This document shows, piece after piece, positions 1 to 64,000 of a stretch of 64,000 bases of DNA; within the stretch, counting starts at the first letter, position 1, and every line of letters starts with the position of its first letter. The DNA comes from an uncultured Oscillospiraceae bacterium. GTDB taxonomy: Bacteria > Bacillota > Clostridia > Oscillospirales > Oscillospiraceae. The stretch spans positions 1 through 64,000 of the forward strand of contig CANQXK010000009.1 of assembly GCA_947627715.1 (NCBI GenBank), read 5' to 3'. A program made the translations under genes and the position numbers. The notes beneath the pieces were generated by a model. That model was not told where the DNA came from, searched no databases, and saw only the letters and a list, made by a program, of their open reading frames with translations.

Positions 1-633
1 AGCCATGAGATCAAGACGCCCCTGACGATCATCAGCGCCAACGTGGACGTGTTGAAAATGGATATGGGCGAAAACGACGGCCTCGATGAGATCCAGCGGC
101 AGTCAAAGCGGCTTACCGAGCTTACAAACGACCTCGTCTACCTCTCCCGTATGGAGGAGACGGGGAAGAAACCCCAGATGATCGAATTCCCGATTTCCGA
201 GGTCGTATCCGGCGCCGCCGCGCCTTTCGCGTCCATCGCGGCAAGCAAAAAAATCGACTACACGGTGAGCGTCCAGCCGCTCCTGTCCATGACGGGCGAC
301 GAGCGGTCCATCTCCCAGCTCGTGTCCATTCTCCTGGACAACACCATGAAGTACACCCCGGAGGGCGGCCGCGCGGAGCTGAAGCTTGAACGTCAGGGCA
401 GGAAGCTTATATTGACAGTCACCAACACCACGACCTCTCCCATCGCCCCTGACGATCTGCGTCATCTCTTTGAGCGGTTCTACCGCCCGGACGCCTCGCG
501 CAGCTCCGAGACAGGCGGGTATGGCATCGGCCTTTCCATGGCGGAGGCCATCGTAACCGCCCACGGCGGCAAGATCTCCGCCAAAGCCCCCGAAAACACC
601 GTTTTCCAGATAACGGCGGCGTTTCCCGGATAA
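1..633 (+). CDS. Sensor histidine kinase, C-terminal part (5' end outside window)
   Basis: This is the catalytic half of a membrane two-component sensor kinase. The frame is open from base 1, and the phospho-acceptor H-box (SHEIKTPLT) falls on the first nine visible residues, so the sensor and HAMP parts lie upstream of the window. The N box (LLDNTMKYTPEGG), the F-box-like LFERFYRPD and the G2 box (GYGIGLSMAEAIV) follow in order, so the HATPase domain looks complete and active. It should autophosphorylate on the H-box His and pass phosphate to a response regulator, probably encoded just upstream. It ends about 50 bases before the sigma-like/cyclophilin gene on the same strand, so the two may be co-transcribed. 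The signal sensed cannot be read from this part. Confidence 0.93.
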   Translation, partial: SHEIKTPLTIISANVDVLKMDMGENDGLDEIQRQSKRLTELTNDLVYLSRMEETGKKPQMIEFPISEVVSGAAAPFASIAASKKIDYTVSVQPLLSMTGDERSISQLVSILLDNTMKYTPEGGRAELKLERQGRKLILTVTNTTTSPIAPDDLRHLFERFYRPDASRSSETGGYGIGLSMAEAIVTAHGGKISAKAPENTVFQITAAFPG

Positions 634-682
634 GCTGTGTGAGGACAAATCAAAGAAGGTTATCATGAAAAGGAGCAATCCC

Positions 683-2047
683 ATGCAATCGATCATGAAA
701 TCCGCAGCAAAAGGCAGCGTACCCGCCATGATGGAGCTGTACGAGCAAAACCGCTCTGATGTGTGGTTCGTGTGTAAAAGCCTTCTGCGGGACGAAAGCG
801 AAGCCTCCCGCACGGCGGTCAACGCGTTCAAACGGGCCTTTGAGGATGTGGCCAACGGTGCCCTGGAAAGCGAGGAGAAATTTACAAGGTTCACATTACG
901 GAGGGCTGTGGCGGAGTGCAAGCTTACCGTCCTTTGGAAAAACAAAAAAGCCTTTAAGACGCCGTCCGGGTATAACTACACCCTTGTTTTTGACCCAAAT
1001 CAGCTGACCGCCAACCAGGACTGGAGCGAGACGGTCCTCGCGGCTCTCCCGGAGCTGCACCGCTTTGTGTGCCTGTCCGCTTCCGTTGCGGGACTTTCCC
1101 CCGATGAGATCGCAAAAACGCTGGAGATCAGCGAGAAGGTGGTGGAAAAGGTCCTGGCCTCAGAAGGAACGAACGTTGACCGCGTCTGTCTGCTGTCTCC
1201 CTCCGGCCCGACCGAAAAACATACGTCGGAGGAGCTTCACCGCTGTCTTGCGCGGCGCGCCAAGGAGACAATGATCCCCGGTGACGTTGACGAAAGCGTC
1301 GAAAAGCTCATACGGGAGATATGCGGCCCCCTTCAAAAGAGGAAACGGGGAACTTTTTTGGGCGCCGGCGTCATCTGCGCGGCGGTCGTTGCCCTTTTGG
1401 CCGCTGTGATACTCCCAATAGCCTTGCGTAAAACCCCGGATTTCAGCGATGAGCCTCCCGCCGGCGGGGAAGAGTCCGGCGTTGAAGACGGTGATACAAC
1501 GGTAGGCGATGAGGCGCAGGACGGGGACAGCGGTGCGCAGGCCGTCCATGCCGATTACTACGCGACCATTGACATCGCGGATTACGGGACCGTCACCGTG
1601 GCCCTGGATGCCGGGGCCGCGCCGGAAACCGTGGAGAATTTCGTCACGCTGGCTCAGTCCGGGTTTTATGACGGACTGACCTTCCATCGCATCATAGACG
1701 GTTTCATGATGCAGGGCGGCGACCCCGAAGGAAACGGTACAGGCGGGGCTGAAAACACCATCACAGGCGAATTTGCCGCTAACGGTTTTGACAACCCCCT
1801 GTCCCACACACGGGGCGCCATATCCATGGCCCGCTCAGACGATTACAACAGCGCCAGCTCACAATTCTTCATTGTTCAGGAGGACAGCACCTACCTGGAC
1901 GGCCAGTACGCTGTTTTCGGCTACGTCACCGAGGGCATGGACATCGTTGACGCCATCTGCTCCTCCGCCCAGCCAACCGACTCCAACGGCACCATCCCCT
2001 CCGACCAGCAGCCGGTCATCACAAGCATAACCGTTACACCCGCATAA
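683..2047 (+). CDS. Sigma-factor-like domain / transmembrane / cyclophilin peptidyl-prolyl isomerase fusion
   Basis: Three parts are visible (numbered from the ATG at 665). Residues about 11-170 resemble a degenerate sigma-70 fold, with a helix-turn-helix-like stretch (LSPDEIAKTLEISEKVVEKVL) at 144-164. A single transmembrane helix lies at about 231-254. After an acidic linker comes a full cyclophilin domain (297-458) with FHRIIDGFMMQGGDP, including the catalytic-type Arg, then SQFFI and AVFGYV. I place the start at ATG 683 because AAAAGGAG at 668-675 sits 7 bases before it; ATG 665 has a poorer site. The layout puts the sigma-like part in the cytoplasm and the isomerase outside, where it would assist folding of exported proteins. 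Whether the N-terminal part binds RNA polymerase or DNA is unknown. The cyclophilin call is firm; the sigma-like call is by pattern only. Confidence 0.85.
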   Translation: MQSIMKSAAKGSVPAMMELYEQNRSDVWFVCKSLLRDESEASRTAVNAFKRAFEDVANGALESEEKFTRFTLRRAVAECKLTVLWKNKKAFKTPSGYNYTLVFDPNQLTANQDWSETVLAALPELHRFVCLSASVAGLSPDEIAKTLEISEKVVEKVLASEGTNVDRVCLLSPSGPTEKHTSEELHRCLARRAKETMIPGDVDESVEKLIREICGPLQKRKRGTFLGAGVICAAVVALLAAVILPIALRKTPDFSDEPPAGGEESGVEDGDTTVGDEAQDGDSGAQAVHADYYATIDIADYGTVTVALDAGAAPETVENFVTLAQSGFYDGLTFHRIIDGFMMQGGDPEGNGTGGAENTITGEFAANGFDNPLSHTRGAISMARSDDYNSASSQFFIVQEDSTYLDGQYAVFGYVTEGMDIVDAICSSAQPTDSNGTIPSDQQPVITSITVTPA

Positions 2048-2072
2048 GCCCTGCGGGGAATTTGAAATATGT

Positions 2073-2213
2073 CTATTTCTTATACTTCTCCCTCAAGCTC
2101 ACCTTCCCCTGCTTGGCGTCCAGCTCCCGCTCATAAAACCGTGCGCGCAGCCACTTGAAGGAGAGAAAATGTTTGTCCTCAATTACCTGTCCGTAAAACA
2201 GATCAAAACTCGA
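2073..2213 (-). pseudogene. C-terminal remnant of an unidentified gene
   Basis: Reading leftwards, an open stretch of 46 codons runs from just after a TAA (2214-2216) to a TAG (2073-2075). It has no start codon or ribosome site. The residues (FDLFYGQVIEDKHFLSFKW, then RARFYERELDAKQGK) have the balanced, basic/aromatic composition of a real soluble protein tail rather than the Arg/Pro-rich look of an antisense frame here. I do not recognise the family. It lies beside a recombinase remnant and a truncated zinc-ribbon gene, so it is probably a leftover of inserted DNA. Confidence 0.4.
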
Positions 2214-2253
2214 TTAACCACCTTAACGGACAGTAGATTTCTTCACATTTTGG

Positions 2254-2262
2254 TGGTATAAT
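2254..2262 (+). promoter_or_regulatory. Putative extended -10 promoter
   Basis: TGG followed by TATAAT makes an extended -10 element about 60 bases before the truncated zinc-ribbon frame. No good -35 is present, so this is a weak prediction. Confidence 0.35.
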
Positions 2263-2322
2263 GTTAATTGTCGAGTGGGCGATTGTTCGACAGCTTGGAA
2301 ATTATGAGAAGGAATCAAATAT

Positions 2323-2439
2323 ATGAAGTGCCCCTATTGTGGCAGGGATATGGAACAAGGCGTAATTCAAAGCGCCCAGGAAATAAACTGGCAGAAAAAG
2401 AGACACCTTTGGAACGAAAGGGCGTACATCTATACATAG
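2323..2439 (+). pseudogene. Truncated zinc-ribbon protein (DUF6487-like)
   Basis: A frame of 38 codons begins at ATG 2323 after AGAAGGA (2307-2313). It opens MKCPYCGRDMEQGVIQS, the first zinc knuckle and following strand typical of the small PF20097/DUF6487 zinc-ribbon proteins, and continues INWQKKRHLWNE. It stops at TAG before the second half expected for the family, which is usually about 70 residues. The next 200 bases hold no continuation in that frame. I read it as a gene broken by the rearrangement that produced the surrounding scar. A short functional peptide cannot be excluded. Confidence 0.5.
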
Positions 2440-2653
2440 TCTCCGGGCCTTGTATCGTGCGCTGGGAAGTCTCTCTGACAGCAAAAAGCCAACCTCCGCA
2501 AGGTTGTCGCTTCGCGCTCCTCACGGGGCTGCACCCCACGGCCCGCTCGCGCGGCTATCCCCTGTGTACTTGCCGAACAGAAAAATGCGCTTCGCGGCTT
2601 TATCTGTTCAACAAGTCTGGAAAGCGAGTTGAATAATTGTGAGAGGTATAAGC

Positions 2654-3037
2654 ATGAATGCACAGGAATTATACGAACTTGCCATGAAGCACATCTATGG
2701 TGACGGTGTGCCCGAGGACAATGAGCTGGCGTTTCGGTTGCTGACCCAAGCTCATGATATGGGTCATATTGAAGCCACCTATAACTTGGGTATCTGTTAT
2801 CACTACGGCTTTGGCATCGGCATTGATTTAGCAAAAGCCTATGAGCTTTATCTGGAATCTGCCAATGGCGGCTACGGAAAAGGTATGGAGTTGGTAGGTC
2901 GTTTCTACAATCGGGGGATTTATGTGGAGCGAGACCGCAAGCAAGCTGAATACTGGCTTCAAAAGGCGATGAACAGTTCCGACCCGGACGCAGTTGACGA
3001 AGCAAAGAGAGAAATTGACTTTGATAGTACAATTTAA
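2654..3037 (+). CDS. Sel1-repeat (TPR-like) protein
   Basis: This is a small protein of 127 residues built from Sel1-like helical repeats. Examples are ELYELAMKHIYGDGVPEDNE, then HIEATYNLGICYHYGFGIGI and AEYWLQKAM. Such repeats form a superhelix for protein-protein contacts and have no catalytic role. Start ATG 2654 follows GAGAGG at 2641-2646; an in-frame GTG at 2639 is less likely. No signal peptide is seen. The gene sits inside the recombinase/remnant scar and has lower GC than the core genes, so it is probably acquired accessory DNA. Its partner is unknown. Confidence 0.75.
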   Translation: MNAQELYELAMKHIYGDGVPEDNELAFRLLTQAHDMGHIEATYNLGICYHYGFGIGIDLAKAYELYLESANGGYGKGMELVGRFYNRGIYVERDRKQAEYWLQKAMNSSDPDAVDEAKREIDFDSTI

Positions 3038-3198
3038 CATATGTTCAAATCCTCTGTTTAGCCCCACCAATTATAACTGAATACCGAAAGATTGACCGTT
3101 GACACACCGGCCCCCCGGTGAAAAAGCCAGCGGTCTTTTTTTATTCAGAAATCAAAAAGGAAGTCATGCAAATGGTCACCCGTTCACAGTGCTAATGA

Positions 3199-3726
3199 CC
3201 GCAGAGGCAGAATGAGCACAAATTTGCAGAATACATCGGCATGAAGCGCACGAAAGAGGCCCAGGAAGAAATGCGGTCACTGGAGAAGCAAATCTCCGCC
3301 ATGACCAAGCGTCAAAGCGAGCTCATGTCTCTGTTCAAACGTCTCTATGAGGATAACGTCTTAGGCCGCATCCCGGATGAGCAGTACAGAATACTTTCCA
3401 ACGAGTATACCTCGGAGCAGGAAAGCATCAAGGCCGCCCTCCCGGAGTTGACCGCTCACTTGCAGGAACTGAAGGGCTCCACCTCCAACTTTGACCGTTT
3501 CCTGGAGAACGCCCACAAATACACAGAAATTGACGAGCTGACTCCGAAGCTCCTCCACACCTTCATCAAGCGCATTGAAGTGGGTGAACGCGCCAAGAAA
3601 TACTCACGCAGCGCTCCACAGGACATCGTCATCCGCTACCGCAACATCGGCATCCTGGACGACATGCCCCAAGAGCTGGAGGATATCCTCATACAGGTCG
3701 CTGAGCTGGATTTAGAAATTGCATGA
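3199..3726 (+). pseudogene. Remnant of a large serine recombinase (C-terminal part)
   Basis: The frame reads FAEYIG then MKRTKEAQEEMRSLEKQIS, followed by a coiled coil (LMSLFKRLYEDNVLGRIPD, EQYRILSNEY) and an end region LLHTFIKRIEVGERAKKYSR with IVIRYRNIG. This is the C-terminal coiled-coil and DUF4368-like tail of transposon serine recombinases of the TnpX/TndX kind. The N-terminal resolvase domain with its catalytic Ser, the recombinase domain and the zinc ribbon are all missing. The frame is open upstream of ATG 3241 back to a TGA at 3196, so the cut lies inside the original gene. It marks a former integrative element. It is almost certainly inactive as a recombinase. Confidence 0.75.
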
Positions 3727-3736
3727 CACAAACCAA

Positions 3737-3762
3737 GGAGCCTGTGCATAACCACAGGCTCC
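3737..3762 (+). repeat. 10-bp perfect inverted repeat after the recombinase remnant
   Basis: GGAGCCTGTG (3737-3746) and CACAGGCTCC (3753-3762) are separated by 6 bases. No T-run follows, so this may be a weak terminator or an end structure of the lost element. Confidence 0.5.
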
Positions 3763-3864
3763 CAGCCGAGAAAATTTATAGTTAGGTAGGCTCACAATGT
3801 TTCCCTATAACCACATGCAGATGTCCTTGGAAAAATATTTGTATTTGAGTTTTTTGACGATCCG

Positions 3865-3894
3865 AAAAAATCCCGCCATACGGCGGGATTTTTT
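3865..3894 (-). terminator. rpoBC operon terminator
   Basis: ATCCCGCC pairs with GGCGGGAT around a 4-base loop, flanked by A6 on the left and T6 on the right. It lies 18 bases past the rpoC stop on the minus strand. The symmetrical flanks mean it could work in both directions. Confidence 0.85.
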
Positions 3895-3912
3895 GTGGCT
3901 TTGTTTGCTCTC

Positions 3913-7535
<3,623 letters not shown>

Positions 7536-7539
<4 letters not shown>

Positions 7540-10500
7540 ATTTCCTCATCCTCCTCGTCAAAGCTCTCGGACTCCTCGTCTTCGTCGTCGTAGTCGCTCA
7601 AAAGTCCGAGCTCATCGTCCTCATCCTCTTCGCCCTCGGGGATGTCAGGCTCCTCAATGTCAAAGCCCGCGTCCGTAAACTCGCGCTCGTCGGCGTAGCT
7701 GCGCTCGTTCTCCACATCCCGGAAGCCGTGGGCGTACTCGTCCTCCTCGTCGTCCCGCAGCTCGATGGGGTTGCCGTTCTCGTCCAGAACGTTCACGTCC
7801 AGGCAGAGGGACTGCAGCTCCTTGATAAGGACCTTGAAGGACTCCGGCACGCCGGGCTGGGGGATGTTGTGGCCCTTGACGATGGCCTCGTAGGTGCGCA
7901 CGCGCCCCGTCACGTCGTCGGACTTGACGGTGAGGATCTCCTGGAGGGTGTAGGCCGCGCCGTAAGCCTCCAGCGCCCACACCTCCATCTCGCCGAAGCG
8001 CTGGCCGCCAAACTGGGCCTTGCCGCCCAGCGGCTGCTGGGTGACCAGGGAGTATGGGCCGGTGGAGCGGGCGTGGATCTTGTCGTCCACCAGGTGGTGG
8101 AGCTTGAGGAAGTAGACGTACCCCACGGTCACGGGGTTATCAAAAGGCTCGCCGGTGCGCCCGTCGTAGAGGACGCTCTTGCCGTCGGTGCGCAGACCCG
8201 CCTGCCCCAAAAGCTCGCGGATCTCGCGCTCGTTGGCGCCGTTGAAGATGGGGGTGGCCACCTTCCAGCCCAGGGCCTGGGCGGCGTAGCCCAGATGGAC
8301 CTCCAGCACCTGGCCGATATTCATACGGGACGGGACGCCCAGGGGGTTCAGGACGATATCCAGCGGGGTGCCGTCGGGCATGTAGGGCATATCCTCCTTG
8401 GGGAGGATGCGGGAGACGACGCCCTTGTTGCCGTGGCGGCCTGCCATCTTGTCGCCCACGCTGATCTTGCGCTTCTGGGCGATGTAGACGCGGACCACCT
8501 GGTTGACGGAGGGGTTCAGCTCGTCTCCGGCCTCGCGGGTAAAGACCTTCACATCCACAACGATGCCGCTTTCGCCGTGGGGGACCTTCAGGGAGGTGTC
8601 GCGGACCTCGCGGGCCTTCTCGCCGAAGATGGCGCGCAGCAGCCGCTCCTCGGCGGTCAGGTCCGTCTCGCCCTTGGGGGTGACCTTACCCACAAGGATG
8701 TCGCCGGCGTGGACCTCCGCGCCGATGCAGATGATGCCGCGCTCGTCCAGATACTTGAGGGAGTCATCGCTGACGCCGGGGATGTCGCGGGTGATCTCCT
8801 CCGGCCCCAGCTTGGTGTCGCGGGCGTCCACCTCATGCTCCTCGATGTGGATGGAGGTGAACACGTCCTCCATGGCCAGACGCTCGTTCAGGAGAATGGC
8901 GTCCTCGTAGTTGTAGCCCTCCCAGGTCATGAAGCCTACTAAGATATTCTTGCCCAGGGCCAGCTCTCCGTGGGAGGTGGCGGGGCCGTCGGCCAGGACG
9001 TCCTGGGCGCTGACACGCTCGCCGATATCCACCACGGGCCGCTGGTTGACACAGGTGCCCTGGTTGGAGCGGGAGAATTTGATAAGATGATAGTCCTTGA
9101 TGCGTCCGTCGTCATACCGGACGGTGACGGTGTCGGCGTCCACATAGGTCACCACGCCGTCGCCCTCGGCCAGGATGGAAACGGCGGAGTCGATGGCGCA
9201 CTTGTGCTCGATGCCGGTGGCCACGATGGGGGCCTGGGTCACCATCAGAGGCACGGCCTGGCGCTGCATGTTGGCGCCCATCAGGGCGCGGTTGGCGTCG
9301 TCGTTCTCCAGGAAGGGGATCATGGCCGTGGCGATGGAGACCATCTGGCGGGGGGAGATGTCCACGTAGTCCACGCGCCGGCGGTCCACGTCGATGATCT
9401 CGTCCCTGTGGCGGCAGATGATACGCTGATTGAGAAGCCGGCCCTCCTCGTCGCGGGGTTCGGAGGCCTGGGCCACATAGTACTGGTCCTCGGCGTCAGC
9501 CGTCAGGTAGTCCACCTGGTCGGTCACCTTGCCGGTGGCCTTGTCCACCTTCTGATACGGTGCCACAAGGAAGCCGTACTCGTTGACCTTGGCGTAGGAG
9601 GCAAGGTAGGAGATAAGGCCGATGTTGGGTCCTTCGGGGGTCTCCACGGGGCACATACGGCCGTAGTGGCTGTAGTGGACGTCGCGGACGTCGAAGGAGG
9701 CCCGCTCACGGCTAAGGCCGCCGGGACCCAGAGCGGAGAGACGCCGCTTGTGGGTAAGCTCGGCCAGGGGGTTATTCTGATCCATGAACTGGCTGAGCGG
9801 CGAGGAGCCGAAGAACTCCTTGATGGCCGCCGTCACAGGCCGGATGTTGATGAGGCTCTGGGGGGTGATCACGTCGGTGTCCTGGAGCGTCATACGCTCG
9901 CGGATGACGCGCTCCATACGGGAGAAGCCCACCCTGTACTGATTCTGAAGAAGCTCGCCGACGGAACGAAGGCGGCGGTTGCCCAGATGGTCGATGTCGT
10001 CCACCGTCCCGGCCCCGTGGGCCAGGGTGTTCAGGTAATTGACGGAGGCGAAGATGTCGTCGGGGATGATGAACTTGGGGACCAGGAGCGCCGCGTTCTC
10101 ACGGATGGCCTCCTTCAGCTCCTCCCCCTGATACTTGGAGAGCAGGTCCTTGAGGACGATCCAGCGGACGCGCTCCTTGATGCCAAGCTCGGCGGCGGGG
10201 TCAAAGTCCACAAAGCGGTCCAGCCAGACCATGCCGTTGGAAAAGACCTTCACCTCGTGGCCGGAGTCGCCCTCCACGTACGCCTCGATCATGCCCAGCC
10301 TGTCAAGCTCCTCGGCCTTCTGGCGGTTCACCGTCTCGCCGGCCTCCGCCACGATCTCCCCGGTGAGGGGATCGGCCACGGGGCGGGTCAGCTTCTTGCC
10401 CACGATGCGCGGCCACACGGCCAGCTTCTTGTTGAACTTATACCGGCCGGCCACGGAGATGTCGTACCGGCGCGGGTCAAAGAGCAGGTTGTAGAGCAGC

Positions 10501-11309
10501 GTCTCGGCGGAGTCGATGGTGGGGGGATCGCCGGGGCGCAGCTTGCGGTAGATCTCAAGGAGCGACTCCTCCCTGGTCTTGCAGGCGTCCTTCTCGATGG
10601 TGGAGACCATCCGGGCGTCCTGCCCGAAGATCTCCAAAAGCCGCTCGTTGGTGTCGCCGCCCGACTCGCCGCCGGACATGGAAAGCCACGTGTACGGGTC
10701 CTCGGTGCGGTTGCCGCAGGCGCGCAGGAAGCAGGTGACCGGCAGCTTGCGGTTCTTGTCGATGCGGACGTTGAACATATCCTGAGCGTCCGTCTCGTAC
10801 TCCAGCCACGCCCCCCGGTAGGGGATGACGGTGGTGGCGTAGATGGCGGTGCCCGTCTTGTCCACGGTGCGCTCATAGTAAACGCCGGGGGAACGGATGA
10901 TCTGGGAGACGATGACGCGCTCGGCGCCGTTGATGATAAAGGTGCCGCCGTCCGTCATGATGGGGAAGTCCCCCATGAAGATCTCCTGCTCCTTGATCTC
11001 CTCGGTCTCCCTGTTTCTGAGGCACACGCTGACCCGGATGGGGGCGGCGTAGGTCACGTCGCGGGCCTTGCACTCCTCCACGGAGTACTTGGGCTGTTCG
11101 TCCATTCTGAAATCCAGAAATGTCAGCTCAAGGTTCCCCGTGTAGTCGGTGATGGCTGCAACGTCCCTGAAGACCTCACGAAGGCCGGTCTCCAAAAACC
11201 AGCGGTAGGAATCCTTCTGGATCTCCAGAAGATTGGGCATATCCTGGATCTCCTCAGTCTTGGCAAAGCTGTGACGCAGCGTTTTGCCGTACCATACCTC
11301 TTTTGGCAC
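7536..11309 (-). CDS. rpoB: DNA-directed RNA polymerase subunit beta
   Basis: This is the beta subunit of RNA polymerase, about 1257 residues from the chosen start. I use GTG 11309 (residues [15 protein letters not shown]) because AAGGAG at 11318-11323 lies 8 bases upstream; the frame extends further but the extra residues are leader. The rifampicin region ([17 protein letters not shown], then [14 protein letters not shown]) is present with the usual Asp, His and Ser. One residue differs from the common form: Pro (about 504, E. coli Gln510). GRHGNKG and the C-terminal clamp are normal, followed by a very acidic tail ([17 protein letters not shown]). No rplJ/rplL genes precede it. It has its own promoter. 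Confidence 0.97.
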
Positions 11310-11459
11310 TGACTTCACTCCTTGCAATGTAATTTCCTGCTTGTGATACGCCCGGCGCAGTTGCCGGATTCTTCCCCCGGCCCCTTGATTTTCTGCCGGG
11401 ATGTGATAATATGAACGTATAAAAAATGGAAGAGTAGCCCCCAAAGGGGGACATAGAAT
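11310..11459 (-). promoter_or_regulatory. rpoB 5' leader
   Basis: About 150 bases of untranslated leader run from the predicted start point to the rpoB GTG. It contains a small hairpin (CCCCC/GGGGG with a 3-base loop at 11438-11450) and GC-rich segments around 11360-11400 that can pair. I recognise no riboswitch or ribosomal-protein binding structure. Confidence 0.4.
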
Positions 11460-11465
11460 CAGTTT

Positions 11466-11495
11466 ATTATAGCATTATATAAAATGGCTTGTCAA
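11466..11495 (-). promoter_or_regulatory. rpoBC promoter
   Basis: On the minus strand TTGACA (11495-11490) and TATAAT (11471-11466) are both perfect consensus boxes with an 18-base spacer. This supports strong, independent transcription of rpoBC. Confidence 0.85.
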
Positions 11496-11667
11496 TACCT
11501 TTTTGGGAAATATTTTTAAAAAGTCCGGCCGCTTCCTTTTTTCATGCGCGGCGGGTCCATGTCCTCTCTAAGCTTGAGTTCTGCACACAGGCGGGTGGGT
11601 GTGGCCCGTTTTTTTATTTTCAAAAAGCGGCCCGTTTTTCTTTTTACAGCATTTTTTGAAAAAGCAG

Positions 11668-11695
11668 TTGACAAACGAAAAGTTTCTGTTATAAT
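11668..11695 (+). promoter_or_regulatory. tRNA-Leu promoter
   Basis: TTGACA (11668-11673) and TATAAT (11690-11695) with a 16-base spacer lie just before the tRNA gene. Confidence 0.8.
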
Positions 11696-11708
11696 GATTA
11701 ATGCTTTT

Positions 11709-11793
11709 GCGAGAGTGCTGGAATAGGTAGACAGGCACGTTTGAGGTGCGTGTGACAACCGTCGTGTGAGTTCAAGTCTCATCTCTCGCACCA
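11709..11793 (+). tRNA. tRNA-Leu (GAG)
   Basis: The acceptor arm GCGAGAG (11709-11715) pairs with CTCTCGC (11783-11789), followed by A and an encoded CCA. The D arm is typical of tRNA-Leu (GGAATAGGTAGAC). The anticodon stem CACGT/GCGTG holds the loop TTGAGGT, giving anticodon GAG. The long variable arm makes it class II, and the T arm carries TTCAAGT. It stands alone between rpoB and the envelope locus. Confidence 0.95.
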
Positions 11794-11801
11794 AGTAAGA
11801 A

Positions 11802-11834
11802 AATCCCGAAGCCCTTACGGCTTCGGGATTTTTT
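11802..11834 (+). terminator. Terminator after tRNA-Leu, possibly shared with the FkbH operon
   Basis: A 12-base stem (AATCCCGAAGCC / GGCTTCGGGATT) with a 5-base loop is followed by a T-run. It also lies 46 bases past the end of the minus-strand FkbH gene and has some T on that side, so it may serve both units. Confidence 0.88.
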
Positions 11835-11879
11835 ATTGGGAAAATGATTAAATCCGTGTTCAGGTTCAGGGTTTTCTTC

Positions 11880-12917
11880 TTATTTCCCCTCCGGGGCGGT
11901 GATGCGGATATAGTCCGGCAGGGGCAGGGGGTCGGGCTGGGTGTAGCGCAGCAGGAGGGCGTTCCCGTTCTCCTCCGCCTCCTCAAAGCCCGCCAGCTTA
12001 TAGGTGATATACATGATGCGGTTGTGCTCCGTCTCCAGAAACTCCGCCAACAGCGGCTTTTGGAGCCTGTGGGCGATGTGGGTGGCGCAGGCCAGAAGGA
12101 CCGAGCCGATGCCCCTTGACATGACGCGGCAGGAGACGATGAGGAGCTTTACGCGCAGGGCCTCTCCCCGCTCCAAAAGCAGAAGGCCCACCTTGCCGCT
12201 GTCGCCGTACTTGTCCCGGAGGCCGCAGATGAGGAAGATATAGCCGGGATCCCGGATCATGGACACCAGCTCGTCGTAGCCGTAGGTGTACCCCGTGGAG
12301 TTGAGCTGGTGGGTGCGGACGGTCAGCTCCTCCACCCGCTTGATGTCCTCCTCCGTCACCGGGGAGATGTCCAGCTCCATGCCCAGGGTGGCCAGAAAAT
12401 CGTCGGCGCTGCCCTCAAAGGCCCTCTCCGCCTGTTGGCGGTCAAGGTCCGCCCGGTACATCTCCCGCCGGTGGGCGGCGTCTGCGGTGATGAACGGGAC
12501 CTGGAACTCAGGGCGGGCGATAAGCTCCGAAAGCGCCGCCCCGTCGTAGGCGTTGATCCGCGGCAGGACGTGCCTCACCTCGTCCCGCTCAAACGCCGCG
12601 TCGTCCACGAAGGCCGCGGCCTCCGGCTTGATATTGAGGGCGCTGAGGATAGCCGCCACCCCGGCGGACTTGGGGTCCCAGGAGATCTGGGGACAGAGGA
12701 AGTATTCCTCCAGCCCCAGCTCCCGCAGCCGCGCAAGGGCCGGGCGTTCATCGTTTTTGCTGGCCACGGACTGGACGATCCCCCGCCGGTCCAGCTCCAG
12801 GACGGCCTCCCTGGCACCGGGGCGCAGGTCTTTCCCGCCGCCCTCGGCCAGGACGCCCTCCCACAGGGTGTTGTCCAGGTCCCAGACGACAAGCTTTATC
12901 CGCACACTGTCCGCCAT
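11880..12917 (-). CDS. FkbH-type HAD-IIIC protein (putative glyceryl-carrier-protein loading enzyme)
   Basis: The N-terminal HAD phosphatase domain shows VVWDLDNTLWEG (nucleophile Asp13), SVASKND (50-56) and FVDDAAFER (103-111). The C-terminal FkbH region shows RTHQLNSTG (201-209), RDKYGDSGKVG (234-244) and VSCRVMSRGIG (261-271), with the conserved Cys263. In polyketide pathways, FkbH proteins take D-1,3-bisphosphoglycerate, remove phosphate and leave a glyceryl thioester on an acyl carrier protein. Length, 345 residues, fits the family. It starts 1 base after the carrier-protein stop, so the two are coupled and are probably enzyme and substrate. No polyketide synthase is near; the neighbours are an MBOAT and an SGNH protein. 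The family call is strong, but the glyceryl substrate here is inferred. Confidence 0.9.
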   Translation of the reverse strand: MADSVRIKLVVWDLDNTLWEGVLAEGGGKDLRPGAREAVLELDRRGIVQSVASKNDERPALARLRELGLEEYFLCPQISWDPKSAGVAAILSALNIKPEAAAFVDDAAFERDEVRHVLPRINAYDGAALSELIARPEFQVPFITADAAHRREMYRADLDRQQAERAFEGSADDFLATLGMELDISPVTEEDIKRVEELTVRTHQLNSTGYTYGYDELVSMIRDPGYIFLICGLRDKYGDSGKVGLLLLERGEALRVKLLIVSCRVMSRGIGSVLLACATHIAHRLQKPLLAEFLETEHNRIMYITYKLAGFEEAEENGNALLLRYTQPDPLPLPDYIRITAPEGK

Positions 12918-12918
12918 A

Positions 12919-13161
12919 TCAGCCGTTCCCTCCCAGGTGCGACTCCACCAGGGCCGCGATGGCGTTGATGGAGTGGAAATTCTCGGTGGAGATCTCCCGC
13001 CGCCCCAGCTTCACGCCGAACTCCTTCTCCACGAACATCACGATCTGCAGGGCGAAGAGGGAGTTGATATACCGGCTCTTGAGAAGCTCCGTGTCGTAGG
13101 TGAGGCCCTCCGCCTTCTTCTTGTCCACGAAAAACTGATAGATCCGCTCTTTTGTGTCCAT
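12919..13161 (-). CDS. Acyl carrier protein, dedicated
   Basis: This is an 80-residue four-helix carrier protein. The phosphopantetheine site is Ser34 in RYINSLFALQ, where the usual Asp before Ser is Asn. Helix 2 (FALQIVMFVEKEFGVKL) and the end (NAIAALVESHL) match the fold. RBS GGAGG precedes ATG 13161. It is placed between the SGNH/NodB gene and the FkbH gene, as DltC is placed among dlt genes, and an Sfp-type transferase able to activate it is divergent nearby. It is unlikely to be the fatty-acid AcpP, which normally has DSL and lies among fab genes. I infer that it carries the small acyl group made by FkbH. Confidence 0.9.
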   Translation of the reverse strand: MDTKERIYQFFVDKKKAEGLTYDTELLKSRYINSLFALQIVMFVEKEFGVKLGRREISTENFHSINAIAALVESHLGGNG

Positions 13162-13184
13162 GTCTGTTCCTCCGTAAGAATCCT

Positions 13185-15035
13185 TTATTGAAGGGCCGAT
13201 AAAAGGCCCTCCAGCCGCTCCAAAAGCGCCGCCCCGTCAAGGCCGGGGTCCACGCTGACGCGCTTCAGGGCATATAGCGTCTGGGGGATGCCCCTGACCA
13301 CCACGTTGACGCCGTAGTCCGTGGTGACCGTGGCCCTGACGCCCAGCCCTTGCAGAACCACCTCGGACAGCCTGTCGTACAGCCCGTTGGGGTAGGTAAA
13401 AACGTCGCTCTCCACGGGCAGGGCGGCCGTGATCTGCTCCGAGGAGCGTTCAAAGTCCGCCGTCAGCGCGGCGGCATAATCGCTTTCGCTCTCGCCGGCC
13501 AGGCGCAAAACACCCCGCCGGCAGTCCTCCCCGTCCCGCTCCGGGACCTGGTGCATATCGTAGGAGTGGCTCTTGATCTCCAGCACGCCCTTCTCCACCC
13601 AGGGGGCGGCGTCCTCCAAGGTGAAATGAGGCGTCATGGGAACGCCCGTCTCCTTATAGGTGTCCTTGCCCACCGAGACCCCGATGACGGAGATGGCGGC
13701 GCTCATGCCGTACGTTTCAAGGAGCGGGGCGGCGATGTCCAGATTGTTCTGATACCCGTCGTCAATGGTGATCAGCACCGGCTTTTCCGGCAGCGTCCCG
13801 CCGCTGTACACATAGTCGAAAAGGTCGTCATAGGTGATGGCGGTGAACCCCGCGTCCCGCAGGGCGGCCAGCTGGGACGAGAACTCCTCCTGCGTCACCG
13901 CGTCGCTGCCGTCCCGCGCGGTCGTAAAGGAGTGGTACATCAAAATGGGCAGGGGGACCGTGTTGTCCCGGGGCGGCTCCTCCAGGGCGGCGTAGGTCCG
14001 GGCCATCCGGGCCTCCACGTTCTCCGGCGTCGTCAGGTTCCCGAAGTCCTCCGGCATCCAGACCGCCGGATCCTTGAAGATATACGCCAGGGCCATATCC
14101 CCCACGCAGTTGCGGAAGTGGTCCACGTCGTAGAAGTAGCGGATGTCCCCGGTGACGCAGTTTGCGCCCCAGAAGTCGTAAAAGGGCGTTATCTCCGCCA
14201 CGCCCCGCCAAAAGTCCTCCATCTTCTCCCGGTCGTACCGGGCAAGGTCGCCGGTGTAGAGAGGCACGCCCACCACCGTGAGTTTAACGCCGTTGTCCCG
14301 GCAGATCTCCACGATCTGGGCGATGGCGTCCAGCGCGCCCTCCAGATGGGGCATGGAGGACGGGGCCTGCTCATAGTAGTTGTCCTCAAACGCCAGGTAC
14401 TCCGCCAGCTCCCCGATGCGGGTGCTGTCCCGCACCTCCTTGTTGTACGCCCCGTTCTCCGCCTTGTACACCGCGTCGGCGGTGACCAGGACCCCACGGG
14501 AGGCGTAGGCCCGGAGCTTTTCCAGCCCGTAGCCGGGGTTGGCGAAGAGGTATTTTGCGTAGAAGGCGGGGGCGAAGGAGCCGTCCACCTTGCAGTGCAT
14601 ATTCCCCTTGATGGGGTCGTCCTCGGTGTCAAAAAGCTCCGCGTCCTGGGGGTCCACCGCCAGGACGATGTTTTTTACCCGGTAATTGTCCACGATATAC
14701 CGGGTCAGGGCCAGCTCGTCCGTCAGGTCCCCGCCGTACCAGGTCATGTTGTAGAAGCTGGCGTCCATATAGGCGTTCAGCTTCTCCGGCGACAGGGAGG
14801 AGCACTTGGAGCTTCCGATGACGTAGGAGTCGTATTTCTCAAAGTTTCTGTCCAGATACGCGATCTTCGCCACGCGTGGGTTCATGGTCATGTCATAGGC
14901 GTACCAGTCCATGAGCCTGTCCCCAAAGACGCCGAAGGGGTCCGTGAGCACATTGAAAACCGCCGCGCAGCAGGCGAAAAGGACGACCGCCGTTAGGAAG
15001 ACGGCGAGCCACTTCTTTATGGACAAGCTTCTCAC
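13185..15035 (-). CDS. SGNH-hydrolase-like (DltD-like) domain fused to NodB polysaccharide deacetylase
   Basis: A membrane anchor at about residues 9-29 leads into an extracellular SGNH/DHHW-type domain (about 50-330). It has the nucleophile block VIGSSKCSS (72-80, Ser75 or Ser76) and an end block YDVDHFRN (302-309) that supplies Asp and His. From about 360 a NodB polysaccharide deacetylase follows, with LITIDDGYQN (421-430), KSHSYDMH (488-495) and FTYPNG (546-551), so the metal and catalytic residues are present. The SGNH part is placed as DltD/AlgX-like partners are beside MBOAT proteins. The deacetylase part would remove N- or O-acetyl groups from a glycan. At 616 residues the gene is complete. 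GTG 15035 is 1 base past the MBOAT stop; the exact start is uncertain. Confidence 0.88.
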   Translation of the reverse strand: MRSLSIKKWLAVFLTAVVLFACCAAVFNVLTDPFGVFGDRLMDWYAYDMTMNPRVAKIAYLDRNFEKYDSYVIGSSKCSSLSPEKLNAYMDASFYNMTWYGGDLTDELALTRYIVDNYRVKNIVLAVDPQDAELFDTEDDPIKGNMHCKVDGSFAPAFYAKYLFANPGYGLEKLRAYASRGVLVTADAVYKAENGAYNKEVRDSTRIGELAEYLAFEDNYYEQAPSSMPHLEGALDAIAQIVEICRDNGVKLTVVGVPLYTGDLARYDREKMEDFWRGVAEITPFYDFWGANCVTGDIRYFYDVDHFRNCVGDMALAYIFKDPAVWMPEDFGNLTTPENVEARMARTYAALEEPPRDNTVPLPILMYHSFTTARDGSDAVTQEEFSSQLAALRDAGFTAITYDDLFDYVYSGGTLPEKPVLITIDDGYQNNLDIAAPLLETYGMSAAISVIGVSVGKDTYKETGVPMTPHFTLEDAAPWVEKGVLEIKSHSYDMHQVPERDGEDCRRGVLRLAGESESDYAAALTADFERSSEQITAALPVESDVFTYPNGLYDRLSEVVLQGLGVRATVTTDYGVNVVVRGIPQTLYALKRVSVDPGLDGAALLERLEGLLSALQ

Positions 15036-15036
15036 C

Positions 15037-16461
15037 TCAGAAATTGAAATAGAGGAAGGTGGAGACCCTTCTCATGCACAGGAGCGACAGCGCCAGAAGC
15101 GCCGCGCTGAACACGGCCTCCCGCCAGCCGTACCGCTCCCGCTCCGACAGGGCGTTGGAGTTGGGGAAGGCAAAGCATATGACGGCGCCCGCCGCCATGG
15201 TCAGGGTCACCGAAAGATTCTCCTTCACAAACGTAAGCGCCGAGCGCAGGAACGTGCGCGCGTGCAGGAGTTCTCTCACGTCAAAGAGCTTGCGGTACAC
15301 CATGGCGGCCTGGGTGAGGCCCGTGCAGTCGAAAAGCACCCGCACCAGCGCCCCCACAAGGAAGGTCAGCGCCACCGCCAGCCACGCCGGGAGGGGCTTT
15401 CGCTCCTTCAGGGCGCGGATATTCGCCAGCGTCACCAGCGCGCCGTTGACAAGGCCCCAGAGGATGTAGTGCCACGCCGCGCCGTGCCAGACGCCGGACA
15501 CAAGGAAGGTGGCCATGGTGGCGAATATAAGCTTCCCCACCCCGTCCCCGAAGCCGAAGAGGTTCTGAAACACGGTCTCGTTGAAAAAGCGGGAGATGGT
15601 GATGTTCCACCTGCGCCAGAAGTCCCCGAAATCCCGCGCCTTGTAGGGGGAGTCGAAGTTGATGGGCAGCTCCACGCCGAAAAAGCACCCTAAGCCCCGC
15701 GCCATGTCGATGTAGCCGGAGAAGTCGAAGTAGTAGGCGAAGGTGTAGGCCAGCACCGCCATCCAGGAGTGGAAAAGCCCCGCCCCGGCCGCCCCGCCGC
15801 CGGTGTAGTAGGCGGAGGCGAAGCTGATGAGCGTGTCGGCCAGCAGGATCTTTTTGGCGCACCCCATGGAGAAGAGCATCACGCCCCGGGGGACGAGGGC
15901 GGCGTCGTAATCAAGGAGCGTCCGCCCCTCGATATAGGGCATCACCTCGTCGTGGCGCACCACAGGCCCCACGATGAGCTGGGGGAAGAAGGTGACGAAC
16001 ACGGCGTAATCCAAAAGCCCCGGCCTCCCCCGCTCCCCCCGGTAGAAGCTCACCGTGAAGGCCAGGATCTGGAAGGTGAAAAAGGAGATGCCGATGGGGA
16101 GGATCAGCTTCAGCGCGCCGATGTGGGTGCCGAAAAGGAGATTTACGTTGGCAATGGTGAAGTTGAGATATTTAAACCAAAAGAGAAGCCCCAGGTTCCA
16201 CGCCACGGCTAAGGTGAGCCACAGCCGCCGGGCGGCCTTCTTTCGGCTTTTGTCCATGAGCAGGATGAGCAGGTAATTGAGAAGCAGCGTCAAAACGAAG
16301 CCCGCCAGAAAGTCCGGCTGCCCCAGCCCGTAAAAGACCAGGGAGGCCGCCGTGAGCCACAGCTTCACAAGCCGCTCCCGGCCTGTTCTCCTCAGCAGGT
16401 GAAAGCCCAGGAGCGTCACCGGGAGGAATAGAAATATGAAGGAATAGGATGAAAAGATCAT
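15037..16461 (-). CDS. MBOAT family membrane O-acyltransferase (AlgI/DltB-like)
   Basis: This polytopic membrane enzyme has 474 residues. Family marks are FWRRWNITISRFF (281-293), SGVWHGAAWHYILWG (322-336) with the catalytic His, and PINFDSPYKARDFGDFW before it. MBOAT proteins of this branch take an acyl group from a cytoplasmic carrier and pass it through the membrane to a polymer. The chain ends TFLYFNF: an aromatic tail with Tyr471, like the C-terminal Tyr motif of DltX and of many AlgI-type proteins that is thought to hold the acyl group in transit. Start ATG 16461 has GGGAGAG before it; a longer in-frame reading to 16488 lacks a site. It is first gene of the four-gene unit. Confidence 0.93.
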   Translation of the reverse strand: MIFSSYSFIFLFLPVTLLGFHLLRRTGRERLVKLWLTAASLVFYGLGQPDFLAGFVLTLLLNYLLILLMDKSRKKAARRLWLTLAVAWNLGLLFWFKYLNFTIANVNLLFGTHIGALKLILPIGISFFTFQILAFTVSFYRGERGRPGLLDYAVFVTFFPQLIVGPVVRHDEVMPYIEGRTLLDYDAALVPRGVMLFSMGCAKKILLADTLISFASAYYTGGGAAGAGLFHSWMAVLAYTFAYYFDFSGYIDMARGLGCFFGVELPINFDSPYKARDFGDFWRRWNITISRFFNETVFQNLFGFGDGVGKLIFATMATFLVSGVWHGAAWHYILWGLVNGALVTLANIRALKERKPLPAWLAVALTFLVGALVRVLFDCTGLTQAAMVYRKLFDVRELLHARTFLRSALTFVKENLSVTLTMAAGAVICFAFPNSNALSERERYGWREAVFSAALLALSLLCMRRVSTFLYFNF

Positions 16462-16482
16462 GGTCTCTCCCGGCGGGCGCGA

Positions 16483-16511
16483 TTGCAAAGCCCGTCTCTA
16501 TGTGATATACT
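16483..16511 (+). promoter_or_regulatory. Promoter of the phosphopantetheinyl transferase gene
   Basis: TTGCAA (16483-16488) and TATACT (16506-16511) with a 17-base spacer lie 41 bases before the GTG start. No clear promoter is visible for the opposite-facing MBOAT gene in the same 90-base gap. Confidence 0.65.
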
Positions 16512-16551
16512 TTCAGAAAAACACGAAAAAACGAGGAAAGGGGGCGGGACT

Positions 16552-17103
16552 GTGCTGGTCCTGTGGCGGCAGCTTGAAGAGGCCTGTCCCGGCGGGCAGG
16601 CGCTTCACGAGGCGGGCCGCGCCCTTTTACGGCGCGGGCTTGAGATCGCGGGCTTTGCCGGAGCGGAAAGGCGCGTCGTCCTCTCCCCCGCCGGCAAGCC
16701 CTATCTCCCCGGCGGGCCGGCGTTCTCCATCTCCCACGCCGGGAACGCGGCGGTGTGCGCCGTTGATGCCGGCCCCGTGGGGATCGACATCGAGCCTGTG
16801 ACGGACATCCCGAAGGAGCTTCTTGACTCCCTCGCCCCCGCCGAACGGGCCTATGTGCTGGCGCGGCAGGGGGAGGAGGCGCTGCGGTTTTTCCGCCTCT
16901 GGACCATGAAGGAGAGTATCGTCAAGGCCCGTGGGGAGGGCCTGGGCGGGCTGTTGGAGCTTCGGAGCCTTGTGACGGACTCGCATACGCTTGTCCGTCA
17001 GGTGGACGGGCTGACCGTCCGGCCCCTCTCCCTGCCCATCCCCGGCGTTTGCGCCGCGTTGTGTTCGGAGACGGACTCGCCCCCGGACATCATCGGATCC
17101 TGA
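16552..17103 (+). CDS. 4'-phosphopantetheinyl transferase, Sfp type
   Basis: This enzyme moves the phosphopantetheine arm of CoA onto the Ser of carrier proteins. At 183 residues it is a compact Sfp-type form. Motifs are AFSISHAGN (57-65), VGIDIEPV (76-83, the Mg-binding Asp and Glu) and FRLWTMKESIVKARGEGL (114-131). Start GTG 16552 is chosen because AGGAAAGGGGG lies just upstream and the longer reading has no site. It is divergent from the MBOAT gene by 90 bases, so it most likely activates the carrier protein at 12919-13161. Its TGA (17101-17103) directly abuts the stop of the convergent gene, leaving no room for a terminator. Confidence 0.93.
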   Translation: MLVLWRQLEEACPGGQALHEAGRALLRRGLEIAGFAGAERRVVLSPAGKPYLPGGPAFSISHAGNAAVCAVDAGPVGIDIEPVTDIPKELLDSLAPAERAYVLARQGEEALRFFRLWTMKESIVKARGEGLGGLLELRSLVTDSHTLVRQVDGLTVRPLSLPIPGVCAALCSETDSPPDIIGS

Positions 17104-18975
17104 CTACCGCGCCGGGATCAGCGCCCCCACATCGCCGCCGGGGAGGACGGCCCGCAGGTTTTCCAGCGCCGGGCCGGACCCGTCCTGGACGTAGATCCAG
17201 CCGGCCATAGTGGTCTCCACGGCCCAGTCTATGTCCTCCCGCGTGGTGGCCTCGCTGTAGTTCATCGTCTCCACCGACATGGGGGAGGCCAGGAACGTGA
17301 CGATGGGGTTATATTCCGCGCTGTTGAGAAGCACCAGCACCCGGCGGTTCCCGCCGTCCAGGGGGAGGCCCTCCAGCGTTGTCAGCATATCCTCATAGCT
17401 TTGGGCAAATTCCTCCCGGCGCTCCAAGCGCTGGGGGTTCAGGCTGTCGGCGGCGGGGAAGAGGCAGTTGACCGACAGCTTCCACCCGGCGCACAGGACG
17501 ATGAGGGCGGCCAGCGCCCCCGGCAGTACCGCCCCGGCCCGAAGCTCCCGAAAATCCGAAAGCTCCAGCTTGACGGCGCACAGGTGGAAGGCCCACATCA
17601 GAAGGCCGATGTACATAGGTCCCCCGTAGCGGGTCATCTGGGTGAGCATATTGGCGCTCTCCAGATACTGCGTCTCGCTGTAGAAGATGGTGAGGTGGCT
17701 CATGAGCAGTACGCCCAGGGTGACCAGGAACATCCCGGCGGTGAAGAGGGTGAACCGCCCCGCCTTTCCCTTCTCAAGCCACCCGGCGCGGCGAAACGCC
17801 AGCAAAAGCGCGAAGATCAGGAGCATGGCCAGCGCCGGCGTCAGGTCCACCCCCGGCGTCCACTCCCGGTGGACAGGCTCCAGCAAAAACGCCCGGAGCC
17901 AGGCGCGGATCAGCCCCACCGTGCGCTGGTCCTTAAAGAACGTCCCGGAGAGGACGGCTCTGAGCTGGGAACCCACCGTGGGTGCGATGGCCCGGGTGAG
18001 ATACGTCGTCCGATCCATCACCCGGCAGTACATCCACCAGCTTCCCGCGGCGGCGGCAGGCGGGAGCAAGAGCGCCGCGGCGCGGCCCCTGTTGCCCCGG
18101 AAGCCCCGGTAAATGAGAAACAGCGCCACAGCGTAAACGCACCACAGAAGCCCCACGGATTTTGTGAGGGCCAGGGCGAAGAGGAAGATTGCGCACTTTG
18201 CCGTGCGCCAACCGTTCCACTCCCCCTCCCCGGTGATCTCCATGAGCAGGCACCCGAAGAGCATCCCCATCACGGGGTCCACGTAGACGGAGCGGTACCA
18301 GGAGCTGTCCGCCACGCTGGGCAGGACAAAGAGCATCGCCGCCCCCGCCGCCCCCAGAAGGAGCTTTTTCCAAAGTGCCTTCGCCCGGATCCCGTCGAGG
18401 GCGGAAAAGAGCAGCAGGCCGCTGTAGAGGAAGTAGCCGCTGAAAATAAGCCCCTCGTCAAAGGACCCCCGCAGGCGTAGGACAAGCCATATCTCCAGCT
18501 GCGTAAAGGGCGGATAGTCGCCAAAGCCGGAGGCTACGTTGCTGGCATAGCCGGCAAAGCCGTCCCGGAAATAGAGGCTCTTGATGTCCGGCCCCCAGAA
18601 GTTATAGGCGTCCCACTCCAAAATGAGCCGCCGGTGCGCAAGCAGGGCGATCAGGGCCAGCGCCGCGGCGTTGATCCACACCTGGGGTTCCCGCAGGGGC
18701 GCGGCGGCCCGGCGGAGGGTCTTTCCCGCCCCCTCCCGGCGCATTTTGAGAAGAAGGACCGCCAAAAGCGCGGCAAGACACGCGGCGGCGATCCAGACGA
18801 TCAGAGAAAGCCGCCCCAGAAAGGCAAGGCCATAGAGGACGATCCCCGCGCCGCACACGGCCACGGGCGCCGTCCTGACAAGGCTCTCCCCGTACCGCAG
18901 GGACAGGGCCAGGGCTATAGCGGCGATGGAAACGGCGCTTATCACGGCGGCCACGGCTTCACCCCCAGGCATCAC
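17104..18975 (-). CDS. Multipass membrane glycosyltransferase-like protein (GT-C type)
   Basis: This protein of about 623 residues has roughly ten or more hydrophobic segments and a C-terminal soluble part. After the first helices comes ILEWDAYNFWGPDIKSLYF (near 118-136), an acidic first-loop motif like those of GT-C enzymes that use lipid-linked sugars; GFGDYPPFTQLEIW follows. I therefore call it a GT-C-like transferase, without a known acceptor. It begins where the upstream GT2-GtrA gene ends (its stop at 18976-18978 touches a GTG-ATG pair at 18975-18970), so they form a two-gene unit. GtrA/GT2 pairs often make and flip polyprenyl-phosphate sugar, and this protein would then be the transferase. 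Confidence 0.65.
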   Translation of the reverse strand: MMPGGEAVAAVISAVSIAAIALALSLRYGESLVRTAPVAVCGAGIVLYGLAFLGRLSLIVWIAAACLAALLAVLLLKMRREGAGKTLRRAAAPLREPQVWINAAALALIALLAHRRLILEWDAYNFWGPDIKSLYFRDGFAGYASNVASGFGDYPPFTQLEIWLVLRLRGSFDEGLIFSGYFLYSGLLLFSALDGIRAKALWKKLLLGAAGAAMLFVLPSVADSSWYRSVYVDPVMGMLFGCLLMEITGEGEWNGWRTAKCAIFLFALALTKSVGLLWCVYAVALFLIYRGFRGNRGRAAALLLPPAAAAGSWWMYCRVMDRTTYLTRAIAPTVGSQLRAVLSGTFFKDQRTVGLIRAWLRAFLLEPVHREWTPGVDLTPALAMLLIFALLLAFRRAGWLEKGKAGRFTLFTAGMFLVTLGVLLMSHLTIFYSETQYLESANMLTQMTRYGGPMYIGLLMWAFHLCAVKLELSDFRELRAGAVLPGALAALIVLCAGWKLSVNCLFPAADSLNPQRLERREEFAQSYEDMLTTLEGLPLDGGNRRVLVLLNSAEYNPIVTFLASPMSVETMNYSEATTREDIDWAVETTMAGWIYVQDGSGPALENLRAVLPGGDVGALIPAR

Positions 18976-20040
18976 TCAGTCGCGGGTCTTTTTAAAGACC
19001 CACTTGCGCTCCACAACGTAATTGACAACGAAAAGCACGCCGTCCACCACGATCTTGATGAGCACGGTCGGAACCGGCAGGCGGCTCAGGGCCGCCACGG
19101 TTCCCCCGCTCACCAGCATCACCGCCAGGAAGAGGCACAGATACCGAAGCGACTGCGCCCCGGTGTCCCCGCGGCTTCTGAAGGTGACGTGCTTGTTGAG
19201 GAAGAAATTCAGCGCCCCGGACAGGAGCCTTGCGGCCACCGTGGCGGCGAACACCCACCGCTCCCCCTCCGGGAAAAGGGCGCTCAAAAGCCAGAAGGCC
19301 CCCAGGTCCATAAGCGACGAGGCCACGGCCACCAGCGCAAAGGTCAGGGGCCTGCGGTAGACGAGGTAGGAGTCCCGCACCACGCGGAAATGGGACGCTT
19401 TGTTGTCGTTTAAGTAGATGGTCTCGATGGGTTCCATGACCAGGGGGACCTTGGCCTCCGCCGCGTCCAGGAGGAAGTTCATCTCGTACTCGTACCGATC
19501 CCCCTCGCACTGGGCGGCCATTTTGAAAAGGGCCGCCGGGATGCCGCGAAGCCCCGTCTGGGTGTCGCCGCATCGGATGCCCGTCATCAGCTTGAATACA
19601 AAGGAGGTGATCCTGTTCCCGGCCCTGGACTTCCAGGGGACCGTCTCCCCGTCGAAGTCCCGCACCCCCAAGATGAGGCTTTCCGGGTTTTCGTTCGTCA
19701 GCTCCGCCACCCGCAGAACATCCTTCGGGGCGTGCTGTCCGTCGGCGTCGGCGGTGACCACCCCGGCGCAGCCGGGGACGTTCTCCCCGATCCAGGCGAT
19801 GCCCGTTTTCAGCGCCGCGCCCTTGCCCCGGTTTTGGGGGTGGCGGCAGACGTGGACGCCCATGGCCTCCACGCGGTCAAAGACCTCCCGGCACGCATCA
19901 TCGCTGCCGTCGTCCACCACCACGACGCGGCCCGCCCCGCTCTCCAAAAGCCCGGAGACGGTCCTGACCAGCAGCTCGTCCGGCTGATAGGCAGGTATCA
20001 GCACCGCGACCTGTTTGACGGTGTTTTCCAAAAACCACAC
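18976..20040 (-). CDS. Family 2 glycosyltransferase with C-terminal GtrA membrane domain
   Basis: Residues about 8-215 are a GT2 (DPM-like) catalytic domain: VAVLIPAYQPDE, VVVVDDGSDD, GKGAALKTGI and TADADGQH with the DxD-type acids. Residues about 230-354 form a GtrA-like domain of four membrane helices (for example GALNFFLNKHVTF near the middle and VNYVVERKWVF at the end). The GT2 half would put a sugar on a polyprenyl phosphate and the GtrA half would help flip it outward. The start is open: GTG 20040, or TTG 20031 which has GGGAGG at a better distance. It has a consensus promoter with a hairpin leader and is followed without a gap by the GT-C-like gene. Confidence 0.9.
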   Translation of the reverse strand: MWFLENTVKQVAVLIPAYQPDELLVRTVSGLLESGAGRVVVVDDGSDDACREVFDRVEAMGVHVCRHPQNRGKGAALKTGIAWIGENVPGCAGVVTADADGQHAPKDVLRVAELTNENPESLILGVRDFDGETVPWKSRAGNRITSFVFKLMTGIRCGDTQTGLRGIPAALFKMAAQCEGDRYEYEMNFLLDAAEAKVPLVMEPIETIYLNDNKASHFRVVRDSYLVYRRPLTFALVAVASSLMDLGAFWLLSALFPEGERWVFAATVAARLLSGALNFFLNKHVTFRSRGDTGAQSLRYLCLFLAVMLVSGGTVAALSRLPVPTVLIKIVVDGVLFVVNYVVERKWVFKKTRD

Positions 20041-20226
20041 CTCCCGCTGGGACAGCCGGCGGGGCCTGTCCCCGCCGGCCGCAGCTTTGCTCGTCTTTTC
20101 CCCTTCCCGGCAAATCCGGGAATAAGACCCGTATCTTAGATTTAAATGCCATGTTTCGCGGTTCCACCCACCGGGCGGGAGCGAAACGGCATGAAATCAA
20201 ATATGATATCCACTCTGCGGATATTT

Positions 20227-20253
20227 TACCATACCCGCGAAGCGGGGATGGTA
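20227..20253 (-). promoter_or_regulatory. Leader hairpin of the GT2-GtrA unit
   Basis: A 12-base stem with one mismatch (TACCATACCCGC at 20227-20238 and GCGGGGATGGTA at 20242-20253) has a 3-base loop. It lies inside the predicted leader RNA and is bracketed by two copies of an 11-base sequence (CTGCGGATATT near 20214-20224 and 20270-20280), the second overlapping the -10 box. It may be an operator or an RNA control element. Confidence 0.45.
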
Positions 20254-20277
20254 TATTCGCCATGTTTTTCTGCGGAT

Positions 20278-20307
20278 ATTATACCACCGCTGTGCCTTTC
20301 TTGTCAA
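20278..20307 (-). promoter_or_regulatory. Promoter of the GT2-GtrA unit
   Basis: On the minus strand TTGACA (20307-20302) and TATAAT (20283-20278) are perfect consensus boxes with an 18-base spacer. Confidence 0.8.
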
Positions 20308-20322
20308 TCTTCCCGCAGGTGG

Positions 20323-20351
20323 TGTACATTTCCCTCCGGGTGTGCTATACT
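20323..20351 (+). promoter_or_regulatory. Promoter of the MATE gene
   Basis: TGTACA (20323-20328) and TATACT (20346-20351) have a 17-base spacer, and TGC before the -10 makes it an extended -10. It starts 16 bases beyond the divergent -35 of the GT2 gene. Confidence 0.6.
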
Positions 20352-20419
20352 GTCCCGGCGAAAAGCCTGGACAGCGGCCCCGGCTGCGGTCCGAAAAAGC
20401 GAGAGAAAAGGGTCCTTTT

Positions 20420-21841
20420 ATGCTGAAAACACGCCGTTCCGCCTTCCCCTGGCGGGACTTTCTCCGTTCTCTCGCCGCCGTGGGCATCCCGGTGGCGGTG
20501 CAGAACCTGTTGACCACCACGGCCTCCATGGTGGACACCATGATGGTGGCCCCCCTGGGGGAAAACGCCGTGGGGGCGTTGGGCCTGTGCGCCCAGTTCT
20601 CCTCCCTGATGTTCTCCTGCTACTGGGGCTTCGTGGGGGGCGGGATGCTGTTCTTCGCCCAGTACTGGGGGGCGCGGGAGGACGACGGCATCGACAGGAG
20701 CTACGGCCTCACCTGGGTGTGCATGATGACCGTAGCCCTCCTCTTCTGCCTGCTGGCCTCCGCCGCGCCGGGGGTGGTGATGGGCCTCTACACCGACAAG
20801 GCCGCCATCCGCGCCATCGGCGTGCAGTATCTTCGGATCGTGGGCTTCGCCTACCCCCTGCAGGTCTGCTCCATGGCCATGAGCGCCCTTCTGCGGGCCA
20901 CGGAGCGGGTCAGGATCCCCATGATCGCCTCCGTGGCCTCCGTGGCGGTCAACATCTTCCTCAACTGGGTCTTTATCTACGGCAAGCTGGGGGTCCCCGC
21001 CATGGGCATCCGGGGCGCGGCCCTGGCCACCACCGCTGCGGCGGCGGTGAACGTGGCCTCCATCTACCTGATGGCGAAGCTCCGGGGCTACCCCTACCTC
21101 TTCCATTTCCGCGCCCATTTTCGCTGGACGCGGGGCCACGTGCGAAATTTCCTCCAAAAGTGCTTCCCCATCATCCTCAACGAGCTGTTCCTCGGCGTCG
21201 GCAACATGATCATCAACGTCACCCTGGGCCGCCAGCCGGAGGCGGTGATCAACGGGCTTGCGGTGTTCCGCACCCTGGAGGGGCTGATCGTGGGCTTCTT
21301 CGCCGGCTTCTCCTCCGCCGCCTCGGTGCTGGTGGGCGCTTGCGTGGGAGCGGGGGAGCTGGAGACCGCCTATCAGCGGGCCAAACGGCTCGTCTATCTG
21401 TGCAGCGGCATCCTCTTTGCCGTGGGGCTTGCCGTCCTCGGCCTGCGGCGGCCCATCCTCACGGCCATGGGCCTGTCCGGCCCGTCCTTCGAGGCCGGGA
21501 CGCGGTTCCTCGTCATCTACGTCTTTGTGGCCCTCATCCGCATGGGCAACTGGATCATGAACGACACCTACCGGGCCAGCGGCGACGCCGTCACCGGGAC
21601 GGTCCTGGAGCTGATCGCCATGTACGCCATGGTGGTCCCCGCCGTGCTGCTGACGGGCTTTGTGTTCCGCCTGCCCTATTGGGCCATCTTCCTGTGCTGT
21701 TACTGCGACGAGCCTGTTCGCTATGTCCTCATGCAGCTGCACCTCTACTCCGGGCGGTGGATCCGCCCCGTCACCACGCTGGGCGTCAACGCCCTCCCCG
21801 CCTTCCGCTCCGCCCACGCCCCCAAAGCCTCGAAAAAATAA
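20420..21841 (+). CDS. MATE family efflux transporter
   Basis: This inner-membrane cation-coupled exporter has 474 residues and about twelve membrane helices in two MATE halves: VGIPVAVQNLLTTTASMVDT near the start and LNELFLGVGNMIINVTLGRQ at the start of the second half. Such proteins export drugs, metabolites or lipids; nothing here fixes the substrate. Start ATG 20420 follows AAAAGGG; a longer in-frame reading from 20342 overlaps the promoter and is rejected. It is divergent from the GT2-GtrA gene and ends at a strong terminator. The other MATE gene in this window (32003-33358) is more standard in sequence. Confidence 0.92.
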   Translation: MLKTRRSAFPWRDFLRSLAAVGIPVAVQNLLTTTASMVDTMMVAPLGENAVGALGLCAQFSSLMFSCYWGFVGGGMLFFAQYWGAREDDGIDRSYGLTWVCMMTVALLFCLLASAAPGVVMGLYTDKAAIRAIGVQYLRIVGFAYPLQVCSMAMSALLRATERVRIPMIASVASVAVNIFLNWVFIYGKLGVPAMGIRGAALATTAAAAVNVASIYLMAKLRGYPYLFHFRAHFRWTRGHVRNFLQKCFPIILNELFLGVGNMIINVTLGRQPEAVINGLAVFRTLEGLIVGFFAGFSSAASVLVGACVGAGELETAYQRAKRLVYLCSGILFAVGLAVLGLRRPILTAMGLSGPSFEAGTRFLVIYVFVALIRMGNWIMNDTYRASGDAVTGTVLELIAMYAMVVPAVLLTGFVFRLPYWAIFLCCYCDEPVRYVLMQLHLYSGRWIRPVTTLGVNALPAFRSAHAPKASKK

Positions 21842-21857
21842 AACGTCCTGCCCGCGC

Positions 21858-21891
21858 AAAAAAATTCTCGCCTTTCGGCGAGAATTTTTTT
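21858..21891 (+). terminator. Bidirectional terminator between MATE and macro-SEFIR genes
   Basis: TTCTCGCC/GGCGAGAA with a 4-base loop is flanked by A7 and T7. It can end the MATE transcript and face the minus-strand gene ending at 21944. Confidence 0.85.
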
Positions 21892-21943
21892 GGACTACCT
21901 TGGCACGTTCAAACTCCGGCATACTATTGAAGCAACCGCACGA

Positions 21944-22942
21944 TCACTTTGTATCATGTGATTTTTCCTTCTCCAATTTTTCTTTAATAAAATCCGGGAT
22001 CTCTCCAATCTGAGGTTCTATGTCGCAATCGAACAAATTGAGCAGCAGGTCATTAAATCCTTTATTCGCCTGATTCTCGTCAGACCAATCTAACGCATAT
22101 CTTGATCTGACATAAATCGGCAAACTCTGATCTATATTCTCACTTCTAAGTATGGCAATATATTTGTTTTGTTCAGGCCTTGACAGCATATCTCCCTGGA
22201 TTATCATTGTTTCCCATCCAACGCCGCCTTTTCTGTTGTCGGCCTTTTCGGCGTAATATTGATCGCAAATAAGCAACACCTTATCTGCCATTAACAATTC
22301 ATTTGTCATCCACTGCGGCAAATCAAACCCCGGTTTGAGATGGAATATGTCGATTCGGGCGTTGACTCCACTTCTACGCAATTTGCACGCGAAATCTCTC
22401 ACCCACTCCCTGTTTTTTGGGTCAGTCCCGGTATAGCTTATAAATACTCTCGGATTTGTGATACTGTTACGCTCCGCCGCGGTTTTGCTGGATAATTCGG
22501 AGTATATTTCCTCCGAGAACGCATAAACACATAACAAAATTTGAGTGTCCTCTTCAAACACTTTTTTCATTACTTCAAAAGATTTTTTTGCAGACAGGCC
22601 GCCCGCGCCGGTTCCGAGTAATGGTATATTAACCTTTTGGAGAGAGTCGTTTTGGCAGCGAAGTTTGATTGTACGCAGGATATTTTCTATGACCTCTTCC
22701 GTTGTTATACCGCCATACGCATCAACAGAAGCGGCGTAACCCACCAATGAAGCATTGGGGTAGGTCCCTGTGTTTTGAACAAAACAGACTTCTCCCGTAG
22801 GGATCGCCTTGCGATAGTATGGCAATCCATTCCCCGTAAGTTCTCTCAGTATGGTCCACGATACGCTGCCGGAGTTACTACACGGAATTATAATCAAATC
22901 GCATTTTGAATTAAAGATACTGCCCTTTATCAGCTCCAACAT
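21944..22942 (-). CDS. Macro domain fused to SEFIR/TIR-like domain (putative NAD-linked immune protein)
   Basis: Residues 1-145 form a macro domain, a fold that binds ADP-ribose: KGSIFNSKCDLIIIPC at the start and PLLGTGAGGLS (107-117) as the phosphate-binding loop. Residues 164-305 form a SEFIR/TIR-like domain: PRVFISYTGTD, FHLKPGFDLPQWM, KVLLICDQYYAEKADNR and GGVGWETMI, where Glu244 is the likely catalytic acid if it is an NADase. Macro and TIR parts are joined or paired in NAD-based anti-phage systems such as Thoeris. The gene is clearly more AT-rich than its neighbours, stands alone and lies next to tRNA genes, all signs of transfer. GAGAGGG precedes ATG 22942. Defence is inferred; no partner gene is seen. 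Confidence 0.82.
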   Translation of the reverse strand: MLELIKGSIFNSKCDLIIIPCSNSGSVSWTILRELTGNGLPYYRKAIPTGEVCFVQNTGTYPNASLVGYAASVDAYGGITTEEVIENILRTIKLRCQNDSLQKVNIPLLGTGAGGLSAKKSFEVMKKVFEEDTQILLCVYAFSEEIYSELSSKTAAERNSITNPRVFISYTGTDPKNREWVRDFACKLRRSGVNARIDIFHLKPGFDLPQWMTNELLMADKVLLICDQYYAEKADNRKGGVGWETMIIQGDMLSRPEQNKYIAILRSENIDQSLPIYVRSRYALDWSDENQANKGFNDLLLNLFDCDIEPQIGEIPDFIKEKLEKEKSHDTK

Positions 22943-23221
22943 TTTTTACAGCCCTCTCTCTTTCTAAAAATACCGGCCTGAGAGCGAAAAACAGATCGGC
23001 TTTGATGAAAGCTCCTCTGCTAACTAAGTGTTTTAAGCCCGGCAGATTGTTACAACTTATTTATTCTTTTTTCACCCCTTCATGTCTTGGAGCCGCATAG
23101 CCCCGCCGCCGGACAGGTCGATCCATACACGATTTATACACGATACCCCCGCCTTCCGAAATCTGCCGGAAGAAGGAGATTGGGAGAGAAACCGTCAGGG
23201 TTCCTCTTCCAATTCGATCTT
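22943..23221. other. Gene-free stretch between macro-SEFIR gene and tRNA-Ser terminator
   Basis: I see no coding frame or RNA in these 280 bases. The left part is AT-rich like the macro-SEFIR gene. A short tandem repeat (ATACACGAT twice, near 23123-23143) is the only pattern. No convincing promoter for the macro-SEFIR gene was found. Confidence 0.5.
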
Positions 23222-23281
23222 CTCCTTCCGCGCCAAAAAAAAGCAGCCCATTCGGGCTGCTTTTTTTTGGCGCGGAAGGAG
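23222..23281 (-). terminator. tRNA-Ser terminator in a 28-bp perfect inverted repeat
   Basis: Arms 23222-23249 and 23254-23281 are perfectly complementary around the loop ATTC. The inner part is a normal terminator (GCAGCCC/GGGCTGC with A8 and T8) for the minus-strand tRNA-Ser. The outer 13 or so bases of the right arm are the 3' end of the tRNA gene itself, so the left arm is an inverted copy of that end. Confidence 0.85.
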
Positions 23282-23359
23282 GGATTTGAACCCTCGCACG
23301 CGGTTTAGACGTCTACTCCCTTAGCAGGGGAGCCCCTTCGGCCACTTGGGTACTTCCGC
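23268..23359 (-). tRNA. tRNA-Ser (GCT)
   Basis: On the minus strand the acceptor arm GCGGAAG (from 23359) pairs with CTTCCGC, followed by G and an encoded CCA ending at 23268. The anticodon loop CTGCTAA gives GCT. The long variable arm and GGTTCAAATCC T arm fit class II tRNA-Ser. Confidence 0.95.
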
Positions 23360-23428
23360 AAATTATGAACTTTTTAGAGGTATTTTATCACTTTCTCCCC
23401 CACAAATGCCTGAAAAATCGGACATTTG

Positions 23429-23517
23429 TGGCGGAGAGAGTGGGATTCGAACCCACGGGCGGTTGCCCGCCGACGGTTTTCAAGACCGCTCCGTTATGAC
23501 CGCTTCGGTATCTCTCC
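23429..23517 (-). tRNA. tRNA-Ser (TGA)
   Basis: On the minus strand GGAGAGA (from 23517) pairs with TCTCTCC, then G and an encoded CCA ending at 23429. The loop CTTGAAA gives anticodon TGA; the variable arm is long and the T arm has GGTTCGAATCC. It lies 69 bases before tRNA-Ser(GCT) and shares its promoter. Confidence 0.95.
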
Positions 23518-23533
23518 AAACCGATGCCATAGT

Positions 23534-23562
23534 ATCTTAACATATCCTTTCGGCTTTGTCAA
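23534..23562 (-). promoter_or_regulatory. Promoter of the tRNA-Ser pair
   Basis: On the minus strand TTGACA (23562-23557) and TAAGAT (23539-23534) have a 17-base spacer. Confidence 0.75.
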
Positions 23563-23607
23563 TCGAATCTTCTCATATTTTTCATGATTTTTGTGGCATT
23601 TCTTCAC

Positions 23608-23636
23608 TTGACTAACATACTGATAACGCCTATAAT
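23608..23636 (+). promoter_or_regulatory. Histidine operon promoter
   Basis: TTGACT (23608-23613) and TATAAT (23631-23636) have a 17-base spacer. The start codon follows only about 30 bases later, so there is no space for a T-box or attenuator. Confidence 0.8.
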
Positions 23637-23666
23637 AAGAAAAACGATTGTAATTGAGGGATTTTC

Positions 23667-24758
23667 ATGGCATTCACGCAGTTTTCCCCCATCACCGAGC
23701 GGGTCTTCCCGGCGCTGGAGACGCTTTGGGCGGGCCGGGGCTACACCCGCTACCGGGTGAGCCGGTTTGAGGAGTACGACCTCTACGCCTCGAACCGCAC
23801 CTTCATCACGGGCAGCTCCATTCTCACCTTCACCGACACGGACGGAAGGCTGATGGCCCTGAAGCCTGACGTGACCCTCTCCGTGATCCGCAACACCGCG
23901 CCCGGCGGCGCTCTGCGGAAGGTCTACTACTGCGAGAGCGTCTACCGCGCCCCGGACCCCGGCTCCGGCTTTTCGGAGATCCCCCAGGCGGGGCTGGAGT
24001 GCCTGGGACCGCTGACCCTCTTCGACGTGTGCGAGGTCATAACGCTGGCCGCCCGCAGTCTCGCGGCCCTGTCTGATAAGTACATCCTTGACGTGTCCCA
24101 TCTGGGACTTCTCAGCGGCTTTTTGGAGGATGCCGGGGTGGACGGCGCGCTGAGGCCGGAGCTTCTGCGGCTTGCCGGGGATAAGAACTCCCACGAGGCC
24201 GCGTCGATCCTGCGCAAAGCCGGGGCCTCCCTGCCTGTCATGGACACCTTTGACGCCATGATCCATCTGCGCGCCCCTCTGGAGGAGGCGGTGGGGAAGC
24301 TCTCCGCCCTGCCTCTGGGCGAGCACGCCGCCTCCGCCCTCTCCCAGCTTGCCCGCGCCGCCCGCGTGTTGCGGGGGGAGGACGGCCTTTATCTCGACCT
24401 CTCCCTTCGCTCTGACGAGCGGTATTACCAGGGCCTCGTGATGCGCGGCTACATCCCCGGCGTACCCACCGCCGTCCTGTCGGGGGGGCGGTACGACGGG
24501 CTGATGCGCCGCCTCCACCGGGAGGGCGGCGCCATGGGCTTCGCCATCTACTTAAATCTCCTTGAGCGCCTTGCCCCCCAGCCGGAGGACCTGGACGCGG
24601 ACGTGCTGGTCCTCCACGACGGCACGGACCCGGAGGGACTGACGCGGGCGGTGGCCGCCCTGGAGCGCGGCGGGCTTCGCGTCCGCGTTGACCGGGCGCG
24701 GCCGGAGGGCTTTCGGTACGGGAAGCTCATGCACTACGCGGGAGGTGAGCTGAAATGA
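23667..24758 (+). CDS. hisZ: ATP phosphoribosyltransferase regulatory subunit
   Basis: HisZ is a catalytically inactive relative of histidyl-tRNA synthetase that partners short-form HisG and gives it histidine control. The 363 residues show the class II synthetase core: SRFEEYDLYASN near 35-46, MALKPDVTLSVIR at about 69-81, YYCESVYRAP and YDGLMRRLHREGGAMGFA. The C-terminal anticodon-binding domain of a true HisRS is absent or very reduced, as expected. ATG 23667 follows GAGGGA. It is the first gene of the operon and overlaps hisG by 4 bases (ATGA). Confidence 0.95.
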   Translation: MAFTQFSPITERVFPALETLWAGRGYTRYRVSRFEEYDLYASNRTFITGSSILTFTDTDGRLMALKPDVTLSVIRNTAPGGALRKVYYCESVYRAPDPGSGFSEIPQAGLECLGPLTLFDVCEVITLAARSLAALSDKYILDVSHLGLLSGFLEDAGVDGALRPELLRLAGDKNSHEAASILRKAGASLPVMDTFDAMIHLRAPLEEAVGKLSALPLGEHAASALSQLARAARVLRGEDGLYLDLSLRSDERYYQGLVMRGYIPGVPTAVLSGGRYDGLMRRLHREGGAMGFAIYLNLLERLAPQPEDLDADVLVLHDGTDPEGLTRAVAALERGGLRVRVDRARPEGFRYGKLMHYAGGELK

Positions 24759-25393
24759 GCGAGATGCTCAACGTGGCCCTCCCCAAGGGCCGTCTGGGCG
24801 ACAAGGTGTACGCCCTCTTTGAAAAGGCCGGCTACGGCTGTGAGGAGCTGGCCGACCCCGGCCGCCGGCTGGTGTTCGAGTCCCCTGAGCACGGTGTGCG
24901 GTATTTCTACGTCAAACCCTCCGACGTGGCCATCTACGTGGAGCGCGGCGCGGCGGACATCGGCGTGGCCGGGAAGGACATTCTCCTTGAGTACACCCCC
25001 GACGTATACGAGCTTCTGGACTTCGGCATCGGCCGGTGCCGGATGTGCGTGTGCGGAAGGCCGGGCTTCCGGGACGACCCCGGAAGGACCCTGCGCGTGG
25101 CCACGAAATTCACAAAGATCACTCGCGACTACTACGCCGGCCTTGGCCGGAGCATCGACATGATCCACTTGAACGGCTCCATCGAGCTTGCGCCCATTCT
25201 GGGCCTCTCCGACGTCATCGTGGACATCGTGGAGACGGGGGCCACCCTCCGGGAAAACGGGCTGTGCGTCCTTTCGGAGGTCTGCGGGATCTCCGCCCGG
25301 TTCATCGCCAACAAGGTGAGCAGCCGGTTCAAATATGACGCCGTGACGGCCCTGACCGCGCGGCTGAGAGAAACGATCGAGGTAGAAAAATGA
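24755..25393 (+). CDS. hisG: ATP phosphoribosyltransferase, short form
   Basis: This enzyme starts histidine synthesis by joining ATP and PRPP to give phosphoribosyl-ATP. At 212 residues it is the short form that lacks the C-terminal regulatory domain and works only with HisZ, encoded just before it. Motifs include NVALPKGRLGDKV at the start, DIGVAGKDILLEY and the PRPP loop region DIVETGATLRENGL. The start overlaps the hisZ stop and the end overlaps hisD, both as ATGA, so translation is coupled. Confidence 0.97.
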   Translation: MSEMLNVALPKGRLGDKVYALFEKAGYGCEELADPGRRLVFESPEHGVRYFYVKPSDVAIYVERGAADIGVAGKDILLEYTPDVYELLDFGIGRCRMCVCGRPGFRDDPGRTLRVATKFTKITRDYYAGLGRSIDMIHLNGSIELAPILGLSDVIVDIVETGATLRENGLCVLSEVCGISARFIANKVSSRFKYDAVTALTARLRETIEVEK

Positions 25394-26670
25394 TCAAGCT
25401 GATGACGTTGGGCCAGGTGCCTGAGAGCGAGATCTTCTCCCGCGCGCAGGAGGTCCTGGACGTGTCCGGCCCCGTGGCCGAGATCATCAAGAACGTCCGG
25501 GAGCGCGGGGACGCGGCCCTGCGGGAGTACGCGGACAAATTTGACGGCGGCGCGCCGGAGCGCCTTGAGGTGACGAAGGAGGAGACGGACGCGGCCATCG
25601 CCTCGCTGGACCCCCGCTTTGTCCAGGTCCTGCGGGACGCGGCGGAGAACATCCGCCTCTTCCATGAAAAACAGCTGCGGGAGGGCTATTCCATCCGCCC
25701 GCGGGACGGCGTGGTCCTGGGCCAGCGGGTACACCCCCTGGAGAAGGTGGGCCTCTACGTCCCCGCCGGGACCGCCGCCCTGCCCTCCAGCGTCCTTATG
25801 AGCGCGGTGCCGGCGAAAATCGCCGGCTGCGGGGAGATCGTGGTGGTCACCCCCGCCAGGGGCGGCGTCGTGGCGCCTCAGATCCTGGCCGCGGCCAGGA
25901 TCGGCGGGGTCCACCGGGTATTCAAGACCGGCGGCGCCCAGGCCGTGGCCGCCCTGGCCTACGGCACCGAGAGCGTCCCGCGTGTGGACAAGATCGTGGG
26001 GCCGGGCAACGCCTATGTGGCCGAGGCCAAGCGGCAGGTGTTCGGGGCGGTGGCCATCGACATGATCGCCGGACCCAGCGAGATCCTCATTCTGGCCGAC
26101 CGCACCGCCGACCCGGAATTTGTGGCGTCGGACCTCCTGTCCCAGGCCGAGCACGACAGGAATGCCTCCGCGGTGCTGGTCACCGACTGCGCGGAGCTGG
26201 CCAAGGCCGTGCAGGCGCAGCTGGAGCGGCAGATCCCCCTGCTGTCACGCCGGGAGATCGCCCGCGCGTCCATTGACCGCAACGGGAAGATCATCGTCAC
26301 CGACGACCTGGGCCGGGCCATCGAGGTGGCCAACCGCATCGCCCCGGAGCACATGGAGATCTACACCGCCGATCCCATGTCCTACCTTGAAAGAGTCACC
26401 AACGCCGGGAGCGTCTTTGTGGGCGGGGCCACGCCTGAACCCGTGGGCGACTACTACGCCGGGTGCAACCACACCCTCCCCACCGGCGGCACGGCGCGCT
26501 TCTCCTCGCCGCTGAGCGTGGACGACTTTGTGAAGAAGTCCCAATATATGTACTACGAACCCTCCGCCCTTCTTAGGGAGGGCGCGGACATCGCGTATTT
26601 CGCCCACATGGAGGGGCTGGACGGCCACGCCGGGAGCGTGGAGCGCCGGTGCGCCAGGTGGAGCCGATGA
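25390..26670 (+). CDS. hisD: Histidinol dehydrogenase
   Basis: HisD performs the last two oxidations, histidinol to histidinal to histidine, using NAD and a zinc ion. The family signature region is clear (IDMIAGPSEILILAD), as are the metal/catalytic segment LLSQAEHDRNAS and the C-terminal NHTLPTGGTARF. Length is 426 residues, as usual. It overlaps hisG (25390-25393) and hisC (26667-26670) by 4 bases each. Confidence 0.98.
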   Translation: MIKLMTLGQVPESEIFSRAQEVLDVSGPVAEIIKNVRERGDAALREYADKFDGGAPERLEVTKEETDAAIASLDPRFVQVLRDAAENIRLFHEKQLREGYSIRPRDGVVLGQRVHPLEKVGLYVPAGTAALPSSVLMSAVPAKIAGCGEIVVVTPARGGVVAPQILAAARIGGVHRVFKTGGAQAVAALAYGTESVPRVDKIVGPGNAYVAEAKRQVFGAVAIDMIAGPSEILILADRTADPEFVASDLLSQAEHDRNASAVLVTDCAELAKAVQAQLERQIPLLSRREIARASIDRNGKIIVTDDLGRAIEVANRIAPEHMEIYTADPMSYLERVTNAGSVFVGGATPEPVGDYYAGCNHTLPTGGTARFSSPLSVDDFVKKSQYMYYEPSALLREGADIAYFAHMEGLDGHAGSVERRCARWSR

Positions 26671-27722
26671 GCGTCTTTCGTTCCTCCCGGTTCTCGCGGC
26701 TTGAACCCTATGTCCCCGGAGAACAGCCCCGTGAGCGGACATACATCAAGCTCAACACCAACGAGTCCCCCTATCCCCCCTCCCCCGCCGTGCTTCAGGC
26801 CGTCCGGCGGGCCTCCGAGACCCTGAACCTCTACTGCGACCCCACGGCCCTGCGGCTGCGGCAGGCGGCGGCCAGGGTCTACGGCGTGGAGCCGGAGGCG
26901 GTGCTGCCGGTCAACGGCTCGGACGAGATCCTGAACTTCGCCGTGATGGCCTTCTGCGACGGGCGCATCCCCATCGCCTGCCCGGAGATCACCTACGGCT
27001 TCTACCCGGTGCTGGCCGCCCTGCACGGCGTCAAGCTCCGGCAGGTCCCCCTGCGGGCGGACCTCACCGTGGACCACCGGGACTTTCTGAGCCAGAACTG
27101 CACCGTGATGATCGCCAACCCCAACGCCCCGACGGGCCTGGCCCTGTCGCTGTCGGAGATCGAGGAGATCGTCCGCTCCAACGAGAAGAACGTGGTGGTC
27201 ATCGACGAGGCGTATGTGGATTTCGGGGCGGAGAGCGCCGTGGCGCTCACGAAAAAATACCGCAATCTCTTAGTGACCCGCACCTTCTCCAAGTCCCACT
27301 CCCTGGCGGGGGCGCGGCTGGGCTTCGGCATCGCGGACCCCGGCCTTATCGCGGACCTGGCCGCCGTCAAGGACTCCACCAACCCCTACAACGTGAACGC
27401 CATGACCCAGGCGGCGGGGATCGCCGCCCTTGAGGACAACGGCTTTTACATGGAAAACTGCCGGAGGGTGGCCGCCACCCGCGATGAGACGGCGACGGCG
27501 CTGCGGGCCATGGGCTTTGAACTCACCGCCTCCGTCTCCAACTTCCTCTTCGCCCGCCACCCGGCCATCCCCGGCGAGGAGCTGTATGCAAAGCTTCGGG
27601 AGCGAGGGATCCTGGTGCGCCACTTCTCCACGCCGTCCATCGCCGATTACGTTCGGATCACCGTGGGGTCCCCCCGGGAGATGCAGGCGCTGGTGGAGGC
27701 CCTCCGGGAGATTCTGGCCTGA
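26667..27722 (+). CDS. hisC: Histidinol-phosphate aminotransferase
   Basis: HisC is a PLP enzyme (fold type I) that turns imidazole-acetol phosphate into histidinol phosphate with glutamate. Visible are NTNESPYPPSPAV at the N-terminus, NPNAPTGLALS, DEAYVDFG and the PLP-Lys motif TFSKSHSLAGARLGFG. I start at ATG 26667, which overlaps the hisD stop as ATGA and has GGAG upstream, giving 351 residues. A 48-base gap with its own RBS (AGGAGG) separates it from hisB. Confidence 0.96.
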   Translation: MSVFRSSRFSRLEPYVPGEQPRERTYIKLNTNESPYPPSPAVLQAVRRASETLNLYCDPTALRLRQAAARVYGVEPEAVLPVNGSDEILNFAVMAFCDGRIPIACPEITYGFYPVLAALHGVKLRQVPLRADLTVDHRDFLSQNCTVMIANPNAPTGLALSLSEIEEIVRSNEKNVVVIDEAYVDFGAESAVALTKKYRNLLVTRTFSKSHSLAGARLGFGIADPGLIADLAAVKDSTNPYNVNAMTQAAGIAALEDNGFYMENCRRVAATRDETATALRAMGFELTASVSNFLFARHPAIPGEELYAKLRERGILVRHFSTPSIADYVRITVGSPREMQALVEALREILA

Positions 27723-27770
27723 AACTGCGGGGCGTTTCCCGCGTCAAATCAAGCACAGGAGGTACACAAG

Positions 27771-28358
27771 ATGCGCAAGGCTGACATTGACCGCGCCACC
27801 GCCGAGACCCGCGTGACCCTCTCCGTGGGCCTGGACGGCACAGGCAAATACGACGTCTCCACCGGCGTGGGGTTTCTGGACCATATGCTGACGCTCTTCG
27901 CCGTCCACGGGCGGTTCGATCTCACCGTGAAATGCGCCGGGGACACCGGCGTTGACGATCACCACAGCGTGGAGGACGTGGGCATCTGCCTGGGGCGTGC
28001 CTTTCGGACCGCCCTGGGGGACCGGGCGGGCATCGCCCGCTACGCCCACGCCGTCATCCCCATGGACGAGGCGCTGGTGCTGTGCGCCGTGGACGTCTCC
28101 GGCCGGGGCGTCCTGGGCTTCGACCTCCCCGTCCCCGCGCAGAAGATCGGCGATTTTGACACAGAGCTTGTGGAGGAGTTCTTCACAGCCTTCGTGCGGG
28201 AGTCCGGCGTCACCGTGCATATCCGGGAGCTGGCGGGGCGCAACGCCCACCACATCGTGGAGGGGGCCTTCAAGGCGTTTGCCCGCGCCATGCGCCAGGC
28301 GGTGAAGGAGGACCCGGCGCTGGGCGGGGCCGTCCCCTCCTCCAAGGGCGTGCTGTGA
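27771..28358 (+). CDS. hisB: Imidazoleglycerol-phosphate dehydratase
   Basis: HisB removes water from imidazole-glycerol phosphate, a manganese-dependent step. The two half-sites are visible: FLDHMLTLFAVHG with DDHHSVEDVG, and later GRNAHHIVEGAFKAFARA. At 195 residues it is the single-function form, so histidinol-phosphate phosphatase must be encoded elsewhere; none is in this window. ATG 27771 follows AGGAGG. Confidence 0.97.
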   Translation: MRKADIDRATAETRVTLSVGLDGTGKYDVSTGVGFLDHMLTLFAVHGRFDLTVKCAGDTGVDDHHSVEDVGICLGRAFRTALGDRAGIARYAHAVIPMDEALVLCAVDVSGRGVLGFDLPVPAQKIGDFDTELVEEFFTAFVRESGVTVHIRELAGRNAHHIVEGAFKAFARAMRQAVKEDPALGGAVPSSKGVL

Positions 28359-28966
28359 TGGTCGGGATCATCGATTACGGCGTGGGGAACCTCTTCTCCC
28401 TCAAAAGCTCCTTCGCCGCCATCGGGGAGGCGTGCGTCGTCTCCGGCGACCCGGAGGTCATCCGCCGCGCCGACAGGCTCGTGCTCCCCGGCGTGGGCGC
28501 GTTCGGGGACGCGGCGCAAAAGCTCCGGGACTCCGGGCTTTTTGACCTTGTCCGGGACGAGGCGAAGGCCGGGAAGCCGCTTCTGGGCATCTGTCTGGGG
28601 ATGCAGCTCCTCTTTAAAAAGAGCTTCGAGTACGGCGTACACGAGGGCCTGGGCCTCATCCCCGGCGAGGTGGTCCCCATCGCCGGGTGCATCCCCGCCG
28701 GGCTGAAGATCCCCCACATCGGCTGGAACGCCCTTTTGATGCGCGTCCCCTCCCCTCTCTACGAGGGGGTGCCGGACGGCTCCCACGTCTACTTCGTCCA
28801 CTCCTACCACGCCGGCGGGTGCCGGGAGTACGCCACCGCCGTCACCGAGTACGGCGGGCTTCTGACGGCCTCCGTCCAGCGGGAGAACGTGGCCGGCTGC
28901 CAGTTCCACCCGGAGAAGAGCGGACAGGTGGGCCTTCGCATCCTGAAGAATTTCGCTAAAATGTGA
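28358..28966 (+). CDS. hisH: Imidazole glycerol phosphate synthase, glutaminase subunit
   Basis: HisH releases ammonia from glutamine and feeds it to HisF. This class I amidotransferase shows LGICLGMQLLF with the nucleophile Cys and CQFHPEKSG with His and Glu. The N-terminus MVGIIDYGVGNLFSL is typical. The ATG at 28358 overlaps the last base of the hisB stop; a GTG at 28355 is an alternative. Length is 202 residues. Confidence 0.97.
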   Translation: MVGIIDYGVGNLFSLKSSFAAIGEACVVSGDPEVIRRADRLVLPGVGAFGDAAQKLRDSGLFDLVRDEAKAGKPLLGICLGMQLLFKKSFEYGVHEGLGLIPGEVVPIAGCIPAGLKIPHIGWNALLMRVPSPLYEGVPDGSHVYFVHSYHAGGCREYATAVTEYGGLLTASVQRENVAGCQFHPEKSGQVGLRILKNFAKM

Positions 28967-28981
28967 TTTTGGAGGCGTCAA

Positions 28982-29695
28982 ATGAAGCTTTTTCCCGCCA
29001 TCGACCTCTATGACGGCAAGGCCGTGCGGCTCCTGCACGGGGACTATGAGAAGATGACCGTCTATTCCGACGACCCCGCCGGGAAGGCGGCGGAATTTCG
29101 GGACCAGGGGGCGGAATATCTCCACGTGGTGGACCTGCAGGGCGCGCGGGACGGCGTGGGGGCGAACCTGGCGGCGGCCTCCGCCGCCGCCCGCGTCCCC
29201 GGTCTCCGGGCCGAGCTGGGCGGGGGCATCCGCTCCGAGGACGATATAAAACGCGCCCTGGACGCGGGCTTCTTCCGCGTGATCCTGGGGACCTCCGCCT
29301 TGGAGGACCCGGCGTTTCTGCTGCGCATGGTGGAGAAATACGGCGGGCATATCGCCGTGGGCGTGGACGTGCGGGACGGCCGCGTGGCCGTCCGGGGCTG
29401 GCTGGAGACCAGCGGCACGGACTGCTTCGACTTCATCGGCCGCCTTGAGCGGGGCGGCGTCAGCGCCTGCGTCTGTACCGACATCTCAAAGGACGGCGCC
29501 ATGAGAGGCCCCAATGTGGACCTCTATCGGTCCCTGTGCGAGCGCTTCACCCTGGACATCGTGGCCTCCGGCGGCGTCTCCTCCCTGAAGGACGTGGCGG
29601 CTCTGCGCGATACCGGCGTTCAGGGGGCGGTCATAGGCCGCGCCCTTTACGACGGGTCGTTGGACCTGGCGAAGGCCATCGAGGTGGCGGGATGA
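28982..29695 (+). CDS. hisA: Phosphoribosylformimino-5-aminoimidazole carboxamide ribotide isomerase
   Basis: HisA is a TIM-barrel isomerase converting ProFAR to PRFAR. The N-terminal catalytic Asp lies in PAIDLYDGKAVRL and the second in VCTDISKDGAMRGPN. The phosphate loop ASGGVSSLKDVA is present. Length is 237 residues. ATG 28982 follows GGAGG, and the stop overlaps hisF as ATGA. Confidence 0.97.
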   Translation: MKLFPAIDLYDGKAVRLLHGDYEKMTVYSDDPAGKAAEFRDQGAEYLHVVDLQGARDGVGANLAAASAAARVPGLRAELGGGIRSEDDIKRALDAGFFRVILGTSALEDPAFLLRMVEKYGGHIAVGVDVRDGRVAVRGWLETSGTDCFDFIGRLERGGVSACVCTDISKDGAMRGPNVDLYRSLCERFTLDIVASGGVSSLKDVAALRDTGVQGAVIGRALYDGSLDLAKAIEVAG

Positions 29696-30450
29696 TCACG
29701 AAACGAATCATCCCCTGCCTGGACGTGCGGGACGGCCGCGTGGTCAAGGGCGTGAATTTTCAGGGCGTCCGGGACGTAAGCTCCCCGGTGGAGCTGGCCC
29801 GGACCTACTCCGCCTCCGGCGCGGACGAGCTGGTCTTTTACGACATCACCGCCTCCGCCGAGGGGCGGCGGCTCTTCACCGGCATCCTCGCCCAGGCCGC
29901 CAGCCAGGTCTTTATCCCCCTGACCGTGGGCGGGGGGATCAACACCCTGGAGGACTTCGACCGGGTGCTCAAGTGCGGCGCGGACAAGGTCAGCGTCAAC
30001 TCCGGGGCCATCCGGGACCCCTCCCTCATCGGCCGCGCCGCCCGCCGCTACGGCGACCAGTGCGTGGTGATCTCCGCGGACGTGAAGCGGGTGAACGGCG
30101 TTTTCACCGTCTTTTCCCGGGGCGGGCGGGACAACACCGGCCTTGAGGCCGTGGAGTGGATCCGCCGGTGCGTGGGCGAGGGCGCGGGCGAGGTGGTCCT
30201 CAACTCCATCGACACCGACGGCGTGCGCGGCGGCTTCGATTTGGAGATGCTGCGCGCCGTGTCCGACGCCGTCTCCGTCCCCGTTATCGCCTCCGGCGGC
30301 GCGGGGCGGGTGGAGGATTTCGTGACGCTCTTCAAGACCCTCCCCAGGGTAGACGCGGGGTTGGCCGCCTCCATCCTCCACTTCGGCGAGGTGACGGTGG
30401 CGGATATAAAAAAAGCCCTCCGGGACGAGGGCATCAACGTAAGGATCTGA
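29692..30450 (+). CDS. hisF: Imidazole glycerol phosphate synthase, cyclase subunit
   Basis: HisF is the TIM-barrel cyclase that uses HisH-made ammonia to form imidazole-glycerol phosphate and AICAR. IIPCLDVRDGRVVKGVNF holds the first catalytic Asp and NSIDTDGVRGGFD the second. Length is 252 residues from ATG 29692, which overlaps the hisA stop. AICAR from this step re-enters purine synthesis, the other large pathway in this window. Confidence 0.97.
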   Translation: MITKRIIPCLDVRDGRVVKGVNFQGVRDVSSPVELARTYSASGADELVFYDITASAEGRRLFTGILAQAASQVFIPLTVGGGINTLEDFDRVLKCGADKVSVNSGAIRDPSLIGRAARRYGDQCVVISADVKRVNGVFTVFSRGGRDNTGLEAVEWIRRCVGEGAGEVVLNSIDTDGVRGGFDLEMLRAVSDAVSVPVIASGGAGRVEDFVTLFKTLPRVDAGLAASILHFGEVTVADIKKALRDEGINVRI

Positions 30451-30453
30451 GGG

Positions 30454-31110
30454 ATGACCATGCTGAATACGGAAGAATTGAAATTTGACGAAAACGGCCT
30501 TATCCCCGCCATTGTGGTGGACGCGGAGAGCCGGAAGGTGCTGACGCTGGCCTACATGAACCGGGAGAGCCTTCAAATCTCCATGGAAAAGGGCCTCACC
30601 TGCTTCTGGTCCCGCTCGCGGCAGACGCTCTGGCTCAAGGGCGAGACCAGCGGCCACTACCAGCACATCCGCTCCATCACCGCCGACTGCGACCGGGACG
30701 CGCTGGTGGTGGAGGTGACCAAGGACGGCCCGGCCTGCCACCTGGGGACCGACTCATGCTTCACGGCCCCCCTCTACAAGGCCGCCGATATGCCGGAGGT
30801 CTTTTCCTATGAGGGCCTCTACGCCCTCTTGGAGGGCCGGAAGGCCGCGCCGAAGGAGGGCAGCTACACAAGCTACCTCTTCGACAAGGGCCTGGACAAG
30901 ATCCTGAAGAAGGTGGGCGAGGAGAGCACCGAGGTCATCATCGCCGGGAAAGCCCAGGACAGGGCGGAGACCGTCTACGAGCTTGCCGACCTTGCCTACC
31001 ACGCCATGGTGCTGATGGTGGAAATGGGCATCACCCTGGACGACCTCAAAAAGGAGCTGGCCTCCCGCCACGTCATCGACAAAAAGGTCAAGCAGGAGAA
31101 GATGGTCTGA
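30454..31110 (+). CDS. hisIE: Bifunctional phosphoribosyl-AMP cyclohydrolase / phosphoribosyl-ATP pyrophosphatase
   Basis: The N-terminal HisI domain (about 1-115) opens the adenine ring of [23 protein letters not shown], then [11 protein letters not shown] and the metal Cys in CHLGTDSCF. The C-terminal HisE domain (about 125-215) hydrolyses [19 protein letters not shown] and [12 protein letters not shown]. At 218 residues both domains are complete. ATG 30454 or 30460 could start it. It is last in the operon and is followed by a strong terminator. Confidence 0.97.
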
Positions 31111-31138
31111 CCGCCGAACGCGGCAGAAAGCAGAAAAG

Positions 31139-31174
31139 CCTCCCTGAATTTTACGAAATTCAGGGAGGTTTTTT
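31139..31174 (+). terminator. Histidine operon terminator
   Basis: CCTCCCTGAATTT pairs with AAATTCAGGGAGG around a 4-base loop, followed by T6-7. It also lies just past the end of the convergent DUF975 gene. Confidence 0.92.
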
Positions 31175-31184
31175 GCGGTCTTTC

Positions 31185-31985
31185 TCAGAAATTAATGGGT
31201 TCCGGCCCCGGCTCCTCATAGCCTGTAAGCTCGTTGTAGAAGAAGGCGGCGGAGAGGTTCAGATACGGCGTCAGGTAGATGTTCAGCACCGGCGCGCCCA
31301 AAAGGCCCGTCACCAGGTTGGCGGCGATGAACCACAGGAGGAAGGAGAAGTAGAGCTTGAAAAGGTCCCACTTCCGGCCGCTCATCAGCCGCGCCGACTC
31401 CTTCATGCACTGGACCGGCCCCTTGTCCGGGTCGTCCATCAGGACGAACACCGCCTGGGAGTAGCGCAGGGACAGGACCACGCCGGGGACGATGAACAGG
31501 AGGAAGCCCAGCCCCACTAAAAGCCCGGTGAGCAGGGAGATGGCGATGGTCTTGAAGGTCACCTTGAAGCCGTGCATCAGACAGCCCACGGTGGTGTTGT
31601 GGCGGCGGCTCTCCTGCAGGACGTGATAGGCGTACCCTGCGGACAGCGGGACGGAGATCAGGGACACCAGCACCGAGAGGACAGGCCCAAAGAGACTTCT
31701 GCCAGAGATAAATTCCCGGAAGCTGGGCATGGCCCCGTAGATGCGCAGCAGGATCGCCTGGACCGCCTCCGGGTCGTTCACCGCCTCCTGAAGCTCCCCG
31801 GAGTAGGTGGCGATGATGCCGTTCATCTGCCTTATCCAGTCGTTCCTGCCGGAAAGCTCGCTGGAGAACATGGAGATGAGATAGTCCGCGACGATGAAGA
31901 TCGCCGCCACCACCATCATGGGGAGAATACGCTCCCGCAGGCGGGACTTGGCCTGCTGCTTGAGCTCGCGGGATGTGGAAAACAT
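31185..31985 (-). CDS. DUF975 family membrane protein
   Basis: This 266-residue integral membrane protein has about five helices and the DUF975 pattern: ELKQQAKSRLRERILPMM at the N-terminus, then LLFIVPGVVLSLRYSQAVFVL followed by CMKESARLMSGRKWDLFKL. Function is not established for the family. I start at ATG 31985, 8 bases after AGGAG; an earlier in-frame ATG at 32006 would put that site inside the gene. It begins 17 bases after the MATE gene, so both are likely transcribed together. Confidence 0.85.
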   Translation of the reverse strand: MFSTSRELKQQAKSRLRERILPMMVVAAIFIVADYLISMFSSELSGRNDWIRQMNGIIATYSGELQEAVNDPEAVQAILLRIYGAMPSFREFISGRSLFGPVLSVLVSLISVPLSAGYAYHVLQESRRHNTTVGCLMHGFKVTFKTIAISLLTGLLVGLGFLLFIVPGVVLSLRYSQAVFVLMDDPDKGPVQCMKESARLMSGRKWDLFKLYFSFLLWFIAANLVTGLLGAPVLNIYLTPYLNLSAAFFYNELTGYEEPGPEPINF

Positions 31986-32002
31986 GGAGGACGCTCCTTT
32001 CC

Positions 32003-33358
32003 TCATAATTGATCGATCACGTTTTTATAGATACGCCGGAGAAGAAAGAGGGACACCGCAAGGGACACGGCCTCGGCGATGGGGAAGCACCACCACACAG
32101 CCGAGAGGTCGATGAATCTGGAGAAGAGATACGCCACAGGCAGCAGCACCACGATCTGGCGCAAGAAGGACACGATGGCGGAGTACATCCCGTTCCCCAG
32201 GGCCTGAAAGACGGAGCCTATGACGATGCACGCGCCGCACATCAGAAAGTGGATGGAGATGATGCGCAGCGCCGGCACGCCGATCTGAAGCATGGTCTCC
32301 GAGGCGTCGAACAGGGCCAGCAGCCTGTCGGGCATCAGCTGGAACACCGCAAAGCCCAGCGCCGTGATGATCTCGGCGATGAGGACGCTCAGCTTGACGC
32401 AGCGGTCGATCCTCTCCCGGCTTCGCGCCCCGTAGTTGTAGGCGATGATGGGCACCATCCCGGCGTTGAGGCCGAACACGGGCATACACACAAAGGACTG
32501 GACCTTGAAATACGCCCCAAACACCGCCGCGGCGGTGGAGGAGAAGGCCATGAGGATGCGGTTCATCACGTAGCTCATCACCGAGCCTATGGCCTGCATC
32601 ACCGTGGTGGGCACGCCGATGAACAGCATCTGCTTCACCACGGACCAGTTGACGCAAAAGACCTTCCGTATCTCTAACTTGATCTCCCTGTTTTTCAGGA
32701 GGTTCAGCACGATGCCCAGCGTCGCCGCAGAGATCTGGCCGATGACCGTAGCCACCGCCGCCCCGGCGGCCTCCATGCGGGGAAAGCCCAGAAGGCCGAA
32801 GATCATGATGGGGTCCAGCACGATGTTGATGAGCGCCCCCGTGGCCTGGGTGACCATGGAATAGACCGTCAGGCCCGTGGACTGGAAAAGCCGCTCCCCC
32901 AATATCTGCGCGAAGATGCCGAAGGAAAAGACGCAGGCAATGGACAGATACTGCACGCCGTACTCCAAAATCTCCGGGTCCGTGGCCGCCGTCACCTGGG
33001 TCTCCATGAAGGGGCGGGTCAGGAAAAGCCCGAACACCAGGAAGATCAGATAGCACGCCCCCATGAGCAGGATGCCGTGACGCGCCACCCGGTTGGCCTC
33101 GTCGGGCCGCTTCTCCCCCAGCGCCCTGGAGAGCAGGGCGTTCATCCCCACGCCCACGCCGTTGGCGAAGGCGATGATCAGCGTCTGGATGGGAAAGGCC
33201 AGGGACACCGCCGTCAGGGCGTTCTCGCTGACGCGGCTGACAAAGACGCTGTCCACGATGTTGTAGAGCGCCTGGACAAGCATGGAGGCCATCATGGGCA
33301 GGGACATGGTGATGAGAAGCTTCCCCACCGGCATGACACCCATTTTATTTTCTTTCAT
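32003..33358 (-). CDS. MATE family efflux transporter (second)
   Basis: This is a multidrug/metabolite exporter of 451 residues with two six-helix halves: PVGKLLITMSLPMMASMLVQALYN at the start, and DSVFVSRVSENALTAVSLAFP after it, typical of the DinF/NorM-like clostridial group. Start ATG 33358 follows AGGTGAT; the longer in-frame start at 33409 overlaps the promoter. It is followed by the DUF975 gene. The substrate is unknown. Confidence 0.93.
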   Translation of the reverse strand: MKENKMGVMPVGKLLITMSLPMMASMLVQALYNIVDSVFVSRVSENALTAVSLAFPIQTLIIAFANGVGVGMNALLSRALGEKRPDEANRVARHGILLMGACYLIFLVFGLFLTRPFMETQVTAATDPEILEYGVQYLSIACVFSFGIFAQILGERLFQSTGLTVYSMVTQATGALINIVLDPIMIFGLLGFPRMEAAGAAVATVIGQISAATLGIVLNLLKNREIKLEIRKVFCVNWSVVKQMLFIGVPTTVMQAIGSVMSYVMNRILMAFSSTAAAVFGAYFKVQSFVCMPVFGLNAGMVPIIAYNYGARSRERIDRCVKLSVLIAEIITALGFAVFQLMPDRLLALFDASETMLQIGVPALRIISIHFLMCGACIVIGSVFQALGNGMYSAIVSFLRQIVVLLPVAYLFSRFIDLSAVWWCFPIAEAVSLAVSLFLLRRIYKNVIDQL

Positions 33359-33381
33359 GAATGTATCACCTGTATGTTGTA

Positions 33382-33409
33382 AGTGTAAACTTTTTATAAA
33401 ATTTGTCAA
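33382..33409 (-). promoter_or_regulatory. Promoter of MATE-DUF975 unit
   Basis: On the minus strand TTGACA (33409-33404) and TACACT (33387-33382) have a 16-base spacer. Confidence 0.6.
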
Positions 33410-33426
33410 GCAAAAATACGGAAAAC

Positions 33427-33460
33427 GGGCCGCGGCGGGCGGTTTCCCCTGCCGCAGCCC
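33427..33460 (-). terminator. Possible purine operon terminator
   Basis: GGGCCGCGGC and GCCGCAGCCC form a 10-base stem with one mismatch and a 14-base loop. On the minus strand GTTTTCCG follows. The hairpin is about 85 bases past purL and the T-run is poor. Confidence 0.4.
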
Positions 33461-33543
33461 ATTTATGCCAAAGTTGCATTAATAAAAGCCCGTTCTATAC
33501 TTGACTTTAGTTATTTTTATGTTATTATATAGCTAAATCCAAG

Positions 33544-36500
33544 TTACTTAAAGTATTTGACGCCGGACTCAAAAAGCTTCATATCGTACACACCGGGGAC
33601 GTTGCGGTACAGGCCGCCGATGCGCTCGGAGTGACCCATTTTGCCAAAAACGCGCCCGTCGGGGCTGGTGATGCCCTCGATGGCGGCCACGGAGCCGTTG
33701 GGGTTGTGGGCGATGTCCATGGTGGGCCGCCCGTTGAAGTCCACGTACTGAGTGGCGATCTGTCCGCGCTCTGAAAGCTGCGCCACGGTCTGCGCCGAGG
33801 CCAGGAACTTGCCCTCGCCGTGGGAGATGGGGACGGTGTAGATCTGTCCCGGCTCGGTGGCGGCGAACCAGGGGGACTTGTTGGAGGCGATCTTCGTCCG
33901 CACCAGCCTTGACTGGTGGCGGCCGATGGTGTTGAAGGTCAGGGTGGGGCAGGTCTCATCGGTGTCCAGGATCCGTCCGAAGGGGACGAGGCCCAGCTTT
34001 ACCAGGGCCTGGAAGCCGTTGCAGATGCCGCCCATCAGCCCGTCCCGGCGCTCCAAAAGGTCGGTGACGGCCTCTTTGACCTGGGACGCCCGGAAGAAGG
34101 CGGTGATAAACTTGCCCGATCCGTCCGGCTCGTCGCCGCCGGAGAACCCGCCGGGGATAAAGACGATCTGGGACTCGTTCACGAGCTTTGCAAATTCCTC
34201 GACGCTCCCGGCGATGGCGGCGCTGGACTGGTTGCGGACGACGAAGATCTTCGTCTCCGCGCCGGCCTCCTGGAAGCGCCGGGCGGTGTCGTACTCGCAG
34301 TTGGTGCCGGGGAACACGGGGATGAGCACCTGGGGCCTGGCGACGGCCGTTTTGGGGCTTACCCGCGTGATGGCGAGGAAGCTGTACTCCGGCGCGGGCA
34401 CGGCCTCTCCGGCGCGGGTGGGATAGACCTTTTCGAGGCGGCCCTCCCAGGCGGCGGTGAGGGACTCCAGCTCCACGGCCTCGTCCTTATACTCCACCTC
34501 TCCGCTGGCGGTGGTGACGCCCAGGAGGTCCCCGGAGGCCTCCCCCGTAAGCTCCAGGATGAAGGAGCCGTAGGCGGTGGCGAAGATGTCCTCCATCTTC
34601 ACGCCGCCGGAGAATTTAAACCCGACGCCGTTTCCGGCGCACATCTTAAAGACGGCCTCCGCCGGCCCGCCGGCGGTGGGGGTGTAGGCCGTGACGGCCT
34701 CGCCGGAGCGGAGCAGCTCCGTGACCCTGCCGTAGAGGGCCTTCAGGCTCTCGGCGGTGGGGAGGCCGTTTCTGTACTCCGGCTTCAGCCAGACCACCTT
34801 GTGGCCGGCGGATTTGAACTCGTTGGGGACCACCTGGTCCTCCGTGCCCATGGTGACGGCAAAGCTCACCAGCGTGGGGGGCACGTCCAGGTCCTCAAAG
34901 GAGCCGGACATGGAGTCCTTGCCCCCGATGGCGGCGATCCCCAGCTCCCTCTGGGCCTTCAGCGCGCCCAGAAGCGCGGCCAGGGGCTGTCCCCACCGTT
35001 CCGGCTTGCTGCCGGGGCGGCAGAAGTACTCCTGGAAGGTGAGGTACACGTCCTCGAAGGACGCGCCTGTGGCGATGAGCTTGCTCACCGACTCCACCAC
35101 CGCCAGGTACGCGCCCCGGAAGGGGCTGGCCTCGGTGAGGGCGGGGTTGAAGCCCCAGGCCATGAAGGAGCAGGCGTCCGTGCGGCCCCGGTCCAGGGGG
35201 AGGCGGTGCGCCATCGCCTGGATGGGGGTGAGCTGGTTTTTGCCGCCGAAGGGCATCAGGAGGCTGGCCGCGCCGATGGTGGAGTCAAAGCGCTCGGAAA
35301 GGCCGCGCCTGGAGCAGACGTTCAGGTCGGAAACGGTCTTTATCATGTTTTCGCTAAAGGACCCCTCCACCCGGTTTTCCACAGCCCTGGGGGCGGCCAC
35401 CTTGATGGCGGTGTGCTTGGGCGCGCCGTTGGTGTTCAAAAACTCGCGGGAAATGTCCACGATCCTCTTCCCGTTCCACTCCATCACAAGCCTCGGCTCT
35501 TTGGTGACCACGGCGATGAGGGTGGCTTCCAGGTTCTCGCTCTCCGCGAGGGCCATAAATTCTTCCTTGTCCTCCGGGGCCACCACCACGGCCATGCGCT
35601 CCTGGGACTCGCTGATGGCAAGCTCGGTGCCGTCAAGCCCCTCGTACTTCCGGGGAACGGCGTTGAGGTCGATGAGCAGCCCGTCGGCCAGCTCGCCCAC
35701 GGCCACGGATACGCCGCCCGCGCCGAAATCGTTGCACCGCTTGATAAGCCGCGTAGCCAGGGGGTTGCGGAAGAGCCGCTGGAGCTTGCGCTCCTCCGGG
35801 GCGTTGCCCTTCTGGACCTCGGCCCCGCAGGTCTCCACGGAGTGGGCGTTGTGGGCCTTGGAGGAGCCGGTGGCGCCGCCGATGCCGTCGCGGCCCGTCC
35901 GGCCGCCCAGGAGGATCACCACGTCCCCGGTCTCCGGGACCTCCCGCCGGACGTTCCCAGCGGGGGCCGCGCCCAGGACCGCGCCGATCTCCATGTGCTT
36001 GGCGGCGTACCCCGGGTGGTAAAGCTCATCGACGATGCCGGTGGCAAGGCCGATCTGATTGCCGTAGGAGCTGTAGCCCGCCGCCGCGCCGGTGACCAGC
36101 TGCCGCTGGGGGAGCTTGCCGGGCATGGTGGCGCTCACCGGGACCGTGGGGTCGGACGCGCCTGTGACGCGCATGGCCGCGTACACGTAGCTGCGGCCGG
36201 AGAGCGGGTCGCGGATGGCCCCGCCGATGCAGGTGGCCGCGCCGCCAAAGGGTTCGATCTCGGTGGGGTGGTTGTGGGTCTCGTTTTTGAAAAGCAAAAG
36301 CCAGTCCTGCTCCTCGCCGTCCACCGCGATCTTGATTTTAACGGTGCAGGCGTTGATCTCGTCGGACTCGTCCAGCTTGGGAAGGAGACCCTTCTTCTTC
36401 AGGAATTTGGCCCCCACCGTGGCAATGTCCATCAGGCACTCCGGCTTTTTGTCGTCGCAGTAATTGCGCATGGCCAGGTAATTCTCGTACTCGGCCTGGG

Positions 36501-37218
36501 CCTCCGGGTCCTCAAATTCCACGCTGTCGATGTGGGTGAGGAAGGTGGTGTGGCGGCAGTGGTCGGACCAGTAGGTGTCGATCATGCGGATCTCGGTGAT
36601 GGTGGGGTCCCGCCGCTCGCCCCTGAAATAGTCCCGGCAGAAAAGGAGGTCGTCGGCGTCCATGGCAAGGCCGTATTTGGCCACAAAGCCCTCGATGCCC
36701 TCCCGGTTCATGGCGGTGAAGCCCTCAAGGGTCTCCACCGCCACGGGGACGGTGTACTCGGTTTTCAGAGTCCTGCGTTTTTCAAGCCCGGCCTCCCTGG
36801 CCTCCACGGGGTTGATGACGTACCGCTTGACCTTTTCCACGTCCTCCTTGGAGAGCCTGCCCCGGAGGACGTAGACCTTGGCGGTGCGGACGGTGGGCCG
36901 CTCGCCCTGGGAGATGATCTGAATGCACTGGGCCGCCGAATCGGCCCGCTGGTCGAACTGGCCGGGCAGGAACTCCACGGCAAAGACCGTCCCGTCGGCG
37001 TCCAGCTCCTCGCTGGTGACATCCAACTGCGGCTCGGAGAACACGGTGCTGACGGCGGTTTTGAAGAGGGCCTCGTCGATCCCCTCCACGTCGTAGCGGT
37101 TCAGGATCCGAACGCCGCGCAGATTTTTGATGCCCAACAGCTCCCGCAAATCGCGGGCCAAAGCGTCGGCCTCCAGCGTCAGGCCGTTTCGTTTCTCCAC
37201 ATAAACTCTGTATACCAT
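33544..37218 (-). CDS. purL: Phosphoribosylformylglycinamidine synthase, single chain
   Basis: PurL makes FGAM from FGAR, ATP and glutamine. This is the large one-chain form of 1224 residues, with a PurS-like N-terminal part (MVYRVYVEKRNGL), the double ATP-binding core (SDHCRHTTFLTHI, NETHNHPTEIEPFGG, GGRTGRDGIGG) and a C-terminal glutaminase from about 955. The glutaminase shows VFPGTNCEYD, GICNGFQAL (Cys near 1065) and ISHGEGKF (His near 1132). It carries its own amidotransferase, unlike the PurQ/PurS system of Bacillus. It is last in the purine operon, 12 bases after purD. Confidence 0.97.
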   Translation of the reverse strand: MVYRVYVEKRNGLTLEADALARDLRELLGIKNLRGVRILNRYDVEGIDEALFKTAVSTVFSEPQLDVTSEELDADGTVFAVEFLPGQFDQRADSAAQCIQIISQGERPTVRTAKVYVLRGRLSKEDVEKVKRYVINPVEAREAGLEKRRTLKTEYTVPVAVETLEGFTAMNREGIEGFVAKYGLAMDADDLLFCRDYFRGERRDPTITEIRMIDTYWSDHCRHTTFLTHIDSVEFEDPEAQAEYENYLAMRNYCDDKKPECLMDIATVGAKFLKKKGLLPKLDESDEINACTVKIKIAVDGEEQDWLLLFKNETHNHPTEIEPFGGAATCIGGAIRDPLSGRSYVYAAMRVTGASDPTVPVSATMPGKLPQRQLVTGAAAGYSSYGNQIGLATGIVDELYHPGYAAKHMEIGAVLGAAPAGNVRREVPETGDVVILLGGRTGRDGIGGATGSSKAHNAHSVETCGAEVQKGNAPEERKLQRLFRNPLATRLIKRCNDFGAGGVSVAVGELADGLLIDLNAVPRKYEGLDGTELAISESQERMAVVVAPEDKEEFMALAESENLEATLIAVVTKEPRLVMEWNGKRIVDISREFLNTNGAPKHTAIKVAAPRAVENRVEGSFSENMIKTVSDLNVCSRRGLSERFDSTIGAASLLMPFGGKNQLTPIQAMAHRLPLDRGRTDACSFMAWGFNPALTEASPFRGAYLAVVESVSKLIATGASFEDVYLTFQEYFCRPGSKPERWGQPLAALLGALKAQRELGIAAIGGKDSMSGSFEDLDVPPTLVSFAVTMGTEDQVVPNEFKSAGHKVVWLKPEYRNGLPTAESLKALYGRVTELLRSGEAVTAYTPTAGGPAEAVFKMCAGNGVGFKFSGGVKMEDIFATAYGSFILELTGEASGDLLGVTTASGEVEYKDEAVELESLTAAWEGRLEKVYPTRAGEAVPAPEYSFLAITRVSPKTAVARPQVLIPVFPGTNCEYDTARRFQEAGAETKIFVVRNQSSAAIAGSVEEFAKLVNESQIVFIPGGFSGGDEPDGSGKFITAFFRASQVKEAVTDLLERRDGLMGGICNGFQALVKLGLVPFGRILDTDETCPTLTFNTIGRHQSRLVRTKIASNKSPWFAATEPGQIYTVPISHGEGKFLASAQTVAQLSERGQIATQYVDFNGRPTMDIAHNPNGSVAAIEGITSPDGRVFGKMGHSERIGGLYRNVPGVYDMKLFESGVKYFK

Positions 37219-37230
37219 GTCTGCACCCTC

Positions 37231-38502
37231 TTAGTTTTTCAGGGCTTCCAGCGCCCGTTTTCCGATGTCGCGGCGCGTAAAGCCGTTTTCAAATTTCACC
37301 GCGTCCGCCACCTTGTACGCCTCCCGGACGGCCTTCTCCAGCGTGTCCTCCACGGCCACGCACCCCAAGACGCGCCCGCCGTGGCTGAGGAGCTTTCCGT
37401 CCCTCCGCTCCGCGCCGGCCACGTAGATGTCCCTGTCGGGACCGAGCTTGGGAAGCTCGATGGGGAAGCCGCTCTCGTACCTCACGGGGTAGCCCCTGGA
37501 GGCGACCACCACGCAGGCGGCGGCCCTGTCCGAGAACTTGACCTCCGTTTCCGCGAGCCGTCCCTCGGTGACGGCCCGCATGACGGTCAAGAGGTCGGAC
37601 TCCAGAAGCGGCAGCACCACCTGGGTCTCCGGGTCGCCGAAGCGGCAGTTGTACTCAATGACCTTGGGGCCGTCCTTTGTTATCATGAGTCCGAAGTAGA
37701 GGCACCCCTTGAAGGTCCGCCCCTCGGCGTTCATCGCCTTGACGGTGGGCAGGAAGATCTCCCTCATGCACCGCTCGGCCACCTCGGGAGTGTAGTAGGG
37801 GTTGGGGGCCACGGTGCCCATGCCGCCGGTGTTGGGGCCGGTGTCCCCGTCCCCGGCGCGCTTGTGGTCCATGCTGGACACCATGGGGACCACCACGTTG
37901 CCATCGGTGAAGCTCAGGACCGAGACCTCCGGCCCCTCCAGATACTCCTCAATGACTACCGTGGAGCCGGAGGCGCCGAATTTGCCGCCCTCCATCATAT
38001 CGCGGACGGCCCCCTTCGCCTCCTCCACCGTCATAGCCACGGTGACGCCCTTGCCCAGGGCCAGGCCGTCGGCCTTGACCACCACGGGCGCGCCCACCCG
38101 GTCGATGTAGGCCAGGGCCTTGTCCATGTGGGTAAAGGTCTCAAACCGGGCGGTGGGGATGCCGTATTTTTTCATGAGGCGCTTGGAAAACGCCTTGCTG
38201 GCCTCGATAACGGCGGCGTTCTTCCGTGGCCCGAAGGCGGGGACGCCGGCCTTTTCCAGCTCGTCCACGCACCCCAGCGCCAGCGGGTCGTCCGGCGCGA
38301 CCACGGCATAGTCCACCCCGTTCTCCACGGCGAAGGCCACGATCTTCTCAATGTCCGTGGCCCCGATGGGGACGCACTGGGCGTCCGCGGCGATACCGCC
38401 GTTGCCGGGCAGGGCGTAGACGGCGTCCACCGCCGGGTTTTTCCTGATGGCCCTGATGATGGCGTGCTCGCGGCCTCCGCCGCCCACCACAAGAATTTTC
38501 AT
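37231..38502 (-). CDS. purD: Phosphoribosylamine-glycine ligase
   Basis: PurD joins glycine to phosphoribosylamine using ATP, the second step of the pathway. The 423 residues form an ATP-grasp enzyme: MKILVVGGGGREHAII, then KADGLALGKGVTVA and NTGGMGTVAPNPYYT, and EYNCRFGDPETQ for metal binding. RBS GGAGG lies before ATG 38502. A 121-base spacer with two hairpins separates it from the preceding AICAR transformylase gene. Confidence 0.97.
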   Translation of the reverse strand: MKILVVGGGGREHAIIRAIRKNPAVDAVYALPGNGGIAADAQCVPIGATDIEKIVAFAVENGVDYAVVAPDDPLALGCVDELEKAGVPAFGPRKNAAVIEASKAFSKRLMKKYGIPTARFETFTHMDKALAYIDRVGAPVVVKADGLALGKGVTVAMTVEEAKGAVRDMMEGGKFGASGSTVVIEEYLEGPEVSVLSFTDGNVVVPMVSSMDHKRAGDGDTGPNTGGMGTVAPNPYYTPEVAERCMREIFLPTVKAMNAEGRTFKGCLYFGLMITKDGPKVIEYNCRFGDPETQVVLPLLESDLLTVMRAVTEGRLAETEVKFSDRAAACVVVASRGYPVRYESGFPIELPKLGPDRDIYVAGAERRDGKLLSHGGRVLGCVAVEDTLEKAVREAYKVADAVKFENGFTRRDIGKRALEALKN

Positions 38503-38529
38503 AAATGCCTCCGATTTTCAAAAATCCCA

Positions 38530-38612
38530 AAATCAGTATTTTTTCCAAGGACATGAGCCTTGGAAAAATCCCTCTTATTCCCCATGGCATCGAAAGCCCG
38601 TAAGGGCTTTCG
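38530..38612 (-). promoter_or_regulatory. Two hairpins between AICAR transformylase and purD
   Basis: CGAAAGCCC/GGGCTTTCG (38591-38612, 4-base loop) and TTTTTCCAAGG/CCTTGGAAAAA (about 38536-38564, 7-base loop) are perfect inverted repeats. Neither is followed by a clean T-run, so they may protect or cut the mRNA rather than end it. Confidence 0.45.
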
Positions 38613-38623
38613 AGCCAGTTTTA

Positions 38624-39808
38624 TCAGTGGTGGAACAGCCTCATGCCGGTGAAGGCCATGACCATGTTATATTTATTGGCAACTTCAATGACGTTGTCGT
38701 CCCGCACGGAGCCGCCAGGCTCGGCGATGTACAAAACGCCGCTCTTGTGCGCCCGCTCCACGTTGTCCCCGAAGGGGAAGAAGGCGTCGGAGCCAAGGCT
38801 GACGCCGGTGATCTTATCAAGATATTCCCGCTGCTCATCAAGCGAGAAATACCGGGGCCGCTCGGTGAAGTACCGCTGCCAGACGCCGTCGGCGGTGACG
38901 TCCTCCTCATTGTGGTTGATGTACCCGTCGATGACGTTGTCCCGGTCGGCTCTCCCCAGGCCCTTGAGGAAGGGCAGCTCCAGGACGCGCTGGGACTGCC
39001 TCAGATGCCAGGTGTCGGCCTTTCCTCCGGCCAGGCGCGTGCAGTGGATACGGCTCTGCTGGCCGGCCCCCACGCCGATGGCCTGTCCATCGGCGGCGAA
39101 GCACACGGAGTTGGACTGGGTGTATTTGAGGGTGATGAGGGAGATCACCAGGTCCCGCCTGGCGCTCTCCGGGAGGTCCTTATTCTTTGTCACCACGTTT
39201 TTCAAAAGCTCGTTGTCGATCTTAAAGTCGTTCCTGCCCTGGGAGAAGGTGACGCCAAAGACGTCCTTGGTCTCCTCGTGCTCCGGCACGTACCCGGCGT
39301 CGATCTTCACCACGTTGTAGCCGCCCTTTTTCTTCTCGGAGAGGATGGCCAGGGCCTCCGGGGTGTAGCCGGGGGCGATGACGCCGTCGGAGACCTCGCG
39401 CTTGATGATCTTCGCGGTGGTCACGTCGCACACGTCGGAGAGGGCGATCCAGTCGCCAAAGCTGCTCATGCGGTCGGTGCCGCGGGCGCGGGCGTAGGCG
39501 CAGGCCAGGGGCGAATCGTCAAGGCCGGGGACGTCCCGCACAAAGCAGGCCCTCTTCAGCTCCTCGCTGAGCGGATTGCCCACGGCGGCCCCGGCGGGAG
39601 AGACGTGCTTGAAGCTGGCCGCCGCCGGAAGTCCTGTCTCGCGCTTCAGCTCCCGCACCAGCTGCCAGGAGTTGAGGGCGTCCAGGAAGTTGATGTACCC
39701 CGGCCGGCCGTTCAGCACCTCGATGGGAAGCTCCGCGCCGGAGCGCATGAAGATCTTCGCCGGCTTCTGGTTGGGGTTGCAGCCGTATTTCAGTTCAAAT
39801 TCAGTCAT
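38624..39808 (-). CDS. AICAR transformylase (stand-alone, PurH C-domain type)
   Basis: This enzyme adds a formyl group from 10-formyl-tetrahydrofolate to AICAR, giving FAICAR. The 394 residues correspond only to the transformylase part of PurH: ELKYGCNPNQKPAKI at the start, AAASFKHVSPAGAAVG, GQQSRIHCTRLAGGKAD and DAFFPFGDNVERA. The IMP cyclohydrolase half of classical PurH is missing and is supplied by the next gene upstream. ATG 39808 follows GAGGTG. Confidence 0.93.
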   Translation of the reverse strand: MTEFELKYGCNPNQKPAKIFMRSGAELPIEVLNGRPGYINFLDALNSWQLVRELKRETGLPAAASFKHVSPAGAAVGNPLSEELKRACFVRDVPGLDDSPLACAYARARGTDRMSSFGDWIALSDVCDVTTAKIIKREVSDGVIAPGYTPEALAILSEKKKGGYNVVKIDAGYVPEHEETKDVFGVTFSQGRNDFKIDNELLKNVVTKNKDLPESARRDLVISLITLKYTQSNSVCFAADGQAIGVGAGQQSRIHCTRLAGGKADTWHLRQSQRVLELPFLKGLGRADRDNVIDGYINHNEEDVTADGVWQRYFTERPRYFSLDEQREYLDKITGVSLGSDAFFPFGDNVERAHKSGVLYIAEPGGSVRDDNVIEVANKYNMVMAFTGMRLFHH

Positions 39809-39816
39809 TTCGCACC

Positions 39817-40521
39817 TCACACGTTCTTATTGATGATGACGCTGTCGGCCTGGCCGCTCTCAAGGTCGATGAAGGAGACGTAGAGCGACACCTTGTTGTC
39901 CTCATTGAGGCTGTCCCACAAAAGCTCCGCCAATTCCCCGGCGCTCCGCGCCTCGATGGACACCCGCTCCGGCTCCCCCTCAAAGCTGGGGATGGGGTCC
40001 CCGTCGCACCTGTAGGTGTGGATGAAGTGGCCCGTCCCGGCCACGGGCCGGTCGTACTCGTAGAAATACCGGCAGCAGCACGCCGGGTCCCCGTCCATGG
40101 ATTTTAAAATGGACAGGTTGTAGCGCCCGTCGGGGGTCACCACGCCGGAGATGCGGGGCGTCCAGTTGGGGCCGTCCGGCTCGAAGGTGCGGGTGTGGAG
40201 GGCGTGGCGGTAGCACCGGCCCTCTCTCATGTAGTCCCGGATGGTGTCCGTCTGGTCGCCGTTGGTGACGATGGTGAAGCCGTTCAAAACGCGCACAGGG
40301 TGGTAGATGATGAGGCTGGGGTCCTCCATTTTGGACTCGTCAAAGGCCCTGGTGCGGATGCCGTCCTCCGTCTGCTCGAATATCCTGTTGCGGCTGTTGA
40401 CGCTGCGGCCCATGATAAAATACGCCGCCACGGCCTTTTTATCGTCCTTCGACCGGCCCAGGACGATCCCCCGGCCGGGGTAGGCGTTCTCTCGCAGGAG
40501 CTTTCCGATGTCGTAGATCAT
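39817..40521 (-). CDS. purO: IMP cyclohydrolase, PurO-like
   Basis: This 234-residue protein matches the PurO/IMP cyclohydrolase family first known from archaea, which closes the ring of FAICAR to IMP. Visible are YPGRGIVLGRSKDDKKAVAAYFIMGRS near the N-terminus, NRIFEQTEDGIRTRAFDES, and DPSLIIYHPVRVL. Its ATG overlaps the purN stop (40518-40521, ATGA) and it lies just before the AICAR transformylase gene, so together they replace bifunctional PurH. The family call is by sequence pattern and context. Confidence 0.88.
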   Translation of the reverse strand: MIYDIGKLLRENAYPGRGIVLGRSKDDKKAVAAYFIMGRSVNSRNRIFEQTEDGIRTRAFDESKMEDPSLIIYHPVRVLNGFTIVTNGDQTDTIRDYMREGRCYRHALHTRTFEPDGPNWTPRISGVVTPDGRYNLSILKSMDGDPACCCRYFYEYDRPVAGTGHFIHTYRCDGDPIPSFEGEPERVSIEARSAGELAELLWDSLNEDNKVSLYVSFIDLESGQADSVIINKNV

Positions 40522-41129
40522 AGTTTCCCCTCCACAATTTCTTTTGAAACCTTCTGGGCGGCCTCCGGGAGGATCACCCACTCGGCCTGCTCCATAACGC
40601 GCTTTTGCAAAATTTCCGGCGTGTCGCCGTCTCGCACCTCCACAGCCTTCTGGGCGATGATCCGCCCGCCGTCGGGGACCTCGTTGACGAAATGCACCGT
40701 GGCCCCGGTGACCTTGACGCCGTAGTTGAGGGCCGCCTCGTGGACGTGGAGGCCGTAAAAGCCCTTGCCGCAGAAGCTGGGGATCAGCGCCGGGTGGACG
40801 TTGATGATGCGGTTGGGCCATTTGGCCGTGAACTCCCCGCTCAGGATGCTCATAAATCCGGCAAGGATGATGAGGTCGATGCCGTGGGCCTCCAGCTCCT
40901 CCTGGAGCTTCGCCTCGAAGCCCGCGCGGCCCCCCAGCTCGCGCCGGATGAGCGTCAGCGTCTCGATCTCCGCCATCCGCGCCCTCTCCAGGGCGTAAGC
41001 GCCGTCCACGTTGGAGATCACCAGGGCGATCTCGCCGTCCCGGAGCGCCCCGCTCTCCTGGGCGTTGATCAGCGCCTGCAGGTTGGTGCCGCCGCCGGAG
41101 ACCAGCACCGCGATCCTCGCTCTCAGCAT
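40518..41129 (-). CDS. purN: Phosphoribosylglycinamide formyltransferase
   Basis: PurN adds a formyl group from 10-formyl-tetrahydrofolate to GAR. Motifs are IAVLVSGGGTNLQALI (PRPP-sugar site), LAGFMSILSGEF and NVHPALIPSFCGKGFYG with the catalytic Asn and His. I choose ATG 41129 (203 residues); it overlaps the end of purM by 7 bases, and a longer reading to 41168 runs inside purM with no site. The stop overlaps purO. Confidence 0.96.
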   Translation of the reverse strand: MLRARIAVLVSGGGTNLQALINAQESGALRDGEIALVISNVDGAYALERARMAEIETLTLIRRELGGRAGFEAKLQEELEAHGIDLIILAGFMSILSGEFTAKWPNRIINVHPALIPSFCGKGFYGLHVHEAALNYGVKVTGATVHFVNEVPDGGRIIAQKAVEVRDGDTPEILQKRVMEQAEWVILPEAAQKVSKEIVEGKL

Positions 41130-42163
41130 AGCTCCATCCTCTTTTCCGATCTCACCACCGTGCCGCACACATAGGCGTCCTCCCCGGCGGCGCGGAGCAC
41201 CTGAAGGGCAAGGTCCGCCTCGCTGGGCGGGACGATGACCGTCATCCCCACGCCCATGTTGTAGACGTTGAACATCTCCCGCTCAGGCACGTTCCCAAGC
41301 CCGGCAAGGAGCTTGAAGATTGGCAGGACGTCCAGGGAGGCCTTGTCGATCCGCGCGCCCAGCCCCTCCGGGAGGGCGCGGGGGATATTCTCATAGAAGC
41401 CGCCGCCGGTGATGTGGGCCACGGAACGGACCTCCACCGCGTCCAGCAGCGCCAGAATGGGCTTGACGTAGATTTTGGTGGGCGTCAGAAGGACCTGGCC
41501 GATGGGGCGGCCTCCCAGCTCCTCAAAGGTGTCGGTGAGGGCGGTGTGGGAGTCGGCCAGAATTTTGCGCACCAGGGAGAAGCCGTTGGAGTGGACGCCG
41601 GAGGATCTGAGAGCGATGATGGCGTCCCCCTCCTCCACCGAGCCGGGCTTCAGGACCCGCTCTCGGTCCACGATCCCCACGGAGAACCCCGCCAGGTCGT
41701 ACTCCTCCTCCGGCATGAGGCCGGGGTGCTCGGCGGTCTCGCCGCCGATGAGGGCGCAGCCGGCGCGGACGCACCCCTCGGCCACGCCGCCCACGATGGC
41801 GGCGATCTTCTCCGGGATGTTGCGCCCGCAGGCGATGTAATCTAAGAAGAAGAGGGGCTTGGCCCCGCAGCAGACGATGTCGTTGACGCACATGGCCACA
41901 CAGTCGATGCCCACGGTGTCGTGGCGGTCCAGCTCAAAGGCGAGCTTCACCTTGGTGCCCACGCCGTCGGTGCCGGAGACAAGGACAGGCTCCTTCATGC
42001 CGGCAAGGTCCGGCACGAACGTGCCGCCGAAGCCGCCGATGTCGTCGTCCGCGCCGGGAATGACGGTGCGCTTGACGTGGGCGCGCATCAGCTCCACGGC
42101 CTTATACCCCGCGGTGATGTCCACCCCGGCGGAGGCGTAAAAATCAGATTTGGATTCCTGCAT
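41123..42163 (-). CDS. purM: Phosphoribosylformylglycinamidine cyclo-ligase
   Basis: PurM closes FGAM to AIR with ATP. The 346 residues show SGTDGVGTKVKLAFE, GVAEGCVRAGCALIGGETAEHPG and HITGGGFYENIPR, all typical. The RBS (GGAGAGG) lies inside the last codons of purF, and the start is 3 bases past the purF stop, indicating coupling. Confidence 0.97.
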   Translation of the reverse strand: MQESKSDFYASAGVDITAGYKAVELMRAHVKRTVIPGADDDIGGFGGTFVPDLAGMKEPVLVSGTDGVGTKVKLAFELDRHDTVGIDCVAMCVNDIVCCGAKPLFFLDYIACGRNIPEKIAAIVGGVAEGCVRAGCALIGGETAEHPGLMPEEEYDLAGFSVGIVDRERVLKPGSVEEGDAIIALRSSGVHSNGFSLVRKILADSHTALTDTFEELGGRPIGQVLLTPTKIYVKPILALLDAVEVRSVAHITGGGFYENIPRALPEGLGARIDKASLDVLPIFKLLAGLGNVPEREMFNVYNMGVGMTVIVPPSEADLALQVLRAAGEDAYVCGTVVRSEKRMELC

Positions 42164-42166
42164 CTC

Positions 42167-43591
42167 TTATTCCTCTCCGTTCCAACAATATGTGCATAAT
42201 TTACATTTATCAATGCCGATGGCGCTCAAGGCGCCGTCCAGGGTCTGATACTCCAGGGAGTCGAATTTCAGCGTCTTGCAGATGTGCTCCCGCATGGCGC
42301 GGCCCCTCGCGGTGGTGCCGTCCACGTACTCCCCGGCGTGCTGGAAGCCCTCGTCCCCCTCCAGGGTCTTGATGGTGCGGCGGGCGATCAGCTCCATTTC
42401 GCTGGTGGAGCGGGAGAAGTTCAGGAACTTGCACCCGTACATGATGGGCGGGCAGGCCGAGCGCATATGAAGCTCGCTGGCCCCGTTGTTGCGCAGGAAG
42501 TCCACGGTCCCGGCCAGCTGCGTGCCACGGACGATGGAGTCGTCCACGAAAAGCAGCTTCTTCCCGTCGATAAGCTCATGGACGGGGACCAGCTTCATCT
42601 TCGCCACCTGATTGCGGATCTCCTGCCGGTAGGGCATGAAGGACCGGGGCCAGGTGGGGGTGTACTTGATGAAGGGCCGGGCGAAGTTGATGCCGCTCTC
42701 GTTGGCGTAGCCGATGGCGTGGGCGGTGCCGGAGTCCGGGACGCCGCAGACGTAGTCCACATCGGGGATCCCGTTGTGCTCCCGGTCGTATTTCGCCATG
42801 AGCCGCCCGTTCCGGCCCCGGCTCACCTCCACGTTCTGGCCCTCGTAGGTGCTGTTGGGGTAGCCGTAGTAGGTCCACAGGAAGGTGCAGATCTTCATTC
42901 TGTCGCCGGGCTTGGCTACGGTCTCGCAGCCGTCGGCGGTGAGGCGGCAGATCTCCCCCGGCCCCAGGTCGCGGACGCGGGCGTAGCCCAGCTTTTCAAA
43001 GGCGAAGGACTCAAAGCTCACGCAGTAGCCGTCCCCGTTGGACCCGATGATAATGGGCAGGCGGCCCATCCTGTCGCGGGCGGCGATGATCTCCCCCCGG
43101 TCGGTGAGGATCAGCAGGGAGACGGTGCCCTCGATCTTCTCCTGGGTGAAGCGGATGCCGTCCTCAAAGGTGCGCTGCTGGTTGATGAGGGCGGCCACAA
43201 GCTCGCACTGGTTGACCTTTCCGCCGCCCATGGCCTCGAAATGGCCGTAGGTGGCGTCCAGGAAGCGGCGCGTCAGCTCCTCCTGATTGCGGATAATGCC
43301 CACCATGCTCACGGCGTACACGCCCAGGTGGGAGCGGATGAGGATGGGCTGGGGGTCGGTGTCGGAGATACAGCCGATACAGCTGGGGCCGTGCAGCTCC
43401 GAGGCGTCCCCCTCGAACTTGGTGCGGAAGGGGGTGTTCTCGATGTTGTGTATCTCCCGCTGGATCCCGTCCTCCGGGTTCCAGGCGGCCATACCGCCCC
43501 GGCGGGTGCCCAGGTGGGAGTGGTAGTCGGTGCCGAAGAACACGTCCCACACCGCGTTTTTCCTGCTTGTTACGCCAAAAAATCCACCCAT
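42167..43591 (-). CDS. purF: Amidophosphoribosyltransferase-like protein lacking the N-terminal Cys
   Basis: PurF normally makes phosphoribosylamine from PRPP and glutamine, using a Cys that becomes residue 1. Here ATG 43591 (after AGGAG) reads MGGFFGVTS: the canonical CGVFG begins with Gly instead of Cys (codon GGT). The rest of the glutaminase domain is kept (SHLGTRRGGMA, IRSHLGVYAVSMVG), as is the PRPP loop FVDDSIVRGTQ. The C-terminus has clustered Cys (CKLCTYCW), perhaps for an iron-sulfur or zinc site. Length is 474 residues. It sits in the normal purF place of the operon. It may use ammonia, or another nucleophile, or a second PurF may exist elsewhere. Confidence 0.9.
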   Translation of the reverse strand: MGGFFGVTSRKNAVWDVFFGTDYHSHLGTRRGGMAAWNPEDGIQREIHNIENTPFRTKFEGDASELHGPSCIGCISDTDPQPILIRSHLGVYAVSMVGIIRNQEELTRRFLDATYGHFEAMGGGKVNQCELVAALINQQRTFEDGIRFTQEKIEGTVSLLILTDRGEIIAARDRMGRLPIIIGSNGDGYCVSFESFAFEKLGYARVRDLGPGEICRLTADGCETVAKPGDRMKICTFLWTYYGYPNSTYEGQNVEVSRGRNGRLMAKYDREHNGIPDVDYVCGVPDSGTAHAIGYANESGINFARPFIKYTPTWPRSFMPYRQEIRNQVAKMKLVPVHELIDGKKLLFVDDSIVRGTQLAGTVDFLRNNGASELHMRSACPPIMYGCKFLNFSRSTSEMELIARRTIKTLEGDEGFQHAGEYVDGTTARGRAMREHICKTLKFDSLEYQTLDGALSAIGIDKCKLCTYCWNGEE

Positions 43592-43654
43592 AAATCGTAC
43601 TCCTGACTTCAATGTTCGGCCCCTCATTATTAAGAGGGAAAATCTTCTGTGAAT

Positions 43655-43676
43655 GCCCTCCCGCGGGAGGGCGGTC
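43655..43676 (-). repeat. GC-rich palindrome between purE and purF
   Basis: GCCCTCCCGCGGGAGGGC (43657-43674) is a perfect 18-base palindrome in the 100-base gap after purE. It has no T-run and could slow or process the transcript. Confidence 0.4.
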
Positions 43677-43691
43677 CCGGCGCGGGCCGGG

Positions 43692-44186
43692 TCAGCCGTT
43701 AAGTTCGGCCTGAAGCTTCGCGTCCGCGTCCAGGACCTTCCGGGCCGCCTGGGCGCGGGAGGCGTCCAGCCGGGCGGCGAGGGCGTCGTCGCTGACGGCC
43801 AAAATCTCCACGGCCAGCAGGGCCGCGTTGCGGGCGGCGTCGATCCCCACGGAGGCCACGGGAACGCCGGGGGGCATCATGACGGTGGAGAGTAGCGCGT
43901 CCATCCCCTCCAAGACGGTGGACTTACAGGGGATGCCGATGACCGGCAGAGTGGAATTGGCCGCCACGGCCCCGGCCAGATGGGCGGCCATCCCGGCGGC
44001 GCAGACGAGAACGCCGAAGCCGCGCTCCCGCGCGCTCAGGGCGAAATCCCGCGCCTCCACGGGGGTGCGGTGGGCGGAAAAAACGTGGGCCTCAAAGGGG
44101 ACATCAAACTCCCTGAGGGCGGCGAACGCCTTTTCAACCACGGGCAGGTCGCTGGCGCTGCCCATGAGAATGCCAACCTTTTTCAT
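43692..44186 (-). CDS. purE: 5-(Carboxyamino)imidazole ribonucleotide mutase
   Basis: PurE moves the carboxylate of N5-CAIR to give CAIR. The 164 residues show [28 protein letters not shown] and [17 protein letters not shown], the usual substrate and catalytic segments. ATG 44186 follows AAGGAGG; the frame extends upstream but without a site. It is the first gene of the operon. No purK is in the window. Confidence 0.96.
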
Positions 44187-44330
44187 GTGTGCCTCCTTCA
44201 AAAGAGGGCGGCGGGGACCGGCCAAACCAAGGCTTGTCCGAAACATAAAACGGCGGCGCTCCCCGCTCATTTTTGACGCTGGAACGTCCGCCGGATCCCG
44301 TCGGTACCTCTTCTTATTTTCGTTCTGACG
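44187..44330 (-). promoter_or_regulatory. Purine operon leader
   Basis: About 145 bases of leader precede purE. I looked for the purine riboswitch core and the ZTP (pfl) core and found neither. Several GC-rich segments (near 44205-44215 and 44250-44262) could pair, so an unidentified control structure is possible. Confidence 0.4.
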
Positions 44331-44335
44331 TGTCT

Positions 44336-44364
44336 ATTATATTTCCTGAAAAAACTATAGTCAA
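44336..44364 (-). promoter_or_regulatory. Purine operon promoter
   Basis: On the minus strand TTGACT (44364-44359) and TATAAT (44341-44336) have a 17-base spacer. Confidence 0.85.
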
Positions 44365-44566
44365 GCCCGAAAACGTCCGGGACGAAAAGCTTGTATCATT
44401 GAATAACGATTTGCGGGAAAAGCCCGGCACATTTCGACAAAATCGCCCCAAGAATCCCATTTTCAGGCGTTTATTCTTGCGAACCGTGTCGAAGGGCGCG
44501 GAAAGCCACGGACAAGACACAGGAAAGGGGCATTTCCATCGGAAAATTCAGTGGCGGGCGGGGACG

Positions 44567-44602
44567 AAAAAACCCGCCCCCGGGCCGAAGCCCGGGGGCG
44601 GG
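44567..44602 (-). terminator. Terminator of the SLH protein gene
   Basis: A 13-base perfect GC stem (44573-44585 with 44590-44602) with a 4-base loop is followed on the minus strand by T6. It lies 18 bases past the stop codon. Confidence 0.93.
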
Positions 44603-44620
44603 AGGTGCGCTTATTAGTGA

Positions 44621-47155
44621 TTATGCATCAGCGACTGTGAAAACGATGAGGTCAATCAACTTATCATCGTCATCGCTGCCAGTTTGATCAACAGCATAAG
44701 CGGTCGCGGTAACAACCTTGTCCTCAGAAAGGGTAATCTCGGAGACAATCTTGTTGTTGGTCTTGTCATAGATCACAAGATCCTCGGCGATGTAGACAGG
44801 TTCATCACCAATGACCAGGTACCCGTCACCAACAAAGCTGAGAGTGCCGGTCTTGTGGTTGCCGGAAACTGTGATAGGCTCAACCTTCGTCAGCTCACCG
44901 TCCTCGATGTACACATACATGGCATTCTTAACATTATCGGCAAGATTTTCGTTACCGTCTATATCAGTCTCATCCTCAACAACGAATGTCGTGAGCACGC
45001 CATCGACATAGAACTTGTACTCAGTACCCTCAAGAGTCTCGTCGCCCTTCCCAAGATAAATGGCCTTTTCCTTAGGAGGCTCGACATGAGTTACAGGATC
45101 GGTAGTGCACAGAACATAAATGTGAGTCACAACATCGTTGTCGTTTGTTACAACAACGCCGGTTCCGTTTGCAGCGACAAAGTTCCTATAGCCAATGTAG
45201 CTTGTTCCAGTGTAAGTGTAAGTAACAGGTTCTCCCTCAACAGTCTTTTTGTACAGATAATGGAGAACCGTGGTGCCGGAAGCGTAGTTGTCTCCAACTT
45301 TGGCGCCGCCCTTGGTAATCTCAATGGATTCTCCAGCCGCAGCCGTTTGCACGACCCACTCGCCGTCGTCAGTAACCTTGTAAGTTACAAACGGAGTGGT
45401 ACTGTAGCGGTTATTGGTGCCAAGAGCCTTTGTTGTGTCTGCGGTCCCGTTAGACTTGGCAAGATAATACTTCCCGTCGTTACCCTGGGCAACAGCGATG
45501 TCAACAATCTTTACTGCATTGGTTGTGAAGTCAAAGACCTTTGCTCTCGCCGCAGCGCCCTTAACGCCGTCACCAAGGAGGTCTCCACCCTCAGCCTGCT
45601 GCTCAGCGTACTCGATGATGTATGCATAGTTAGAAGCAACAGTGCTGGAAGAATCATCCTCAACGGTGAAGCTAATCACGTTGTTCTGGAAATCAAGTAC
45701 AAACTCGTAAATGGTGGAAGCGCTGACAGAGACGCCGGAGGAAAATGTCACGCTGGAGGCAGCGGACAGGTAAGTCTTCGCGCCCTCAATGAGGAAGTAC
45801 TGATCAGAGCTGTTGCTCTTACCAGTGATACGGCCGGAGGTAACTTCAGCCTTCTGAGCCTTGTAAACCTCGGTGTCAGTGCCCTGCCAGATAACGGTGT
45901 CGCCAACTTCAAGGGTAGCATCCTCATAGGTCTGAGCAGGAGTGTCGCCATCCTTGTCAATCAGCACGGCAGCGCCGTCCTTCGCCTCGGCCTTGGTCAC
46001 AGTATGGACCTTGGTGGTGATAACATAGATGTCATAGACATCGCCGTTCTTGTAAACGGTGGTTTCGTAGCCGCGGCCGCCCATTTTAATGCTGTTCGCA
46101 GAAAGGTCGTCAGCGTTAAAGTTAGCGTTCGCACGAGTATCCTCAGAGTCCTGATCGCCAGGCATCCTTCTTTCACCGTCGATGAAAAGTCTCGCCTTAA
46201 CGGTCTTCGTAGCAGAAAGCTTGAGGTCGGTCACGAAGATGTCCTTCGGTCCCTTAGCGGTGTAATAAGGACCGGCAACAGGGGTGTTGGCGCTTTCATA
46301 AAGAACCGTGCTCTTGTTGTTGACGGTCTGAGTCCACGTGGTAGTGGGACGGCCGAAAGCATCAGGAGTAGAGGTGCTGTAGGTGGTGTTATAAACCTTG
46401 CCGAGGATGTTGTCGGAGCCAACGGTAACCGGGTTGATCTGAGCATCGTCGCCCAACTCAAGCAGCTTCAGGTAGAGAGCCGCTTCAGTCCTGGTGTCGA
46501 AGACGCCGTAAGACACACCGTCGCCGTCAACAAGCTCATACTTGGTCTGTCCGTCAGGATCATACGCCATTGCGACAAACATCATCTGAGCAGCGTCGTC
46601 ACGGGTCAGGCCCTTGGTGGGATCAGCGACATCATCAAACAGGCCAACCTTTTCAGCGTCCTCAAAAACGCGGGTCTCATAACCGTCGCCGTTGTACTTG
46701 GAGGCGTCGGCATAGCCGATTCCCACAAGCAGCATCTTCGCCAGCTGATAGCCGGTCAGAGGACCAGCAGGGTCGAACTTGCCGTTTCCATGGCCGGAGA
46801 TGTAACCATTCTCCACGCCGTAGGAAATGCCCTCGGCAGCCCAACCGTAGCCAGCGGACTCAACGTCGTCAAACGTCTTCGTCACAGGCAGTTTCTTCGC
46901 CGTGTCAGGGGTGGCCAGCATACGGGCAATCAGGACCGCGCCCGCCGCACGGTTCAGCTTCCCGTTGGGGTCGAAGCCGCTTCCCGTGCCCTCAATGATC
47001 CCAAGACCAGTGAGAACACTGACGGCCTCTTTGTGCTCGATTGCGTCCTTGTCGGTGAAATCATCGTAGTCAGCGGCGCCCGCGGGGATGATAAGCACGC
47101 CAACTACCATGACTACCGCCAAGACCAAGCACAGGGTCTTCTTCAGAGTCTTCAT
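44621..47155 (-). CDS. SLH-domain surface (S-layer-like) protein
   Basis: This exported protein of 844 residues starts with a signal peptide (MKTLKKTLCLVLAVVMVVGV, cleavage after AGA at about 26-28). Three SLH domains follow (about 29-85, 93-150, 158-200) with AVSVLTGLGIIEGTGSGFDP, GISYGVENGYISG and LTRDDAAQMMFVAMAY. These bind pyruvylated secondary wall polymer. The remaining 640 residues are Thr/Asp/Val-rich beta-type sequence with no known catalytic motif. Base and codon use is less GC-rich than its neighbours, as is common for very abundant proteins. RBS AAGGAGG precedes ATG 47155. It could be the main S-layer protein or one of several SLH proteins. Confidence 0.9.
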   Translation of the reverse strand: MKTLKKTLCLVLAVVMVVGVLIIPAGAADYDDFTDKDAIEHKEAVSVLTGLGIIEGTGSGFDPNGKLNRAAGAVLIARMLATPDTAKKLPVTKTFDDVESAGYGWAAEGISYGVENGYISGHGNGKFDPAGPLTGYQLAKMLLVGIGYADASKYNGDGYETRVFEDAEKVGLFDDVADPTKGLTRDDAAQMMFVAMAYDPDGQTKYELVDGDGVSYGVFDTRTEAALYLKLLELGDDAQINPVTVGSDNILGKVYNTTYSTSTPDAFGRPTTTWTQTVNNKSTVLYESANTPVAGPYYTAKGPKDIFVTDLKLSATKTVKARLFIDGERRMPGDQDSEDTRANANFNADDLSANSIKMGGRGYETTVYKNGDVYDIYVITTKVHTVTKAEAKDGAAVLIDKDGDTPAQTYEDATLEVGDTVIWQGTDTEVYKAQKAEVTSGRITGKSNSSDQYFLIEGAKTYLSAASSVTFSSGVSVSASTIYEFVLDFQNNVISFTVEDDSSSTVASNYAYIIEYAEQQAEGGDLLGDGVKGAAARAKVFDFTTNAVKIVDIAVAQGNDGKYYLAKSNGTADTTKALGTNNRYSTTPFVTYKVTDDGEWVVQTAAAGESIEITKGGAKVGDNYASGTTVLHYLYKKTVEGEPVTYTYTGTSYIGYRNFVAANGTGVVVTNDNDVVTHIYVLCTTDPVTHVEPPKEKAIYLGKGDETLEGTEYKFYVDGVLTTFVVEDETDIDGNENLADNVKNAMYVYIEDGELTKVEPITVSGNHKTGTLSFVGDGYLVIGDEPVYIAEDLVIYDKTNNKIVSEITLSEDKVVTATAYAVDQTGSDDDDKLIDLIVFTVADA

Positions 47156-47380
47156 GTAGTGTTTCCTCCTTAGAAACAACTGGGGATAATTTCCAGTCAC
47201 TTTTCAGGGCGGAGGGGGGACGTTTCGCGGGAAAACGCATTGGTTGACGCACCTTTTCCCCCGCCCTGCCGTTGGCGTGTGTTTTTGCCGTGTCTTTAAC
47301 AGGAATTTCCATTTCCTTGACTTTTTCAGAAAAATATGAGATAATAAAAGTTTTTGGTTTTTATAATAAGTGAAAACGGA
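47156..47380 (-). promoter_or_regulatory. Long leader region of the SLH gene
   Basis: About 225 non-coding bases lie between the SLH start and the metY terminator. The far part is AT-rich (47320-47370) and probably holds the promoter, but I cannot fix a convincing -35/-10 pair. ACTGG/CCAGT near 47178-47198 can form a small hairpin before the ribosome site. Confidence 0.35.
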
Positions 47381-47382
47381 AC

Positions 47383-47414
47383 AAAAAAACACCGTCTCCC
47401 GCAGGGGAGACGGT
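47383..47414 (-). terminator. metY terminator
   Basis: ACCGTCTCCC (47391-47400) pairs with GGGAGACGGT (47405-47414); on the minus strand T7 follows shortly. Confidence 0.88.
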
Positions 47415-47433
47415 ATCATACGGATCGTTCGGT

Positions 47434-48717
47434 TTACACCTTTTCAAGGGCCTGAGCGATGTCGGCCACAAGGTCGGCGGCGTCCTCCAGCCCGCAGGAC
47501 ATACGCACAAGGTCGGGGGTGATGCCGGCGGCCACCAGCTCCCGGTCGTTCATCTGCCGGTGGGTGGCGGAGGCCGGGTGGAGGCAGCAGGTCCGGGCGT
47601 CGGCCACGTGGGTCTCGATGGCACCCAGCTTTAAGTGCTTCATGAACTCCTCGGCGGCGGCGCGCCCGCCCTTGAAGCCGAAGCTCACCACCCCGCAGGT
47701 GCCGTGGGGCATATATTTCATGGCGAGGCTGTGATATTTATCCCCCTCAAGGCCGGGGTAGATGACGAAGCTTATCTTGGGGTGATCTTTCAGGAATTTC
47801 GCCACGGCCAGGGCGTTTTCGCAGTGGCGGGGCATCCGCACGTGAAGGCTCTCCAGCCCCAGGTTCAAAATGAAAGCGTTCTGGGGGGACTGGATGGAGC
47901 CGAAGTCCCGCATGAGCTGGGCGGTGCACTTGGTGATGAAGGCCCCGCCCAGGCCGAATTTCTCTGCGTAGGTGACGCCGTGGTAGCTGTCGTCCGGGGT
48001 GGTGAGGCCGGGGAACTTGTCCGCGTGGGCCAGCCAGTCGAATTTGCCGGAGTCCACGATGGCCCCGCCCACGCCGGCCCCGTGGCCGTCCATGTATTTT
48101 GTGGTGGAATGGGTGACGATGTCCGCGCCCCACGCAAAGGGGCGGCAGTTGACGGGCGTTGCGAAGGTGTTGTCCACGATGAGGGGCACGCCGTGGGCGT
48201 GGGCGGCGCGGGCGAATTTCTCGATGTCCAGCACCGTGAGGGCGGGGTTGGCGATGGTCTCGCCAAAGACGGCCTTTGTGTTGGGCCGGAACGCGGCGTT
48301 CAGCTCCTCCTCGGTGCAGTCCGGGGAGACGAAGGTGAAGTCCACGCCCATCTTGCGCATGGTGACGTGAAAGAGGTTGTAGGTGCCGCCGTAGATGGTG
48401 GAGCTGGCCACAACGTGGTCGCCGCAGGAGGCGATGTTGAAAACCGCGTAGAAGTTGGCCGCCTGGCCGGAGCTGGTGAGCATGGCCGCCGTGCCGCCCT
48501 CCAGCGCGGCGATCTTGGCCGCCACCATGTCGTTGGTGGGGTTCTGGAGGCGGGTGTAGAAGTAGCCGGACTCCTCCAAGTCGAAGAGCCTGCCCATCTG
48601 CTCGGAGGTGGCGTATTTAAAGGTGGTGGACTGGATAATGGGGATCTGTCTCGGCTCCCCGTTGCCCGGCGTGTAGCCGGCCTGGACGCATTTTGTCCCG
48701 ATTCCCTGTTCGCTCAT
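47434..48717 (-). CDS. metY: O-acetylhomoserine sulfhydrylase / aminocarboxypropyltransferase
   Basis: This PLP enzyme makes homocysteine from O-acetylhomoserine and sulfide, a step toward methionine. The 427 residues fit the Cys/Met-metabolism family: STTFKYATSEQMGRLFDL, YTRLQNPTNDMVAAKIAALEGG, DNTFATPVNCRPF and the PLP-Lys motif HSTTKYMDGHG. The start ATG 48717 follows AGAGGG. No SAM riboswitch or T-box fits in the 55-base gap upstream. Cystathionine gamma-synthase is less likely given the longer MetY-type sequence. Confidence 0.92.
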   Translation of the reverse strand: MSEQGIGTKCVQAGYTPGNGEPRQIPIIQSTTFKYATSEQMGRLFDLEESGYFYTRLQNPTNDMVAAKIAALEGGTAAMLTSSGQAANFYAVFNIASCGDHVVASSTIYGGTYNLFHVTMRKMGVDFTFVSPDCTEEELNAAFRPNTKAVFGETIANPALTVLDIEKFARAAHAHGVPLIVDNTFATPVNCRPFAWGADIVTHSTTKYMDGHGAGVGGAIVDSGKFDWLAHADKFPGLTTPDDSYHGVTYAEKFGLGGAFITKCTAQLMRDFGSIQSPQNAFILNLGLESLHVRMPRHCENALAVAKFLKDHPKISFVIYPGLEGDKYHSLAMKYMPHGTCGVVSFGFKGGRAAAEEFMKHLKLGAIETHVADARTCCLHPASATHRQMNDRELVAAGITPDLVRMSCGLEDAADLVADIAQALEKV

Positions 48718-48772
48718 GGTAAACCCTCTTTTCGATTCAGTATGATTTATGAAAAGGACGGCTCCGGCGGCC

Positions 48773-49249
48773 TCAGCCGTTGGAGCGCGAGCATTTTTCC
48801 GCGTCGATAGCCAGCACCAGCATCAGCGCCATAAGGGCGTCACGCGGGTCGCGCACGTCGATGACGTAGGTGTCCGTCCAGTGCAGGATCTCCTTGGAGA
48901 CGGAGGCGACAGGCGCGCCGCCGCTGTCGGTGACGGTGTAGTCCCACTCCATGAAGTTGCCCTCCACGTGCCAGCCGTTGCAGTCGATGTTGTAGCGGGG
49001 GCGGAAAAAGGAGAACTCGCGGCTTACGCAGCCCAAATAGTTGTCCCCCAGATACAGCTCGAACCTGGGCAGGAGCGTCAGCACCCGCTCCTTCACCGTG
49101 CCGGCCTCCCTGTCATATTGGTCGAAGATCTTCAGACAGTGGCCCCAGCTGAGCTGGCCGCGCACGGTGTAGAGCACGCCGCCGGCCTCGTCGTAGATGT
49201 CATAGCTGTCAAACCAGGAGAAAAACCGCTGTTTAAAGAGCATTCGCAT
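48773..49249 (-). CDS. LURP-one-related protein (YxjI-like)
   Basis: This 158-residue cytoplasmic protein has the LURP-one/Tubby-like beta barrel pattern: MLFKQRFFSWFDSYDIYDEAG, YTVRGQLSWGHCLKIFD, FELYLGDNYLGCVSREF and WDYTVTDSGGAPVASVSKEI, ending DTYVIDVRDPRDALMALMLVLAID. The family may bind phospholipids or regulators; no enzyme activity is established. It lies between argS and metY on the same strand but with gaps on both sides. Confidence 0.82.
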   Translation of the reverse strand: MRMLFKQRFFSWFDSYDIYDEAGGVLYTVRGQLSWGHCLKIFDQYDREAGTVKERVLTLLPRFELYLGDNYLGCVSREFSFFRPRYNIDCNGWHVEGNFMEWDYTVTDSGGAPVASVSKEILHWTDTYVIDVRDPRDALMALMLVLAIDAEKCSRSNG

Positions 49250-49284
49250 CGTCCGGCTCTCCTTTCAGGCGCATTTGCGCATTG

Positions 49285-51030
49285 TCACATCTTCTCCGGC
49301 GCGGAGACGCCCAGAACGGCGAGGCCGTTTTCCAGGACGGCGCGGACGGTCCCGGCCAGCTTCAGGCGGGCGTTCAGCAGCTCCTCCGGCTCGCCCTTGA
49401 CGCGGCAGGCGTTGTAAAAGCGGTGGAACTTCGCCGCCAGCTCCACCAGGTAGCGGTTGACGCGGCTGGGGTCCAGGTCGCGGGCGGCAAGCTTGATCTC
49501 CTCCGGGTAGACGGAGAGCTGCTTGATAAGCGCCGTCTCCGTCTCGTCGGTGAGAAGGTCCAGGTCCACCTGGGAGGCAGGCTTCTCCTGCCAGCCCTCG
49601 GCGGCCAGCATGGAGAGGAGCGTGCAGATGCGGGCGTGGGCGTACTGGACGTAGTAGACGGGGTTTTCGCTGTCCTGCCGCACGGCCAGGTCCAGGTCGA
49701 AGTCCAGGGGGCTTGTGGAGACGCGGCTGTTGAAGGTGAAGCGCGCCGCGTCCACGCTGATCTCATCCAAAAGGTCCGCGAGGGCGATGGCCTTGCCGGT
49801 ACGCTTGGACATACGGACGGGCTGGCCGTCCTGAAGGAGGTTGACCAGCTGCATCAGGACGATCTCGATGCGCTTCGAGCCTTCCAGCCCCAGGCCGTCC
49901 ACGGCGGCCTGAAGCCGCGCCACGTGGCCGTGATGGTCCGCGCCCCAGACGTTGATGACCCTGGAGAAGCCACGCTTTTCCAGCTTGTTGCGGTGGTAGG
50001 CGATGTCGGCGGCGAAATAGGTGTAGAACCCGTTGGCGCGGCGGAGAACGTCGTCCTTCAGGTCGAGCTTCCCGGCCTCTTCGCCGCTCTTGCCCTCGGA
50101 GACGTACTTCCGGCGCAGAAGCTCCGCCGTCCTGAGCCAGAGCGCCCCCTCCTTCTCGTAGGTCCAGCCGTTTTTGGTGAGGATCTCCACGGTCTCCGCC
50201 ACGTAGCCGGAGGCGTGAAGGGAGGACTCGTAGAACCACTCGTCGTACTCGATGCCGTACTTTTGAAGGTCGGACTTCATCTTGGGGATGTTCCGCGCAA
50301 GGCCGTATTCGGCCATGGCGTCGAGCCACGCCTCCTGGTCCGCGCCCTCCGGGAATTGGGGGGCCGTCTCCAGAAAGCCCCGCGCCAGCTCCCGGATGTC
50401 GTCGCCGTGGTAGCCGTCCTCCGGGAAGGAGAAGGCGTCCTCGCCGAACTTCTCCTGCATGGTCCGGGCGTAGATGGAGACGGCAAACTTGTGGATCTGA
50501 TTGCCGGCGTCGTTGACGTAGAACTCCTTCCACACGTCGTACCCCGTGCGTTTCAAAACGTTTGCCAGGGTGTCCCCCAGCACGCCGCCGCGGGCGTTGC
50601 CCATGTGCATGGGGCCGGTGGGGTTGGCGGAGACGAACTCCACCATGACCTTTTCCCCGCGCCCCGCGTCGGAGGCGCCGTAGGACGCGCCCTCGCGCTC
50701 CACCGTGCGCAGTACGTCGCCGTACCAGCGTTTCCCCAGGCGGAAGTTTATGAAGCCCGCCCCGGCGATGCTGACGCTGTCAAAGTATGTGTCCCTGAGA
50801 TCCAGCTCGGCCACAAGGGCCTCGGCGATCTTCCGGGGGGGCATATGCATCTCCCGCGCCGCCGCCATGGCCGAGGAGGAGGCGTAGTCGCCGAAGGAGA
50901 CGTCCTTGGGGATCTCCACGCTCCCCCGGAGGGTGACGCCGCCGGGGAGGGTCCCCTTTTGGGCGGCCCTCTCTGCGGCCGCGTTCAACAGCGCCTCTAT
51001 CTCTTTTTTCGCCTCGTCAATAAGGTTCAT
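49285..51030 (-). CDS. argS: Arginyl-tRNA synthetase
   Basis: ArgS charges tRNA-Arg. The 581 residues hold the class I signature NPTGPMHMGNARGG (the HIGH motif as HMGN), the KMSKS-like RMSKRTGKA and the C-terminal DALR anticodon domain (LAAKFHRFYNACRV). An Arg-specific N-terminal domain with RKIAEALVAEL is present. The start overlaps the stop of the DUF1934 gene by 4 bases (51027-51030), so translation is coupled. Confidence 0.97.
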   Translation of the reverse strand: MNLIDEAKKEIEALLNAAAERAAQKGTLPGGVTLRGSVEIPKDVSFGDYASSSAMAAAREMHMPPRKIAEALVAELDLRDTYFDSVSIAGAGFINFRLGKRWYGDVLRTVEREGASYGASDAGRGEKVMVEFVSANPTGPMHMGNARGGVLGDTLANVLKRTGYDVWKEFYVNDAGNQIHKFAVSIYARTMQEKFGEDAFSFPEDGYHGDDIRELARGFLETAPQFPEGADQEAWLDAMAEYGLARNIPKMKSDLQKYGIEYDEWFYESSLHASGYVAETVEILTKNGWTYEKEGALWLRTAELLRRKYVSEGKSGEEAGKLDLKDDVLRRANGFYTYFAADIAYHRNKLEKRGFSRVINVWGADHHGHVARLQAAVDGLGLEGSKRIEIVLMQLVNLLQDGQPVRMSKRTGKAIALADLLDEISVDAARFTFNSRVSTSPLDFDLDLAVRQDSENPVYYVQYAHARICTLLSMLAAEGWQEKPASQVDLDLLTDETETALIKQLSVYPEEIKLAARDLDPSRVNRYLVELAAKFHRFYNACRVKGEPEELLNARLKLAGTVRAVLENGLAVLGVSAPEKM

Positions 51031-51449
51031 AGTCCGCGATCCTTTCCGTCTTTTGTGAAGGTATATTTGATCTCCATGGTCCTGCTCTCAGGCTCGCCGC
51101 CGGAGAGCAGCCGGTACTCCGCCCAGAGGCGGCCGCCGGAGGGCTTGAACTGCGTGTGGAGCTTACCCGTGTCCACGCGCACGTCGAAATCCCCGTGGGG
51201 GGTGGAATAGGTGAATACGGTGGGAAGTCCCAGGGCGAGCCGCTGGGTCATGCGCACGTTCCCCCGGCGCGTGACCACGATCTCCCCCGGGCGGGCGGCG
51301 ATCTCCACTTCGCCCTCAAGGCCGCTCTCCCCCGTCTCGGTATAGGCGAGGACCACCCCGCCGGGGCGCGGCTCCGCCGTGCCGGCGTGGGTCTCCCGGA
51401 TGCGCCCGGCGCTGTCGCGGGTGTCCACGGTGATGACGGCCCGCCCCAC
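51027..51449 (-). CDS. DUF1934 family protein (YwiB-like)
   Basis: This 140-residue beta-rich, calycin-like protein matches DUF1934 by pattern: VLAYTETGESGLEGEVEI, then RMTQRLALGLPTVFTYSTPHGDFDV and LWAEYRLLSGGEPES. The order DUF1934-argS is also known in Bacillus (ywiB-argS), which supports the call. The function is unknown. It starts at GTG 51449, directly after the murI stop, in one unit murI-DUF1934-argS. Confidence 0.85.
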   Translation of the reverse strand: MGRAVITVDTRDSAGRIRETHAGTAEPRPGGVVLAYTETGESGLEGEVEIAARPGEIVVTRRGNVRMTQRLALGLPTVFTYSTPHGDFDVRVDTGKLHTQFKPSGGRLWAEYRLLSGGEPESRTMEIKYTFTKDGKDRGL

Positions 51450-52262
51450 CTATCTGTCCTCCAGCGTCACGCGCTTCACCGAGCCTTCCACGTGGAAGCC
51501 CAAAAACAGCGAGGCCGTCCTGCTGAAATCCTCGGCGCTGTCGGTGACGAAATAGCTGTACGCGCCCTTTTCCCGCGCGGCCAGCGCGCCGGACCGCTCC
51601 AGCGTCCGCCGCAGGAGCGCCGCCGTCTCCGCGCCGGTGTCGATGAGCGTCACGTCCGGCCCCATGACCTTTCCGATGGTGCCGGCGATGAGCGGGTAGT
51701 GGGTACAGCCCAGGATGAGCGTGTCCACGCCGGCGGCCTTCAGCTCCTCCAGGTACTCCCCGGCCACCATGGTCAGCACCGGCTCCCCGTCCCCGATCCG
51801 GCCGTCCTCCACAATGGGGACGAAGAGGGGGCAGGCTTTTTTGACGATCCGGGCCGAGGGCATCAGGCGCAGGATCTTCTCCTCGTAAACCGTGGCCCGC
51901 ACGGACGCCTTGGTGCCGATGAGGCCGATCTTCCCGTTGCGGGTGGCGCGCACCGCCGCCGTCGCCGTGGCGTCGGTCACGCCCATGACGGGGATGGGGT
52001 AGTCCCCCGCGATCTCCTCAAGGCCGTTGGTGCTGACGGTCCCGCAGGCGGCCACCACCGCCTTCACGTCCCGCCGGCGCAGAAACTCAATGTCCTGACG
52101 GGCGTATTTCAATATCGTCTCCCGGCTCTTGCCGCCGTAGGGCACCCGGCCTGTGTCGCCCAGGTAGACGATGTCCTCCCCAGGCATCAGCTCCATGACG
52201 CGCTTGACGCACGTGAGCCCTCCAAGGCCGGAATCAAAAACCCCGATGGGTCGCCGATCCAT
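51450..52262 (-). CDS. murI: Glutamate racemase
   Basis: MurI makes D-glutamate for peptidoglycan. The 270 residues show IGVFDSGLGGLTCVK, YLGDTGRVPYGGKS and the two catalytic Cys in VAACGTVST and LGCTHYPL. The first site reads Cys-Gly-Thr rather than the common Cys-Asn-Thr, a variant I believe occurs in other clostridia. ATG 52262 follows GGAGG; a longer reading to 52286 includes the site and is rejected. It is the first gene of the unit with DUF1934 and argS. Confidence 0.95.
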   Translation of the reverse strand: MDRRPIGVFDSGLGGLTCVKRVMELMPGEDIVYLGDTGRVPYGGKSRETILKYARQDIEFLRRRDVKAVVAACGTVSTNGLEEIAGDYPIPVMGVTDATATAAVRATRNGKIGLIGTKASVRATVYEEKILRLMPSARIVKKACPLFVPIVEDGRIGDGEPVLTMVAGEYLEELKAAGVDTLILGCTHYPLIAGTIGKVMGPDVTLIDTGAETAALLRRTLERSGALAAREKGAYSYFVTDSAEDFSRTASLFLGFHVEGSVKRVTLEDR

Positions 52263-52327
52263 AAAAACGCGCCTCCAGATCACCACATTCTCGCAAAGCC
52301 GCCGGAAAAAGCCGGACGGCCTTTAAT

Positions 52328-52356
52328 ACTATATTCTAAACCGGCAAATAAAACAA
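52328..52356 (-). promoter_or_regulatory. murI promoter
   Basis: On the minus strand TTGTTT (52356-52351) and TATAGT (52333-52328) have a 17-base spacer. Confidence 0.65.
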
Positions 52357-52387
52357 GTGTTTTTCTGTAGAATTTCTCGCCGAATGT

Positions 52388-52396
52388 TGTTATAAT
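52388..52396 (+). promoter_or_regulatory. Extended -10 promoter of the acidic hypothetical gene
   Basis: TGT plus TATAAT (52391-52396) makes an extended -10 about 32 bases before the start codon; the -35 is weak. Confidence 0.5.
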
Positions 52397-52427
52397 GGTA
52401 TGGATAGCGGACGAGGAGGCGCGGCAA

Positions 52428-52841
52428 ATGATTCATTTTGATTTTTCCACAAAGGAATTTCGGAGGCTTCTGGACCTTGTTTATATAGGCAACTGGGTGC
52501 TGAACTCCGCGCGGGGGGACGACAGGATCACGGACTATGACGATATGGAGAGCCGTATCTTCGCCGGGTGCCTCCAGGAGACGGGCATGGATGAGCTTTA
52601 CGACGTGGAGGAGGGGGAGATCTTGCCCTCCGTGGCCTTCTCCGAGGGGGGCATCCACGAGGCCATCATGGACTACGAGGAGTCGGTCTTTTTCGACATC
52701 CTCGCCGAGGAGCTGGCCCGCCGGGATATGGAGCTGGAGGAGGTCCCCCAGGAGAACTACCAGGAGCTGGCCTCCCGGATGGAGGACTACCTTCAGGAAT
52801 TTGACGACAACGGCATCGACAATTTATACCTTGACAAATAG
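52428..52841 (+). CDS. Acidic hypothetical protein
   Basis: I do not recognise this 137-residue protein. It is strongly acidic, all-helical in appearance and has no signal peptide or membrane segment. It starts MIHFDFSTKEFRRLLDLVYIG and has SVAFSEGGIHEAIMDYEESVF in the middle, ending DNGIDNLYLDK. Codon use is typical of the genome, and GGAGG lies before ATG 52428, so it is a real gene. It lies 74 bases before the XpaC-like gene and diverges from murI. Confidence 0.8.
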   Translation: MIHFDFSTKEFRRLLDLVYIGNWVLNSARGDDRITDYDDMESRIFAGCLQETGMDELYDVEEGEILPSVAFSEGGIHEAIMDYEESVFFDILAEELARRDMELEEVPQENYQELASRMEDYLQEFDDNGIDNLYLDK

Positions 52842-52915
52842 CACCGATTGCCATAATCTATATATATTGGTTGTTCACTGATAAAGGCTTTTCACTTACC
52901 GAAACGGAGCGAGTT

Positions 52916-54346
52916 ATGGCGAAAAACAATAGACAAAATAAATCGGGTCTTCCCGGCTGGGTGTTCTTCCTGATATTTTTCGGGATAGTCAACATCGAAT
53001 GGATGTGGCCGCTGTTGCCTGTTGCCCTGGTGGGAGTGGTCTTTTGGAGGATTGGCGTCTTTGGCGGTGCCAAGTCCGCCTCCAGGGACGTCTCCGCCGA
53101 CTCCATGCAGGAGGCCCGGATGAACCGCTACAAGGCCATGGTGGAGGGGCGGACGGCGGAATCCATCGACTACCTGGCCTCCGCCGCCGGGGTCAGCTTC
53201 ACCACGGCCATGAAGGACCTCCAGCGGATGGTCGCCGAGGGCCGCCTTGGGGCCAGGGCGTATATCAACTACGTGGACAAGACCATCGTTCTCGACCCGG
53301 CGGCGGCCAACGCCGCCCGGAGCGCGTCCGGGCCGGCCCGCGACACCTCCCAGGCCCGCCCCTCCGCCTCCCCTCAAAACCGCCCCTCCGGCGGCGCCGA
53401 GGGTTCCCATATGGTCTCCCGCGCCGCCGAGAGCGACGCCAAAAAGAAGGAAAATATCCCCAAGGCCGCCCCGGCGCGGGAAAAGAAGTCCGACAACAAG
53501 GTCCGTACCGCCCTGCTCATCGTCGGCATCGTCCTCATCGGCATCGGTGTTTTGCGTCTGGCCCTGGGCGGGGACACGATCTTCGGCATCATCTCCGGCG
53601 TCCTCACGGCCCTGGGCGGCGTGGGTCTCTTCGGCTACCGGGGGTTCCTCAAAAAGCGGGAGAACCGCTTCAAGCTCTACGCCGCCGCGTGTGAGGGCCA
53701 GGAGTACCTGCTCATCGCCGACCTTGCCAAAAAAGCTGGCATCTCTCCCCAAAAATGCCGTTCCGACCTGGAGGCCATGCTGGACAGGGGCCTTCTCCCC
53801 TCGAACGCCTACATCGACCACGGCGAGGGCATCCTTGTGCTCAAGCCCGGCGCGTCGCCCCAGCAGAAGAAGAACGCCCCGGTCACAGAGCCGGAGGAGG
53901 ACAACGAGGACCGCTACAAGGCCATTTTGCGCCGCATCCGCAAGCTCAACGACGACATCCCCGACGAGGGCGTGTCCCGGCGCATCGACGAGATGGAGGA
54001 CCTGACCTCCCGCATCTTCAAGGCCGTTCAGGACAAGCCCGAAAAGGAGCCGCAGATCAAGTCCTTCATGAGCTACTACCTGCCCACCACCCTGAAGCTT
54101 CTCAGCTCCTACGCGGAGTTTGAACGCTCCGGCGCGGCGGGGGAGAACATCACCTCCGCCAAGGCGGAGATCGAGCGCATCCTGGACACCCTGGTGGACG
54201 GCTTCCGCAAGCAGCTGGACAAGCTCTACGAGTCCGACGCCATGGACATCTCCTCGGACATCGACGTTTTGGAGACCATGCTGAAAAGGGACGGGCTTAC
54301 CGGCGAGGGCAGTCCCTTCAACGTGTCCCAGCAGGGGCAAAAATAG
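52916..54346 (+). CDS. XpaC-like membrane protein with two winged-helix-like repeats
   Basis: The 476 residues show a hydrophobic segment pair at about 13-45, a first winged-helix-like repeat (68-128: RYKAMVEGRTAESIDYLASA with INYVDKTIVLDP), a Ser/Pro/Lys linker, a hydrophobic pair at 198-240, and a second copy of the repeat (250-311: LYAAACEGQEYLLIADLAKK with YIDHGEGILVLKP). The C-terminal part (335-455) matches the XpaC/5-bromo-4-chloroindolyl-phosphate hydrolysis family by pattern: MSYYLPTTLKLLSSYAEFE, ILDTLVDGFRKQLDKLYESD. ATG 52916 has GGAG 6 bases upstream. The role is unknown; XpaC genes elsewhere sit with TelA-like genes, absent here. Confidence 0.78.
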   Translation: MAKNNRQNKSGLPGWVFFLIFFGIVNIEWMWPLLPVALVGVVFWRIGVFGGAKSASRDVSADSMQEARMNRYKAMVEGRTAESIDYLASAAGVSFTTAMKDLQRMVAEGRLGARAYINYVDKTIVLDPAAANAARSASGPARDTSQARPSASPQNRPSGGAEGSHMVSRAAESDAKKKENIPKAAPAREKKSDNKVRTALLIVGIVLIGIGVLRLALGGDTIFGIISGVLTALGGVGLFGYRGFLKKRENRFKLYAAACEGQEYLLIADLAKKAGISPQKCRSDLEAMLDRGLLPSNAYIDHGEGILVLKPGASPQQKKNAPVTEPEEDNEDRYKAILRRIRKLNDDIPDEGVSRRIDEMEDLTSRIFKAVQDKPEKEPQIKSFMSYYLPTTLKLLSSYAEFERSGAAGENITSAKAEIERILDTLVDGFRKQLDKLYESDAMDISSDIDVLETMLKRDGLTGEGSPFNVSQQGQK

Positions 54347-54373
54347 GCCGGGGCCGCCCCGGCGCGGGTTTTT
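54347..54373 (+). terminator. Possible terminator of the XpaC-like gene
   Basis: GCCGGGG/CCCCGGC with a 3-base loop is followed after 5 bases by T5. The gap to the T-run makes it a weaker prediction. Confidence 0.5.
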
Positions 54374-54418
54374 CTCCCCTTTTTTGGGCAAAAGGGTGGG
54401 AAAAATAAAAAATTTCTC

Positions 54419-54447
54419 TTTACAACGCGGAAAGTCTATGCTAAAAT
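54419..54447 (+). promoter_or_regulatory. rpsO promoter
   Basis: TTTACA (54419-54424) and TAAAAT (54442-54447) have a 17-base spacer, with TGC before the -10. Confidence 0.75.
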
Positions 54448-54454
54448 GTCATGG

Positions 54455-54556
54455 ATTGCCCCTCTACGCGGTTTTGCGGAGTATTCCGGCTGCGCCGGAC
54501 CCTTTCGGCCCATCACTGCGTTCAGCGGGGACACTTGAAAAGAAAGGAGCAGCCCC
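54455..54556 (+). promoter_or_regulatory. rpsO leader RNA, possible S15 autoregulation site
   Basis: About 100 bases of leader contain compact hairpins (for example CCGGC/GCCGG near 54487-54499). In several bacteria S15 binds its own leader through different structures; this one is not recognised and the role is inferred from position only. Confidence 0.4.
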
Positions 54557-54823
54557 ATGATCACCAAGGAACAGAAAACCGCAGTCATTGATGCAAACCG
54601 CCGCAGCGAGAACGACACCGGTTCGCCGGAGGTCCAGATCGCCATCCTCACGGAGCGCATCAACCAGCTCACCGAGCACCTGAAGGTCCACAAGAACGAC
54701 GCCCACAGCCGTCTTGGAATGTACAAGATGATCGGCCACCGCCGCCGTCTTCTTGACTACCTGATGGAGAAGGACATCGAGCGGTACCGCGCCATCATCG
54801 CGAAGCTCGGTATCAGAAAGTAA
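54557..54823 (+). CDS. rpsO: 30S ribosomal protein S15
   Basis: S15 binds 16S rRNA early in small-subunit assembly and forms a bridge to the 50S subunit. The 88 residues are standard: [23 protein letters not shown], then [28 protein letters not shown] 54557 follows AAAGGAG. It is followed by pnp, the same order as in many bacteria. Confidence 0.98.
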
Positions 54824-54829
54824 TGAAAA

Positions 54830-54867
54830 GGGTATTATATGCGGTCAAAAAATCGCATATAATACCC
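54830..54867 (+). repeat. 14-bp perfect inverted repeat between rpsO and pnp
   Basis: Arms 54830-54843 and 54854-54867 (GGGTATTATATGCG and its complement) flank a 10-base loop. A T-rich stretch follows only after 7 bases, so this may be a leaky terminator or an RNase site. Confidence 0.65.
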
Positions 54868-54913
54868 GTTGTTACTTTTTTGGAGGCAGACACGTAAACT
54901 GGGAGTCCGGCTG

Positions 54914-54966
54914 TTTTAGTATTTGAATCAACGTCCGCCTGCCGGGCGCTGATTCAAGTGCTAAAA
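54914..54966 (+). promoter_or_regulatory. Long stem-loop upstream of pnp
   Basis: Arms 54914-54930 and 54950-54966 form 17 pairs, two of them G-U, around a 19-base GC-rich loop. It ends about 30 bases before the pnp ribosome site. In E. coli a similar duplex before pnp is cut by RNase III and then targeted by PNPase for self-control; the same is inferred here. Confidence 0.6.
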
Positions 54967-55004
54967 GGCCGCGGCTCCTGAAATAAAACAAAAGGAGTCT
55001 TATA

Positions 55005-57146
55005 ATGATCATCAAGCACAGAGAATTCCCCAACTACAAAAAATACGAGATGACCCTGGCCGGCCGCCCCCTCTCCCTGGAGGTGGGGAAGCTGGCGGAG
55101 CTTGCCAACGCCGCCGTGCTGGTCACCTACGGCGAGACCACAGTGCTGTGCACCGTGGTGGCCTCCCCCCGTCCCAAGGAGGGGATCGACTACTTCCCCC
55201 TCTCCGTGGAGTTTGAGGAGAAGCTTTACTCCGTGGGCCGCATCCCCGGCGGCTACACCCGCCGCGAGGGCAAGCCCTCCGAGCGCGGCACCCTCTCCTC
55301 CCGTATGATCGACCGGCCCATGCGCCCGCTCTTCCCCTCCGACCTCAGAAACGACGTGGTGGTGACCTGCACGGTGCTGTCCACAGACCACGACTGCGCC
55401 CCGGAGATCGCCGCCATGATCGGCGCCTCCGCCGCCGTCTCCATCTCCGACGTGCCCTTCGCCGGCCCCATCGCCGGTGTGGGCCTGGGCCTTATTGACG
55501 GGAAGTATATCATCAACCCCACCAGCGAGGAGCGCAAGGTCTCCGAGATGTACTGCACCATCGCCGCCACCATGGACAAGATCGTGATGATCGAGGCCGG
55601 CGGCGATCAGATCCCTGAGGACGTGATGCTGAAGGGCATCATCGCCGCCCACGAGGCCATCAAGCCCATCGTCGCCCTCATCGATCAGATGGTGGCGGAG
55701 ATCGGCAAGCCCAAGTTTGAGTACGAGCACGCCTCCTTCAACCAGGAGCTTTTCGACAAGATCGTGGAGAAGTACCTGGACGATGTGCGTTACGCCATGG
55801 ACACCGACGACAAGAACGTCCGCGAGGAGCGATACAATGTCGTTGTGGACAAGATGATCGCCGAGTTTGGCGAGGAGTACCCCGAGATTACCGCTCAGTT
55901 GGAGGAGATTACCTACAAGATCCAGAAGAAAGTGGTCAAGCAGTGGCTTTTGGAGGGCAAGCGCGTGGACGGGCGCGCCATGAACGAGATACGGCCCCTG
56001 GCCGCCGAGGTGGGCGTTCTGCCCCGCGTCCACGGCTCCGGCCTCTTCACCCGCGGCCAGACCCAGGTGCTCTCCGTGTGCACCTTGGCCACCCTCTCCG
56101 CCGCCCAGAAGCTGGACACCATCTGGGAAGAGGAGGAGAAGCGTTATATCCACCACTACAACTTCCCCAACTACTCTGTGGGTGAGGCCCGGCCCTCCCG
56201 CTCCACCTCCCGCCGCGAGATCGGCCACGGGGCGCTGGCGGAGAAGGCCTTAGAGCCTGTGATCCCCTCCGAGGAGGAGTTCCCCTACGCCATCCGCGTG
56301 GTGAGCGAGGTCCTCTCCTCCAACGGCTCCACCTCCCAGGGTTCCATCTGCGGCTCCACCCTGGCGCTCATGGACGCCGGCGTACCCATCAAGGCCCCTG
56401 TGGCGGGCATCTCCTGCGGCCTCATGCATGACGACGACGGCAGCTGGAAGACCTTTATCGACATCCAGGGCGTGGAGGATTTCCACGGCGAGATGGATTT
56501 CAAGGTCGCCGGCACTAAGAAGGGCATTACCGCCATCCAGATGGACCTGAAGAACGACGGCCTGACCTACGACATCATCGAGGACGCTTTCCGCATCACC
56601 CGCGAGGCGCGGATCCAGATCCTGGACGAGATCATGCTGCCCGTCATTTCCGAGCCGAGGCACGAGCTGGCCAAGTCCGCCCCCAAGATGATCTCCATGC
56701 ACATCGACCCGGACAAGATCCGCGAGGTCATCGGCTCCGGCGGCAAGGTCATCCAAAAGATCTGCGCCGACACCGGCTGCAAGATCGACATCGACGACGA
56801 CGGCTCCGTCTTTATCAGCCAGCAGGACATCGAGGCCTGCCGCGCCGCCAAGAAGATCATCGACGACATCTGCTTCGTCCCTGAGGTGGGCAAGCTCTAC
56901 TTCGGGCAGTGCGTGCGCGTCATCCCCATCGGCGCTTTCGTGGAGCTGGTGCCAGGCAAGGACGCCATGTGCCACATCAAGGACCTGGAGTTCAAGCGCA
57001 CCGAGAAGGTGGAGGACGTCCTCAACGTGGGCGACTGGACCTGGGTGAAGTTCTTAGGCATCGACGAGCGCGGCCGCTGGAACATCTCCCGCAAGGACGC
57101 CATCCGCGAGCGCGAGGCCGAGGGGCTTCCCATCGACAAGGCGTAA
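55005..57146 (+). CDS. pnp: Polyribonucleotide nucleotidyltransferase
   Basis: PNPase degrades RNA from the 3' end with phosphate. The 713 residues contain two RNase PH domains (FPNYKKYEMTLAGRPLSLEVG and later SVCTLATLSAAQKLD, then NFPNYSVGEARPSRS), an alpha-helical spacer, a KH domain (REVIGSGGKVIQKICADTG) and an S1 domain (VIPIGAFVELVPGKDAMCHIKDLE). All are complete. ATG 55005 follows AAAGGAG. A long leader hairpin suggests autoregulation. Confidence 0.98.
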   Translation: MIIKHREFPNYKKYEMTLAGRPLSLEVGKLAELANAAVLVTYGETTVLCTVVASPRPKEGIDYFPLSVEFEEKLYSVGRIPGGYTRREGKPSERGTLSSRMIDRPMRPLFPSDLRNDVVVTCTVLSTDHDCAPEIAAMIGASAAVSISDVPFAGPIAGVGLGLIDGKYIINPTSEERKVSEMYCTIAATMDKIVMIEAGGDQIPEDVMLKGIIAAHEAIKPIVALIDQMVAEIGKPKFEYEHASFNQELFDKIVEKYLDDVRYAMDTDDKNVREERYNVVVDKMIAEFGEEYPEITAQLEEITYKIQKKVVKQWLLEGKRVDGRAMNEIRPLAAEVGVLPRVHGSGLFTRGQTQVLSVCTLATLSAAQKLDTIWEEEEKRYIHHYNFPNYSVGEARPSRSTSRREIGHGALAEKALEPVIPSEEEFPYAIRVVSEVLSSNGSTSQGSICGSTLALMDAGVPIKAPVAGISCGLMHDDDGSWKTFIDIQGVEDFHGEMDFKVAGTKKGITAIQMDLKNDGLTYDIIEDAFRITREARIQILDEIMLPVISEPRHELAKSAPKMISMHIDPDKIREVIGSGGKVIQKICADTGCKIDIDDDGSVFISQQDIEACRAAKKIIDDICFVPEVGKLYFGQCVRVIPIGAFVELVPGKDAMCHIKDLEFKRTEKVEDVLNVGDWTWVKFLGIDERGRWNISRKDAIREREAEGLPIDKA

Positions 57147-57210
57147 ACGAACCGATCACACGCGGCGGACGGGGTATCCCCGTCCGCCGTTTTCGCAAGA
57201 GGTGAGACTG

Positions 57211-58200
57211 TTGACCTATTCGCTTCTCAGCAAATACCGCTCCGAGCTTATGGGCGTAGCCATGCTGGCGGTGATGCTCTTCCACGCCTCCGACATGGAG
57301 CTGGGGATCTTCAACGCGCCCCGGACCCTGGGGTTCGGCGGCGTGGACATCTTTGTACTGCTCTCCGCCATGGGGCTTGCCATGTCTCTCATGAGGCGGC
57401 GGCAGGAGTACGGCGCGTTCCTTCTCCGGCGGGCGGGCCGGGTCATGCCCGCCTATCTGTTGGTGATGTTCGCCTACACCCTTCTGCTCCTTGTCCGAAA
57501 GCGGGCCTCCGTCTCCGCCTTCTTCTGGAACGCCACCCTGCTCCAGTACTGGGTCCGGCCGGAGGGCCGGTTCAACTGGTATATGACGGGCCTTCTGGTT
57601 TGGTACATACTGATCCCGCCGCTGACGGCCCTGATGCGCCGTTCCCGGCATCGGGCGGCGCTGACCTTCCTTGTCTCCGCCGTGGGGGTCGCCATCTGCG
57701 AGCTTCTGTACCGGGACGGGTACTGGTACTACATGGATGTCTTTTTCCGCCTGCCCGTGCTGGCGGAGGGCATCCTGATGGGCTTTTTCGTCCTGGAGGA
57801 CAGAAAGCTGGGGGCGCGGGACTACGCGGCCTGGGGCCTGTGCGTGGCCGCCGGCGCGCTGTGGGCGCTGGTGTGGATAAAGGGCTACACTGTCTGGGCG
57901 GCCTATATGTTCCCCTTTACCACCGTCCCCGCGTGCCTTCTCATCTGCCTTGTGCTTGACAGGCTCCCGCTGGGCGCCGTGCGGCGCGCTCTCCGATTCG
58001 TGGGGGAGAACAGTTTGGAGATCTATCTGCTCAACGTGAGCTTCTTCTCGGAGACCGGGTCTCTCCGCCGGTTTTTTGATCCGGGTCCCGGCCATTACGC
58101 CTTTTATGCCGTCTCCTTTGCCCTCAACATCCTCCTGGGCTGGGCGCTCCACCGGGCCGTCGCCTTCGTCACGGGGAAGCTCCGCAGGAGGCCGGCGTAA
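57211..58200 (+). CDS. Acyltransferase family 3 membrane protein
   Basis: This integral membrane protein of about 329 residues has some ten helices and the acyltransferase-3 (OafA/YrhL-like) pattern: MLAVMLFHASDME near the N-terminus with the family His, FGGVDIFVLLSAMGLAMSL, and FLLRRAGRVMPAYLLVMF with the conserved Arg. Such proteins move acyl groups onto surface sugars. TTG 57211 is preferred since AGAGGTGA lies just upstream; GTG 57202 is an alternative. It follows pnp by about 60 bases with no terminator seen between them. The target is unknown. Confidence 0.85.
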   Translation: MTYSLLSKYRSELMGVAMLAVMLFHASDMELGIFNAPRTLGFGGVDIFVLLSAMGLAMSLMRRRQEYGAFLLRRAGRVMPAYLLVMFAYTLLLLVRKRASVSAFFWNATLLQYWVRPEGRFNWYMTGLLVWYILIPPLTALMRRSRHRAALTFLVSAVGVAICELLYRDGYWYYMDVFFRLPVLAEGILMGFFVLEDRKLGARDYAAWGLCVAAGALWALVWIKGYTVWAAYMFPFTTVPACLLICLVLDRLPLGAVRRALRFVGENSLEIYLLNVSFFSETGSLRRFFDPGPGHYAFYAVSFALNILLGWALHRAVAFVTGKLRRRPA

Positions 58201-58244
58201 GCGCGGCGTTTTTCCCAAGGATCTGTCAAAGAGGAACATTCCTC

Positions 58245-58273
58245 TTGAAACCCGGCGAAAAAAGGTGTAGAAT
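58245..58273 (+). promoter_or_regulatory. Promoter of the PlsY-like gene
   Basis: TTGAAA (58245-58250) and TAGAAT (58268-58273) have a 17-base spacer. Confidence 0.65.
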
Positions 58274-58357
58274 AGCACGATGTACGGAAAAACCGCGGCG
58301 TCGTCTCCCGCCCATGGGCGGCGGGGAGAAAATACTGGATGACAGGGGTGCTGGATC

Positions 58358-58969
58358 GTGGGTAAATCGCTCATCTATGTGCTGATCGCGTATTTGTCCG
58401 GCAGCGTACTGTACGCCAACGTGTTCGGCGATCTCTTCGGGGTCAGGGAACAATACGCCCGCAGCGCGGACAGAAATCCCGGCGTGGCAAACGCCTTTAC
58501 ATACGGCGGCTTTTTCTGCGGGGTGCTGACGCTTCTCTTTGAGCTTGCCAAGGGGGCCGTGCCGGTGTTTTTCTATCTCCACTCCGCCGTTCAGCCCAGG
58601 GGGCCTGTGCTTCTTTTGGTGCTGATCGCCCCGCTGGCGGGACACGTGCTGCCCCTCTTTTACGGCTTTCACGGCGGCAAGGGCATCGCGGTCACCTTCG
58701 GCTCGCTGCTGGGGCTGTTCCCCTATGTGAGGCCCGTCCTCATCTTCGCGGCGGTGTTTATCTTCCTGTCGGTGGTGGTCAAGATCTCCCCGCACTTCTA
58801 CCGCACCATCGCCTCGTATCTGCTGACGTGCGTGATGATGCTCCCGGCCCACGTGGAGCCGGCAGTCCATCTGAGCTTCGTCTTCATGACGGCTCTCGTG
58901 TGTCTGCGCATGGCGCTGAGCCATGAGGAAAAAGAAAAGCTTGAGGTTAAACTTTTATGGATGCGCTGA
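58358..58969 (+). CDS. PlsY-like glycerol-3-phosphate acyltransferase family protein
   Basis: This 203-residue, multi-helix membrane protein resembles PlsY, which acylates glycerol-3-phosphate using acyl-phosphate. It keeps the Gly-rich phosphate motif HGGKGIAVTFGSLLGLFP and a loop DRNPGVANAFTYGGFF in place of the usual SGNxGATN. That difference, with Ala for Thr, suggests a divergent paralogue rather than the main PlsY. It starts at GTG 58358 and overlaps the next gene by 13 bases, so the pair is probably one lipid-synthesis unit. Confidence 0.78.
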   Translation: MGKSLIYVLIAYLSGSVLYANVFGDLFGVREQYARSADRNPGVANAFTYGGFFCGVLTLLFELAKGAVPVFFYLHSAVQPRGPVLLLVLIAPLAGHVLPLFYGFHGGKGIAVTFGSLLGLFPYVRPVLIFAAVFIFLSVVVKISPHFYRTIASYLLTCVMMLPAHVEPAVHLSFVFMTALVCLRMALSHEEKEKLEVKLLWMR

Positions 58970-60066
58970 TACTCTCCTGCGGAACGGGAGGCGGCCACAA
59001 TTCGGCCGGCAGGGCGGTGGAGTGCGAGCTTGTCTCCCGCGGACACCGCGTGACGTTTCTGGACCCCTACACCCTGAAGGACCAGAAGACCTCCTCTGTG
59101 GTCAACCACGCCTACATCTCCCTCGCCCAAAAGGCCCCCTGGGCCTTCGGGGCGGTCTACAAGCTGGGCGACGCCTATCGGAAGCTGCCTGTGCGCTCGC
59201 CGGTGTACCACATAAACCGGGGCATGGCCCCCATCCTGGCCGGCTGGCTGGAGGAACACCCCTGCGACGCCATCATCATGCCGCACCTCTTCCCGGCGGA
59301 GATCGTGACGCAGATGAAAAAGCAAGGCCTGCCGGTCCCGGCCACTTTTTTTGTCGCCACGGACTACTGCTGCATCCCCTTCACCGAGGAGACGGACTGC
59401 GACCGCTACATCATCCCTTCCCCGGACCTGACGGAGGACTTCCGCTCCCGCGGCGTCCCGGCGGAGAAGCTCGCTCCGCTGGGCATCCCCGTCCGGCCCG
59501 CCTTTATGCGGCAGCGCGACCGGGAGGGCGCGCGCCGGCGGCTGGGGCTGGAGTCCGGCGGGGTCTACGTCCTGGTGGCCGGGGGGAGCATCGGCGCGGG
59601 CAGTCTTGAGGAAACGGTGGGGACCATCCTTGAGAGCTTTGACCGGGTCCATGTCATCGTCGTCTGCGGGAACAACAGGACCCTCTACGAAAGCCTCCGG
59701 CAAAAATACGTCTCCCGCTGTACCGTGCTGGACGACACGCCCTGCTTTGCCGATTATATGCACGCCTGCGACCTCTTCATCTCCAAGCCCGGCGGCCTGT
59801 CCTCCACGGAGGCGGCGGTGCTGGGCACGGCGCTCATCCACGTGACCCCCATCCCCGGCTGTGAGACCATAAACATGGAGTTCTTTTCATCACGCGGCAT
59901 GAGCCTCCCCGTGACCTCCCCCAGGGAGCAGCTGGCGGACGCCTGCGCCCGGCTCCTGTCCGGGGACGCCCAGGCCCGCATGGTGGACTGCCAGCGCGCC
60001 TCCATCCCCCGGGACGCGGCGGTGAAGATCGGCGACCTCATTGAAAAGACCGTGGCGGAGCGGTGA
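58957..60066 (+). CDS. MGDG-synthase/UgtP-like glycolipid glycosyltransferase
   Basis: The 369-residue protein is a GT-B, family 28 type enzyme. Its N-terminal half has the MGDG-synthase pattern LSCGTGGGHNSAGRAVE, and the C-terminal half has the sugar-nucleotide site region DLFISKPGGLSSTEAAVLG. Related enzymes add glucose or galactose to diacylglycerol, forming membrane glycolipids and lipoteichoic-acid anchors. It overlaps the PlsY-like gene by 13 bases, which supports a role in lipid synthesis. The precise sugar and acceptor are not shown by the sequence. A terminator follows. Confidence 0.88.
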   Translation: MDALILSCGTGGGHNSAGRAVECELVSRGHRVTFLDPYTLKDQKTSSVVNHAYISLAQKAPWAFGAVYKLGDAYRKLPVRSPVYHINRGMAPILAGWLEEHPCDAIIMPHLFPAEIVTQMKKQGLPVPATFFVATDYCCIPFTEETDCDRYIIPSPDLTEDFRSRGVPAEKLAPLGIPVRPAFMRQRDREGARRRLGLESGGVYVLVAGGSIGAGSLEETVGTILESFDRVHVIVVCGNNRTLYESLRQKYVSRCTVLDDTPCFADYMHACDLFISKPGGLSSTEAAVLGTALIHVTPIPGCETINMEFFSSRGMSLPVTSPREQLADACARLLSGDAQARMVDCQRASIPRDAAVKIGDLIEKTVAER

Positions 60067-60091
60067 AACCCCCGAAATTCCCATAAAAATC

Positions 60092-60124
60092 CCCCTGGAA
60101 AGAGCGTTTCCAGGGGATTTTTTT
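60092..60124 (+). terminator. Terminator of the PlsY-like/glycosyltransferase unit
   Basis: CCCCTGGAAA pairs with TTTCCAGGGG around a 5-base loop, followed by a T-run; A-rich sequence on the left means it may also stop the minus-strand gene ending at 60139. Confidence 0.9.
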
Positions 60125-60138
60125 ATCCGGGAGGCGGG

Positions 60139-60912
60139 TCATTTCTTATGGGAGGGGATGCGGGAGAACACCGTGTCCCGGCCCTCCTTCACCTCGTCGC
60201 GCATCTCCCGGAGGCGGTCACGAAGGTGCTCGGAGAGGGGCACGTCCGAGGCGAAGGGGCGGAAGAAGCGGTATTTGCCGGCCCTCTTCTCCTGCATGGA
60301 GCGGATATGCGCCTTGAGGTTCTCGTAGCGGATCACCACGTCGTTCTCCTGGGCGAATTGCTTCAGCCTCGCCACAAGCCGGAGGGAGTGGGCAAGGTCG
60401 ATGATAAAGACCCCGTAGAACATACCGATGACGAAGGAGAAGGCCAGGTTGTTGGCCAGCCAGTTGAGCGCCCCCAAAATGCGCGGGTGCACCAGGAAGT
60501 AGTACACCGCCCCCAGCGCCGCCCACGCCAGGGAGAACACCGGGCAGATGATCCCCTGGATGTTGCCCCACTGGTCCGAGTAGTCCCAGAGGCGCACATG
60601 GGCGATCTTGATGCTCATGATGCCGGCTATGTACTCAATGGCCGTCATGCACACGGCCATAAACGCGAAGAGCGCCGCCTTCTCCCAGAACGGGTCCCGG
60701 ATCCAGGAGGTGTTCTCCAGAGAGGCGATGAGGAACAGAAGGCACAGCCCCATCCCGTAGAGCGGCACATAGGGGCCTGTGCAGAAGCCGGGGTTGATCC
60801 ATTTTCTCTCCGGGTTCGCGCCGGAGAAGAACCGCCGGTAGAAAAGCTCCAGCACCCACCCGAATACGGAGCCGATAAAGAAGAGAAACGCCAGAGTGAG
60901 AAAGAGTCCCAT
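60139..60912 (-). CDS. CmpB-type (DUF1113) putative ABC transporter permease
   Basis: This 257-residue membrane protein has about six helices and matches the ABC_trans_CmpB family by pattern: FLFFIGSVFGWVLELFYRRF at the start, then KWINPGFCTGPYVPLYGMG and IEYIAGIMSIKIAHVRLWDYSD. The C-terminal 80 residues are basic and cytoplasmic. The permease name is inherited from the family and no ATPase is adjacent, so transport is unproven. Start ATG 60912 follows GGAGG; it is 20 bases after the CPBP gene and probably co-transcribed. Confidence 0.83.
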   Translation of the reverse strand: MGLFLTLAFLFFIGSVFGWVLELFYRRFFSGANPERKWINPGFCTGPYVPLYGMGLCLLFLIASLENTSWIRDPFWEKAALFAFMAVCMTAIEYIAGIMSIKIAHVRLWDYSDQWGNIQGIICPVFSLAWAALGAVYYFLVHPRILGALNWLANNLAFSFVIGMFYGVFIIDLAHSLRLVARLKQFAQENDVVIRYENLKAHIRSMQEKRAGKYRFFRPFASDVPLSEHLRDRLREMRDEVKEGRDTVFSRIPSHKK

Positions 60913-60932
60913 AACCTTTCCTCCTTCCCCCA

Positions 60933-61895
60933 TCACACGATAAACGTCAGCGCCACTGACGCTATGCTCAGAAGGATGAAGAGGATCATGCCGGGGTTCA
61001 GAAAGACCGTCTGGAAACGCTCGCCCCGCTCAAGCTCCATGGGGGCCGGGGCAAAATACGTCTTTCTCACCTGGAGGCAGAAGAGCACCAGCCCCGCCAT
61101 CATAAGGCCGAACATCGCAAGGCCGTAGATCATCAGGGGCATCAGGGCCGTGAGGTACTCCGTCATGGCCTGGACGTCGGTTAGATCGAGGCTCCCCACC
61201 GCGTCCAGATCCACCTTCGAGACGATGGCCGGCGCGACGACGCTCCCCAAGAAGTTGATGATCATATGGAGCGCCGTGGAGTAGCGGAGCCTCCCGGTCC
61301 TCAGATAGACGTACCCGAACACCAGCCCCAGGGCGAAGGCGTAGAAGAACTGGCTGAGGTTCCCGTGGAACAGGCCGAAGAGAAGTGCCGAGACCACCAC
61401 CGCCAGCTTCTCCCCGTAAGCGTTCATCCTGTCGATGAGCTGCTTGCGGAAGACGTACTCCTCGACGATCGGGGCGATCACCGCCATGACCAGCACCCGG
61501 AGAAGGAGATTGTCGTCCATGGCGTAGGTCAGGAGCGGGTTCTCCGCCGTCGTGCCCGCCACGGCCTGAACAAGGGCCAACAGGGCGCTGCCCAGGAAAT
61601 TGCCCGCGTACATGAGAAAGACGCTGATAAGCCCCGCGGTGAGAAACTCCCTGGCCGTCATGGGGTTCTGCGGGCGCGGCGCCGCGGGGGCCTTGCGCAT
61701 CACGAGAAGGCCCAGGGGTACCGCCAGAAGATACATGGGCGCAAAGGTCGCCGCCCACATGAGCCACCCCGGCCGCGCCCCCTCGTCCGGCCACACCAGT
61801 ACCACCGCCACCGCCGCGATGACCTGAAAGACGCTTGCGGAGAGAAGAATGGTCAGGATCCCCAGTCCGAGACGCGAAAACTGCTTTTTTGCCAT
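60933..61895 (-). CDS. CPBP family intramembrane metalloprotease
   Basis: This 320-residue membrane protein carries the CPBP/Abi motifs: IVEEYVFRKQLI (motif 1, EExxxR), FGLFHGNLSQF (motif 2, FxxxH) and HMIINFLG (motif 3). In eukaryotes this fold cleaves CAAX proteins; in bacteria some confer self-immunity to bacteriocins or process membrane proteins. No bacteriocin gene is near. It is preceded by the ABC exporter genes on the same strand with a 32-base gap. Confidence 0.9.
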   Translation of the reverse strand: MAKKQFSRLGLGILTILLSASVFQVIAAVAVVLVWPDEGARPGWLMWAATFAPMYLLAVPLGLLVMRKAPAAPRPQNPMTAREFLTAGLISVFLMYAGNFLGSALLALVQAVAGTTAENPLLTYAMDDNLLLRVLVMAVIAPIVEEYVFRKQLIDRMNAYGEKLAVVVSALLFGLFHGNLSQFFYAFALGLVFGYVYLRTGRLRYSTALHMIINFLGSVVAPAIVSKVDLDAVGSLDLTDVQAMTEYLTALMPLMIYGLAMFGLMMAGLVLFCLQVRKTYFAPAPMELERGERFQTVFLNPGMILFILLSIASVALTFIV

Positions 61896-61927
61896 TTTTA
61901 TACCGCCTCCAATATCTTATTTATATG

Positions 61928-63562
61928 TTAAGCCTGTCTCCCGCCGCTCCCCGGTTCGAGGAAAAGGGTCGAGAGGGCAAGGAAGGCAAGCCCCAGCCCG
62001 ACATTCACCGCCGCAGCCAGGAGCAGGGCCGTGCCGGTATGCCCCAGGACCAGCCCCACCACGGCGATGACCACGTCGGGCAGAAGCCCGAAATAGACGA
62101 ACATGATCTGGACCACCTGCTTGATGGTCTTCCCGGCGGACACCGGCACGGACAGGGCGATGAAGGTCCCCACCGCCGTGGCGTAGAGGTCCACGGAGGC
62201 GATCAGCGGGAGCGGGAGCAGGGCCTTCAGGGGGTCCGACCCGGCGGCCAGCGCCCCGGCCAGCAGGGCCGGCAGCGCGTCCAGGAGACAGCACGCCGTC
62301 CCGCCCAGCAAGGACCATAGGAGCTTTGCCCAGGCAGGCTCCGGGATGGTCTTAAACCAGTCCGTCCCGGTGTCCTGCTCCAATGGATCGCCCAGGGAGC
62401 GGAAGAAGGCCAGCGCGCCAAGCGTCAGGGCCACGGGCACGCCGCCGGGGACGCTGGTGAAGCGGCAGATCAGGCCCACCAGCAGGGCGGCGGCCAGGTA
62501 CGTCTCCATGGTCTTTGTGAACACCCCCAGGCGCGCAAAGCGCCGGCGGTTGTAGAGGGTCTTGAAGAAGTACACGTTGGCCCCCGCGCCGTGCCGGAGG
62601 CCGTCCCGCGTGAGCTTTTCGCTCCTGTCCTTCTTCCGGCGGACAAGGCCGGCGGCGTTCTCCGCCTGGGCGGCTGCCAGAAGCTCCGCCGTCTCCTCGG
62701 ACCGGGCCATGGCGTCCTCATAGAAATCCGCCTTGACGCGCCAGATGAAAGCCGCCAGCGCCGCGCCCCCCAGGAGCATGGCCAGAAGCTCTAAAAGCGC
62801 CCCGGCAAGGTCCCCCTCCGCGGCAAAGCCGCAAAAGCCCTTGAGCCAGCCCCAGATGGGGATAAACCTGGTGCCGGGGGCGTTGAAGAAGGCCACGGCG
62901 GCTTTGAGCCACCCCTCCCCGCTCCGCGAGGCGAAGGCGGCAAAGCCCACCGCCAGCGCCGCCAGGACGAGATAGACGCCCCGGCGCAGATACCGTTTCA
63001 CGGCGGGGTATGTGTTGGAGAGAGTGTAGAGCGACAGCTGGATGAGGATGCAGAAGATCACGGCAAGCCCCCAGGCCGCCGCCAGCGACAGCGCCGCCCA
63101 CACGGAAAGGCCCGCGTTCAGGGTGAGGTTAGGGAGCTGGAAGAGCATATAGGCGCCGCCCAGAACGCCCACCCCCACCTGTGTGGCGAGCCGGAACATC
63201 AGCACCGACTGGGGCTTCATGGGCGACGGGAACAGGAGGTTCACATCGGCGGGCAGGAAGATCCGCGCCCCGTTTTTATCCGCGTTCACCGCGTAAAACG
63301 CAAACAGGAAAAGCGCCGCGCCCCCCGCCGCAAGCTCGATAAGCTCGCTCTGCCCGATCCCCTGCTCCTCAAGAAACGACGGCTCCTCCACGTCCTCCAC
63401 GGGTCCCTCCGGCTCTCCCGCCCCGTCCACAAACACGAGGATCGCGCCGATGCCGACGCCCAGCGCGAAACAGACCAGGAAGAAGATCATCACCCACGTC
63501 TTGAGGAGCTTTTTCAGCTGGTTTTTGAAGGTGTGGAGGGCGTAATAGGCAAACAGTCTCAT
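61928..63562 (-). CDS. ABC exporter, membrane subunit
   Basis: This 544-residue protein has a long set of hydrophobic helices (about ten to twelve) and matches the putative ABC-exporter permease type: it starts MRLFAYYALHTFKNQLKKLL, has a large extracellular acidic loop (near 48-68) and FLPADVNLLFPSPMKPQSVLMF, a segment typical of the family. Its ATG overlaps the stop of the ATPase gene as ATGA (63559-63562), so the two form one transporter. The substrate is unknown. Confidence 0.85.
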   Translation of the reverse strand: MRLFAYYALHTFKNQLKKLLKTWVMIFFLVCFALGVGIGAILVFVDGAGEPEGPVEDVEEPSFLEEQGIGQSELIELAAGGAALFLFAFYAVNADKNGARIFLPADVNLLFPSPMKPQSVLMFRLATQVGVGVLGGAYMLFQLPNLTLNAGLSVWAALSLAAAWGLAVIFCILIQLSLYTLSNTYPAVKRYLRRGVYLVLAALAVGFAAFASRSGEGWLKAAVAFFNAPGTRFIPIWGWLKGFCGFAAEGDLAGALLELLAMLLGGAALAAFIWRVKADFYEDAMARSEETAELLAAAQAENAAGLVRRKKDRSEKLTRDGLRHGAGANVYFFKTLYNRRRFARLGVFTKTMETYLAAALLVGLICRFTSVPGGVPVALTLGALAFFRSLGDPLEQDTGTDWFKTIPEPAWAKLLWSLLGGTACCLLDALPALLAGALAAGSDPLKALLPLPLIASVDLYATAVGTFIALSVPVSAGKTIKQVVQIMFVYFGLLPDVVIAVVGLVLGHTGTALLLAAAVNVGLGLAFLALSTLFLEPGSGGRQA

Positions 63563-64000
63563 GCTTCCCCGCCCTCCGGGGCCGTCCCCTCGGTGACCTC
63601 GAAAAAGAGCTGCTCCAAGGTGCGCCCGTCCTTTTCAAGCTCGCCCCTTGTGACGTTGGCCCGGACGCGCCCACCGTCCATAATGACCGTCCGATCCCAC
63701 AGCATATCCACGCTGTCGATGATGTGGGTGCTCACCAGCATCGTGCGGCCCTGGGCGCGAAGCTCCTCGATGATCAGCTTCAGCTCCTTGATGGCGTGGG
63801 GGTCCAGCCCGATCATGGGTTCGTCCAGAAGGATGAGCTTCGGCTCCGGCAAAAGTCCCAGGCAAATACTGAGCTTCTGCTGCATACCCTTTGACAGCTC
63901 GTCTCCGAACTTGCGCCGCTTGTCCTCCAGCTCAAACCGCCGGAACAGCTCGTCCACGCGCCCGGCGTAGTCCGTCAGCCTGTAGGCCCGCGCCAGAAAT
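63559..64000 (-). CDS. ABC exporter, ATP-binding subunit (5' end outside window)
   Basis: This is the C-terminal part of an ABC ATPase; the frame is open to the right edge and starts beyond it. Visible are the signature LSKGMQQKLS, Walker B LILLDEP, the D-loop GLDP and the switch His in LVSTHI. The Walker A part is not in the window. The visible residues end VTEGTAPEGGEA. It drives the membrane subunit encoded next. Confidence 0.95.
   Translation of the reverse strand, partial: FLARAYRLTDYAGRVDELFRRFELEDKRRKFGDELSKGMQQKLSICLGLLPEPKLILLDEPMIGLDPHAIKELKLIIEELRAQGRTMLVSTHIIDSVDMLWDRTVIMDGGRVRANVTRGELEKDGRTLEQLFFEVTEGTAPEGGEA

Follow-up and report, generated by a model that had tools for sequence, protein, structure and literature searches.

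A tight operon in the window (by which we mean the whole stretch of 64,000 nucleotides analysed) probably encodes a carrier-protein-dependent MBOAT–SGNH pathway of envelope acylation, in which an FkbH protein loads a glyceryl group that is put on an extracellular glycan; the acyl group, the acceptor and the linkage are those that we infer from the genes. On the minus strand, the operon runs 5' to 3' from the MBOAT through an SGNH-like/CE4 fusion and an acyl carrier protein (ACP) to FkbH, with intergenic gaps of 1, 23 and 1 bases. This tight same-strand unit, with an Sfp-type phosphopantetheinyl transferase (PPTase) diverging from it, had been reported in a preliminary description of this DNA and is borne out by the open reading frames and their gaps. 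That description proposed that an outer polymer is esterified with glyceryl or a related hydroxyacyl group, which we consider plausible, and left out a pair of genes just upstream, encoding a GT2–GtrA fusion and a multi-TM protein. The features of the locus are the following:

11880..12917, minus strand: FkbH of 345 aa with a HAD domain (about residues 4–141) and a GNAT domain (about 179–329), by TIGR01686
12919..13161, minus strand: stand-alone acyl carrier protein of 80 aa with Ser34 in an INSL motif, by weak carrier-protein matches
13185..15035, minus strand: membrane-anchored fusion of 616 aa, SGNH-like (residues 1–345) and CE4 deacetylase (about 360–600), by PF01522 and motifs
15037..16461, minus strand: MBOAT acyltransferase of 474 aa from the ATG at 16461 (the ORF opens at 16488), by PF03062
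16552..17103, plus strand (divergent): Sfp-type 4'-phosphopantetheinyl transferase from the GTG at 16552 (the ORF opens at 16483), by PF01648
17104..18975, minus strand: multi-TM protein, candidate GT-C glycosyltransferase, with a 37% identical homologue alongside the cassette in another genus
18976..20040, minus strand: fusion of a GT2 glycosyltransferase and a GtrA flippase domain, predicted polyprenyl-phosphate sugar synthase, by PF00535 and PF04138
20278..20307, minus strand: consensus sigma-70-like promoter (12/12, extended -10) upstream of GT2–GtrA, from a pattern scan that is not evidence of function

The start codons of MBOAT and PPTase were set by homologues and ribosome-binding sites and are separated by about 90 bp. 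The PPTase matches PF01648 at 54 bits (cut-off 25) and is predicted to activate the ACP. For GT2–GtrA, the nearest NCBIfam model is PpgS (polyprenyl-phospho-GalNAc synthase), at 77 bits and under its cut-off. Family searches gave no match for the multi-TM protein, which is associated with the cassette and has a putative role in it. Downstream of the cassette, rpoB and rpoC (named by eye from their translations) lie on the same strand. Three perfect TTGACA/TATAAT promoter-like sites with an extended -10 are found around the locus and rpoB (20307–20278, minus; 11668–11695, plus; 11495–11466, minus), and the region holds seven promoter-like sites, compared to a mean of 1.5 after shuffling. At 21944–22942 on the minus strand, the window also encodes a protein of 332 aa whose N-terminus is weakly macro-like and which contains a TIR/SEFIR domain. 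Its PADLOC bSEFIR match (1.8e-56) makes it a candidate anti-phage defence protein, and the stretch that holds it has a lower G+C content of about 49%.

FkbH proteins produce glyceryl-ACP (PMC7489565) and can take the place of the A domains of NRPSs (PMC8949500). The protein encoded here belongs to this family with 235 bits for TIGR01686 (cut-off 147), and both the DxDxT motif of the HAD domain and the transfer Cys are present. In its AF2 model (pLDDT 90), a HAD domain at residues 4–141 (MDP-1, Z 19.7) is followed by a GNAT domain at 179–329 (RimI, Z 16.7). D13, D15, D105, D106 and C263 are invariant across all FkbH groups compared, with a 42-sequence alignment in agreement, and the catalytic residues are the same as those of polyketide-type FkbHs. 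The enzyme is predicted to charge the ACP with glyceryl derived from 1,3-bisphosphoglycerate. Carrier-protein matches of the ACP are weak and do not score it as DltC; Ser34 is invariant, and a dedicated carrier protein within the operon is a feature of Dlt. By bit score, the ACP is nearer to the carriers of polyketide-type FkbHs (50–62 bits) than to those of the adenylase cassettes discussed below (31–40 bits). Together with the FkbH trees, these scores group FkbH and ACP with polyketide-type glyceryl-ACP pairs, and by this descent and the invariant residues, glyceryl is well supported as the predicted acyl group. The known FkbH glyceryl-ACP modules, which serve polyketide (methoxymalonate, tetronate) and NRPS pathways, likewise combine FkbH with a stand-alone ACP of the same lineage and the same catalytic residues. 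Unlike them, the cassette comes without PKS, NRPS, dehydrogenase or methyltransferase and is coupled to a membrane acyl-export module. In particular, none of the dehydrogenases nor the methyltransferase that convert glyceryl to methoxymalonyl occurs in the cassette (compare locus L056).

By the published account (PMC12148441), MBOAT–SGNH pathways except Dlt use an acyl-CoA donor and no carrier protein. In PatA, the acyl group is first placed on the Tyr of the protein's own C-terminal hexapeptide, FXYXXF, and then handed to an SGNH protein, while in Dlt the same Tyr shuttle is run through DltX (PMC12148441). The MBOAT of the window matches PF03062 at 102 bits (cut-off 27). Its nearest NCBIfam model is DltB (TIGR04091), but at 140 bits against a cut-off of 375 it falls outside the DltB family. 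H335 (ORF numbering) and a C-terminal FLYFNF are invariant among homologues. The latter is an FXYXXF acyl-shuttle motif, and the protein has the conserved His and FXYXXF by which PatAB-type MBOATs are recognised. A separate DltX microprotein with FXYXXF was not found; it is the MBOAT itself that ends in this motif. Because the MBOAT bears its own acyl-shuttle tail, the membrane half is PatA-like and not DltB/DltX-like. The preliminary description, which had called the locus Dlt-like, overlooked this tail. Nor is the cassette a plain PatAB-type system, because a carrier protein is present: in every cassette-bearing genome, ACP and loader lie within the operon. In having an MBOAT that ends in FXYXXF and is paired with an SGNH-like protein, PatA/PatB and alginate-type O-acetylation (PMC12148441) resemble the cassette, whereas the donor predicted here from the genes is a carrier protein in place of acyl-CoA. 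Dlt (DltA-DltB-DltC-DltX-DltD, teichoic acid D-alanylation) shares the small holo-carrier protein, MBOAT export, SGNH-like membrane-anchored delivery and the Tyr shuttle motif. It differs in that the cassette has FkbH for DltA, a shuttle on the MBOAT without DltX, a predicted glyceryl group, and an SGNH half that shows no family-level relationship to DltD and is joined to CE4 in one protein.

In the fusion protein, no family library recognises the SGNH half, and its comparison with a single DltD gave no profile match. It does carry the motifs G74-x-S76 and D303-x-x-H306, of which S76, D303 and H306 are invariant in 16 homologues, and by profile comparison it matches MBOAT-adjacent SGNH-like proteins of other FkbH operons (hhalign E 1.4e-9). 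We call this half SGNH-like on the strength of these motifs and this match; the AF2 model of the fusion, built on a five-sequence alignment, has a pLDDT of 49. The CE4 half (residues about 360–600) matches PF01522 at 51 bits, with PgaB/IcaB as best match. Its D425, D426, H490 and H495, which include the Asp and the His-His metal site, are invariant in the same 16 homologues. In the 'SGNH-type anchor protein' of the preliminary description, the C-terminal CE4 deacetylase (PF01522) had been missed. The poly-GlcNAc N-deacetylases PgaB/IcaB share the CE4 domain and its metal and catalytic residues, but the CE4 domain of the window is fused to an SGNH-like domain, and no poly-GlcNAc synthase gene was seen adjoining. 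In all full-length homologues (16 of 16), SGNH and CE4 form one polypeptide with both active sites intact, whatever the loader; this set includes L241, which was placed with the adenylase group by its neighbours and whose contig ends inside the MBOAT, before any loader is seen. At a further locus, L166 (6962–8800), a fusion of SGNH and CE4 is encoded with no MBOAT, ACP or loader within the 12.5 kb read.

In the mechanism that we propose, the PPTase would turn the ACP into its holo form, and FkbH, judged by its family and residues, would dephosphorylate 1,3-bisphosphoglycerate and pass glyceryl via Cys263 to the ACP thiol. By analogy with PatA and Dlt, the MBOAT would use H335 to transfer glyceryl from cytoplasmic glyceryl-ACP to the Tyr of its own FLYFNF tail outside. 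The SGNH domain may then accept the group on S76 and pass it to an extracellular glycan, the same glycan that the CE4 domain would de-N-acetylate, and the GT2–GtrA/GT-C-like pair probably supplies the amino sugar. The expected product is by default a glycerate ester, or perhaps an amide if the amine freed by CE4 is the site of attachment. Given the CE4 domain, an amino-sugar glycan is the likely acceptor, and ester and amide are both possible linkages. In other Gram-positives, pairs of GT2–GtrA and GT-C proteins glycosylate wall polymers (PMC8035078), so that a HexNAc-bearing acceptor fits. The host encodes four sulfatase-family proteins; since two of these weakly resemble LTA synthase, an LTA-like acceptor is possible.

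Two variants of this chemistry have to be weighed against a glycerate ester. The same machine might carry another cargo, with FkbH activating a different phosphorylated three-carbon acid or with glyceryl-ACP being modified by an enzyme encoded elsewhere. Polyketide pathways often elaborate FkbH products further (PMC7489565), and the carried group is not readable from sequence. However, no cassette genome has a dehydrogenase or an O-methyltransferase in the cassette, and the catalytic residues are identical to those of polyketide-type FkbHs; we regard this variant as quite unlikely. Alternatively, acetyl may be exchanged for glyceryl: CE4 would strip the N-acetyl group and the SGNH half would glycerylate the amine thus exposed, so that the product would be an N-glyceryl amide in place of an ester. 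This would suit both the constant fusion of two intact active sites and the resemblance of GT2–GtrA to polyprenyl-P-HexNAc synthases. Nevertheless, O-esters are what known MBOAT–SGNH systems make (PMC12148441), and CE4 might just render the polymer cationic beside the ester, so that we hold the amide to be unlikely, though worth considering.

The four-gene core was found in seven genomes, which belong to at least four genera: the window, L036 (of the window's genus), L037 (another genus of the same family), L040 and L041 (another family), L055 and L054, where it is truncated by the contig end. Across families the proteins are about 50% identical, yet the gene order and all active sites are retained, and FkbH is at the same place in every cassette-bearing genome. 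The arrangement is not due to chance, as other genera have the four genes in the same order. The PPTase, GT2–GtrA and multi-TM genes lie beside the core in L036 and L037, where the PPTase is divergent as in the window. They do likewise in L052, a public contig that is nearly identical (uncultured Lachnospiraceae bacterium, Lapin-017 bin 49), and in L053, which is the L036 contig as publicly deposited. In L040, L041 and L055, the glycosyltransferase pair is not adjacent to the cassette.

The host assembly has a completeness of 99.6%. Its best match to DltA reaches 118 bits compared to a cut-off of 560 and belongs to a FadD-like gene; no protein matches the DltD model TIGR04092. A ketosynthase (PF00109) was not found in the host genome either, FabF-type included, whereas 14 out of 14 control genomes were positive. 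The genome encodes one FkbH and four MBOATs. It also has two Sfp-like PPTases, the second of which is weaker and located elsewhere; this rules out that the PPTase of the cassette is the sole one of the genome. As the host lacks DltA, DltD and ketosynthase, both the Dlt and the polyketide readings fail. A genuine D-alanylation locus with FkbH as an unrelated neighbour could be argued from DltB being the nearest NCBIfam model of the MBOAT. We give it next to no chance, considering the score below the DltB cut-off, the two Dlt proteins missing from the host, the shuttle motif on the MBOAT in place of DltX and the constant position of FkbH. It is also very improbable that the locus is a remnant of polyketide or nonribosomal peptide synthesis, supplying methoxymalonyl- or glyceryl-ACP beside unrelated envelope genes. 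FkbH and ACP do descend from such a pair, but the host has no ketosynthase and, as its only DltA-type adenylase match, the FadD-like ligase; neither a KS nor an A motif lies close to the cassette in L036, L037, L040 and L041, and gene order and all active sites have been retained in proteins that share about 50% identity between families.

A search with the SGNH–CE4 fusion found full-length homologues without FkbH. In L164, L165 and L236–L239, the operon comprises an adenylase, a GNAT, an ACP, an MBOAT and SGNH–CE4; L240 is of the same type, but with no visible GNAT. Two of these adenylases, from L165 and L236, were scanned; both pass the amino-acid adenylation model TIGR01733, and their DltA scores of 277 and 267 bits, respectively, are under the cut-off of 560. 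Because related SGNH–CE4 proteins thus adjoin adenylase, GNAT, ACP and MBOAT, the FkbH of the window, with its HAD and GNAT domains, fills the position of adenylase plus GNAT. Together with a host that lacks DltA and ketosynthase, this gives comparative support to the earlier proposal of a Dlt-like locus with FkbH in the place of the adenylating enzyme. Both cassettes share a full-length SGNH–CE4 homologue, an MBOAT with a shuttle-like tail and an ACP, but in the adenylase type the loader is an amino-acid adenylating enzyme with a separate GNAT, and the MBOAT is of another branch. A one-gene swap of FkbH for the adenylase on one MBOAT is ruled out by the MBOAT tree, in which the window-type and adenylase-type proteins are on different branches. 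As the ACP is, moreover, nearer to polyketide-type carriers, the whole donor module (loader, ACP, MBOAT) appears to have been exchanged around a common acceptor enzyme. The adenylase cassettes of L164, L165 and L236–L240 are apparently another undescribed Dlt-like system, for an (amino)acyl group. We found no description of this cassette in the open-access literature searched, nor a prior one of an FkbH–MBOAT envelope cassette; the preliminary description, too, knew of no described system with this gene set.

FkbH scores over the cut-off in 57 of 295 genomes of the order and in 14 of 398 genomes of the phylum. At 36 of the 64 FkbH loci examined in the order, an MBOAT lies on the same strand within 6 kb, and an ACP is nearby in all 36. 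With about 0.9 MBOATs per Mb, about 0.7% per locus or about 0.4 of the 64 would be expected by chance, although these loci come from related genomes and are not independent draws. Every intact FkbH-linked MBOAT ends in FXYXXF (34 of 36, the other two being broken ORFs). No MBOAT lies close to FkbH at the remaining 28 loci, some of which sit at the end of a contig. Most of the MBOAT-linked FkbHs in the order sample are of a long type with an FkbH_N domain. In the FkbH trees, this long type forms a separate branch with full support, while the window type falls within the stand-alone polyketide-type FkbHs. Since two separate FkbH lineages occur with an MBOAT, the association arose at least twice or passed between lineages. 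L188 (5412–10124), for example, has a full operon of a two-domain FkbH, ACP, MBOAT and SGNH-like protein. Such two-domain cassettes resemble that of the window in holding FkbH, ACP, an FXYXXF MBOAT and an SGNH-like protein in one operon, but differ by the N-terminal FkbH_N domain, the separate FkbH lineage and an SGNH protein that is not fused to CE4. About 30 loci similar to L188 make the two-domain FkbH–ACP–MBOAT arrangement, often with an SGNH-like protein, common in the order.

The FkbHs linked to SGNH–CE4 form two sets in a larger quick tree and are joined in the careful tree, with L063 inside. L063 (1–1011) is the FkbH of a Clostridiaceae MAG; as it falls in the window's FkbH clade and its upstream genes lie beyond the contig end, it is likely a further member of the cassette. 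A third FkbH context is seen in L043 (5875–9630) and L042 (757–8055), where a shorter FkbH-like protein (400–417 aa) shares its operon with radical SAM-like, signal-peptidase-like and ABC transporter-like proteins (names given by eye from sequence).

We consider the chances evenly balanced for a wider generalisation, namely that envelope glycans of gut Clostridia are glycerylated by a widespread undescribed class of carrier-dependent MBOAT–SGNH pathways, which take the acyl group straight from the 1,3-bisphosphoglycerate of glycolysis and need no ATP-dependent adenylation, with FkbH recruited to MBOATs at least twice and SGNH–CE4 served by different donor modules. If true, there would be, besides Dlt, a second carrier-protein route of MBOAT–SGNH acylation that is common and draws its donor directly from glycolysis, and FkbH would move from natural-product biosynthesis into cell-envelope biology. 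The cassettes would also allow comparison of systems in which one acceptor enzyme is combined with different donor loaders. For the bacteria themselves, glycerate would be a standard surface decoration of abundant gut species, and their surface chemistry would be tied to their metabolic state.
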